38,319 nucleotides of DNA, from positions 4,718 to 43,036 of the forward strand of contig JAUNGJ010000022.1 of assembly GCA_030524585.1 (NCBI GenBank), read 5' to 3'. Within the stretch, counting starts at the first letter, position 1. Every line of letters starts with the position of its first letter. Under the pieces are notes generated by a model. It was not told where the DNA came from, did not search any database, and saw nothing but the letters and a program-made list of their open reading frames with translations. The position numbers and the translations under genes are program-made. Shown in pieces: positions 1 through 38,319 of this stretch. The stretch comes from Eubacteriales bacterium (GTDB taxonomy: Bacteria; Bacillota; Clostridia; Lachnospirales; Lachnospiraceae).

Positions 1-318
1 TTAACTGTTCCTTTCACAATTTCTATTTTAATCCCCCCATTACTGTATAGTCTCCATCACAACTTCTAAATCTCTCTCTTTGCTTTATTCTCAATAAGCT
101 ATCATTTTCCACTATATTAATTTACATATTTCTAGTAAACTCTGAAAAGTTCACCATGAATATCATCTTTTTCAGAATATGTACAAAACAAAATGAGTCC
201 ATCCCCATTCCCGGTATATAAAGCCATAAATCATATAGCCTATCTATCCATATCTGGATATTTTTAACTCATAAAGATACCTCTCTCTTAATATTCTGCC
301 TCCGGCCAAATCCCTTAG
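1..318. other. AT-rich flank without a recognisable gene
   Basis: This first stretch is AT-rich and I see no coding region, RNA gene or repeat in it. It lies downstream of the nitroreductase gene, which ends at 319 on the minus strand. A tiny ATG-AGT-TAA with a GAGAGG-like upstream sequence occurs on the minus strand near 265-290, but it is too short to be called a gene. Confidence 0.5.
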
Positions 319-837
319 TCAGACTTTTGTTACTGTTTCTTCCAGCGGTAGTCTTGAGAAGTGCTTTGGCCCGGGTCTGCTTTCCTCTGCCGGATATCCC
401 AGGTCAAGCATACATACCGGAACAAGGTTTTCGGGCAGTTCAAAGGTATCAATGACGTCCTGGGTATGATAGCCTCTTACCCACAATGTACCGATTCCCA
501 GCTCGGTTGCTTCCATCATCATGGTCGTTGCCACAATACACGCATTCATTTCTCCTGCATCAAATTCATCTCCATATTTATCAGCTTTCCAGCTGACAGT
601 TTTATCGTAACAAATCAATAAAACCACAGGTGCATGGAATGTATACCTGCATATATTTCTCACTTTTGCCAAAGCTTCCGGACTCTTCAGCACATATATC
701 CTCTGGGGCTGTTCATTTACTGCTGTCGGCGCAAGTCTTCCGGCTTCAAGTATTTGATTTAATTTTTCTTCTTCAATCGGTTTGTCCGCATAATTTCTTA
801 CAGAATAGCGCTGCTTCACTAAATTAAAAAAATCCAT
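319..837 (-). CDS. nitroreductase family FMN protein
   Basis: A predicted cytosolic FMN-dependent nitroreductase-fold oxidoreductase of 172 residues, a normal length for the short bacterial members. The N-terminus has the hallmark R-Y-S-V-R-N-Y segment (about residues 10-16), where arginines contact the FMN phosphate. It is followed by the L-A-P-T-A-x-N-x-Q-P segment (about 36-45). Near residue 115 comes the G-I-G-T-L-W-V stretch typical of the family. The physiological substrate cannot be read from the sequence; family members reduce nitroaromatics, quinones or flavins with NAD(P)H. The gene lies 47 bases downstream of the DMT transporter on the same strand, with a GAGGAAG-type ribosome binding site, so the two may be co-transcribed. 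Confidence 0.88.
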   Translation of the reverse strand: MDFFNLVKQRYSVRNYADKPIEEEKLNQILEAGRLAPTAVNEQPQRIYVLKSPEALAKVRNICRYTFHAPVVLLICYDKTVSWKADKYGDEFDAGEMNACIVATTMMMEATELGIGTLWVRGYHTQDVIDTFELPENLVPVCMLDLGYPAEESRPGPKHFSRLPLEETVTKV

Positions 838-884
838 CTTTATCTTCCTCTTTTTTATGGCGCAACTCGCCTGCCATCCGACGG

Positions 885-1943
885 TTATACCTGTGACGTA
901 TGCAAGTGGTTGTGATTTTCCAGTTTATGATGTGTGTGCTCATGATTCTCCGTATGCTGATCATGAATGTGCAAATGGCTGTGTACGTGGGTATGCTCAT
1001 GGGTATGAACCAGATCTCCGTGGCTGTGCTCATGGGTATGGGTATGCGCATGTTCATGAGTATGCTGCAGCTGAATCGAATCTTTAATCATCATTACGGT
1101 ACTGATCACCATAATGATAAACGCAATGTAAAACTGCCAGGCCGGTCGTTCCCCGAGAAGGATCATACTAAATGCCACCCCCAGAAATGGCGCGATGGAA
1201 TAGTACGCGCTTGTTTTTGCCGCCCCCAGATCCTTTTGCGCCATAATATAGAAATTAATACTTAATCCGTAGGCAACAAAGCCAAGGAGCATTACTGCAA
1301 GTACCCATTGTGCTGCCGGAATATTCTCGCCCAAGACCAATGCTACCAGAATACTTCCGGCGCCGGAAAAACATCCCTTAATTATGACGATTTCTTCCGA
1401 GCTCTTATTGCTGATCATTTTCGTGCAGTTATTTTCAAGTCCCCAGCAGGTGCAGGCGCCTAATACAAACAGCGAACCTTCGTTAAAGATAAATGCTCCT
1501 TCACCCTCAAAGCTTAAAATAACACTTGCAACCGTTACCAGACTAATGGCAATCCATAATTTTTTTGATATTACTTCTTTGAAAATGACAAATGCAATCA
1601 ATGAAGTTGCAACAATTTCAAAATTGTTCAGCAGGGATACATTGGCCGAATTGGTTCTCGCAATTCCAAACATCAAAAGAATCGGCGCCGCAATATCCAG
1701 AATCACCATCCAGACCGTATAGGGCAGTTCCTTTCTGGTCAGCCGTTCTTTCTTTTTATCTCTCCCAAATGCCCTGCCTGCCAATCCATACAGAATCATG
1801 CCGACGCCTGCCCCAAGATATAGGAATCCGGCCATCATCGTGGCGTCTACATATTCCAGCAGATACTTTGATATTGGGATATTGACCGCATATAAGGCTG
1901 CTGCCAGAATTGCGAAAAAAGTTGCTGCATGCTTCATTTTCAT
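885..1943 (-). CDS. EamA/DMT-family transporter with histidine-rich C-terminal tail
   Basis: An integral membrane protein of the drug/metabolite transporter superfamily, with two EamA repeats and about ten predicted membrane helices over residues 1-290. The substrate is unknown. The striking part is the cytosolic C-terminal tail of about 60 residues. It follows the last helix and consists mostly of alternating H-x-H repeats with about two dozen histidines, which suggests binding of Zn, Ni, Co or Cu. The in-frame ATG at 1964 has no Shine-Dalgarno sequence. I prefer the ATG at 1943 (protein starting M-K-M-K), which has GGAG about 11 bases upstream, though that spacing is long. The gene precedes the nitroreductase on the same strand. 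Confidence 0.85.
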   Translation of the reverse strand: MKMKHAATFFAILAAALYAVNIPISKYLLEYVDATMMAGFLYLGAGVGMILYGLAGRAFGRDKKKERLTRKELPYTVWMVILDIAAPILLMFGIARTNSANVSLLNNFEIVATSLIAFVIFKEVISKKLWIAISLVTVASVILSFEGEGAFIFNEGSLFVLGACTCWGLENNCTKMISNKSSEEIVIIKGCFSGAGSILVALVLGENIPAAQWVLAVMLLGFVAYGLSINFYIMAQKDLGAAKTSAYYSIAPFLGVAFSMILLGERPAWQFYIAFIIMVISTVMMIKDSIQLQHTHEHAHTHTHEHSHGDLVHTHEHTHVHSHLHIHDQHTENHEHTHHKLENHNHLHTSQV

Positions 1944-2139
1944 ACCAATCACTTCTCCGTCCATGATTCAAACATTCATATGCTCTCACTTCATTTATAT
2001 TTTACACATTGTTATTCCTATCTTCAAGCTTTACACTGGGAAATCATACTTCGAAAAAAAGACCGTACGTATGGAAAAATTAATAGATACATGTTAAAGT
2101 AAGCTTAACGTTTTAGGGATACAGGAAAGGAATATCACC

Positions 2140-3006
2140 ATGCCAGAATTACCAGAAGTAGAAACTGTCAGGAAAATATTGGAACCACAGCTTGCAGGAA
2201 GAACCATCGTCAGATTGACTTTAAACAGACCGGATATTATTGACCATCCCTCCGCGGAAATTTTTTCTGAGAGGATAACCGGAATGCAGATTGCAGGAAT
2301 GGGAAGACGCGGCAAATTTCTCTCCCTGAAGCTTGCCAATCAGGACCGGCTTATCCTTCATTTGCGTATGACCGGTCAACTGCTGGTTACACTGCCTGAT
2401 GATCCTGTGGAAAAGCATACCCATATCATCTTCCATTTGGACGACGGGAAAGAACTTCGTTTTACCGATCCCCGGCGTTTCGGACGTTTCTGGCTGCTTT
2501 CCAATGGGGAGGAAGACATCTATAGCGGCATCCATAAGCTTGGAATCGAGCCCTTTGATTCCCGCCTGACAGCAGACTGGCTCCAGCGGCAGATCGGCAG
2601 GAGAAAGAAGTCCATCAAAGAATGCTTATTAGAGCAGAAGACCGTTGCCGGCATCGGAAATATTTACGGAGATGAAATTTTGTTTGAGGCCAGAATATGC
2701 CCTGCCCGTCCGGCCTGCTCCTTAACCGGCGAAGAATGGAGCCGTCTTGCCGCCGCTATTCCTTCTATTCTCCAAAAAGGAATCCGGGCTAACCGCATGA
2801 CGCCGGAGGAATACCTGGCAGGCAGAGGAAAGGCATACCGAAAGGAACCATTTTTCAGAATTTACGGGCATGAAGGAGACCCTTGCCCCTGCTGCCGAAC
2901 CAGTCTTACAAGAATCGTTCTTTCCGGCAGAAGCAGCTTCTATTGCCCGGAATGTCAAAAGCGGAACCCGGCAATTGACGGTTGCGAAAGTTCCAATTCC
3001 GGTTGA
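2140..3006 (+). CDS. mutM: formamidopyrimidine-DNA glycosylase (Fpg/MutM)
   Basis: A base-excision repair enzyme that removes 8-oxoguanine and formamidopyrimidines and nicks the abasic site. The protein begins M-P-E-L-P-E-V-E-T, placing the catalytic Pro2 and Glu3 that follow Met1 removal. A lysine in F-L-S-L-K near residue 60 fits the conserved beta-elimination lysine. The E-Q-K-T-V-A-G-I-G-N-I-Y helix-two-turn-helix element lies around residues 165-176. The C-terminus holds a zinc finger, C-P-C-C ... C-P-E-C, at about 251-274. The length of 288 residues is close to the family norm of 270-290. An AGGAAAGG-type ribosome binding site precedes the ATG. The coaE gene often found beside mutM is not next to it here. 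Confidence 0.97.
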   Translation: MPELPEVETVRKILEPQLAGRTIVRLTLNRPDIIDHPSAEIFSERITGMQIAGMGRRGKFLSLKLANQDRLILHLRMTGQLLVTLPDDPVEKHTHIIFHLDDGKELRFTDPRRFGRFWLLSNGEEDIYSGIHKLGIEPFDSRLTADWLQRQIGRRKKSIKECLLEQKTVAGIGNIYGDEILFEARICPARPACSLTGEEWSRLAAAIPSILQKGIRANRMTPEEYLAGRGKAYRKEPFFRIYGHEGDPCPCCRTSLTRIVLSGRSSFYCPECQKRNPAIDGCESSNSG

Positions 3007-3057
3007 TAGACTAACCTCAACGCATTTGATAAAGTTAATCTAAAGGAGGGTCAAGAT

Positions 3058-3555
3058 ATGAGATTAGTGAAACTGTGGGAAGCGGATTTGAAAAAAGCAT
3101 ATGAATTGCAGTGTTCATTTGAAGAAAATGAGCATGGTTTTGTCAATAGTGCATATGGTTATACTTATTCTCAGTTTATTTATTATGTGGAAAAATGCCG
3201 GGCATATTCAATGGGCGCTGATCTTCCCGAGGGATATGTACCCTGTACGGTATTTGTCTTGGCGGATGATGAAGGGCAGTATGTAGGGATATTTAATTTA
3301 AGACATTGTTTGAATGATTTTCTGGCAAATGGACCGGGCCATATTGGATATGGAATATCTCCGGATTTTCGGAAAAGAGGGTACGCGACAAAAGGATTGG
3401 CTCTGGTATTACAGGAAGCGAAAAATATGGGAATTGACGAAGTGTATTTGTCCGTACATAAAGATAATACGGGAAGCTTGAAGGTCCAGCAAAAGAATGG
3501 CGCAGTGATTCATCATGAGGGTGACAGGGAATATTATACAAGGATTAAATTGTAA
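3058..3555 (+). CDS. GNAT family N-acetyltransferase
   Basis: A probable acetyl-CoA-dependent N-acetyltransferase of 165 residues. The acetyl-CoA binding motif A appears as G-I-S-P-D-F-R-K-R-G-Y-A-T-K near residues 98-112, matching the family pattern R/Q-x-x-G-x-G/A. It is followed by a helix and the V-H-K-D-N-x-x-S motif (about 140-147) common to RimJ/RimL-like members. The substrate cannot be deduced. A strong AAAGGAGGG sequence supports the start. It lies 51 bases after mutM and 44 bases before a second acetyltransferase in the same direction, so the three could form one transcript. Confidence 0.88.
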   Translation: MRLVKLWEADLKKAYELQCSFEENEHGFVNSAYGYTYSQFIYYVEKCRAYSMGADLPEGYVPCTVFVLADDEGQYVGIFNLRHCLNDFLANGPGHIGYGISPDFRKRGYATKGLALVLQEAKNMGIDEVYLSVHKDNTGSLKVQQKNGAVIHHEGDREYYTRIKL

Positions 3556-3599
3556 TGGACGGCGGATTTTAAGACGATTTTTATAAAAGGAGAACTATT

Positions 3600-4217
3600 A
3601 TGACACAGAAAGAACGTATGGAAGCGGGGCTTGTCTATGACCCGATTGATAAAGAAATTATAGATGATCAGGCACAAAGGCTTGAACTAATGTATGAATT
3701 TAATGCATCACGTCCAAGTGAAATTGAAAAGCGAACTGAACTGCTGAACAGGATGCTTGGGAAAATAGGCAAAGAATGTTATATTGAACCGCCTTTCAGA
3801 GCTAACTGGGCGGGAAAAAACCTGTATCTTGGCGACAATGTCTATGTAAACTTCAATCTGACTATTGTAGATGATGCAGATATTTTTATCGGAAACAGGG
3901 TTATGATAGGGCCAAATGTAACGATTGCGACAGCTAATCACCCAATCTCTCCTGAACTTCGGGCACGCTCGCTTCAATATAATAAAAGCGTGAGTATCGG
4001 GAACAATGTCTGGATAGGAGCGGGCGCGATCATTGTTCCGGGAATCACAATAGGCGATAATTCGGTGATCGGAGCAGGAAGCGTTGTCACGAAAGATATT
4101 CCTGCCAATGTAGTTGCGGTGGGAAATCCTTGCAAAATCCTCCGTGAGATCGGGGAACAGGACGAGATATATTTCTATAAAAATGAGAAAATAGATTGGG
4201 AAAACTTGGGAAGATAA
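3600..4217 (+). CDS. maltose/galactoside O-acetyltransferase family protein
   Basis: A left-handed beta-helix (hexapeptide repeat) O-acetyltransferase of 205 residues. The N-terminal maltose-acetyltransferase cap (about 1-55) begins M-T-Q-K-E-R-M-x-A-G. Hexapeptide repeats run from about 60 to 185, with I-G-x-x-V and I-G-D-N-S-V-I-G-A-G-S-V-V-T-K-D-I-P motifs. The catalytic histidine sits in T-A-N-H-P near residue 119. Family members acetylate sugars such as maltose, glucose or galactosides using acetyl-CoA, possibly in detoxification. The exact substrate here is unknown. An AAAGGAG ribosome binding site precedes the start. The transporter remnant that follows may once have been its partner. 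Confidence 0.92.
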   Translation: MTQKERMEAGLVYDPIDKEIIDDQAQRLELMYEFNASRPSEIEKRTELLNRMLGKIGKECYIEPPFRANWAGKNLYLGDNVYVNFNLTIVDDADIFIGNRVMIGPNVTIATANHPISPELRARSLQYNKSVSIGNNVWIGAGAIIVPGITIGDNSVIGAGSVVTKDIPANVVAVGNPCKILREIGEQDEIYFYKNEKIDWENLGR

Positions 4218-4227
4218 ATCTCTATTT

Positions 4228-4482
4228 TTGAGCGCTTTAATATGCGAGAAGGATAGTAGGGGCAGCAAAACCGCCGCCATGGTGGAGACCGTTTCCATGT
4301 GTGCACAGCCCTTGGGCAATGCATTATACGGCGTTCTGTTTGAGATCTGTAAAGGGTTTGAATATGCTGTTGTTTTATTTTCGGGCATTGTGTCGTTTAT
4401 GATCGCTCTTAGCACAAGAACTATTTTCAGCAGATTTTCCGCTGACACGAAAAACGGGGGCGCGCCTATCCCTTCGGAATAG
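4228..4482 (+). pseudogene. C-terminal remnant of an MFS-type transporter
   Basis: This 84-codon frame resembles only the last two membrane helices of a major facilitator transporter. It contains the segment A-Q-P-L-G-N-A-L-Y-G-V-L-F-E, typical of the loop and helix 11 of MFS permeases, followed by one more hydrophobic helix and a basic end. No N-terminal two-thirds is found upstream, because the acetyltransferase gene ends only 11 bases before it. The first codons (M-S-A-L-I-C-E) look like chance sequence. I read it as debris left by a deletion that joined it to the acetyltransferase. It could instead be an expressed two-helix protein, but no good ribosome binding site supports that. Confidence 0.5.
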
Positions 4483-4491
4483 TCTGCCCCC
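4456..4491 (-). terminator. hairpin terminator after the metal ATPase operon
   Basis: Arms GGGGGC (4456-4461) and GCCCCC (4486-4491) enclose a second inner stem around a small loop. Read on the minus strand the hairpin is followed by C-C-G-T-T-T-T-T, so it can end the ATPase transcript whose stop codon is at 4538. On the plus strand it overlaps the end of the transporter remnant. Confidence 0.6.
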
Positions 4492-4537
4492 TGTTAACGG
4501 CTCAGTTTTTATCATCTTCTGCAGGCTTTACAGCCTT

Positions 4538-6610
4538 TTATAATAAATTTTCCATGCTCTTCAGGCTGATTGCCAGCGTTGATGTGTTATGCAGCAATGC
4601 CGAAGTGGTAGGCTGGATCACTCCGCTTACCCCCAAAGCAATTAATCCGGCGTTGATTCCCACAATCATACGGTAATTCCCATGAATCCGCTTCATCAGA
4701 CCATTGCTGATATTCTTTAACGTGACGATCTGATATAGATTATCTGCCCCAACTGTGATATCCGCAATCTCGCGGGCAATCTCAGCGCCGTCACTGATGG
4801 CAATTCCCACGTCTGCCGCGGACAGTGCCGGAGAGTCATTGACTCCGTCACCGATCATGATGACTTTTCTTCCGGCTGCTTTTTCTTTCTCAACGAACCG
4901 CGCTTTGTCCTCCGGAAGAACCTCGGAATAGTATTCATCCACTCCCACCTTACCTGCAATGGCGCGGGCCGTCCGCTCGCTGTCTCCGGTCATCATAACC
5001 ACCTTACTGATTCCTGCCTTCTTTAACGCACGGACTACGTCCGCCGCCTCTTCCCGCAGAGGATCTTCAACACAGATAACTGCGGCAAGTGTACTTTCAA
5101 TTGCCATATACAGATGGGAATACCCTGCCGGAAGCGCATCAAAGCTTCCCTGCATTCCCTCCGGTACCTGGCACTTCTCATCCTCGAATACAAAATGATA
5201 GCTTCCGATAATCACTTTCTTATCTTCGATGGTAGAGGATATTCCATGTGCAACCATGTATTCTACCCGGGAATGCATCTCATCATGACCAAGTCCTTTT
5301 ATCCTCGCCGCATCTACCACCGCTTTTGCCATGGAATGCGGAAAATGTTCTTCCAGACATGCCGCAATGCGCAGCAGCTCATCCGGATCTTCTCCGTTAA
5401 AAGACACCACATCCACAACCGTAGGGCTTGCCTTGGTCAATGTGCCTGTCTTATCAAAGACAATGGTATCCGCTTCCGCAACGGCTTCCAGATACTTACC
5501 GCCTTTTACCGTCAGGCTGTGGACGCTTGCCTCCCGGATTGCGGACAGTACGGCAACCGGCATCGCCAGCTTTAAAGCGCAGGAAAAATCTACCATCAAA
5601 ACCGCCAGCGCCTTTGTCGTATTTCTGGTTACCAGCCAGGTAAGACCTGTTCCTGCAAAGGTATAAGGTACCAGACGGTCCGCCAGATGTTCTGCCTTGC
5701 TTTCCAGCGAGGATTTAAGCTTCTCCGACTCCTCGATCATAGTCACGATCTTATCATACCTGCCGGAGCCGCCCACTTCTTTGACACAGATGGTCAGCTC
5801 CCCTTCTTCTAATACGGTTCCTGCATAGACGTAACCGTCGCGGCGTTTGTGAACCGGAAGGGATTCTCCGGTGAGAGACGCCTGATTTACCATGGCGTCT
5901 CCATCTATGACAACTCCGTCAAACGGAATCACATTTCCCATATGTACGACTACCTCATCGCCAACCAGAATATCGGAGGCTTGAACCAGAATTTCCTGCC
6001 CGTCCTGCACTCTCCATACCTTGCTGACGTTCAGCGACATGCTTCTGGCAAGATCATCCACCGATTTCTTATGCGTCCATTCCTCAAGGATCTCACCGAT
6101 CCCCAACAGAAACATCACGGAGCTGGCAGTATCAAAGTCTCTCCGCAGCAGCGACACCCCAATGGCTGTGGCGTCCAGCACTGGAACCTCCAGCTTTCTG
6201 CCGGCCAGTGTCCGAATCCCCTGCCAGAGATACTTTACGGATTTCACCACCGCAATGGCTGCCTGTACGGAATAAGGGAGAAACAGCTTGCTTCCCGCCC
6301 TCAGTACAACGCTGTTGATAAGTTTTTCTTTATAATACTCATTCAATTCTCTTCCGGAATTCTGCAGATAGGACTCCGGCACATCAGCGCTGCCGTATCT
6401 GAAGCTGCGCAGCAGATGAATCAGGGTTTCCCGCTGGCCGGTATAGCTGATGGAAATATCCTGTGTCCGCTCACGTACCTTGACCGACGTGATATACGGC
6501 TGTATGCCCAGATAGTATTGGAGCTTATCAGCCTCTCTAAAAGACATTCCATCCTGCAGCACATGAACACGGATACGCCCTTTCATTTCATGTTTAATGA
6601 CAAATCTCAT
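4538..6610 (-). CDS. heavy-metal-type P-type ATPase with an SC-type membrane motif
   Basis: An ATP-driven metal pump of the P1B class, 690 residues. An HMA-like fold occupies about residues 1-70 but lacks the usual C-x-x-C. The actuator T-G-E-S is at 247-250, the phosphorylation motif D-K-T-G-T-L-T at 386-392, and G-D-G-V-N-D-S-P-A-L lies near 600. The nucleotide-domain H-P motif is altered to E-H-F-P-H-S-M-A-K-A. The metal-site motif in the key membrane helix reads D-F-S-C-A-L-K-L-A-M-P (341-351), so the canonical Cys-Pro-Cys is replaced by Ser-Cys-Ala. This marks a subfamily outside the classical Cu or Zn/Cd pumps. The gene immediately follows the DUF6110-like gene, sharing one base. The transported metal is unknown; efflux of Fe, Mn or Zn is plausible by analogy. 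Confidence 0.9.
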   Translation of the reverse strand: MRFVIKHEMKGRIRVHVLQDGMSFREADKLQYYLGIQPYITSVKVRERTQDISISYTGQRETLIHLLRSFRYGSADVPESYLQNSGRELNEYYKEKLINSVVLRAGSKLFLPYSVQAAIAVVKSVKYLWQGIRTLAGRKLEVPVLDATAIGVSLLRRDFDTASSVMFLLGIGEILEEWTHKKSVDDLARSMSLNVSKVWRVQDGQEILVQASDILVGDEVVVHMGNVIPFDGVVIDGDAMVNQASLTGESLPVHKRRDGYVYAGTVLEEGELTICVKEVGGSGRYDKIVTMIEESEKLKSSLESKAEHLADRLVPYTFAGTGLTWLVTRNTTKALAVLMVDFSCALKLAMPVAVLSAIREASVHSLTVKGGKYLEAVAEADTIVFDKTGTLTKASPTVVDVVSFNGEDPDELLRIAACLEEHFPHSMAKAVVDAARIKGLGHDEMHSRVEYMVAHGISSTIEDKKVIIGSYHFVFEDEKCQVPEGMQGSFDALPAGYSHLYMAIESTLAAVICVEDPLREEAADVVRALKKAGISKVVMMTGDSERTARAIAGKVGVDEYYSEVLPEDKARFVEKEKAAGRKVIMIGDGVNDSPALSAADVGIAISDGAEIAREIADITVGADNLYQIVTLKNISNGLMKRIHGNYRMIVGINAGLIALGVSGVIQPTTSALLHNTSTLAISLKSMENLL

Positions 6611-6900
6611 TATTCATTCGCTTCCTCATCCACAAAAGGCTCGGCGTCCTCATAGACTTCTGTCTCTGCCGCTCTCTCCTCGTTAATCTGCTTTGCTTCT
6701 TCGTAAATATCTTCTGCATTCTCCTGAATGGTCGTTGCTGTCTTCATGACGCACTCTTTCGCACGCAGAACCGCCGCCGTGCAGTTGGTATACAGCTTCT
6801 TAGCATCCTTGCTGGACAAAATCTTGATCCCTGCTGTGCCAAACAAAACACCTGCTGCAAAAATTCCTGTCTTCTTTGCATTAAAGTTAAAATCTACCAT
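6610..6900 (-). CDS. DUF6110-like small membrane-anchored protein
   Basis: A 96-residue protein with one N-terminal hydrophobic segment (about residues 12-28, containing G-I-F-A-A-G-V-L-F-G-T-A-G) and a charged, probably helical C-terminal half rich in Glu. I recognise it as the small protein, annotated as DUF6110 in Clostridia, that commonly precedes this type of metal ATPase. Its function is not established. It may be an accessory or assembly subunit of the pump. Its stop overlaps the ATPase start, which suggests translational coupling. A GGAGG sequence stands before the ATG. The acidic tail could bind metal, but no Cys or His cluster is present. Confidence 0.75.
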   Translation of the reverse strand: MVDFNFNAKKTGIFAAGVLFGTAGIKILSSKDAKKLYTNCTAAVLRAKECVMKTATTIQENAEDIYEEAKQINEERAAETEVYEDAEPFVDEEANE

Positions 6901-6918
6901 AATTACTTCCTCCTTGTA

Positions 6919-6999
6919 CTATTTGTGTTCGTATCCTGTGTAGATAGTTAAAATAAAGCATATTACTGTGGCCCATGCCCAAAATTTGTGATTTTTCAT
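6919..6999 (-). CDS. 26-residue membrane microprotein heading the metal ATPase operon
   Basis: A very short gene: a 26-residue protein beginning M-K-N-H-K-F-W-A-W-A and ending T-G-Y-E-H-K, followed by TAG. It has a single hydrophobic helix with aromatic and basic ends, as expected of a one-pass membrane peptide. A near-ideal Shine-Dalgarno sequence GGGAGGTG ends six bases before the ATG, which argues strongly that it is translated. It lies 18 bases upstream of the DUF6110-like gene and is preceded by a good promoter. I recall similar microproteins in Clostridia annotated as a small DUF family (possibly DUF6219) in the same context. Its role is unknown; a regulatory or stabilising subunit of the pump is an inference. 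Confidence 0.72.
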   Translation of the reverse strand: MKNHKFWAWATVICFILTIYTGYEHK

Positions 7000-7037
7000 C
7001 TGCGCACCTCCCAAATATCTTTCATATGTTTCATATC

Positions 7038-7066
7038 ATTGTAACTTTATTTCTTCTTCATTCCAA
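7038..7066 (-). promoter_or_regulatory. promoter of the microprotein/DUF6110/ATPase operon
   Basis: On the minus strand a -35 box TTGGAA (7061-7066) and a -10 box TACAAT (7038-7043) are separated by exactly 17 bases. The promoter lies about 40 bases upstream of the microprotein start. Confidence 0.6.
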
Positions 7067-7081
7067 TGTTTTTGTGGTTAT

Positions 7082-7096
7082 TGATAATTTTTATCC
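7082..7096. promoter_or_regulatory. possible Fur/PerR-type operator
   Basis: The palindrome GATAA-TTT-TTATC (7083-7095) matches the 15-base Fur consensus at all but two positions. It lies just upstream of the -35 box of the metal ATPase operon and downstream of the MATE stop codon. A metal or peroxide sensor of the Fur family controlling the pump would be consistent with this. AT-rich background makes chance matches possible. Confidence 0.4.
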
Positions 7097-7104
7097 ATAA
7101 AATC

Positions 7105-8448
7105 CTACAGAATTTTCTTTTTACGCAGTTCGCTCCGTGTTGCCAGCACTGCATAAACAGCAGCTGCTACCTCTGATATCCAGAAAGCATACCAGGCATA
7201 CTCTATGCCAAACCATTTTGAGAACAGATAGATAATCGGTACCAGCAGCACAAATTGTCTGAGTGCTGTCCCCAGCATGTTCACGATCCCATTTCCAAGA
7301 CCGGAAACCAGATATCCCAGCACCATCGTGACAGAGGCAAATGCAAAAGTGCCGCAGATAATCCGCAGAGCCGGAACTCCAAGGGAAAGCATTTCCTCAC
7401 CTGCCGAAAAAATACTGAGCAATGGCGCCGGAATAATAAAGAAAACAACACTGGCCGCCAAAGCAATTCCAACTGCGATCGGAACCACTGTCTTCAAAAG
7501 CTCCATAATTCTTTCATTCTTTTTTGCGCCAAAATTGTAACCGGCAATCGGAATTGCCGCCTGACCCACCCCGTTCATCGGCATAAACAGAAAACTCTGC
7601 AATTTATAATACACGCCAAAAAAGGCTACTGCCGTCGGCGAGAAGCCGATCAAAATCCCATTAACTGCCGTTACCATGATACTTCCCAGCGCCTGTGTAA
7701 TAATTGTAGGCAGACCAACCTTATAGATCTGCTGCAACACCTGGGGATTCAGATGATATTCCTGAAACTTCACCCGGACAATTGGATTTCGCACTGTATT
7801 CAGAATAACTGCTGTTATGGCAGCCACCCATTGCCCGATTACCGTAGCGATAGCTGCCCCCTTGATTCCCAGCGCCGGCATTCCAAGGAGCCCGAAAATC
7901 AAGATTGGATCCAGAATCGTATTGGTCACTGCCCCGGCAATCAGCGACATCATGCTGTCGAAGGTATTTCCTACAGATTGCAGGAATCTCTGAAACATTG
8001 TTCCTACAAAGGTTCCTGCACAGAATAGCATACAGATGAACAAATATTGCCGGCAATAGCCTCCGATTACTTCATCCTTTGTAAACATTTTTACAAACCA
8101 CCCTGAACAGAATATTCCAAGCATCATAAATACCACGGTTCCAATCAATGACAGAATTACTCCCGTCGCCGCAGTATTCTCTGTAATCTCATATTTCTTT
8201 GCGCCAACACTGTGAGACAAAAGTGCATTAATTCCCACACTGGTTCCTACCGAAACTGCGATCATGAGCAACTGAACCGGATAAGCCAGTGAGGTTGCCG
8301 TCAGCGCCTCTTCTCCAATTCTTGCTACAAACACACTGTCCACAATATTGTATAAAGATTGTACTAACAGCGAAATCATAAGCGGCAATGACATATTAAT
8401 GACCAGCTTAGGCATTGCCATCGTTCCCATTTTATTCTTCTGTTCCAT
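7105..8448 (-). CDS. MATE family efflux transporter
   Basis: A multidrug and toxic-compound extrusion transporter of 447 residues with about twelve predicted helices in two MatE repeats. It starts with the motif P-K-L-V-I-N-M-S-L-P-L-M, typical of clostridial MATE proteins, and includes Q-S-L-Y-N-I-V-D-S-V-F-V near residues 35-46. Drugs or flavin-like cations are exported by Na+ or H+ antiport; the substrate is unknown. An in-frame ATG exists at 8517, but it lies in the loop of a hairpin and lacks a ribosome binding site. The ATG at 8448 follows GGGAGG with ideal spacing, so I place the start there. The leader carries a promoter and a terminator-like hairpin. Confidence 0.92.
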   Translation of the reverse strand: MEQKNKMGTMAMPKLVINMSLPLMISLLVQSLYNIVDSVFVARIGEEALTATSLAYPVQLLMIAVSVGTSVGINALLSHSVGAKKYEITENTAATGVILSLIGTVVFMMLGIFCSGWFVKMFTKDEVIGGYCRQYLFICMLFCAGTFVGTMFQRFLQSVGNTFDSMMSLIAGAVTNTILDPILIFGLLGMPALGIKGAAIATVIGQWVAAITAVILNTVRNPIVRVKFQEYHLNPQVLQQIYKVGLPTIITQALGSIMVTAVNGILIGFSPTAVAFFGVYYKLQSFLFMPMNGVGQAAIPIAGYNFGAKKNERIMELLKTVVPIAVGIALAASVVFFIIPAPLLSIFSAGEEMLSLGVPALRIICGTFAFASVTMVLGYLVSGLGNGIVNMLGTALRQFVLLVPIIYLFSKWFGIEYAWYAFWISEVAAAVYAVLATRSELRKKKIL

Positions 8449-8492
8449 AAATTCCTCCCATTTATTCATTAAAACAGCTCCCGCATGGCAAC

Positions 8493-8532
8493 AAAAAAAT
8501 GTGCAAGCCTTCGTCATAAGGTTTGCACATTT
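8493..8532 (-). terminator. terminator-like hairpin in the MATE leader
   Basis: Two 15-base arms (8497-8511 and 8518-8532) pair with a single G-T wobble across a six-base loop. On the minus strand the hairpin is followed by a run of seven T residues. It lies between the MATE promoter and the MATE start codon, so it would act as an attenuator. It could also end read-through from the AhpF-like gene upstream. Confidence 0.72.
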
Positions 8533-8562
8533 ACTTTGTAAACGGTCGCGTCCATCTATTCC

Positions 8563-8591
8563 ATTCTATATGATTTTATTTCTTTTTTCAA
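8563..8591 (-). promoter_or_regulatory. promoter of the MATE gene
   Basis: On the minus strand TTGAAA (8586-8591) and TAGAAT (8563-8568) are separated by 17 bases. Transcription would start about 25 bases before the terminator-like hairpin, giving a leader of about 110 bases. Confidence 0.5.
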
Positions 8592-8607
8592 ACTCTTTTT
8601 TTAAATA

Positions 8608-10263
8608 TTATACCAAATCATGATTCCGAATCAATTCCAGGAGCTGTGTCACATTCTTTTTGCCAAAGATTGGTTTCCCGTCATTGATCACAAGGCAGGG
8701 AACACTCATGACCTGATACTTTTCCTTCCGTTCCGGAAAGTGATTCAGATCATAGACTTCTGCCCTCACAGAAGGATTGGCCGCGGCAATCCTCTGAGCT
8801 GCCGTAACAAGCTCGGGACACATGGTGCAGGAAAGAGATACCATGATCTGCATTTCAGTCTTCTTATCAATAGCTGCAATCTGTTTTTCCACCTCTGCAT
8901 CCACCGCCTGTCCCGGTCCGGCTGCATTATAAAGTCCAAGCACAAAGGAAGTAAATTCATGTCCGCCTGGGACACCATGGAAAGCCAAACCAGTATCCGT
9001 TCCATCCTGAAGACAAACTCTTACGCAAGGGCGTTCCGCTTCCTCTGCATCATTTGTAATCTCTACCTTCAGTTTATCTGTCAACCTCGCCAGCTCTTCC
9101 ATATACGAGCGAAGCTCTCCTGAGACAGCTCTGTCATCCAATGAGACCCTAAGCACCAGATTCTTTTCCATTCTCGCAAAAACGGAAGTAAGCTGCTGTA
9201 CGATTTCCGGTGAGAAGAGCTGAACATTTGTACTGGAAGTATTTGAATTCTTCTGGGATGCATCTTTGGATGTCCGATCCGAAATTATGTTAGATACGCT
9301 CTTTACCTCCGGCTTCTTTCCGGTTTCCTTCTGCATTCCGGCCGCGTAGCGTTCCAGTTCCGTAGCTGCCAGTGCTCCGTCTCCTACTGCTGTCACCACC
9401 TGCCGCAGACTCTTAATACACACATCTCCTGCCGCATACAGGCCATCTGCACTGGTCTTCTGGCTCCGGTCTGTGACCACATATCCCTGCTCATTTAGCT
9501 TAGCGATTCCTTTTACCAGTTCTGTAGCAGGCTCATACCCTGCAAAGACAAAGACGCCCAGATTTTCTCCCTCCGGAGCCTTATGGCAAGTCTCTTCTCC
9601 GGTGATTTTATTTCGGTAACATATTTCCCGGAGCGCTGAATCTCCAGCCACACGCACTACTTCCGTGTTCGTCAGCACCGTAATCTTTTCATGATTCCTC
9701 GCCTGCTCCGCTGTTGCCTTCGCACATTTAAAGTCCTCTCCCCGAATCAGAATGGTTACATGTTTTGCATATTTTGTGAGGAATACGCCTTCTTCTGCCG
9801 CAGCAAATCCACCGCCCACAACGAAGACCTCTTTTCCTGTAAAAAACTCTCCGTCACAGGTAGCACAGTAGGCAACTCCATGTCCACGAAATTCCTCTTC
9901 ACCTTCAAAGCCCACCATTCGCGGATGCGCTCCGGTGGCCAGAAGTACGCCGAAGCAGGACAGCACTCCCCGTCCGGTGTGGACCTTCTTAATATCTCCG
10001 TTAAGCTCCAGCCTAATCACCTCTGTCAGCAGGAACTCCGCGCCAAAGCTTTCCGCCTGCTTCCGCATTGTTTCCGTCAGCTCACTTCCGCTGGTTCGTG
10101 CCACACCTGGATAGTTTACCACCTCTGAGGTAATAGTAATCTGTCCCCCAAACTGCTCCTTCTCTACAACTACTACCCGGTACCTGGCACGGGCGAGATA
10201 AAGCGCGGCGGTAAGCCCGGCAGGACCTCCACCTATAACAACTACATCATATAAATTATCCAT
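8608..10263 (-). CDS. AhpF-like disulfide reductase with permuted domain order
   Basis: A flavoprotein disulfide reductase of 551 residues that probably passes electrons from NAD(P)H to the neighbouring AhpC. Residues 1-305 form a thioredoxin-reductase unit: FAD motif G-G-G-P-A-G at 11-16, redox pair C-A-T-C at 133-136, NAD(P)H-binding G-G-G-F-A-A near 150-155, and A-G-D near 278-280. A hydrophilic linker of about 45 residues follows. Residues about 350-551 look like the tandem thioredoxin-fold unit that is N-terminal in classical AhpF, with its redox pair C-T-M-C at 479-482 and a cis-proline motif S-V-P-C near 520-523. Length matches AhpF (about 520) plus the linker, but the order is reversed. 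It is 96 bases downstream of ahpC. Confidence 0.88.
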   Translation of the reverse strand: MDNLYDVVVIGGGPAGLTAALYLARARYRVVVVEKEQFGGQITITSEVVNYPGVARTSGSELTETMRKQAESFGAEFLLTEVIRLELNGDIKKVHTGRGVLSCFGVLLATGAHPRMVGFEGEEEFRGHGVAYCATCDGEFFTGKEVFVVGGGFAAAEEGVFLTKYAKHVTILIRGEDFKCAKATAEQARNHEKITVLTNTEVVRVAGDSALREICYRNKITGEETCHKAPEGENLGVFVFAGYEPATELVKGIAKLNEQGYVVTDRSQKTSADGLYAAGDVCIKSLRQVVTAVGDGALAATELERYAAGMQKETGKKPEVKSVSNIISDRTSKDASQKNSNTSSTNVQLFSPEIVQQLTSVFARMEKNLVLRVSLDDRAVSGELRSYMEELARLTDKLKVEITNDAEEAERPCVRVCLQDGTDTGLAFHGVPGGHEFTSFVLGLYNAAGPGQAVDAEVEKQIAAIDKKTEMQIMVSLSCTMCPELVTAAQRIAAANPSVRAEVYDLNHFPERKEKYQVMSVPCLVINDGKPIFGKKNVTQLLELIRNHDLV

Positions 10264-10300
10264 CGTCTCTCCTTCTCTCTGATATATTTACCCACTGTTG

Positions 10301-10346
10301 AAAAACGGCGCTGCCCATCTGAGCTTCTCTCACGAGGGCACCGCCG
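10301..10346 (-). terminator. hairpin with T-run between ahpC and the AhpF-like gene
   Basis: On the plus strand the arms CGGCG-C-TGCCC (10306-10316) and GGGCA-C-CGCCG (10336-10346) pair with one central mismatch. On the minus strand five T residues follow the stem. It may act as a partial terminator that makes ahpC messenger more abundant than that of its reductase. Confidence 0.6.
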
Positions 10347-10359
10347 CATTCACAGAATT

Positions 10360-10923
10360 TTATAACTGTCCTACCAAATCAAGGCTTGGCTTTAATGTCT
10401 CCGCTCCTGGCTGCCATTTTGCCGGGCATACCTCATCACCGTGCTCATGCACGAATTGAAGCGCCTGAACCTTGCGGAACAATTCATCTGCATTTCTTCC
10501 TACATTTCCTGCATTCACTTCATAAGCTACGATCCTGCCTTCCGGATTCACCACAAAGGTTCCTCTTTCTGCCAGGCCGTCAGACTCAATCAGAACATCA
10601 AAATCCTTCGCGAGAGCATGAGTAGGATCTGCCAGCATCGGATACTGAATCTTCTGAATACGTTCGGACGCATCATGCCATGCCTTATGTACGAAATGCG
10701 TATCGCAGGACACAGAGTATACTTCACAGCCGATGCTCTTAAACTCCTCATATTTATTAGCAAGATCCTCCAACTCAGTGGGACAGATAAATGTAAAATC
10801 TGCCGGATAGAAGAAAAATACACTCCACTTGCCGATGATATCTGCTTTTGTTACTGTTTTAAACGCATGATCCTGAAATGCCTGTACGGAAAATTCGCTT
10901 ACTTCCTTGTTGATTAACGACAT
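10360..10923 (-). CDS. ahpC: peroxiredoxin AhpC
   Basis: A typical two-cysteine peroxiredoxin of 187 residues that reduces hydrogen peroxide and organic hydroperoxides in the cytosol. The peroxidatic cysteine is Cys47 in F-T-F-I-C-P-T-E, and the resolving cysteine is Cys166 in E-V-C-P-A-K-W. The length and both motifs match the AhpC class. It is recycled by an AhpF-type reductase, which lies directly downstream. The ribosome binding site is AGGAGG. Only 37 bases separate it from the enolase stop codon, with no visible terminator, so transcription from eno into ahpC is likely. Confidence 0.96.
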   Translation of the reverse strand: MSLINKEVSEFSVQAFQDHAFKTVTKADIIGKWSVFFFYPADFTFICPTELEDLANKYEEFKSIGCEVYSVSCDTHFVHKAWHDASERIQKIQYPMLADPTHALAKDFDVLIESDGLAERGTFVVNPEGRIVAYEVNAGNVGRNADELFRKVQALQFVHEHGDEVCPAKWQPGAETLKPSLDLVGQL

Positions 10924-10960
10924 ATAAATTCCTCCTGTCTATTGTTTTTTTGCTGCTCTG

Positions 10961-12586
<1,626 letters not shown>

Positions 12587-13858
12587 ATGGATTACAAAAG
12601 AATTGTTCAGGGAATCCTTGATATTGGAGAGGCAATGCTAAGAAGCGGCGCTGAAAATTTCAGATTGGAAGACAGCCTTTACAGAATGTGCAGAAGTTAT
12701 GGGTTCATACGAAGTGATGTATTCATTATTCCAAGCAACATTCAGATAACGGTAGAAACACCGGAGGGAGAGATTCTCACCCAGATCCGCCATATTGAAA
12801 CCACCGATATTGATTTTGACCGCTTAGATTATCTGAATAATCTGTCACGGTATGTCTGTAATAACCAGCCGGATGAAAAGACTCTGCATACGAAATATCT
12901 GGAGGTTATGAACCGTAAAAGACAGCATCCGGCTGCCAAATATTTTGCAGGTATTATGGGCGGAACCGGTTTTGCGGTTTTCTTTGGATGCAATTTTATG
13001 GATGCAATTGTTGCAGCAATCGTTTCCCTGATGATAGTTGTTGCCGGAAACTGGCTGGGCAAAAGAGAGAAGAATCTTATGATATACAATATGATCCTGT
13101 CTTTTATGTCAGAAGTCATTATTATCGAACTGGTAAGACTTGGCATCGGAAGCCATACGGACCGAATTATGATCGGAATAGTTATGCTCCTGATCAGTGC
13201 ACTGGGAACGACCAATGGAATCCGTGATCTTCTGCAGCGGGACTTTATATCCGGATTCCTGAATATTATGAATTCTCTTCTTGGCGCGGCAGGAATCGCA
13301 TCCGGAATTGCCCTTGCCATGCTGCTGCTGGATGGCGTATCCTCCGAAGGCTTTATTCTGAATCACAGTATTCCGATTCAGCTTATTTCCTGTACGATCG
13401 CATGTACCGGCTTTGCGCTGTGGTTTAAAATCAGAGGCAGACAGGTATTGTACTCCAGCGTCGGTGCATTCTTTACCTGGGGAATCTATCTCCTGGTATT
13501 TTATTATAGTCCGAGCAATTTTCTGGCAACACTGGCGGCCTCTGTCTTCGTTGGTTTTTATGCATTTATCATGTCCAGAATTAACAAGGCTCCCTCTACC
13601 ATCTTTCTTACAGCTTCTGTGTTCCCTCTGATACCGGGACCAAATCTGTATTATATGATGTATGGATGTGTCAGCCAGAACAGTGAATTGGCATTCTCCG
13701 AAACGATGATTCTGTTTGAGACCTGCCTGGCTATCGCCTTTGGATTCATCATCGTAGATGTGATATCCAGATGTATCATGGACGCATTAAAAAAAGATTA
13801 TCATATCAGCAAGAACACTTTTTTACATAATAATTCAGTATTCCGCCAATTACGATAA
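12587..13858 (+). CDS. threonine/serine exporter family protein (ThrE type)
   Basis: A fused ThrE-like exporter of 423 residues. The N-terminal cytosolic part (about 1-110) is the DUF1212 protease-like fold domain, beginning I-L-D-I-G-E-A-M-L-R-S-G-A-E. Five hydrophobic segments follow (about 120-260), and a second block of five (about 265-400) corresponds to the DUF3815 half. In many Firmicutes these halves are two separate genes, so this is the long, fused form. Family members export threonine or serine, or dicarboxylates in some cases; the substrate here is inferred. GTGAGG lies upstream of the ATG. The 3' end overlaps the convergent secreted-protein gene by 53 bases. Confidence 0.88.
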   Translation: MDYKRIVQGILDIGEAMLRSGAENFRLEDSLYRMCRSYGFIRSDVFIIPSNIQITVETPEGEILTQIRHIETTDIDFDRLDYLNNLSRYVCNNQPDEKTLHTKYLEVMNRKRQHPAAKYFAGIMGGTGFAVFFGCNFMDAIVAAIVSLMIVVAGNWLGKREKNLMIYNMILSFMSEVIIIELVRLGIGSHTDRIMIGIVMLLISALGTTNGIRDLLQRDFISGFLNIMNSLLGAAGIASGIALAMLLLDGVSSEGFILNHSIPIQLISCTIACTGFALWFKIRGRQVLYSSVGAFFTWGIYLLVFYYSPSNFLATLAASVFVGFYAFIMSRINKAPSTIFLTASVFPLIPGPNLYYMMYGCVSQNSELAFSETMILFETCLAIAFGFIIVDVISRCIMDALKKDYHISKNTFLHNNSVFRQLR

Positions 13859-14351
13859 TTGCCAAAGCTACACACAGTACCCTTTTCGCCGCCTCCTGCG
13901 GCAGCTCTGCTTTGCTTCCCACGGAATCCGCATAAAATATCAGCTGATAGCGGATTTCGATGGGACTTCCCATAGCAGTGGTATCTGCAATAACATTCAT
14001 CGGTTCATCCCAGCAGAGAACCGGAATCTCAAATACGGAATTCATTCCTTCTTCGCTTTGGTTTAAGTATTTCACATCATCCACAATCATATAGTCATAA
14101 TTGGCGCTGCTCCACTGGATACGGGCAATCGGCGTCCCATTCTCAACCCGAAGCTGAGTCGGCGATGTGACGGCTGCCTTGCCGCTGCCGCCGCTCATAT
14201 CTACAGACACCGAATATTCTCCGTCCTCCATCGCCAGGGCATTTGCTCCCGGTGACAGTAAAACCACCGCTGCCAGCACTGTCAATCCCGTGATGATTTT
14301 CTTAACATATTTTCTTTTATAGCAAAAAAATCTGTTCATTTTATTACCCAT
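13806..14351 (-). CDS. secreted, membrane-anchored protein of unknown function
   Basis: A 181-residue protein with a basic N-terminus, a signal-peptide hydrophobic stretch (about 18-35) and an extracellular beta-rich domain (about 42-145). It ends in a C-terminal transmembrane helix (about 158-176) and a basic tail. The domain contains D-G-E-Y-S-V-S-V near 42-49, Y-D-Y-M-I-V-D near 83-89 and A-D-T-T-A-M-G-S-P near 120-128. This layout recalls NEAT-like haem-binding domains and resembles secreted proteins I recall from Lachnospiraceae, but the family cannot be confirmed by eye. It is the last gene of the cobalamin-riboswitch operon, 16 bases after the ABC permease. Binding of a corrinoid, haem or precursor at the surface is only a hypothesis. 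Confidence 0.75.
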   Translation of the reverse strand: MGNKMNRFFCYKRKYVKKIITGLTVLAAVVLLSPGANALAMEDGEYSVSVDMSGGSGKAAVTSPTQLRVENGTPIARIQWSSANYDYMIVDDVKYLNQSEEGMNSVFEIPVLCWDEPMNVIADTTAMGSPIEIRYQLIFYADSVGSKAELPQEAAKRVLCVALAIIVIGGILNYYVKKCSC

Positions 14352-14367
14352 CTGTCACATACCCTTT

Positions 14368-15108
14368 TTATAGATTCTGCTTCCGGTATACAAACCATAG
14401 TCCGATTACTGTGAAAACCGCTAAATAGACCAGAAGCGCTGCAATCCCAGCCGGATTCCAGTTCTCTCCATAGGCAATATTACGAACCATACTGCTGGTC
14501 TCCGACAGCGGCAGAATACCAATCACTTCACGGATTCCATGCGGCATATTCTCTGTAGAGAAAAAAGTATTGCAGAGAAAAGCCATCGGCATAATGAAAT
14601 AGCTGGAAAACCTCGGTACGTCTGCATGATTTTTCGCCAGAAAGGACACTACCACTCCCAGCGCCGAAAATACCGCGCCATTTAAAAACAGCACCAGAAA
14701 AGAAAATCCGTTAAAAACCAGACCGGTATGAATCGGCCATACCAGCACCAGAATAATGCCGCCTGCATAAAGCCCCCTCACGGAGCCGGCAATGATCTGT
14801 CCGATCATAAACTGCCACAGCGGGGTTGGTGAAATCATAACCTGATCGAAAGCCTTTTCATATAACCTCTGAACATTCAGATTCTGTGCAATCGCATTGA
14901 AACTGCCATTCATAGTGGTAAGCGCCACAACACCTGGAATCAGATAATGCAGATAGGGTTTTCCGTGTGATACGGTCTGAATACCCAATCCGAAAACCAG
15001 AAGATACATCAGCGGCGCAATCATGGCCGACAGTGTAATCTTGTAGAAGTCTCTGCGAAATTCCACCCATTTTTCCCATAAAATCGTAATGATTCCCATT
15101 CTATCCAC
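14368..15108 (-). CDS. ABC-2 type transporter permease
   Basis: The membrane subunit of an ABC exporter, 246 residues with about six hydrophobic segments. It fits the ABC-2 family (DrrB/NodJ type), with features such as the A-x-x-x-P-L-M-Y-L-L-V-F-G-L-G-I near residues 28-43 and a C-terminal V-Y-R-K-Q end. Its start follows the ATPase stop codon directly, with no spacer, so the two are surely translated together. This exporter class moves drugs, polysaccharides, haem-like molecules or lipids. The location after tetrapyrrole genes suggests a tetrapyrrole-related cargo, which is inference. Confidence 0.92.
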   Translation of the reverse strand: MDRMGIITILWEKWVEFRRDFYKITLSAMIAPLMYLLVFGLGIQTVSHGKPYLHYLIPGVVALTTMNGSFNAIAQNLNVQRLYEKAFDQVMISPTPLWQFMIGQIIAGSVRGLYAGGIILVLVWPIHTGLVFNGFSFLVLFLNGAVFSALGVVVSFLAKNHADVPRFSSYFIMPMAFLCNTFFSTENMPHGIREVIGILPLSETSSMVRNIAYGENWNPAGIAALLVYLAVFTVIGLWFVYRKQNL

Positions 15109-15945
15109 CTAACTCAATCTTTTTCCCGCCCGCTCTACGAACACATCCTCCAAAGTGGTGTCCCGCAGCTTAAAGCTGTGATCCGTCCGGTCTGCAAATG
15201 TCAGGGCATCCTTCTTCTGATGAAAATAATGCGTCACCATTCCGTTTGCCGTTGTTTCGTCAATGGCATAATTCCCAAGCTCCCTGATAAATCCATCCGG
15301 AGAATTGATTTCCTCTATCCTTCCGTGATTCATCATAGCCACTCTTTTGCACAAAGCCTCTGCCTCTTCCATATAATGTGTAGTCAAAAGAATTGTCAGC
15401 TTCTGTTCATTTAAACTTTTTAGCAGACTCCACATCTGTCTGCGTGACAGAGCATCCATTCCCGCTGTCGGTTCATCCAAAAGCAGAATCTCCGGCTCTG
15501 TCAGAAGCGCCCTGCACACCATCAATTTCCGTTTCATACCGCCGGACAGTTTGCGCACCGTCTTCTTCCGGTCATTGATCAGGCCACAGAATTCCAGCAG
15601 TTCCTCACTTTTTCTGCGAATCTCTTTCTTTGGCATATAGTAAAGCCTTCCCTGATATTCCATGATTTCATTCATGTTCATATCCTGCCGCATGGAATAC
15701 TCCTGTGTAATAACACTGATTTTTCTTTTCAAATCCGCTCTGTTTCGGGTAAGCAGCTCTCCATCGATATAGATTTCCCCCTGTGTCGGAAGAAGGAGTG
15801 TAGACAGCATCCCGATAGTGGTCGTCTTACCTGCTCCATTCGGTCCAAGAAGTCCAAAAAATTCTCCTGTCTCAATGGTCATATTGACAGAGTCCACAGC
15901 TGTAAACTGTTCAAATTTCTTCGTCAGATTTCTTAACTCAATCAT
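15109..15945 (-). CDS. ABC transporter ATP-binding protein (DrrA-like)
   Basis: The cytosolic ATPase of the exporter, 278 residues from the chosen start. The Walker A motif G-P-N-G-A-G-K-T-T is near residues 34-42, the signature L-S-G-G-M-K-R-K near 135-142, Walker B I-L-L-L-D-E-P near 155-161, and the switch histidine T-T-H-Y near 189-192. The frame extends upstream to an ATG at 15966, but the ATG at 15945 follows AAGAGG with proper spacing and opens directly into M-I-E-L-R-N-L-T-K. This start overlaps the cobI stop codon by eight bases, which indicates translational coupling. It pairs with the permease immediately downstream. Confidence 0.95.
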   Translation of the reverse strand: MIELRNLTKKFEQFTAVDSVNMTIETGEFFGLLGPNGAGKTTTIGMLSTLLLPTQGEIYIDGELLTRNRADLKRKISVITQEYSMRQDMNMNEIMEYQGRLYYMPKKEIRRKSEELLEFCGLINDRKKTVRKLSGGMKRKLMVCRALLTEPEILLLDEPTAGMDALSRRQMWSLLKSLNEQKLTILLTTHYMEEAEALCKRVAMMNHGRIEEINSPDGFIRELGNYAIDETTANGMVTHYFHQKKDALTFADRTDHSFKLRDTTLEDVFVERAGKRLS

Positions 15946-16633
15946 GTGATTGGACCTCTTTTGCAATAATCAAAGAATAATAGCCTGCGGAATCCGGTAT
16001 CTCATCCACATGAAGGTACACCTCTTCCTTCTCGGTTCCGCAGTTTTCCACCATAACCGCATCACGCCCGCTTTTCTTTATCATTTCTTTGACCTGTTTC
16101 ATCTTGCTTCCTGATTTCATCAAAACACAGGTTCCCTCCAAAGGCAGATCTTCCGTCAGATTATGCACTGCCGGGAAAATATGAATCTGCTCATTCCAGA
16201 TCCCAAGAGGCAGATTGACTCTCGCCGCTGCTGCACAGAAGGAGGGCACTCCGCTGACCAGTTCAGTCAAAAATCCATCTGCTTCCACTATCTGCTGAAT
16301 ATAAGTAAAGGTAGAATAAACGGTAGAATCTCCCAGCGTGAGAAATACTACATTCTTTCCTTCTTTCAAATATACTTCTACGGTCTTTGCTCCTGCTCTG
16401 TGGTGCCTTCTCTGCTCTTCTTTGTCGTGGGTCATAGGCATATAAACGGGAAGCAGCTGCTTATCCGCAAGCTCCGGAACAACCCGGACTGCTATCCTGT
16501 ATGCAACCGTCTCCTTTGGATCCGCCCCCGGCAACGCTATAATATCATTCTCTCTGATTAACCTGACCGCCTTTAATGTCATAAGCTCCGGATCTCCCGG
16601 GCCTACTCCAATTCCGTACAATATCCCCGTCAT
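15938..16633 (-). CDS. cobI: precorrin-2 C20-methyltransferase (CobI/CbiL)
   Basis: An S-adenosylmethionine-dependent methyltransferase that adds a methyl at C20 of the corrin precursor, committing it to cobalamin rather than sirohaem. The length is 231 residues. It opens with the glycine-rich G-I-G-V-G-P-G-D-P-E-L-M-T-L-K-A (about 7-22), a hallmark of this family. It also contains L-T-L-G-D-S-T-V-Y-S-T-F near 97-108, a CobI/CbiL-specific stretch. It overlaps the cobA-hemD stop by four bases (ATGA). In an anaerobe it would act in the early-cobalt (CbiL) route. The other cob/cbi genes are not in this window. Confidence 0.93.
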   Translation of the reverse strand: MTGILYGIGVGPGDPELMTLKAVRLIRENDIIALPGADPKETVAYRIAVRVVPELADKQLLPVYMPMTHDKEEQRRHHRAGAKTVEVYLKEGKNVVFLTLGDSTVYSTFTYIQQIVEADGFLTELVSGVPSFCAAAARVNLPLGIWNEQIHIFPAVHNLTEDLPLEGTCVLMKSGSKMKQVKEMIKKSGRDAVMVENCGTEKEEVYLHVDEIPDSAGYYSLIIAKEVQSHD

Positions 16634-18126
16634 ATACTGTCATCCTCATTTTCCTGTATTTTCTTTAGTAAAACCTCTGTCATTGCTTCTACTGTTGCCG
16701 AAGCAGCAACCACCGGCTCTTCTTTAAAGCACTCTCTGTAAGCATCTGCACAGACCTGCCCAATACAGACTCCGCAGGTCCTCTTTTCTTTCTGGTATCC
16801 CAGACTCCAAAAAGCCCTAACACCTCCCGCACTTCCAAACAGAAGAAAATCCAGCATTCCCTCCTGTCCCTCTCTGGGAGAAAAAATCGTGTCGTACACG
16901 TCAAATCTGTGACAGGGAATCTGCACCTCTGCCAACTTTTTGCTCAGCACATCCGTTCCCTGCCTGGAACAGAACAAAAACACTTCTTCTCCTCTTCTCC
17001 TCTGGAGGATTAATTCATCCGCCAGAGCCATAGAGGTATATTCCTGCGGACAGAGATCCGCCCTAAATCCATATTCCTTTAATTCCTTTCCGGTTGCTGC
17101 CCCAATAACTGCAAAGCTGCAGGATGCAAAGCCCCTATAGTCAACGCCTGCCTTCCTGCAATGATAAAAGAAATAACGGATTCCCTGCACACTTGTAAAG
17201 ACGATCCACTTCCTCTTAGAATCCGTGATCTGCCCCCAGGGAATCATAGTCTTTAACTCTTCACAGCGCCCTCCCATCAGAGAAACAGTCTCTGCTCCCA
17301 ATAACTGCAATTTTTCCCGAAGCTTTTCCTGAAAATCGTCCGTGCCTGTCAAACCGATTCTGGTACCCGAAAGAGGCAGATCAACCTGATTCTGCAAATC
17401 CAGTGCCACTACATCTCCAATCATGATAATTCCCGGCGTCGCAACGCCTTCTTCATTTGCCTTTTCCAGAATGTTTTCCAGAGTTCCTACAACCTTATAG
17501 GGCCTGGCCGTATTACCGCCGGAGAGAATTGCCGCCGGCGTATTTCCATTACGCCCTTTTTCTTTCAAAATATTTACAATCGTCTCCAGGCTCTGAAGTC
17601 CCATCAGAAAAATGAGAGTGCCCTCCAGGTTTGCAAACTGCTCCAGGTCCTTACGCAGCACATCTTCTTTGGTATGGGCCGTCATAATATGGATGCTTCT
17701 GCTGATTCCCCGGTGGGTCACCGGGATTCCCGCTTCCGCCGGAATTGCAAGGGCTGAACTGATTCCCGGCACTACCTTCCAGGGAATCTGATGGTCATTT
17801 AAATATTGAATTTCCTCGCCGCCCCTGCCAAATACAAAAGGATCTCCTCCCTTCAGACGGACCACCTTCTTATTCTGTCCTGCCAAACGAACCAGAAGTG
17901 CCTGAATATCCTCCTGTTTTGCTGAAGATTTATGGCTTCTCTTTCCAACATAAAATCTTTCTGCCTGTAAAGGTACTTCCTCCAGCAATCCGGCATCGAT
18001 CAAATCATCATACACAACCGCATCACAGGACTTCAACAGTGCAAGTCCTTCCACTGTAATCCATTCTTTTCCCCCGCAGCCTGCGCCAACCAGGCAGACG
18101 CATCCCATCGGCTTCTTACTTTTCAT
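16630..18126 (-). CDS. cobA-hemD: uroporphyrinogen-III methyltransferase / uroporphyrinogen-III synthase fusion
   Basis: A bifunctional tetrapyrrole enzyme of 498 residues. Residues 1-245 are the SUMT (CobA) methyltransferase that makes precorrin-2, with R-L-K-G-G-D-P-F-V-F-G-R-G-G-E-E near 93-108 and G-I-P-V-T-H-R-G near 134-141. Residues about 255-490 are the HemD synthase that closes hydroxymethylbilane to uroporphyrinogen III. The fusion is common in Clostridia. The first glycine motif reads G-A-G-C-G-G-K-E rather than the usual G-A-G-P-G-D-P, a deviation in the SAM-binding loop. The gene overlaps the precorrin-2 dehydrogenase gene by 11 bases and cobI by four. Confidence 0.95.
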   Translation of the reverse strand: MKSKKPMGCVCLVGAGCGGKEWITVEGLALLKSCDAVVYDDLIDAGLLEEVPLQAERFYVGKRSHKSSAKQEDIQALLVRLAGQNKKVVRLKGGDPFVFGRGGEEIQYLNDHQIPWKVVPGISSALAIPAEAGIPVTHRGISRSIHIMTAHTKEDVLRKDLEQFANLEGTLIFLMGLQSLETIVNILKEKGRNGNTPAAILSGGNTARPYKVVGTLENILEKANEEGVATPGIIMIGDVVALDLQNQVDLPLSGTRIGLTGTDDFQEKLREKLQLLGAETVSLMGGRCEELKTMIPWGQITDSKRKWIVFTSVQGIRYFFYHCRKAGVDYRGFASCSFAVIGAATGKELKEYGFRADLCPQEYTSMALADELILQRRRGEEVFLFCSRQGTDVLSKKLAEVQIPCHRFDVYDTIFSPREGQEGMLDFLLFGSAGGVRAFWSLGYQKEKRTCGVCIGQVCADAYRECFKEEPVVAASATVEAMTEVLLKKIQENEDDSI

Positions 18127-18742
18127 ACCTGCTTCTCTCCATACCTATCACTTGGTTCCGCTGTTCATCGCTTAAGGGCGCCCCTTCTTCCATACATAAT
18201 TGGAAAAGTCTTTTCAGGCACCGGCTGCGCGCTTCCTCCGCTTCAATCTGTCCCTTTACAATGACACGCTGAGCATGCAGCCATTCCAGAATCTCTTCTA
18301 TATTATTCGGTAAAATCTCTTCAATTTCTTCCTTCAGCCAGACAGCCGCCGAGGGGCTGGCACCCGATGTTGATACGCCAACAGACAGGTTTCCCTTTTT
18401 CACAAGCGCCGGAAAGATAAAGGTACAGTACTCCGGCTTATCCACTACATTTACAGGAATATTCTGCTCCCGGCACAACAGATAAATCTGTTCATTCTGC
18501 TTCTCATCGTCACTGGCAGCAATCACAAATTCTAAATTCGGTGTAATATCAAAATTATGAAATCTCCGTTTTACCAAAGTTACATCCATCTCACGAAATT
18601 CTGGTAAAAACTCCGGCGCAATTACCGTTAATCTCGGACCGTAAGGCAGCAGTTTCTCAGCCTTTCTAAGAGCCACTCTTCCTCCGCCGACGATCAGGCT
18701 GCTGGCCCCCTCTATTTCTTTAAAAAATGGAAAGTATGACAT
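18116..18742 (-). CDS. precorrin-2 dehydrogenase / sirohydrochlorin ferrochelatase (Met8/CysG N-terminal type)
   Basis: A NAD-dependent enzyme that oxidises precorrin-2 to sirohydrochlorin and may also insert iron or cobalt, 208 residues from the chosen start. The Rossmann motif V-G-G-G-R-V-A-L-R-K-A lies near residues 19-29. The active-site stretch V-S-T-S-G-A-S-P-S is near 120-128. An in-frame ATG at 18766 exists, but the ATG at 18742 follows AAGGAG with nine bases of spacing and opens M-S-Y-F-P-F-F, typical of the family. It sits between the BioY-like gene and cobA-hemD, overlapping the latter. Confidence 0.92.
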   Translation of the reverse strand: MSYFPFFKEIEGASSLIVGGGRVALRKAEKLLPYGPRLTVIAPEFLPEFREMDVTLVKRRFHNFDITPNLEFVIAASDDEKQNEQIYLLCREQNIPVNVVDKPEYCTFIFPALVKKGNLSVGVSTSGASPSAAVWLKEEIEEILPNNIEEILEWLHAQRVIVKGQIEAEEARSRCLKRLFQLCMEEGAPLSDEQRNQVIGMERSRYEK

Positions 18743-18755
18743 ATCTTTTCTCTCC

Positions 18756-19376
18756 TTAGCTGTCAAGAATTAATTTTTGAAAAATAAACCGCAGCCGATT
18801 ACAGACCGTCACTGCCAAAACACAAAGCAGCGCGTCCTCCACAATGGTCAAAAGACAGCAGTTAATCAAAACCAGCTTCCAGCCCACTGGCATATGAATT
18901 ACATAGTTACTGATAAAATAAAAATAAAGGATACCAACACCATAGTAAGCAGTTAAACCTATGGCTGATGTCAGCAGCATCCAGAAATAGGAAGCCTTCG
19001 TCTTCTTCTCCATCATCATTCCCATAACAAACGCTGCCAGGGCAAATCCCAGCAGAAATCCGAAGGTCGGACGAAGCAGATAAGCCGGCCCGCCGCCGGA
19101 AGCAAATACCGGAACCCCTACAAGACCAATGATCAGATAGACGCAGACACTCATTGCTGCCCGTTTCTTTCCCAGCAGAAGTCCGGCAATCAGAACAAAG
19201 AACCACTGTAATGTAAAATGCATTGCATAAGGCTCTACCGGTATCTCAATCTTAATAAAAGCTCCGACCGCAATCAGCGCCGCAAAAAATCCACACAGAG
19301 TCAAATCTACCGCTCTGGTTCTCGTCTGTTCTTTCTCAGCTTTTACAGCCGTATTTTTATCATTCACTTTTGTCAT
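18756..19376 (-). CDS. BioY-like ECF transporter S component
   Basis: An integral membrane substrate-binding component of an energy-coupling factor importer, 206 residues with about six helices. The BioY signature is visible: I-G-L-V-G-V-P-V-F-A-S-G-G-G followed by L-R-P-T-F-G-F-L-L-G-F near residues 82-108. In typical BioY the second part is G-P-T-G-G-Y-L-x-G-F, so Phe replaces a Gly. The energising EcfA/EcfT proteins are not encoded here and would be shared. Biotin is the family substrate, but the position between hemC and the precorrin-2 dehydrogenase, under a cobalamin riboswitch, raises the possibility of another ligand. GAGAGG precedes the start, 15 bases after hemC. Confidence 0.85.
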   Translation of the reverse strand: MTKVNDKNTAVKAEKEQTRTRAVDLTLCGFFAALIAVGAFIKIEIPVEPYAMHFTLQWFFVLIAGLLLGKKRAAMSVCVYLIIGLVGVPVFASGGGPAYLLRPTFGFLLGFALAAFVMGMMMEKKTKASYFWMLLTSAIGLTAYYGVGILYFYFISNYVIHMPVGWKLVLINCCLLTIVEDALLCVLAVTVCNRLRFIFQKLILDS

Positions 19377-19391
19377 ACTCTACCTCTCCGC

Positions 19392-20282
19392 TCACTGATT
19401 CTGCCACTGCATTCTCAGTTTACCGGCGGCTTCCTCCGCAACAGCGATCGAATCCTTTCCAACCGCATCTGCAAATACAAGCCGCTCTCCGGTTTCCTCA
19501 CCATACATAACCCTGAGACAAATCTCCTCGCCATCAATGATTCCAACAGCTCCCACCGGCACATGACATCCTCCGCCCATCAATGCCAGAAAATGTCTCT
19601 CTGCCGCAACCGCCCGCATAGAAGTCTCATCTCCGAATTCGTTAAGCAGTACCGCCACATCTTTTCTGTGTTCCGCAATCTCAACTGCAATCGCGCCCTG
19701 AGCCGGAGCCGGAACCATTTCATCAAAGTTCAGATACTGCGTAATCCTGTTCTTCATATTCAATCGATTCAATCCCGCCGCCGCAAGTACAATTCCGTCC
19801 AACCTCTGCTCTTCCATCTTGCGGATACGGGTCTCCACATTTCCACGAATATCAACAATCCTCAAATCCGGCCTAATTCTCAGAAGCTGGTATTTGCGCC
19901 GCAGGCTTCCGGTTCCGATGACTGCTCCGCCAGGCAGCTCCGCAAGAGACGGCCTGTCTCTCAGAATTAATACATCTCTCGGATCCTCCCGCTTCCATGT
20001 CCGGGTAAGCACCAATCCTTCCGGCAGTTCCGACGGCATATCCTTCATGCTGTGAACCGCCAGGTCAATGGTTCCGTCCAACAGGCGTTCTTCAATCTCC
20101 CTGATAAAGATTCCCTTTGCTTCTATCTTTTTTAGGGATACATCCATAAATTTATCTCCAGCCGTTTTAACGATAGCTAATTCAAAGTCATGTTCCGGGA
20201 ATCTTTTCATTAATTTCTTCTGTACCGACTCTGCCTGCGCCAGCGCAAGTTTGGAGCCTCTTGTTCCGATCTTATATACCAT
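19392..20282 (-). CDS. hemC: hydroxymethylbilane synthase (porphobilinogen deaminase)
   Basis: The enzyme that polymerises four porphobilinogens into hydroxymethylbilane, 296 residues, within the normal range. It begins with I-G-T-R-G-S-K-L-A-L-A-Q-A near residues 5-17. The conserved D-L-A-V-H-S-M-K-D-M-P (about 75-85) includes the catalytic Asp. The dipyrromethane-cofactor cysteine sits in G-G-G-C-H-V-P-V-G near 236-244. It is the first gene of the cobalamin-riboswitch operon, with GAGGAG before the start. The downstream HemD and CobA domains carry its product to precorrin-2. Confidence 0.97.
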   Translation of the reverse strand: MVYKIGTRGSKLALAQAESVQKKLMKRFPEHDFELAIVKTAGDKFMDVSLKKIEAKGIFIREIEERLLDGTIDLAVHSMKDMPSELPEGLVLTRTWKREDPRDVLILRDRPSLAELPGGAVIGTGSLRRKYQLLRIRPDLRIVDIRGNVETRIRKMEEQRLDGIVLAAAGLNRLNMKNRITQYLNFDEMVPAPAQGAIAVEIAEHRKDVAVLLNEFGDETSMRAVAAERHFLALMGGGCHVPVGAVGIIDGEEICLRVMYGEETGERLVFADAVGKDSIAVAEEAAGKLRMQWQNQ

Positions 20283-20318
20283 TTTCTCCTCTTCTCAATC
20301 CATTAACTCTCCTATGAC

Positions 20319-20344
20319 AAAAAACGTGTTCCCAAAAGAACACG
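20319..20344 (-). terminator. intrinsic terminator of the cobalamin riboswitch
   Basis: Arms CGTGTTC (20325-20331) and GAACACG (20338-20344) form a seven-bp stem with a short loop. Six T residues follow on the minus strand (20319-20324). It lies about 40 bases upstream of hemC. A second stem GGGCCTC/GAGGCCC (20353-20374) precedes it. A copy of the terminator 3' arm, GGGAACACA on the minus strand (20385-20393), can pair with the terminator 5' arm instead and would act as an antiterminator. Confidence 0.78.
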
Positions 20345-20384
20345 CCCAATAAGGGCCTCGCAGACAGGAGGCCCCAACCTAAAA

Positions 20385-20515
20385 TGTGTTCCCGGTTCCG
20401 GCAGTCACACTGTCATCTCCCGCGTATCTGACTTACCTTCCAATCTATAAAGTTTCACAGTGACCGACTCGCTGGGCATCTCACCCAATTCCGCGCTCCT
20501 TACTGAAAAGGCAGA
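20385..20515 (-). ncRNA. cobalamin riboswitch
   Basis: On the minus strand I read, in order, G-G-A-A-T-T-G-G-G-T-G-A-G-A-T-G-C-C-C, then the core G-G-T-C-A-C-T-G-T-G-A, then A-A-G-T-C-A-G-A-T-A-C. These are the conserved B12-box elements of the cobalamin aptamer in the right order and spacing. The aptamer lies between a promoter (TTGTTA/TATAAG) and a terminator followed by hemC. By family knowledge, cobalamin binding would shut off the operon. The core is slightly unusual (G-G-T-C-A-C rather than C-C-G-C-C-A-C), and the exact 3' edge is uncertain. Confidence 0.9.
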
Positions 20516-20523
20516 GAATGACA

Positions 20524-20552
20524 CTTATAAAATTTTAAATAAATTCTAACAA
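20524..20552 (-). promoter_or_regulatory. promoter of the hemC operon
   Basis: On the minus strand TTGTTA (20547-20552) and TATAAG (20524-20529) are separated by 17 bases, just upstream of the riboswitch. Confidence 0.55.
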
Positions 20553-20600
20553 ATAATTCACAAAAATACAACCACTATATACTCCACAATGGTATCGCGT

Positions 20601-23132
20601 TTATTTCATTACTTCCGAATAGACTGCATGTCTCTCCAATGCTTCTGACAGTTCACCCATACGGCTGACGTCGCCGATCAGGATAACGCCGCACAGACGG
20701 TTATTCAGGAAATACAGCTTCTGATACTGTTTCTTGCCCATATCCTTGAATTCAACCGTCTTATATACCAGACTCGGGTTCTTGCCCGCATCTCCGGCTG
20801 CAAACAGCGCCGTCTTCATTCCGTGGAAATTCAAGGCCGCCGGAACGGTTGTGTATTCCAGCTCATCTCCCACCGCATTCGCTCCGGCTACTTTGCCCTG
20901 CTCTACGGCCTGAGGCCAGATGGCATAGTTAATTCCTTCATACTGGGCGCAGTCGCCGCAGGCATAGATATCCTCTGCACTGGTCTCCATCTTGCTATTT
21001 ACAACAACTGCTCTGTCGGTCTCGATACCGGCAGCCTTTGCCAAAGCTATATTGGCCCGTACGCCTGCTGATATAATAACCAGTTCTGCCGGAACCACGG
21101 TTCCGTCCGCCAGCTTGACGCCCGTAACATGTTCCTCTCCTTCAATCGATTCAATCTGCACTCCTGTCTGAATCCCAATCCCCTGACTCAAGCCGATCTT
21201 CTTAAGCACCTCTCCTGCCGCTTCGTCCAATTGACGTCCCATAAGAAGCGGGGCAAGCTCCAGAACGGTCACTTCACATCTGGCCTTTCTAAGCTCCCAG
21301 GCTGCCTCCAGACCAAGGACACCGCCGCCGATTACTGCCACATGCTTTACATCCGGCAAAAGCTCCATGATCTTCTGTGTGTCTGAAAGACGGCGGATCG
21401 CAATGACTTCCGGCTTGTCTGCTCCTGTGATTGGAGGAATAAAGCACTCGGAGCCTGCCGCGTAGATCAGCTTCGTATACTTTAACTTACTTCCGTCACT
21501 GATGGTAATTTCTTTATTTTCCGTATCAATGGCTGTCACTTCCCGGTCTAACAACTGAAGAATCTGGTTTTCTTCATACCAGGAAGCATCCTGCACTGCA
21601 ATCTGGTCGCCATTCAGGCCGGCCATAATGGATTTGGTCAGCATTGGACGGTTATAGGTACTGTAAGCTTCATTGGAAATCATGATCACAGATCCGGTCT
21701 TATCCCGCTCCCGGATCGCCTTTGCCGCATTAAGTCCTGCTGCTCCATTTCCAACGATAACGTAGAAATTCTTCGTATTATTGGTATACTGGTTTTCTTC
21801 CACTTCCACCGGAACAAAATTCTCTTTTCCAACGCCACAGACCGGACAGATCTCCAGAGACGAGTCGAAAATCTCTCCGCAGACGAGACATTTCACCAGC
21901 TGGCTCCTGCCGGAAGGTTTCTTCTTGGGATTTTCCTTCTTCTGAAGAATACAGCCAAAATTATATCCGTAATCATAAGCATCGATCAGGTTATTCTCAC
22001 CGGGTTTAAAACGTACCCGCAGGCCATCCACCACATTCATCCGAAGCTGTTTTAAGCGCTCAATAATATGAGTAACACCTTCTCCGCTCCATCCGTAGCT
22101 TCCGAAGGCGCTGGCAAGCTTCCCGCCGTGGGTCCCTGCAAAAATAGAGGTAGTAAGATCCCAGATTGGTTTTAGGGCCTCCCCCACAATCGTAGGCGTT
22201 CCAAACAAAATACCATCTGCAAATCCCAGCTCTTCCAGAACCTTTGCCTGATCCGCCGTTACCATATCATAGCAGCGTACGTCAACATCTCCGCTGTCTT
22301 TGATGCCTTCCGCAATCTTCTCGGCGAGCTGAGCCGTATAACCATATGCGCTTACATAAGGAATCACCACCGTCTTCCTCGGATTTGGATTTACCACGGT
22401 ACACCATTCCTCATAGGTATCCAGTATAAAATCGATTCTATCATCCAGAACCGGGCCGTGGCCGGGGCAGATCATCGACAGATTCAGTCCCCGTACCCGC
22501 GCAAGGGCCTTCAGCATAAATGGCTTAAAGGGACCGATAATACAGTCAAAATAATATTTCGTAGCCCGCATATATCCTTCATGGTCGGTCACTTTACTTA
22601 CCAGCACATCATGAAATCCATAATGAGAACCAAAGGAATCACAGGTAACAAGAATCTGCTCCTCCTCAATGTACGTATACATGGTATCCGGCCAGTGAAG
22701 GTTCGGAACCACCATGAACCTCAGCGTCTTATCCCCAATCTTCATCCGTTCATTGTCCTTTACGGAAATCGCGGTAAACTCTCCGTTTACGATCTCTTTC
22801 AGGAAACCGACGGCACATCCCGTGGCAATAATCTTGAGTCCCGGATTTAATTCCAGGAGCTTTTCCACACTTCCTGCATGATCCGGCTCCGTATGATTTA
22901 CCACAAGATAGTCAATCTTTGTTACATCGGTAATCTCTTTTAACTTCTCCAGATAATCTTCCCAGAACTTCTCCTTCGCCGTCTCAAATAGAATCGTCTT
23001 ATCTTCGGCTTTCATCACATAGGAATTGTAAGTAGTACCGAACTCCGTGTACATAATAATGTCAAAGACCCTCAGCGAATCATCCACAATGCCTGTCCAG
23101 TAAAAATCCTCTCTTAGCTTTAATGATTTCAT
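20601..23132 (-). CDS. flavodiiron protein / short-spaced rubredoxin / NADH:rubredoxin reductase fusion (FdpF-like)
   Basis: An 843-residue soluble enzyme that by family should reduce O2 (and perhaps NO) with NADH in one chain. Residues 1-250 are the diiron beta-lactamase-like domain with ligands H80-x-E82-x-D84, H146, D165 and H225. Residues about 253-395 are the flavodoxin domain. Residues about 411-445 are a rubredoxin whose pairs C415-x-x-C418 and C429-x-x-C432 are only ten residues apart instead of about 29: a short-spaced rubredoxin. Residues about 455-843 are an FAD/NADH rubredoxin reductase (V-G-N-G-A-A-G near 460-466). This matches the class described as FdpF in Clostridioides difficile. 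The start has GGAGG upstream; the gene diverges from azlC. Confidence 0.95.
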   Translation of the reverse strand: MKSLKLREDFYWTGIVDDSLRVFDIIMYTEFGTTYNSYVMKAEDKTILFETAKEKFWEDYLEKLKEITDVTKIDYLVVNHTEPDHAGSVEKLLELNPGLKIIATGCAVGFLKEIVNGEFTAISVKDNERMKIGDKTLRFMVVPNLHWPDTMYTYIEEEQILVTCDSFGSHYGFHDVLVSKVTDHEGYMRATKYYFDCIIGPFKPFMLKALARVRGLNLSMICPGHGPVLDDRIDFILDTYEEWCTVVNPNPRKTVVIPYVSAYGYTAQLAEKIAEGIKDSGDVDVRCYDMVTADQAKVLEELGFADGILFGTPTIVGEALKPIWDLTTSIFAGTHGGKLASAFGSYGWSGEGVTHIIERLKQLRMNVVDGLRVRFKPGENNLIDAYDYGYNFGCILQKKENPKKKPSGRSQLVKCLVCGEIFDSSLEICPVCGVGKENFVPVEVEENQYTNNTKNFYVIVGNGAAGLNAAKAIRERDKTGSVIMISNEAYSTYNRPMLTKSIMAGLNGDQIAVQDASWYEENQILQLLDREVTAIDTENKEITISDGSKLKYTKLIYAAGSECFIPPITGADKPEVIAIRRLSDTQKIMELLPDVKHVAVIGGGVLGLEAAWELRKARCEVTVLELAPLLMGRQLDEAAGEVLKKIGLSQGIGIQTGVQIESIEGEEHVTGVKLADGTVVPAELVIISAGVRANIALAKAAGIETDRAVVVNSKMETSAEDIYACGDCAQYEGINYAIWPQAVEQGKVAGANAVGDELEYTTVPAALNFHGMKTALFAAGDAGKNPSLVYKTVEFKDMGKKQYQKLYFLNNRLCGVILIGDVSRMGELSEALERHAVYSEVMK

Positions 23133-23309
23133 ACATCCTCCTTTTCATGTTACTCTTGCTTTACAATGCTTACCTGTTATAAAATTTGTTCTATAAATTT
23201 ATTATATTCAATTTACAGGAAAAATACAGTAATATTTACTTCGAAATGACAAATTTTACAGCTATTTTATCATTTGCTGACAGAATGAAACCGACAAAGG
23301 AGAAATGTA

Positions 23310-24023
23310 ATGAAGCAATCACAGAATAAACATGCTTTTCAAGCCGCTTTCCCCCGCACTCTTCCTGTTATGGCGGGATATCTGGTGCTTGGGTTCGGCT
23401 TTGGTCTGCTGCTGCAAAGCAAAGGCTACAGCTTTCTATGGGCAGTTTTTATGTCCCTGGCCATCTACGGCGGAAGTATGCAGTATGTTACCGTGGATCT
23501 GCTGGCAGGGGGAGCCGGACTATTAACCGCAGGTATCATGACGCTTATGATCCATGCAAGACATCTGTTCTATGGCCTGTCCATGCTCAGAAAATACCAG
23601 GATACCGGTAAAGTAAAGCCCTATTTAATTTACACACTGTCTGATGAAACTTACAGCCTCGTATGTACCAGTGAAGTTCCCGACGGTATAAACAAAGGCG
23701 TCTTTTATTTCTGGATCTCTTTTCTGGATCAGATGTACTGGGTAGCCGGCAGCGCACTTGGCGGAATCTTCGGGCAGATCGTCACAGTAAACACCACCGG
23801 AGTGGATTTTGCCATGACCGCGCTGTTTATCGTTATTCTAACTGACAATTTACTAAAATCCGCCAGCCGGATCCCCGCGCTGGCCGGGGTGCTGATTTCG
23901 CTTGCCTGCCTCCTGATATTTGGTGCGGATAACTTTTTGATTCCTTCAATGATTGGAATTTCCGCCATTTTAATGATACTTCGTCCTGTTTTGGACAAAA
24001 GAAAGGAGGCTGAAGCATCATGA
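23310..24023 (+). CDS. azlC: AzlC family branched-chain amino acid exporter, large subunit
   Basis: The large membrane subunit of an AzlCD-type exporter, 237 residues with about eight hydrophobic segments. Typical sequences include P-V-M-A-G-Y-L-V-L-G-F-G-F-G near residues 19-32, Y-G-G-S-M-Q-Y-V near 53-60 and H-A-R-H-L-F-Y-G near 81-88. Family members export branched-chain amino acids and analogues. AAAGGAGAAA stands before the start. Its stop overlaps the azlD start by four bases (ATGA), so the two subunits are translationally coupled. Confidence 0.95.
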   Translation: MKQSQNKHAFQAAFPRTLPVMAGYLVLGFGFGLLLQSKGYSFLWAVFMSLAIYGGSMQYVTVDLLAGGAGLLTAGIMTLMIHARHLFYGLSMLRKYQDTGKVKPYLIYTLSDETYSLVCTSEVPDGINKGVFYFWISFLDQMYWVAGSALGGIFGQIVTVNTTGVDFAMTALFIVILTDNLLKSASRIPALAGVLISLACLLIFGADNFLIPSMIGISAILMILRPVLDKRKEAEAS

Positions 24024-24349
24024 ATACGCTTTACAGCCTCCTGCTAATCGGAGTTATTTCACTGGTCACCATAGCCACCCGTTTCCTTCCCTTTCTGATA
24101 TTTCGGGATGACAGGAAAACGCCGAAGGCGCTGGAATACTTAGGCAGCGTCCTCCCCGGTGCGATCATGGGAATGCTGGTAGTCTACTGTTTCCGGTCAA
24201 CCACAGTGACCGCCTGGCCTTTCGGTCTGCCTGAGCTGCTGGCTGCAATCACTGTGGTGGTCTTGTATCTGTGGAAGCGGAACACTTTAGTTTCCATTGG
24301 AGTCGGCACCATATTATACATGATACTCGTCCAGATCCTGTTCTCATAA
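24020..24349 (+). CDS. azlD: AzlD family branched-chain amino acid exporter, small subunit
   Basis: The small membrane partner of AzlC, 109 residues with three to four hydrophobic segments. It shows the family pattern T-I-A-T-R-F-L-P-F-L-I-F near residues 18-29 and Y-L-G-S-V-L-P-G-A-I-M near 41-51. The start overlaps azlC. Its last six bases overlap the end of the convergent FAD oxidoreductase gene, leaving no room for a terminator between them. Confidence 0.94.
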   Translation: MNTLYSLLLIGVISLVTIATRFLPFLIFRDDRKTPKALEYLGSVLPGAIMGMLVVYCFRSTTVTAWPFGLPELLAAITVVVLYLWKRNTLVSIGVGTILYMILVQILFS

Positions 24350-26011
24350 AGAACGCCGTCCCGGCTTCTGCTCTGCCACATACCTTCCCGCCAGCATTCC
24401 CATGGTCTGTGCCATGGCAATGCTCTCTCCCGGCAGAGAGGATGTATACTGGAATCCAAACCTGCAGCCGCTGCTGTTTCCGGTGGCAAAAAGTCCCTCC
24501 ATCGGCTCATATTCATCATCCAGCACCTGCTGATTTTCATCGATCAGCAGCCCGCTCATTGTCACCAAAAGCTTAAAGGACTGACCGATGGGATGATGGC
24601 TGTCCTTTAGCTGTCCCATGGCGTAAAAGGGCGGCTGCTTAATCTCGTGCAAAAGCGCCTTTTCTTTTCCGAAATCCGGATCTTTTCCCTTTCTGCACAA
24701 TTCATTGTATCGTTCCACCGTTGCCAGAAATTGATTTCTGCAGGCCTGATCCTCAAACATATACTCTGCAAGCTGCTCTATGGTATCGGCGGCATAAAGC
24801 ACACGAACCGGTCTGGTATCCTCCGCTTCACTGCCCTTGACCGGAGTAATGGCGTAGCCCTCTCTTCCTGCTTCTCTGGCTCTCTGAAGCTGCCGGTCTA
24901 ACTTCGCCATCCGTTCCCCGTCACAGTAATCAATCACCGCATGACAGGGTGTCTGGTAAGTAAGCTCTTCCCTAATATTGTCGTCAAATATGCCATAAAG
25001 CATACCGTTTGGCTGCTTTGCCCCTGCAAGCGCTGCCAGAATATGGGTTCCAAACCCTTCATTGGAATAGCGTTTCCCGTACTTGTTGACACGAAGCACT
25101 GCCGCCGAGCCGGTAACATCGAATCCCGGAAGAGAATAGTTTCCCCCGGTTGCGCAGTGGGAGCGGGGTTCAAGCCTTCCGCCTGCCCATACGCCCATCT
25201 GAATACCGCTTCCGTCCCAGCCATGTCCCAGCCAATCCGAATCATTGTCCACCAGATCCGCCGCCTCTGTCAGCAGGTCAATGCACATCTGTCTGTTCCG
25301 GCTATAGTCTCCTGCCGCAATGATCACACCTTTGGATGCTTTGATGCGTATAAAGCTGCCATCCTTTTTCTCAGCCACCACTCCGCTGATCCTTGCGCCG
25401 TCCTTTAACAGTTCTCTGGCCCTGGTCTCAAAATAAAAGACCGCTCCCTGCTTTTCTGCCAGAAGCTGGTTCTTCTTAATTGCTATATTCTGGCCCTTGA
25501 CCCCCATCATTGCCGTTCCCGGATAAGCATGGATTCCGTTCAGCGTCTTTGGCATGTTGGGACTTGGCTTCTGGATGCGGGGATAAATCGCCGCCCGCTC
25601 CTCCTGAGACAAGGGTTCGATAAACCAATCAAAGCAGGCGCCGCAGTTTTCGGCAAACTTGCGGATCAGCCGGTAATTGGAACGGTTATTCGTCCGCAGC
25701 TGCCAATCATTGACAAATTCGTCCACATCCACTTCCGCCACTCCCTGGGACGCCTGCCACTTAGAATTGATATGTCCAATCTCACCCACCCCAAGAATAA
25801 ATTGATTCTCTCTTTCCTGCTGTTCGATAACCACAACCTTTACGCCTGCTTTCTCACTTGCGGCTCTCGCCGCACAGGTGCCCGCCTGTCCCGCTCCGAT
25901 GATCACCACATCCGCTTCAACGGTTTCCTTAATCTGGTCCTCCTTAACACTTTCCGGCTTCTTCATCCATCCAAAGGCCTCCGGCCTGTTTATTTTATCT
26001 GCCGCCTGCAT
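24344..26011 (-). CDS. FAD-dependent oxidoreductase, fumarate-reductase flavoprotein-like
   Basis: A 555-residue flavoprotein of the FAD-binding-2 (fumarate reductase/urocanate reductase) type. The FAD motif V-I-I-G-A-G-Q-A-G-T-C-A lies near residues 35-46. A C-terminal G-L-F-A-T-G-N-S-S-G-C-R-F-G segment near 510-523 closes the FAD site. No FMN-binding domain, haem motif or signal peptide is seen, so the enzyme is cytosolic and its electron donor is unknown. The frame extends to an ATG at 26092, but the ATG at 26011 follows GGGAGGG with proper spacing. It is the last gene of the FMN-riboswitch/SirTM run, 97 bases after the sirtuin gene. Its substrate cannot be named. Confidence 0.85.
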   Translation of the reverse strand: MQAADKINRPEAFGWMKKPESVKEDQIKETVEADVVIIGAGQAGTCAARAASEKAGVKVVVIEQQERENQFILGVGEIGHINSKWQASQGVAEVDVDEFVNDWQLRTNNRSNYRLIRKFAENCGACFDWFIEPLSQEERAAIYPRIQKPSPNMPKTLNGIHAYPGTAMMGVKGQNIAIKKNQLLAEKQGAVFYFETRARELLKDGARISGVVAEKKDGSFIRIKASKGVIIAAGDYSRNRQMCIDLLTEAADLVDNDSDWLGHGWDGSGIQMGVWAGGRLEPRSHCATGGNYSLPGFDVTGSAAVLRVNKYGKRYSNEGFGTHILAALAGAKQPNGMLYGIFDDNIREELTYQTPCHAVIDYCDGERMAKLDRQLQRAREAGREGYAITPVKGSEAEDTRPVRVLYAADTIEQLAEYMFEDQACRNQFLATVERYNELCRKGKDPDFGKEKALLHEIKQPPFYAMGQLKDSHHPIGQSFKLLVTMSGLLIDENQQVLDDEYEPMEGLFATGNSSGCRFGFQYTSSLPGESIAMAQTMGMLAGRYVAEQKPGRRSL

Positions 26012-26108
26012 ATGAATCCCTCCCAATTGCTGGATGCAATAATAAGATATATCCTCTCCTCCATAAGCTCTGCCATCCTCCGTTTCTCCCAAAGATACTG
26101 TCAGCCAG

Positions 26109-27023
26109 CTACGCTCCTGCCCTGACTTTCGCCGCTATATCCTTGATGCTGCCTTCCATATCCGCATTGATTCCAATGGCCCGCTTTCCAAGGCTTCTTG
26201 GCACGATTGCCTCATCTAAATTCAGACGGACCAGCGTCATATTCTTTTTCTTAGCCGCCAGATGCTCAAAGGGAAACCTTACGATAATCGGTGTATTAAA
26301 GCCAATTCCCAGCTCAAGCAGCACGGTCTTCTTCTCCTCGCACTCCGTCAGGAATCTGCCGAAGTTTTCCTCTGCCTGGTGCCATGCCTCATCTTCAACA
26401 AAATACTGGTCACATCTTAAGTTCATATTCATCCGTCCGCCGCATACAGGACATCTGGGAACCAGATACGACGGTATCAGGCAGTCCTCTCTTTCCTGAT
26501 GCATCTGAAGCATCAGCTCTTCATCGTCATACACTTTCTTATGACATCCCTTCCGGCACTGGATATAGCCATAGTCACCCTGAGTCGCAAAAATATGGTC
26601 TTCCCCAAAGCCAGCCTTGTAAAACTGATGATCCGCATTAGTGGTAAGCACAAAATAAGACTTCTCCTTTACCAGTTCATATAAGATCCTGTAGAGCTCC
26701 AGTGCCTCAGGCTCTATCCGGTTCACATACACATGCTTGGACCAGTAGCCCCATCTTGCCTCTTCGCTGGGGAAAGGATAGAAACCTGCACTGTACATAT
26801 CCGTCATGCCATACTTCTCAATAAACTCCGGAAAAAGCTCCTCAAACCGCTTCCCGCCGTAAGTAAGCCCTGCCGCCGCTGAAAGGCCTGCACCCGCTCC
26901 GATCAGAATATAGTCCGCTTCCCGGATCGCTTCTGCCGCCTGTGCAATCTGCTCCTGATATTCCGTTTCCTGAAAAATATAATCTCTTGCGGGTATTCCG
27001 CACAAAAACTTCTGAAATGTCAT
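26109..27023 (-). CDS. SirTM-type sirtuin, protein ADP-ribosyltransferase
   Basis: A NAD-dependent sirtuin-fold protein of 304 residues. The NAD motif G-A-G-A-G-L-S-A-A-A-G-L is near residues 40-51, the catalytic region T-T-N-A-D-H-Q-F near 127-134, and Q-G-D-Y-G-Y-I-Q-C near 147-155. A C-x-x-C (C-P-V-C) near 190 completes a zinc site. The T-T-N-x-D-H-Q-F and N-L-R-C-D-x-x-F-V-x-D stretches mark the macrodomain-linked SirTM class, which ADP-ribosylates proteins rather than deacylating them. The start at 27023 follows GGGAGG; an in-frame ATG at 27062 lacks support. The macrodomain gene lies 62 bases upstream, as in known SirTM operons. The lipoylated GcvH-L target and LplA2 ligase genes are not nearby. 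Confidence 0.9.
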   Translation of the reverse strand: MTFQKFLCGIPARDYIFQETEYQEQIAQAAEAIREADYILIGAGAGLSAAAGLTYGGKRFEELFPEFIEKYGMTDMYSAGFYPFPSEEARWGYWSKHVYVNRIEPEALELYRILYELVKEKSYFVLTTNADHQFYKAGFGEDHIFATQGDYGYIQCRKGCHKKVYDDEELMLQMHQEREDCLIPSYLVPRCPVCGGRMNMNLRCDQYFVEDEAWHQAEENFGRFLTECEEKKTVLLELGIGFNTPIIVRFPFEHLAAKKKNMTLVRLNLDEAIVPRSLGKRAIGINADMEGSIKDIAAKVRAGA

Positions 27024-27085
27024 ATACCTGTTCCTCCCAAATATCGTTTTCCGAAACGCCATATTTTTCCTTCTCTCTCCTCAAA

Positions 27086-27910
27086 TTAACGCAAAAGACT
27101 CTCGTAAATCTCTTTATCAAAATCTTTAAACACATTAAAGATCACCCGGTCAAAGGCATCTTCCTTCACGTCCAGATATTCCGATACAGTATCTGCCGCA
27201 ATCCTGGCCGCTTCATCGTTTGGGAAATGAAATACTCCCGTTGAGATACAGCAGAATGCCACGCTTCTGATACCATGCTTTACACAGCATTCCAGAATAT
27301 TTTCATAGCATTTTTTCAGATCATTTCGGTGTCTGTCCTTTAAACGCCCTTCCACGATCGGCCCCACCGTATGGATCACATTTTCTGCCGGAAGGTTGTA
27401 CCCTTCAGTAAGAAAGGCTTCTCCCGTAGGTTCCTCATAATCCCTTCCATATCTGATCCGCATATGGTTCATATACCTGTTGCATGCGGATCGAAGCTCT
27501 ACCCCCGCAAAGGTGTGGATACAGTTATCAATACATGTATGCATCGGCACAAAGCATCCCAGCATCTGGGAATTGGCCGCATTTACAATTGCTCCCACTT
27601 CCAGCCTGGTAATATCTCCCTGCCAGACAGAAAGCTTATCCCTATGCCGGTGTTTGCTGTTCTGAGTCTCTGCTATGGTCCGTATTTCCGCAAGAGTAAC
27701 GATCCCTTTTTCCCTTGCCCGCTCCTGAAGGTAATCATCCTGCACCCGAAGGATTTCTTCCTCCATCTCGCCGGGCATGCGGATATTCATAAGGGACCGC
27801 AGTACCGCGCGTTTTTCCTCCGGATCCCGGGAAACTTCCATATCTTTATATCTGACAGAATCCTCCTTAAATTTTTCTACAAGATAATCCAGTCTTTCTT
27901 CCTGATTCAT
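27086..27910 (-). CDS. zinc-type macrodomain ADP-ribosyl hydrolase
   Basis: A 274-residue protein with an N-terminal helical part (about 1-88) and a macrodomain (about 90-270). Macrodomain motifs are W-Q-G-D-I-T near 94-99, I-V-N-A-A-N-S near 107-113 and S-V-A-F-C-C-I-S-T-G-V-F near 220-231. The segment G-C-F-V-P-M-H-T-C-I-D-N (about 118-129) supplies a Cys-His-Cys set that fits the zinc ligands of zinc-dependent macrodomains linked to SirTM. Such enzymes remove the ADP-ribose added by SirTM. AGGAGC precedes the ATG. The gene comes directly after the ribU remnant and should depend on the same FMN riboswitch unless an internal promoter exists. Confidence 0.92.
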   Translation of the reverse strand: MNQEERLDYLVEKFKEDSVRYKDMEVSRDPEEKRAVLRSLMNIRMPGEMEEEILRVQDDYLQERAREKGIVTLAEIRTIAETQNSKHRHRDKLSVWQGDITRLEVGAIVNAANSQMLGCFVPMHTCIDNCIHTFAGVELRSACNRYMNHMRIRYGRDYEEPTGEAFLTEGYNLPAENVIHTVGPIVEGRLKDRHRNDLKKCYENILECCVKHGIRSVAFCCISTGVFHFPNDEAARIAADTVSEYLDVKEDAFDRVIFNVFKDFDKEIYESLLR

Positions 27911-27921
27911 ATAAAGCGCTC

Positions 27922-28093
27922 CTATCTGAATAATACTTTCTTTAATCTCTTATATACCAAAAATGTAATAACCGATACAACCCCGTATTTAAAAAGATTA
28001 AATGGCATCACCGCAAAAAGCATCATGGTAAACAGATCTGTGATCCTGGAATTTTCCGCTTTTCTTTGTCATTTCTCCATTTTGTGTGTACAT
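27922..28093 (-). pseudogene. remnant of riboflavin transporter ribU with internal deletion
   Basis: Between the FMN riboswitch and the macrodomain gene the expected ribU is reduced to a scrap. A GGAGG-preceded ATG at 28093 opens a frame of only 31 codons. In another frame the sequence encodes the recognisable C-terminal end of an ECF riboflavin S component, including M-P-F-N-L-F-K-Y-G-V-V-S-V-I-T-F-L-V-Y-K, stopping at 27922. Functional RibU is about 180-200 residues, so some 140 codons are missing and the ends are out of frame. A simple assembly error is possible, but the short, clean join looks like a real deletion. The organism would need another source of riboflavin. Confidence 0.75.
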
Positions 28094-28121
28094 TTCATTT
28101 CCTCCATTTTCAAATATTATG

Positions 28122-28154
28122 ATAAAAGCCCTAAGATGAATCCATCCAGGGCTT
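28122..28154 (-). terminator. terminator hairpin of the FMN riboswitch
   Basis: Arms AAGCCCT (28126-28132) and AGGGCTT (28148-28154), with an inner GATG/CATC pairing, form a hairpin. On the minus strand a short T-rich stretch follows. It lies just after the FMN aptamer and before the ribU remnant, as expected of a transcription-terminating expression platform. Confidence 0.65.
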
Positions 28155-28180
28155 AATATCACATATCTGAAAGTATCCAT

Positions 28181-28325
28181 CTTCTCTCATCCGGACTATT
28201 GTCAAGAGGCCGTATCACTTACCTCTTCACATGCTTAAGCAACCGTCGGTTCCGGAATCTCACCGGATCATGCTTTCGCTTGCGGACTATACCGCCGATT
28301 GGGAATTTCACCCTGCCTTGAAGAT
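28181..28325 (-). ncRNA. FMN riboswitch (RFN element)
   Basis: On the minus strand the conserved blocks appear in order: A-T-C-T-T-C-A-A-G-G-C-A-G-G-G-T-G-A-A-A-T-T-C-C-C, G-G-C-G-G-T-A, A-G-T-C-C-G-C, C-C-G-G-T-G-A-G-A-T-T-C-C-G-G, A-C-C-G-A-C-G-G-T and A-G-T-C-C-G-G-A-T-G-A-G-A-G-A-A-G. This is a complete FMN aptamer; by family knowledge FMN binding switches expression off. A variable arm with paired A-A-G-A-G-G and C-C-T-C-T-T is present. Downstream genes are the ribU remnant, the macrodomain hydrolase, SirTM and the FAD oxidoreductase. Confidence 0.97.
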
Positions 28326-28332
28326 AAATTGT

Positions 28333-28338
28333 ATTATA
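28333..28338 (-). promoter_or_regulatory. -10 box for the FMN-riboswitch transcript
   Basis: TATAAT on the minus strand lies just before the aptamer, in the short gap after the PPOX-family stop codon at 28353. The -35 position is weak (GAGTTT) and overlaps the end of that gene. Read-through from the PPOX gene is the alternative source of transcription. Confidence 0.4.
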
Positions 28339-28352
28339 TTCTGCCGCTATGC

Positions 28353-28748
28353 TTAAAACTCATAGGGCGGATTTCCTGAGAAATCTGCAATTACACCATG
28401 AGCATCCTCAAGATAGAACACCTCGAATGCCGGATTATCTGCCGTCTCATAGTTGCCCTTTACGATTGGATTCTCAAGCGCTGCTTCCTTGATTGCTTTA
28501 TCATCTACAAACACAGCTTTTCCGCTGAGACGAATCCACTGAAATTCCGGCGAAGATACGCTGATCTGAACATACGGATTAGCCTGCAGCTCCTTGTAAA
28601 CGTCTTTGAAATTACCTGTATTGAACCAAAGCTTGCCATCCTTCTCAAAACTGAACATGAACGGGCGGCACTTTGCCTTGCCATCCAGACTTACGGTTGC
28701 AAGATACTGTACCGGGTTTGCTGTTAAAAACTCTGATACTTTACTCAT
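28353..28748 (-). CDS. pyridoxamine 5'-phosphate oxidase family (FMN split-barrel) protein
   Basis: A small flavin-binding split-barrel protein of 131 residues. It has the family features L-A-T-V-S-L-D-G-K-A-K-C-R-P near residues 17-30, G-K-L-W-F-N-T-G near 39-46, and W-I-R-L-S-G-K-A-V-F near 71-80. Members bind FMN or F420 and act in redox or flavin chemistry; the reaction here is unknown. Two ATGs are possible. The one at 28748 is spaced correctly from AGGAGG, while that at 28754 lies only two bases from it, so I use 28748. Its promoter is covered by operators shared with the divergent Rrf2 gene. Confidence 0.88.
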   Translation of the reverse strand: MSKVSEFLTANPVQYLATVSLDGKAKCRPFMFSFEKDGKLWFNTGNFKDVYKELQANPYVQISVSSPEFQWIRLSGKAVFVDDKAIKEAALENPIVKGNYETADNPAFEVFYLEDAHGVIADFSGNPPYEF

Positions 28749-28814
28749 TTTCATTTACCTCCTGGGCTTTTAAGATCGATTTACCCACAGAAGAATCCTC
28801 TATTCTCATCTGTG

Positions 28815-28933
28815 TTGTAATCTTGTTCGTTACAATTAGGTTTATATCACATTCTTGTTGTAATGTCAATGATTACAACAAAAATTTAAAATTTGTTGTA
28901 ATTCTTGTTTTTACAGCTTACAGATGATAAAAT
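28815..28933. promoter_or_regulatory. divergent promoters with three matched operators for the Rrf2 regulator
   Basis: Three sites share the design TTGTAA-N9-TTACA(A/G): 28815-28835, 28858-28878 (extended to ten-base arms, 28855-28881) and 28896-28916. On the minus strand TTGACA (28864-28869) and TATAAA (28841-28846), 17 apart, drive the PPOX-family gene. The second site covers that -35 and the first lies just past its -10. On the plus strand TTGTTT (28905-28910) and TAAAAT (28928-28933), 17 apart, drive the Rrf2 gene, with the third site over its -35. The placement fits repression of both genes by the Rrf2 protein. Confidence 0.75.
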
Positions 28934-28960
28934 ATTTCAATAAAATGGAGGATTTCAGAT

Positions 28961-29395
28961 ATGCAGTATTCATCACGTTTTACGATTGCAATTCATATAT
29001 TACTTTGCATTGACCAGTTTTCAGAAGAACAGAAGGTTACTTCCACTTTCCTTGCGGGAAGCATTGGAGTAAATCCGGTTATTGTTCGAAATGTACTTCT
29101 CAGGCTGCAGGATGCAAAGCTTATAATAACCGCCGCGGGCGTCGGCGGCTCAAAGCTCGCCAAAGATCCTGCTGATATTACGATGCTTGATATTTTTAAG
29201 GCAGTAGAGGATTCCAACGAGATCCTCTTTCATTTTCATGAAAATCCAAACCCGGAATGTCAGGTGGGCAGAACGATCCATGCCGTATTAGACGATAAGC
29301 TGATGCTAATCCAGAAGGCGATGGAAAGCAGTATGAACTCAGTTACCCTGCAATCCATCATTGAAGATATGAAAAAGAAGCAGCGGGAATACTAG
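28961..29395 (+). CDS. Rrf2 family transcriptional regulator
   Basis: A winged-helix DNA-binding protein of 144 residues. It begins with S-S-R-F-T-I-A-I-H-I-L and a helix-turn-helix (about 25-50) of Rrf2 type, containing F-L-A-G-S-I-G-V-N-P-V-I-V-R. The wing segment A-G-V-G-G-S-K-L-A-K (about 63-72) is characteristic. The iron-sulfur cysteine trio of IscR/NsrR is absent; only one Cys (in N-P-E-C-Q) is seen, so this is likely the YwnA/CymR-like non-cluster group, sensing thiols or another ligand. GGAGG precedes the ATG. The intergenic operators argue for autoregulation and control of the PPOX-family gene. Confidence 0.93.
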   Translation: MQYSSRFTIAIHILLCIDQFSEEQKVTSTFLAGSIGVNPVIVRNVLLRLQDAKLIITAAGVGGSKLAKDPADITMLDIFKAVEDSNEILFHFHENPNPECQVGRTIHAVLDDKLMLIQKAMESSMNSVTLQSIIEDMKKKQREY

Positions 29396-29454
29396 CTTCC
29401 ATATATCTTTTCTGCCGAATAGTTTATCCGAAGCTTCCATCACCCTACTCCCTT

Positions 29455-30639
29455 TTAACGGAAAGATTTCTCATAAATTGCAGCCGTATCTTCCACACTC
29501 AGCTCTACCCGGTCAGCCGCATATAGTCCGCCCATGGTATCCTTTGCCTTGGCGGCCATTTCCAGGAACTCTTCAGACTTAAAACCATAATCGGACATCT
29601 TCAGCTCATCCACACCGCACGCCTTCTGCAGGTCAGCAAGCGCCCGTACAAAATCCATCGGCTCAGAAGCATCCTCTTTTCCCAGGGCCTTTGCCATGCG
29701 GACGAACCGGTCATCGCAGGCATGCTTCCTGATAAAATATCTGTAATATTCCAGACTGATCATGATCAGCCCTGCGCCGTGGGGAAGATTCGGATGCATG
29801 GCAGACATGGCATGCTCCATCGAATGCTCACTGCTGCACGCACTCAGCTCCATCACATGACCGGACAGCGTATTTGCAAACGCCAAATGCTCTCTGGCTT
29901 CCATATCATTCCCATCTTTCACTGCGCGGGCAAGATATTTGCCCACATTTTCAATCGCTGTCAGCGCAAACATATCGCTCATCAAATTGGCAGGGCTGGT
30001 AATGTAACACTCCGTACTGTGAAACAGTGCGTCAAACCCCTGATAGGCAGTAAATTGAGGCGGAACCGTAGTCATAAGCTCCGGGTCAACGATTGCCAGC
30101 ACCGGATGGCTCGCCTCTGCACCGCCAAGCCCAATCTTCTCACCATATTTTTCATGGTTGACTACGCCCCAGGCATCCACCTCGGAACCTGTTCCTGCTG
30201 TGGTTGTAATAGCTACCACCGGCACCGGCGTTTCGGTATAAACCTTACCGCCGCCGTGGCCGCCAAATGCATAATCCCACACATCTCCCGGATTCGTTGC
30301 CATGATTGCAATGATCTTCGATGCGTCCATTACACTTCCGCCCCCAAGGGCAACAATAAAATCACACTGATTCTCCTTCACAAAAGCGGCTCCTTCCATA
30401 ATGGTGCCTGCCAGGGGATTGGACTGCACCTTATCAAATACAACCGCTTCGATCCCTGCGCCGGCAAGCTGCTTCTTTGTCCTTTCCAGGGCCCCGTTTG
30501 CACGCGTGGATTTCCCGTTTGAGATAACAATGGCCGCTTTCTTTCCCAAATTCAGCTTTTTCAGATTCTCACCCAACTCGTTCAGGCGTCCTGCTCCAAA
30601 GCATACTCTTGTGGGCTGATAAAAATTGTAACTCATCAT
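29455..30639 (-). CDS. iron-containing alcohol dehydrogenase
   Basis: A group III, metal-dependent NAD(P)-linked alcohol dehydrogenase of 394 residues. The dinucleotide motif G-G-G-S-V-M-D-A-S-K lies near residues 99-108. The metal ligands fall in G-F-D-A-L-F-H near 200-206 and in H-S-M-E-H-A-M-S-A-M-H-P-N-L-P-H-G near 270-286. The length matches the butanol/propanediol dehydrogenase group. The alcohol or aldehyde substrate is not determinable. AGGAGG lies before two adjacent ATGs; either could be the start. The cupin gene ends nine bases upstream on the same strand, so the two form an operon. Confidence 0.94.
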   Translation of the reverse strand: MMSYNFYQPTRVCFGAGRLNELGENLKKLNLGKKAAIVISNGKSTRANGALERTKKQLAGAGIEAVVFDKVQSNPLAGTIMEGAAFVKENQCDFIVALGGGSVMDASKIIAIMATNPGDVWDYAFGGHGGGKVYTETPVPVVAITTTAGTGSEVDAWGVVNHEKYGEKIGLGGAEASHPVLAIVDPELMTTVPPQFTAYQGFDALFHSTECYITSPANLMSDMFALTAIENVGKYLARAVKDGNDMEAREHLAFANTLSGHVMELSACSSEHSMEHAMSAMHPNLPHGAGLIMISLEYYRYFIRKHACDDRFVRMAKALGKEDASEPMDFVRALADLQKACGVDELKMSDYGFKSEEFLEMAAKAKDTMGGLYAADRVELSVEDTAAIYEKSFR

Positions 30640-30648
30640 ACCTTCCTC

Positions 30649-31074
30649 CTATCTCAATCGTTTATATTCCTCATCTGAAACCGCCTCCAGCCATTCATTG
30701 GAAGTCTCCTCTCCGGGAACCTCAACTGCCAGATGCTGAAACCAACTGTCATTCGCCGCTCCATGCCAGTGCTTTACCTCCGGCGGGATACTGACCACAT
30801 CGCCCGCATGCAGTTCCCGGGCTTCTTTTCCCCATTCCTGATAATATCCTCTGCCGCCGGTAACCAACAAAATCTGTCCTCCGCCTGATTTGGCATGGTG
30901 AATGTGCCAGTTATTCCGGCAGCCCGGCTCGAATGTCACGTTGCCAATTCCCACGCCCTCCGTCGTCAGCATCTTTAAATAGCTTTCTCCTGTAAAGAAC
31001 TGTCCGTAGGGATTTATCTCTCCCATATCAAATACAGCTCCGCCTAAGTCCTGTTTCATCTTTTCTGTATCCAT
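30649..31074 (-). CDS. cupin domain protein
   Basis: A single-domain cupin of 141 residues. Motif 1 reads G-C-R-N-N-W-H-I-H-H near residues 53-62, giving metal-ligand histidines. Motif 2, G-D-V-V-S-I-P-P-E-V-K-H-W-H-G, is near 93-107. Such proteins, often beside alcohol dehydrogenases in Firmicutes, are annotated as carboxymuconolactone-type or general cupins; the reaction is unknown. The frame extends to an ATG at 31152, but the ATG at 31074 follows CAGGAGG with proper spacing and so is chosen. It heads the operon with the alcohol dehydrogenase. Confidence 0.88.
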   Translation of the reverse strand: MDTEKMKQDLGGAVFDMGEINPYGQFFTGESYLKMLTTEGVGIGNVTFEPGCRNNWHIHHAKSGGGQILLVTGGRGYYQEWGKEARELHAGDVVSIPPEVKHWHGAANDSWFQHLAVEVPGEETSNEWLEAVSDEEYKRLR

Positions 31075-31123
31075 GCGTAACGCCTCCTGTTTAAATACAA
31101 TAATTGCCTTTTTGTCTGTATAT

Positions 31124-31152
31124 ATTGTATAACCAGTTGATGATATAGGCAA
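31124..31152 (-). promoter_or_regulatory. promoter of the cupin-alcohol dehydrogenase operon
   Basis: On the minus strand TTGCCT (31147-31152) and TACAAT (31124-31129) are separated by 17 bases, giving a leader of about 45 bases to the cupin ATG. Confidence 0.5.
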
Positions 31153-31271
31153 ATGCTTGGTTTACATTACATAGTATGCTCAGGAGGCATGATTATTTAA
31201 TACATTATGTACGCATTTCAGAGATGCTCTCTACTGCCATTTGATATTTTCTTTTATGTATCTCTGACACT

Positions 31272-32030
31272 TTATATCAGTCCATAAATCAATTTCATTT
31301 TCTGGATAATCTCTTTCAGACTCTGACTTCGTATACCAAACGCTTTCAGATCAATCGCTTCCTTCTCCATAGACGAAAAGAATGTCCCTAACTCTCTCTG
31401 AATTGAAGATGGCGGTATCACCTTAGTGTCAGGCGTCAATAAGATACTTAGACGGAATACATCGTTTTTGTGTTTACGGATATTTTTGCTGTCAACATGC
31501 TCTCCCTGTTCTTTTCGCTCTGTCAGATCCAGCCACGCCTTCGCTTTGAAGGGAATCAGATAGCCTGCATCCAGAATCGGTATATCATTCAGTACGACTT
31601 TCCCTTCCTGAAGGAACTGATAATAGTCAGCATCCATCAAAATAGCTGACAAACTGGATATCTCGTCATCCAATGGCAGAGGAGTCAGCACAGCATCTTC
31701 CGGAAGCTCAATTGCATCGACACGCCCGGAAAACAGTTCGATCATATAAGGATAGTCCCGGCTGGAAGGCTTTGAAAAGCGGTAAAACTGCGGTTCTCCT
31801 GTACTTTTATTCCTGTGTTCATAATCTGCCGCATTTACATACTCCCAAAACCTGCGTCCAAATTCCGGAGTCAGGCTTTCCACGATCAGGACCATATCGA
31901 TGTCTCGTGTTGCCCGAAAATCCAGACCATCCTCGCTCATCAGAAGATCACATGCAGTTCCGCCAATAATTGCATACTGGTCGGTATATTCTGCAAACCA
32001 CCGCCGAAAACTTTCTAATCCTGTTACCAT
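31272..32030 (-). CDS. nucleotidyltransferase, AbiEii-like (putative toxin)
   Basis: A 252-residue protein of the DNA-polymerase-beta-like nucleotidyltransferase superfamily. The core motif Y-A-I-I-G-G-T-A-C-D-L-L (about residues 18-29) is followed by R-A-T-R-D-I-D-M (about 39-46), carrying the metal-binding Asp-x-Asp. Further on there is a helical region with basic residues (about 170-250). This matches AbiEii-type toxins, which transfer nucleotides to RNA, and related uncharacterised proteins. It follows a winged-helix protein gene by only four bases, the order expected for an AbiE-type pair (antitoxin first). Whether it is toxic is inference. Confidence 0.75.
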   Translation of the reverse strand: MVTGLESFRRWFAEYTDQYAIIGGTACDLLMSEDGLDFRATRDIDMVLIVESLTPEFGRRFWEYVNAADYEHRNKSTGEPQFYRFSKPSSRDYPYMIELFSGRVDAIELPEDAVLTPLPLDDEISSLSAILMDADYYQFLQEGKVVLNDIPILDAGYLIPFKAKAWLDLTERKEQGEHVDSKNIRKHKNDVFRLSILLTPDTKVIPPSSIQRELGTFFSSMEKEAIDLKAFGIRSQSLKEIIQKMKLIYGLI

Positions 32031-32034
32031 GCGC

Positions 32035-32985
32035 TTACCATATCCTTTCTGTTAATTTTTCCAGGCATTGCCGGGTGCGTTCATCTTCATCCTCTGTCAA
32101 ACTCAAGGTCAGCGATAAAACATCGACCATCTCCGTTTGACTGATATTACGTGGATCATATTTCCATATCTGCAGGGCACATTGCCTATCCGAATCCAGG
32201 AGGCTGCTTGTGTAAGAACCTTTTTTCAAAGACAAATGCAGTGTGCCCCAGGTTGGAACAGTCGGCGAATTCATCATACTCATTTCAGAAAGTGCTGAAA
32301 GTCCTGCAGGAAACATCTCCGGCTGCACATCCTCCTTAGAAATATATACTGTCTTTCGAACCGGCTGGATCAGATATGGCTGCATCTTCTGATACAGCTC
32401 TTTAGGTGTATATTCTGTTAACAGCATTTTCTTTGCCCCGGTGCCGGTTCCAACTTTTTTTATCAAATTTGTTCTGCATAGCTGATCAGCCGCACGCGTT
32501 ATCGTCATAGCTGTGACACCAAACCTTTTGGAGAGAGGCGACAGCAACATAGGTTCACATCCCCCAAGCATCATAGCAAAAAGCAGCTGCTGAGCGGACG
32601 GCTGCAATTTATCCGGCATCACACCTGTTATCTCTGCATCACACTTTTCTGTGAGCATTGTCCCCAGAAAAGGAAGATATAACTGTTTTCCGGGTATGAC
32701 AAACGGTATTCGCGCCTCAATTAATGTCTTGCGCCGCTGCGTGGTAATCCGCGGCATTTCCAGTACCATCGGGGACTCACAGATTTCACCAATACGCCTT
32801 AAATGCTTTTTTAATGAATTCACAGTATCCAATTCTCCCCGCGGATGTAAAAACAGGCATACTGTTTTTCCGAGTTTTACTTGTTCAAAATAATATTTTT
32901 CATTAAGGAAAAAAGGGAGCCTGCTTTTCTGCCGCCATTCTGTACGAATCACGGGAATTCCCAAAATCTCTGTAATATATTCCAT
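32035..32985 (-). CDS. winged-helix protein, putative AbiEi-like antitoxin
   Basis: A 316-residue protein I do not recognise in detail. A MarR-like winged helix-turn-helix is visible around residues 148-200, with L-S-P-L-S-K-R-F-G-V-T-A-M-T-I-T-R-A-A-D containing the recognition helix. The N-terminal 145 residues show an alpha/beta pattern without motifs I can name, and the C-terminal part (about 215-316) is of unknown fold. It is encoded immediately upstream of the nucleotidyltransferase. By analogy with AbiEi it may repress its own promoter and neutralise the partner. TTAACT/AGTTAA repeats flank its promoter. GGCGGTGA is a weak ribosome binding site. Confidence 0.6.
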   Translation of the reverse strand: MEYITEILGIPVIRTEWRQKSRLPFFLNEKYYFEQVKLGKTVCLFLHPRGELDTVNSLKKHLRRIGEICESPMVLEMPRITTQRRKTLIEARIPFVIPGKQLYLPFLGTMLTEKCDAEITGVMPDKLQPSAQQLLFAMMLGGCEPMLLSPLSKRFGVTAMTITRAADQLCRTNLIKKVGTGTGAKKMLLTEYTPKELYQKMQPYLIQPVRKTVYISKEDVQPEMFPAGLSALSEMSMMNSPTVPTWGTLHLSLKKGSYTSSLLDSDRQCALQIWKYDPRNISQTEMVDVLSLTLSLTEDEDERTRQCLEKLTERIW

Positions 32986-32997
32986 ACAATCACCGCC

Positions 32998-33056
32998 ATT
33001 TAACTCATTTTCATTATTATAACATCCAAAAAGTTAAATATCAATTTTTAAGTTAA
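32998..33056 (-). promoter_or_regulatory. promoter and repeat operators of the winged-helix/nucleotidyltransferase pair
   Basis: On the minus strand TTGATA (33039-33044) and TATAAT (33016-33021) are separated by 17 bases. An eight-base inverted repeat, ATTTAACT (32998-33005) and AGTTAAAT (33032-33039), brackets the -10 and start region. A further AGTTAA copy lies at 33051-33056. This fits autorepression by the winged-helix protein. Confidence 0.6.
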
Positions 33057-33116
33057 TTTCATCGTATTAATTAAAAGTTTTATCTATAAAACCAATTTCC
33101 AGATTCCAAAAATAAC

Positions 33117-34262
33117 TTATAAACACTCCATCAGAATCTCATAGATTTCCTCCCGGTCAAGCTCACGGGGGCCGCTCTTAATAATATTGCAGGTATCAGC
33201 TACCTGACGCAGAACCTCCGGTGTGATTTCTACTGTGGATTTAAGCTGGCTCATTTTTGTGGGCAGTCCACACTCTTTAATAAAGTTTTCCAAAGCATCT
33301 ATCCCAGCTTCGGCAGTATCTGCATCGAAGACCACCTTTCCAAATCGGGTAAACTTATCGTCTGCATCCCCCACAATATGGCGATAATAAGCAGGGTGAA
33401 TTACCGCAAGCCCCTGTCCATGATTACAGTCCGTATACGCTCCTAACTGATGCTCAATCTGATGTGCCTGAAAATCGGTCAGGCGGCCACATTTCAGAAT
33501 CCCGTTTTCCGCCATAGCAGAGTCCCACATCAGGTTACTCCGAGCCTTGCGATCCTCCATATTTTTAAGCAGACGGCGCATATTGACTACTGTGTTGCGC
33601 ATGATTGCCAGAGCCACATCGTCCGACACGTTATCTTCATCAGAAGTACCGAGATAAGTTTCCATCGCATGGCTCAACGTATCAAAAGCTCCGGAAAGTA
33701 CCTGCATGGGAGGCACAGACATTGTATAAGCCGGATCAAGAACAGCAAATACCGGAGCCATACCAAAAATGCCGCCTTTCCATTTCTTCTCCTCGTGGGT
33801 GATCACACCGCCCGCATTCATTTCCGCGCCTGTACCGGAAGCTGTCACAACCGCGCCCATTGGAATCCCTTTGGTGGGGAATTGCCCTTTGACGTATTCC
33901 AGGTTCCAAATATCCTCGTCCAGCATCGTCTGTGCAGCGATCACCTTGCAGCAGTCGATGACGCTGCCGCCTCCTACGGCAAGGATAAAGTCCACATTTT
34001 CTTTTTGTGCGAGACCTACTCCTTCCTGTACCTTTGCATAAGTCGGATTCGGCATAATTCCAGGAAAATCCACTACTTTTTTACCCGCCTTCGTAAGCAG
34101 TTTTAGGATTTCATCATAAATATTATGTTTCTTTACAGAGCCGCCGCCATAGGCAAGCATAACCGTTCCGCCGTATTTTCCAAGTTCTGCGTCAAGTGCT
34201 TTTTCTGCGCTCCCTTCTCCGAAATATACCTTTGTGGGGTAAGAAAAAGTAAAATTAATCAT
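33117..34262 (-). CDS. iron-containing alcohol dehydrogenase (butanol dehydrogenase-like)
   Basis: A metal-dependent alcohol dehydrogenase of 381 residues of the BdhA/YugJ/YqhD type. The N-terminus I-N-F-T-F-S-Y-P-T-K-V-Y-F-G is typical, with dinucleotide motif G-G-G-S-V-I-D near 96-102. Metal ligands lie in F-D-T-L-S-H-A-M-E near 190-198 and in H-Q-I-E-H-Q-L-G-A-Y near 264-273, followed by H-G-Q-G. It would reduce aldehydes with NAD(P)H. It lies 19 bases downstream of the flavodoxin-fold gene and should be induced by the MerR protein encoded divergently, suggesting a role in aldehyde or electrophile stress. It shares family but little motif detail with the other alcohol dehydrogenase at 29.5 kb. 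Confidence 0.95.
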   Translation of the reverse strand: MINFTFSYPTKVYFGEGSAEKALDAELGKYGGTVMLAYGGGSVKKHNIYDEILKLLTKAGKKVVDFPGIMPNPTYAKVQEGVGLAQKENVDFILAVGGGSVIDCCKVIAAQTMLDEDIWNLEYVKGQFPTKGIPMGAVVTASGTGAEMNAGGVITHEEKKWKGGIFGMAPVFAVLDPAYTMSVPPMQVLSGAFDTLSHAMETYLGTSDEDNVSDDVALAIMRNTVVNMRRLLKNMEDRKARSNLMWDSAMAENGILKCGRLTDFQAHQIEHQLGAYTDCNHGQGLAVIHPAYYRHIVGDADDKFTRFGKVVFDADTAEAGIDALENFIKECGLPTKMSQLKSTVEITPEVLRQVADTCNIIKSGPRELDREEIYEILMECL

Positions 34263-34281
34263 CGCAATATCCTCTTTGTCT

Positions 34282-34899
34282 TTACCTTGTAAAATTTGTT
34301 AAGACCTTTTCATTGTTCGGGTGTGTCAGACCGTTTTCTTTGCCGAGCGCAATACATTTCAGCATCCACGCCATATTTTTACCGATGTTGTACATCGTCA
34401 TAAGCCCTTCTTTGTCCTCTGCCACTTCCTCCGGCTGCGCTCCATAAACATGATTCCAATAGGTAGAGGAAACAACGGGCATGGAACAAATCGTAAAGTA
34501 TTTATTGATCACATCAAAGGACGCTGTGGTTCCCGCCCGCCTTGCGGATAAAACAGCCGCCGCAGGCTTGAACTGGAACGCTGCCCCGCCGGAATAAAAA
34601 GCTCTGTCCATAAAGGTCAGAAGCCTGCCGCTTGGATGTGCATAGTAAACCGGAGAACCAAATACAAACCCGTCGGCAGATTTTGCCTTTTCCACAAACT
34701 CATTTACAATATCTTTGAATACACAACGCCCAATCTCCCTGCATTTGCGGCAGGCAATACAATCCGGCAATGCCTCGTTTCCGATAAAGAACTGTTCCGT
34801 TTCGACTCCTTCTTCTTTCAATGCTCTCTCCACTTCCCGTAATGCCACACCTGTGCATCCATTTCTCCGGGAGCTGCCATTCACAAGTAATACTTTCAT
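34282..34899 (-). CDS. flavodoxin-fold NAD(P)H-dependent oxidoreductase
   Basis: A 205-residue FMN-binding protein of the NADPH-dependent FMN reductase/iron-sulfur flavoprotein superfamily. The phosphate-binding loop is L-V-N-G-S-S-R-R-N-G (about 4-13), followed by G-S-P-V-Y-Y near 80-85. A C-I-A-C-R-K-C motif near 48-54, plus a Cys at about 60, resembles the compact cysteine cluster of iron-sulfur flavoproteins, but cluster binding is unproven. It is the first gene after the MerR-controlled promoter, before the alcohol dehydrogenase. GAGGTG precedes the ATG. A role in reducing quinones or electrophiles is plausible. Confidence 0.9.
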   Translation of the reverse strand: MKVLLVNGSSRRNGCTGVALREVERALKEEGVETEQFFIGNEALPDCIACRKCREIGRCVFKDIVNEFVEKAKSADGFVFGSPVYYAHPSGRLLTFMDRAFYSGGAAFQFKPAAAVLSARRAGTTASFDVINKYFTICSMPVVSSTYWNHVYGAQPEEVAEDKEGLMTMYNIGKNMAWMLKCIALGKENGLTHPNNEKVLTNFTR

Positions 34900-34921
34900 T
34901 TACAGTCACCTCTCCTTACAT

Positions 34922-34950
34922 TTGCATTTTTCCTGTTATTATGCTACAAT
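34922..34950 (+). promoter_or_regulatory. promoter towards the MerR gene
   Basis: On the plus strand TTGCAT (34922-34927) and TACAAT (34945-34950) are 17 bases apart. The leader of about 110 bases contains an 11-base-arm A/T hairpin (35020-35044) just before the ribosome binding site. Confidence 0.45.
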
Positions 34951-34979
34951 GCGGTTGTTTGAACCGCTTTATGCAACCG

Positions 34980-35010
34980 ATTATAGTTTGCGGTAGTTAC
35001 TATCGGTCAA
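34980..35010 (-). promoter_or_regulatory. MerR-type promoter with 19-base spacer
   Basis: On the minus strand TTGACC (35005-35010) and TATAAT (34980-34985) are separated by 19 bases, the over-long spacing that MerR activators correct by twisting DNA. The spacer carries an inverted repeat, ATAGT...ACTAT. It drives the flavodoxin-fold and alcohol dehydrogenase genes and lies upstream of the divergent MerR gene. Confidence 0.78.
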
Positions 35011-35066
35011 TAGATTCTCCGCAAAAAAATATGATTTTTTTGCGAACAATACAGGAGGCAGTTGTC

Positions 35067-35465
35067 ATGTACACGATGATGCAGGTCTGCCGGGAATTAG
35101 ATATGACCTATCAGACCTTAAAATTTTATTGTAACGAAGGGCTGGTTCCGGGCGTTAAACGGGACGGCAATAATCGTCGGATTTTCGATGAAAAAGATGT
35201 GAAATGGATCAAAGATCTTGCTTGTCTGAAAAGATGCGGCTTAAGTATTCAGGAAATGAAAGAATATCTGGCTCTGTGCCTCCAGGGAGAAAGCACCATT
35301 ATCCCGCGAAAAGAAATGTTAGCGAAAAAACAGGAGGCCCTGCGTGTCACCATTAAAGAATTGGAGGACAGCGTTGCCTATATCGACTGGAAGCAAAATT
35401 TCTATGATGAAGTGCTTTCCGGCAAGCGGCCTTATGTCAGCAATTTAATCCGGACGGAGGAATAA
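35067..35465 (+). CDS. MerR family transcriptional regulator
   Basis: A 132-residue activator/repressor. The N-terminal winged helix-turn-helix begins M-Y-T-M-M-Q-V-C-R-E-L-D-M-T-Y-Q-T-L-K-F-Y and contains G-L-V-P-G-V-K-R-D and N-R-R-I-F-D-E-K-D. A coiled-coil dimerisation helix follows (about 85-120). There is no cysteine-rich metal site at the C-terminus, so an organic or redox signal (aldehyde, electrophile) is more likely than a metal. The frame is open upstream to 34821, but the ATG at 35067 follows CAGGAGG and matches the family start. It diverges from the flavodoxin-fold gene across a 19-base-spaced promoter. Confidence 0.93.
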   Translation: MYTMMQVCRELDMTYQTLKFYCNEGLVPGVKRDGNNRRIFDEKDVKWIKDLACLKRCGLSIQEMKEYLALCLQGESTIIPRKEMLAKKQEALRVTIKELEDSVAYIDWKQNFYDEVLSGKRPYVSNLIRTEE

Positions 35466-35470
35466 AAATG

Positions 35471-35519
35471 ACCGTGTATCTATCATAGACGAATGCCCTA
35501 TAGATACACGGTTATTTTT
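35471..35519 (+). terminator. bidirectional terminator after the MerR gene
   Basis: Perfect 13-base arms (35471-35483 and 35500-35512) form a hairpin followed by T-A-T-T-T-T-T on the plus strand. An A-rich stretch on the other side allows use from the minus strand. It ends the MerR transcript six bases after its stop codon. Confidence 0.85.
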
Positions 35520-35585
35520 AGTCAACCAGAATAAATCCCATCGTTTTTAATTTCCTGAATATTTCCTTTCATTTCTATATTTTTG

Positions 35586-36509
35586 TTATAAAATTCCGTC
35601 CATAAATTCAACGATGCCTGCTTCAACTTCATCTTTGATCGCCGCATAGTTATGAATCTCATGGCGATATCCGGAATATACCTTCGTCTTCACCTGATGT
35701 CCGGTGTCACACAGCCAATTTGTAACCTCATAAATTCCTTTCCCGTACTCTCCTACCGGATCCTGATCCCCGCCGATATTATAGATCGGAAGGCGCTTTG
35801 GTACTTTCTTGGCCCACTGTATTCCGGTAATTACACTCATCATCTGACAAAAATACAGCATTGATTGATTTGTGGTTGGTTTTGTAAATGCATCAAAGGG
35901 ATCTTCCGCATGGTCTCTCTGCACATATGTGTCCGCACAGATCCACTCATTTCCGATCTGGATCTGACCGCATCTTTCACACATCCATCCCATCAGAGAT
36001 ACGGTATATTCTGCATCGGAGGATTTCCCTTTGCCTTCTGCCACTGCCTTTTCCAGCATTGCCTCCGTTTCCTTCGCCCCGCGGAATACACCGGTGGTTC
36101 CACAGATCGTCACCCCGGCAAGTTCCTCTCCATATTTCGCAATATAATCTCTTACAATGAATGATCCCATGCTGTGTCCAAACAGAAAGTATGGCAGATC
36201 CGGATATTTTTCGCTCACAATCTCTTTCAGCTTATGCTCGTCTTCCATCATTGTATGGCAGCCTTTATCGCCCCAATCGCCCCATGTATCGTTCTCCAGC
36301 GCTGTCTTTCCATGGCCCACATGATCATCTGCCGCTACTATGTAACCGGCATCCATAAACTTTACGATCATATGCAGATATCTTCTGGAATGTTCCCCAA
36401 ATCCGTGAATAATCTGCACAATCCCCTTCGGCTTTGCCGCCGGCACATAAATCCATCCGTACACTTTATCACGCTCATTAAACGACGTGAATGAAACCTC
36501 ATGCAACAT
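35586..36509 (-). CDS. alpha/beta hydrolase, monoacylglycerol lipase-like
   Basis: A serine hydrolase of 307 residues with the Hydrolase-4/lysophospholipase fold. The oxyanion segment is I-H-G-F-G-E-H-S near residues 34-41. The nucleophile elbow is G-H-S-M-G-S with Ser113. A catalytic Asp is likely in G-G-D-Q-D-P-V near 254-260, and His in Y-R-H-E-I-H near 281-286. Close relatives cleave monoglycerides or lysophospholipids. The middle cap region holds a C-x-x-C (C-E-R-C) pair that is not part of the usual family. GGAGG stands before the start. It is a single-gene unit with its own promoter. Confidence 0.93.
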   Translation of the reverse strand: MLHEVSFTSFNERDKVYGWIYVPAAKPKGIVQIIHGFGEHSRRYLHMIVKFMDAGYIVAADDHVGHGKTALENDTWGDWGDKGCHTMMEDEHKLKEIVSEKYPDLPYFLFGHSMGSFIVRDYIAKYGEELAGVTICGTTGVFRGAKETEAMLEKAVAEGKGKSSDAEYTVSLMGWMCERCGQIQIGNEWICADTYVQRDHAEDPFDAFTKPTTNQSMLYFCQMMSVITGIQWAKKVPKRLPIYNIGGDQDPVGEYGKGIYEVTNWLCDTGHQVKTKVYSGYRHEIHNYAAIKDEVEAGIVEFMDGIL

Positions 36510-36545
36510 AATAGTACCTCCTTCGATCTCAAAATTGTTACTTTT

Positions 36546-36574
36546 ATTGTACCAAAATATCCTCCCATGGGCAA
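36546..36574 (-). promoter_or_regulatory. promoter of the alpha/beta hydrolase gene
   Basis: On the minus strand TTGCCC (36569-36574) and TACAAT (36546-36551) are separated by 17 bases, about 35 bases before the start codon. Confidence 0.55.
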
Positions 36575-36673
36575 TGAAAGACTATCTTCCAATACCAGGT
36601 CAGGCAAGCACAATTCACTGCTTTTTGTATAAATTTCTTTTTTTTGCGCACACTAGCGGCAGAGGTGAAGAAA

Positions 36674-36862
36674 ATGATAGATAATAGTGAACTGCCCATC
36701 GGTTTTACCATGGAACTTGCGCAGCATTCCGATATTCTGAATCAATTTGCAAAGCTTCCTAGAACCGAGCAGGCATCCATTGTTGACGGTGCAAGGAAGG
36801 TAAAATCACATAATGAAATGCGCAGTTATGTGGAAAATATGTTCAGCGAAAGCTCTTTTTAG
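36674..36862 (+). CDS. small conserved-looking protein of unknown function
   Basis: A 62-residue soluble protein, starting M-I-D-N-S-E-L-P-I-G-F and containing L-A-Q-H-S-D-I-L-N-Q-F-A-K-L and M-R-S-Y-V-E-N-M. I recall similar short proteins in Clostridia without a known role. It is predicted to be mostly helical, with no membrane segment and no cysteine. The frame opens at 36644, but the ATG at 36674 follows GAGGTGAAG and is preferred. The stop codon lies inside the loop of a strong terminator hairpin, so the gene is a single-gene transcript between the hydrolase and the symporter. Confidence 0.72.
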   Translation: MIDNSELPIGFTMELAQHSDILNQFAKLPRTEQASIVDGARKVKSHNEMRSYVENMFSESSF

Positions 36863-36876
36863 GAGCTTTCGTTTTT
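36847..36876 (+). terminator. intrinsic terminator after the 62-residue protein gene
   Basis: Nine-base arms CGAAAGCTC (36847-36855) and GAGCTTTCG (36863-36871) form a hairpin followed by five T residues. The stop codon of the small gene (36860-36862) lies in the loop. Confidence 0.88.
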
Positions 36877-36909
36877 GTATACCCTTTTTTTGCCGCAAAT
36901 GTACATTTG

Positions 36910-36939
36910 TTGACACATTCCGTCATATCATGCTATATT
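36910..36939 (+). promoter_or_regulatory. promoter of the DAACS symporter gene
   Basis: TTGACA (36910-36915) and TATATT (36934-36939) are separated by 18 bases, about 75 bases upstream of the start codon. Confidence 0.55.
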
Positions 36940-37014
36940 TAATACTGTATTGCTTGAACACAGCAATGCGCAAAAGGATTCATATCTAATAGGAATAATG
37001 AGGAGGCACTACAA

Positions 37015-38238
37015 ATGAAATCATTTTACACATGGTACAAAAAACATATTACCGGGGCCATCTTTACCGGATTGGTTCTCGGTATCCTGACCGGCCTGTT
37101 TCTGGCTGGCCGCTTTGCGCCTGTACTTACTGTCACCAGTCTGTTAGGCGGCATCTATATGAACGCGCTGAATATGATCATCTTCCCACTGGTCTTCTGC
37201 TCCATCGTCATGGGAATCACCAGCATCGGAAATATCCGAACCACCGGTAAAATCACCGGTTCTGCATTACTCTTTTTCATTTCGACCACCGCACTGGCAA
37301 GTCTTGTGGGAATCGTCATCCCCCGTTTAATCCAGCTAGGTAAAGGCGTCAGCTTCGAAATGGCTACTTCCGACATTCAGGCAACCGAGATGACCAGTAT
37401 TCTGGACACCATAAAGAACCTGATTCCTTCCAATCCTGTAACAGCATTTGCCGAAGGAAATATGCTTCAGGTGCTGGTATTTGCAGTGATCATCGGATTT
37501 ACCCTTATCTCTGTCGGCGAAAAGGGAGAGCCCGTTTTGAAAGTAATTGATTCGCTAAATGAAATCTGCCTGAAAATCATCAGCACGGTAATGTATTTCA
37601 CGCCAATCGGTGTATTCTGTACCATCGTACCGGTTGTAGAGGCAAACGGAACATCCACGATCATTTCTCTGGCTACCCAGTTAATTATACTGTACATAGC
37701 ATTTTTCGGATTTGCATTCATCATATATGGTCTGGCCGTCAAGGTACTCGGCAAGGCAAACCCTCTGAGATTTTTCAAGGCAATCCTTCCTGCGGCCCTG
37801 AATGCCTTCGGAACCTGTTCCAGCTCAGCCACCATCCCGATCAGCAAAAAATGTATGGAGGATGACTATGGCGTATCTGATAAGATCACCAGTATCGTCA
37901 TTCCTCTGGGCGCAACTGTAAATATGGACGCTGTTTCTATCCTGATGTCATTTATGATCATGTTCTTTGCCAACGCCTGCGGCATTCATGTCAGTGTATC
38001 GATGATGGTCATTATCCTGCTGGCAAATGTACTGCTATCCATCGGTACTCCAGGTGTTCCCGGCGGCGCAATCGCCTCCTTTACCGCACTGGCTACTATG
38101 GCAGGACTTCCTGCCGGAGTCATGGGCGTATACATCAGTATCAATACCCTCTGTGACATGGGCGCCACCTGCGTCAACGTGATTGGAGATCTTGCCTGCT
38201 GTGCAGTATTAAAGGAAAAAATCAAATTAAGCAAATAA
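37015..38238 (+). CDS. dicarboxylate/amino acid:cation symporter (DAACS family)
   Basis: A membrane importer of 407 residues with the glutamate-transporter fold, about eight helices and two re-entrant hairpins. Hairpin 1 carries the serine-rich S-S-S-A-T-I-P near residues 270-276. The unwound helix 7 has N-M-D near 303-305, reading N-M-D-A rather than the usual N-M-D-G. Hairpin 2 has G-T-P-G-V-P-G-G near 343-350. Family members import glutamate, aspartate, serine/threonine or C4-dicarboxylates with Na+ or H+. The substrate cannot be fixed by eye. GAGGAGG precedes the ATG. Confidence 0.95.
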   Translation: MKSFYTWYKKHITGAIFTGLVLGILTGLFLAGRFAPVLTVTSLLGGIYMNALNMIIFPLVFCSIVMGITSIGNIRTTGKITGSALLFFISTTALASLVGIVIPRLIQLGKGVSFEMATSDIQATEMTSILDTIKNLIPSNPVTAFAEGNMLQVLVFAVIIGFTLISVGEKGEPVLKVIDSLNEICLKIISTVMYFTPIGVFCTIVPVVEANGTSTIISLATQLIILYIAFFGFAFIIYGLAVKVLGKANPLRFFKAILPAALNAFGTCSSSATIPISKKCMEDDYGVSDKITSIVIPLGATVNMDAVSILMSFMIMFFANACGIHVSVSMMVIILLANVLLSIGTPGVPGGAIASFTALATMAGLPAGVMGVYISINTLCDMGATCVNVIGDLACCAVLKEKIKLSK

Positions 38239-38319
38239 AAATTAATGAGGAGCCGTTGCAAAATGTGAACTGCTCCCCGTCAAGTAGACAATTGAAAAAA
38301 TATAAATTTTTCCTGCCAG
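38239..38319. other. tail of the window with a hairpin, possible IS edge
   Basis: A hairpin GGAGC-c-GTT ... AAC-t-GCTCC lies at about 38249-38276, without a T-run. The following CCCCGTCAAGTAGACA reminds me of sequence found next to IS3-type transposase genes in Firmicutes, but no transposase is in the window. Confidence 0.2.

Follow-up and report, generated by a model that had tools for sequence, protein, structure and literature searches.

In the window, that is, the whole stretch of 38,319 nucleotides that was analyzed, an FMN riboswitch stands on the minus strand ahead of a broken gene of the riboflavin importer RibU. The next intact genes encode a Zn-type macrodomain ADP-ribosyl hydrolase, a class M sirtuin (SirTM) and an FAD oxidoreductase, as had been read in the earlier note. 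The parts of the locus, their order, the dead ribU and homologous arrangements in relatives are all present. On balance, it seems somewhat probable that transcription of the macrodomain–SirTM pair passes this attenuator here, within a flavin-themed cassette. The simplest account would be an inherited or recaptured FMN attenuator in a redox- and flavin-themed SirTM/Zn-macrodomain cassette whose importer gene has died.

FMN riboswitch, leader hairpin and the ribU remnant

The FMN riboswitch aptamer (minus strand, 28329–28175) is the only Rfam match above the gathering score in the window (RF00050, 90.5 bits, gathering score 66.2, E = 1.3e-19). The match extends over the full length of the model (positions 1–138), confirming the full aptamer claimed previously; it is largely intact, and its location was correct except for the start, which lies at 28329 and not at 28325. 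The model R1, built from 14 aptamers of the genus and used in place of a strict motif script that missed most aptamers, scored the same RNA at 98.3 bits. Among the 70 above-cut-off FMN matches in 60 genomes of the family (the three of its own genome included), the window aptamer ranked 64th; its score is low yet within the normal range.

Comparison of the cores of 72 aptamers showed that the window aptamer differs at 3 of the 47 columns that show ≥95% conservation across the 69 reference aptamers. One difference is a real core substitution (G to A at 28281), shared with the aptamer L123, which lies upstream of a frame with, by eye, a RibU-like C-terminus. The other two stem from an insert of ~42 nt in loop L6, a loop that exceeds 9 nt in no other of the 71 compared aptamers except the decayed L225 (12 nt). 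FMN aptamers fold with loop–loop docking, which the L6 insert may harm.

Sequence reading and folding revealed an attenuator-like hairpin, AAGCCCU...AGGGCUU, downstream of the aptamer (minus strand, 28154–28126, the feature reaching 28119). The hairpin previously called a terminator is therefore present, but it is followed directly by UUAUCAU, so that the U-run is short (four), and a simple terminator scan of the leader found no terminator and did not flag the hairpin. The leader fold has z = −4.9, and none of 200 shuffles was equally stable. Within the hairpin, AUUCAUCUU (28141–28133) could base-pair with the 3′ strand of the aptamer stem P1 (28183–28175) in a candidate antiterminator helix of 9 bp, which was equalled in 130 of 20,000 shuffled hairpins. 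The two states are near-equal in the truncated transcript (−53.7 vs. −54.3 kcal/mol, a difference of 0.6), whereas in the full leader the terminator fold (−79.5 kcal/mol) is favored over the antiterminator fold (−61.6 kcal/mol) by 17.9. A common descent of the window hairpin and that of the locus L155 was considered and dropped: similar hairpins were seen by eye in L118, L119, L121, L122 and L124, and because the design is common, their likeness does not prove descent.

The ribU remnant occupies 27922–28093 of the minus strand and consists of N-terminal codons read from 28093, followed by a C-terminal frame at 28047–27922. The ATG at 28093 is preceded by a ribosome site and opens a frame of 31 codons, the first ~15 of which are RibU-like by eye. 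The C-terminal piece, out of frame with the N-terminal one, encodes 41 aa, which is all that is left of the C-terminus; a full-length RibU, the riboflavin ECF S component, is absent from the window. The match of these 41 aa with PF12822 is weak (E = 0.0069, under the cut-off), and their alignment with intact RibU C-termini shows clear similarity. By estimate, ~140–150 of about 200 codons are absent (the intact RibU of L161 has 204 residues). The gene is dead, cut by an internal deletion, and its description as a scrap joined out of frame holds. Its stop codon is separated from the macrodomain ATG by 11 nt, a gap in which the promoter scan picked out no promoter-like sequence on the minus strand.

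This junction is known from one draft assembly (115 contigs, 91.8% complete). When a close copy of it was sought by DNA in 397 genomes of the family, the aptamer core alone matched elsewhere, among the matches listed. Both facts would fit a misjoin in the draft, either at the ribU junction or in the gene order; however, we consider such an artefact very improbable. The Rrf2/PNPOx and macrodomain–SirTM genes are neighbors in the loci L020/L156 too, and hence the two flanks of the junction belong with each other; moreover, the ribU remnant ends only those 11 nt ahead of the macrodomain start.

The window genome contains three FMN riboswitches. The other two (L001 and L002) each precede an intact ribU, so that the search for a second ribU suggested in the earlier note yielded two further copies; the ribU of L002 is followed by a PNPOx-family gene. 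Lumazine synthase was present in 14 of 14 control genomes and was not found in the 91.8% complete draft. Because this enzyme was not found and two intact ribU genes were, the host is likely auxotrophic for riboflavin and has two functional importers. Given the two other riboswitch–ribU loci, the window ribU is redundant, and its loss should be tolerable.

Genes of the cassette and their possible transcription

The gene order on the two strands begins with an Rrf2-family regulator (plus strand, 28961–29395; PF02082, 1e-30), divergent from a gene for a PNPOx-family protein of 133 aa (minus strand, 28353–28754; PF01243, 1e-13). The nearest NCBIfam equivalog of the Rrf2 protein is the redox-sensing regulator HypR (NF041852), but the score of 54.5 bits against a cut-off of 180 does not place the protein in it. 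The closest solved chain for the PNPOx protein is 2ig6, a NimC/NimA family protein, and it shows 94% to its counterpart in L018. The region shared by the two genes carries three copies of the operator-like palindrome TTGTAAT-N7-ATTACAA (28815–28916), starting at 28815, 28858 and 28896 with 1, 0 and 2 mismatches, respectively. Over 81 other loci, with each stretch counted once and the locus of the window left out, the 29,918 bases lying upstream of Rrf2/PNPOx contained 19 copies of the palindrome vs. 8 in the remaining 900,559 bases; at the stringency used, it was found upstream in only 17 of the 81 loci.

Downstream of the ribU remnant, the macrodomain gene (minus strand, 27086–27910) encodes 274 aa with significant matches to PF01661 (1.6e-35), NF003163 (310.9 bits, cut-off 272) and the solved Zn-macrodomain 8rsi (9.5e-66). 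The protein has CFVPMHTC (C-x4-H-x-C) at 119, NAAN at 110 and DNCIH (D..IH, the Asp/His dyad) at 128, i.e., the Zn-macrodomain motifs given in a passage of PMC11490716. An N-terminal extension precedes the Pfam Macro match, which begins at residue 109 of 274. A second macrodomain gene of the same genome (L013, G000:C74:15343–15828), with 46% identity in part of its sequence, is not on the contig with the only SirTM match of the genome.

The adjoining SirTM, a putative ADP-ribosyltransferase of 317 aa (minus strand, 26109–27062), matches PDB 5a3a (1.1e-56), while Pfam SIR2 gives just 18.3 bits, under the cut-off. According to a passage of PMC4518038, class M sirtuins have QG in place of HG and a GVGx[NT]TP motif; the window protein has QG at 161, no HG, and GIGFNTP at 252, a V-to-I departure from the strict motif. 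The gene of the FAD_binding_2 oxidoreductase follows (minus strand, 24344–26011; PF00890, 1.4e-31); its open reading frame was listed from a TTG at 26092, and inspection by eye gave an ATG at 26011 that has a good ribosome site. This gene was tried as a member of the cassette and rejected, as the tblastn matches shown were confined to the window's own locus, with none in any relative's locus examined. A further redox flavoprotein, of 843 aa, is encoded nearby (20601–23132) and combines an ODP-type beta-lactamase fold with flavodoxin, rubredoxin-like and pyridine nucleotide-disulphide oxidoreductase domains.

The PNPOx stop codon and the aptamer are 23 nt apart, with no obvious terminator between them. 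The same gap holds a candidate promoter element, TATAAT (minus strand, 28333–28338), noticed by eye just before stem P1 and unflagged by the 9-of-12 promoter scan, as a good −35 hexamer is missing. The earlier note would have yielded to an independent promoter supplying all transcription of the macrodomain gene; the scan of 27850–28960 flagged no minus-strand promoter-like site, though it missed TATAAT as well.

From this arrangement we infer co-transcription, antitermination, a response to FMN and binding of the Rrf2 protein. The divergent Rrf2 regulator would control transcription of PNPOx via the palindromes in the shared intergenic region. Transcripts from the PNPOx promoter or from TATAAT would all have to pass the FMN switch, since the 23-nt gap has no obvious terminator and TATAAT also lies there. 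When FMN is plentiful, P1 would close, the hairpin would form and RNA polymerase would stop. Under FMN shortage, the 3′ strand of P1 would pair with the hairpin as an antiterminator, and the macrodomain and SirTM genes, possibly with that of the FAD oxidoreductase, would be read. The ribU gene would be the former first gene behind the switch, shortened later by the internal deletion.

The riboswitch slot of the cassette in related loci

The locus L161 (genome G035) carries, on one strand, genes for Rrf2, PNPOx (74% to that of the window), the FMN riboswitch, RibU, a PNPOx-ferredoxin fusion, SirTM and the macrodomain. Its riboswitch (109 bits) begins 20 nt past the PNPOx stop codon and is backed by a strong terminator; RibU is intact (PF12822, 8.5e-34). 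Thus, an intact ribU between the riboswitch and the pair, proposed earlier as a check, was found in one relative. It was also proposed that the ribU deletion may have re-wired control of the pair. This was not upheld: because L161 holds the riboswitch, ribU and the pair on one strand, the deletion did not newly create their linkage.

PNPOx, aptamer and RibU are also present in L234 and L224, with no macrodomain or SirTM match within the stretch; the C-terminus of RibU in L224 and PNPOx-ferredoxin in L234 are cut off. In L235 (the region of L312), the order is PNPOx, aptamer (85 bits), broken ribU, PNPOx-ferredoxin, macrodomain and SirTM. This second case of a wrecked ribU downstream of an FMN aptamer (L235, 8415–8770) arose from a deletion reaching from inside the terminator into mid-gene; since the terminator was removed too, FMN control has probably been lost in L235.

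Decayed aptamers without ribU were found in L225 (the region of L304) and L178, and L155 is probably alike. L304 reached 29.0 bits with R1 and L225 29.6 bits with the Rfam FMN model, below the cut-off; R1 gave 33.4 bits (E = 7.8e-9) for L178 and a weak 15.0 bits (E = 0.035) for L155. The Rfam FMN model, used permissively (E up to 0.5), reported neither L155 nor L178, and their reading as decayed aptamers is based on R1, position and inspection by eye. At the 47 near-invariant columns, L225 and L178 depart in 13 and 17, respectively. The whole head of the cassette is decaying in L178 (1800–2720): PNPOx is missing its N-terminal portion, the aptamer has eroded and PNPOx-ferredoxin is interrupted by a stop codon (by eye), with macrodomain and SirTM matches still present. 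In L155, a long near-perfect inverted repeat lies between Rrf2 and PNPOx (6053–6242); it matches a plant microRNA family under the cut-off, surely by chance, and possibly represents a small mobile element.

L018 and the window are sisters in the SirTM tree (support 97/95), and L020/L156 are also close. The R1 search and reading showed no aptamer in L018 or L020/L156, where the PNPOx stop codon and the macrodomain match are 147 nt and 191 nt apart, respectively. Because the unit is intact in L161, wrecked or decayed in L235, L225 and L178, and gone from L018 and L020/L156, the slot from PNPOx to the pair is one in which an FMN riboswitch–ribU unit once stood and was lost repeatedly.

These stages of decay in the same slot (29 bits in L225, 33 in L178, a weak 15 in L155, nothing in L018 and L156) lend some weight to the view that the window riboswitch is itself a relic. 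It would have been drifting since the death of ribU, the pair being transcribed by run-through or by way of a promoter that escaped detection, and FMN would exert no useful control. L235, which keeps the aptamer with the terminator and the ribU start gone, is consistent with such a course, as are the L6 insert, absent from other intact aptamers, and the short U-run of the window. However, the window aptamer still scores 90.5 bits vs. 29–33 for the clearly decayed ones, and its hairpin and candidate antiterminator are still complementary; we regard the relic as a serious, though less probable, explanation.

In the window lineage, a riboswitch–ribU unit of another lineage may have been inserted independently into the slot, taken control and later lost ribU, a history to which we give an even chance; it differs from the attenuator reading in history only, and both are compatible. 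The RibU scrap scores 118–120 with the non-cassette L282, L111 and L112 vs. 70 with L161 and 82 with L234, and the core of the window aptamer is 83% identical to that of the non-cassette L245 and 76% to that of L161, while four cassette aptamers share 78–96%. The sister locus L018, having no aptamer, fits an independent capture as well. On the other hand, 41 aa and 115 columns are too short to settle ancestry, the L161 aptamer is 84% identical to that of the non-cassette L252, as close as to L224 and L235, and the position in the slot is the same in the window and in L161.

The genome with the intact cassette L161 contains, at another locus (L284, G035:C55:62379–63541), an FMN-riboswitch-like RNA with 74 bits by Rfam and nine near-invariant departures. 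It is possibly a ligand-altered FMN riboswitch variant, of a kind reportedly studied by the Breaker laboratory.

Flavin genes and FMN riboswitches around SirTM and macrodomain genes

Extended SirTM/Zn-macrodomain operons are described in passages of PMC4518038 and PMC11490716 for Staphylococcaceae and Lactobacillales. As there, the class M sirtuin of the window adjoins the zinc macrodomain, and flavin oxidoreductases (OYE and LLM in the extended operons) are part of the surroundings. Because extended operons carry OYE and LLM (PMC4518038, in the passage cited), the flavin theme extends a known one. Unlike these operons of the GcvH-L/LplA2 type, the window showed neither GcvH-L nor a lipoate ligase in the Pfam scan of nine of its proteins, and it has PNPOx, the Rrf2 regulator, the dead ribU and the FMN riboswitch; relatives have PNPOx-ferredoxin, RibU, FMN reductase or nitroreductase. 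Lone pairs without GcvH-L/LplA2 are reported for Enterococcus faecalis and Treponema pedis, with substrates called elusive in the part of PMC11490716 that treats them. The window pair resembles the latter in having no GcvH-L/LplA2, but it differs in recurrent flavin-gene neighbors and, rarely, the FMN riboswitch. Compared with FMN riboswitch–ribU units (RF00050), the aptamer, the attenuator-like hairpin and ribU as the first gene are shared, whereas in the window ribU is dead and the first intact genes are those of ADP-ribosylation enzymes. Words that start with FMN, flavin, riboflavin, Rrf2 or pyridoxamine do not occur in the main text of PMC11490716. A literature search, mostly without subscription-journal papers, gave none with both "FMN riboswitch" and "macrodomain"; for "Rrf2" with "macrodomain" and "FMN riboswitch" with "sirtuin", no paper concerned such a link by its title or the start of its abstract.

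R1 was applied to 93 macrodomain loci, comprising 80 from named genomes (66 of these with >1,500 bases upstream) and 13 from the genus, and to 80 SirTM loci taken from the best 81 non-own SirTM matches. The macrodomain loci gave nothing but a marginal 16.9 bits in L065, ~4 kb off the macrodomain gene. In the SirTM loci, five strong aptamers (L161, L312, L176, L179 and L180) and three weak slot aptamers (L178, L304 and L155) were detected. Only L161 and L312 are operonic, on the same strand just upstream; the others lie on the opposite strand, ~3 kb (L176) or ~7 kb (L179/L180, one genus) off. Five strong riboswitches within ±8 kb of 80 SirTM loci compare with 0.44 expected (P about 1e-4, or about 1e-3 when counted as four genera), the expectation for 1.149 Mb being taken from 70 matches in 60 genomes (about 182 Mb; Rfam model, strict filters). 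FMN riboswitches are enriched in the SirTM neighborhood. At 75 of the 80 SirTM loci there is no operonic FMN aptamer, whole or decayed, and the pair usually works without the FMN switch.

Flavin-related genes recur as neighbors. Within about 4.5 kb, 80 macrodomain loci showed a same-strand Rrf2-like gene in 45, and PNPOx-ferredoxin-like, nitroreductase-like, FMN reductase-like and intact RibU genes in 30, 10, 8 and 4, respectively (domains checked on one representative per type); at least one of these four flavin types was present in 43. With five types and a distance of 4 kb, 41 of 80 SirTM loci had at least one same-strand flavin-type neighbor. At E ≤ 1e-45, 27 of the 397 genomes of the family encode the 133-aa PNPOx protein; in the window and in 19 of the 26 non-own genomes, it shares a strand with SirTM and lies no more than 4 kb away. 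This suggests that flavin genes and the ADP-ribosylation system travel together in relatives. The switch would be a dispensable part of a flavin-themed SirTM/Zn-macrodomain cassette, likely with an Rrf2 regulator.

The targets and signals of SirTM/Zn-macrodomain pairs outside the GcvH-L operon are called elusive in the cited part of PMC11490716. The recurrent neighbors name candidate partners of the pair (the NimA-like PNPOx protein, the PNPOx-ferredoxin fusion and RibU) and candidate signals (FMN and the stimulus to which the Rrf2 protein responds). Flavin status as a true signal, the second idea of the earlier note, agrees with the many flavin genes of the cassette, but not with the lack of an aptamer in the sister L018 and in the operons of the 75 SirTM loci above. 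We suggest it tentatively, as less than an even bet: flavin supply would be a genuine input to a class of SirTM/Zn-macrodomain systems, riboswitches and riboflavin importers having been placed in the slot more than once. Together with a redox-type Rrf2 protein, ADP-ribosylation would then answer FMN shortage and redox stress at once, perhaps because the modified targets are the flavoproteins of the cassette (PNPOx and PNPOx-ferredoxin).

In the four macrodomain loci with intact RibU (L024, L031, L072 and L083), all from ruminant-gut MAGs by title, RibU lies upstream of PNPOx-ferredoxin, macrodomain and SirTM. None of the four showed an FMN riboswitch, the contig of L031 beginning 72 bases before the RibU frame. 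In L083, an azaaromatic (yjdF) riboswitch (minus strand, 1507–1639; 58.9 bits) was observed on the strand opposite to the run of Rrf2, FMN reductase, RibU, PNPOx-ferredoxin, macrodomain and SirTM, ~0.3 kb from its start.
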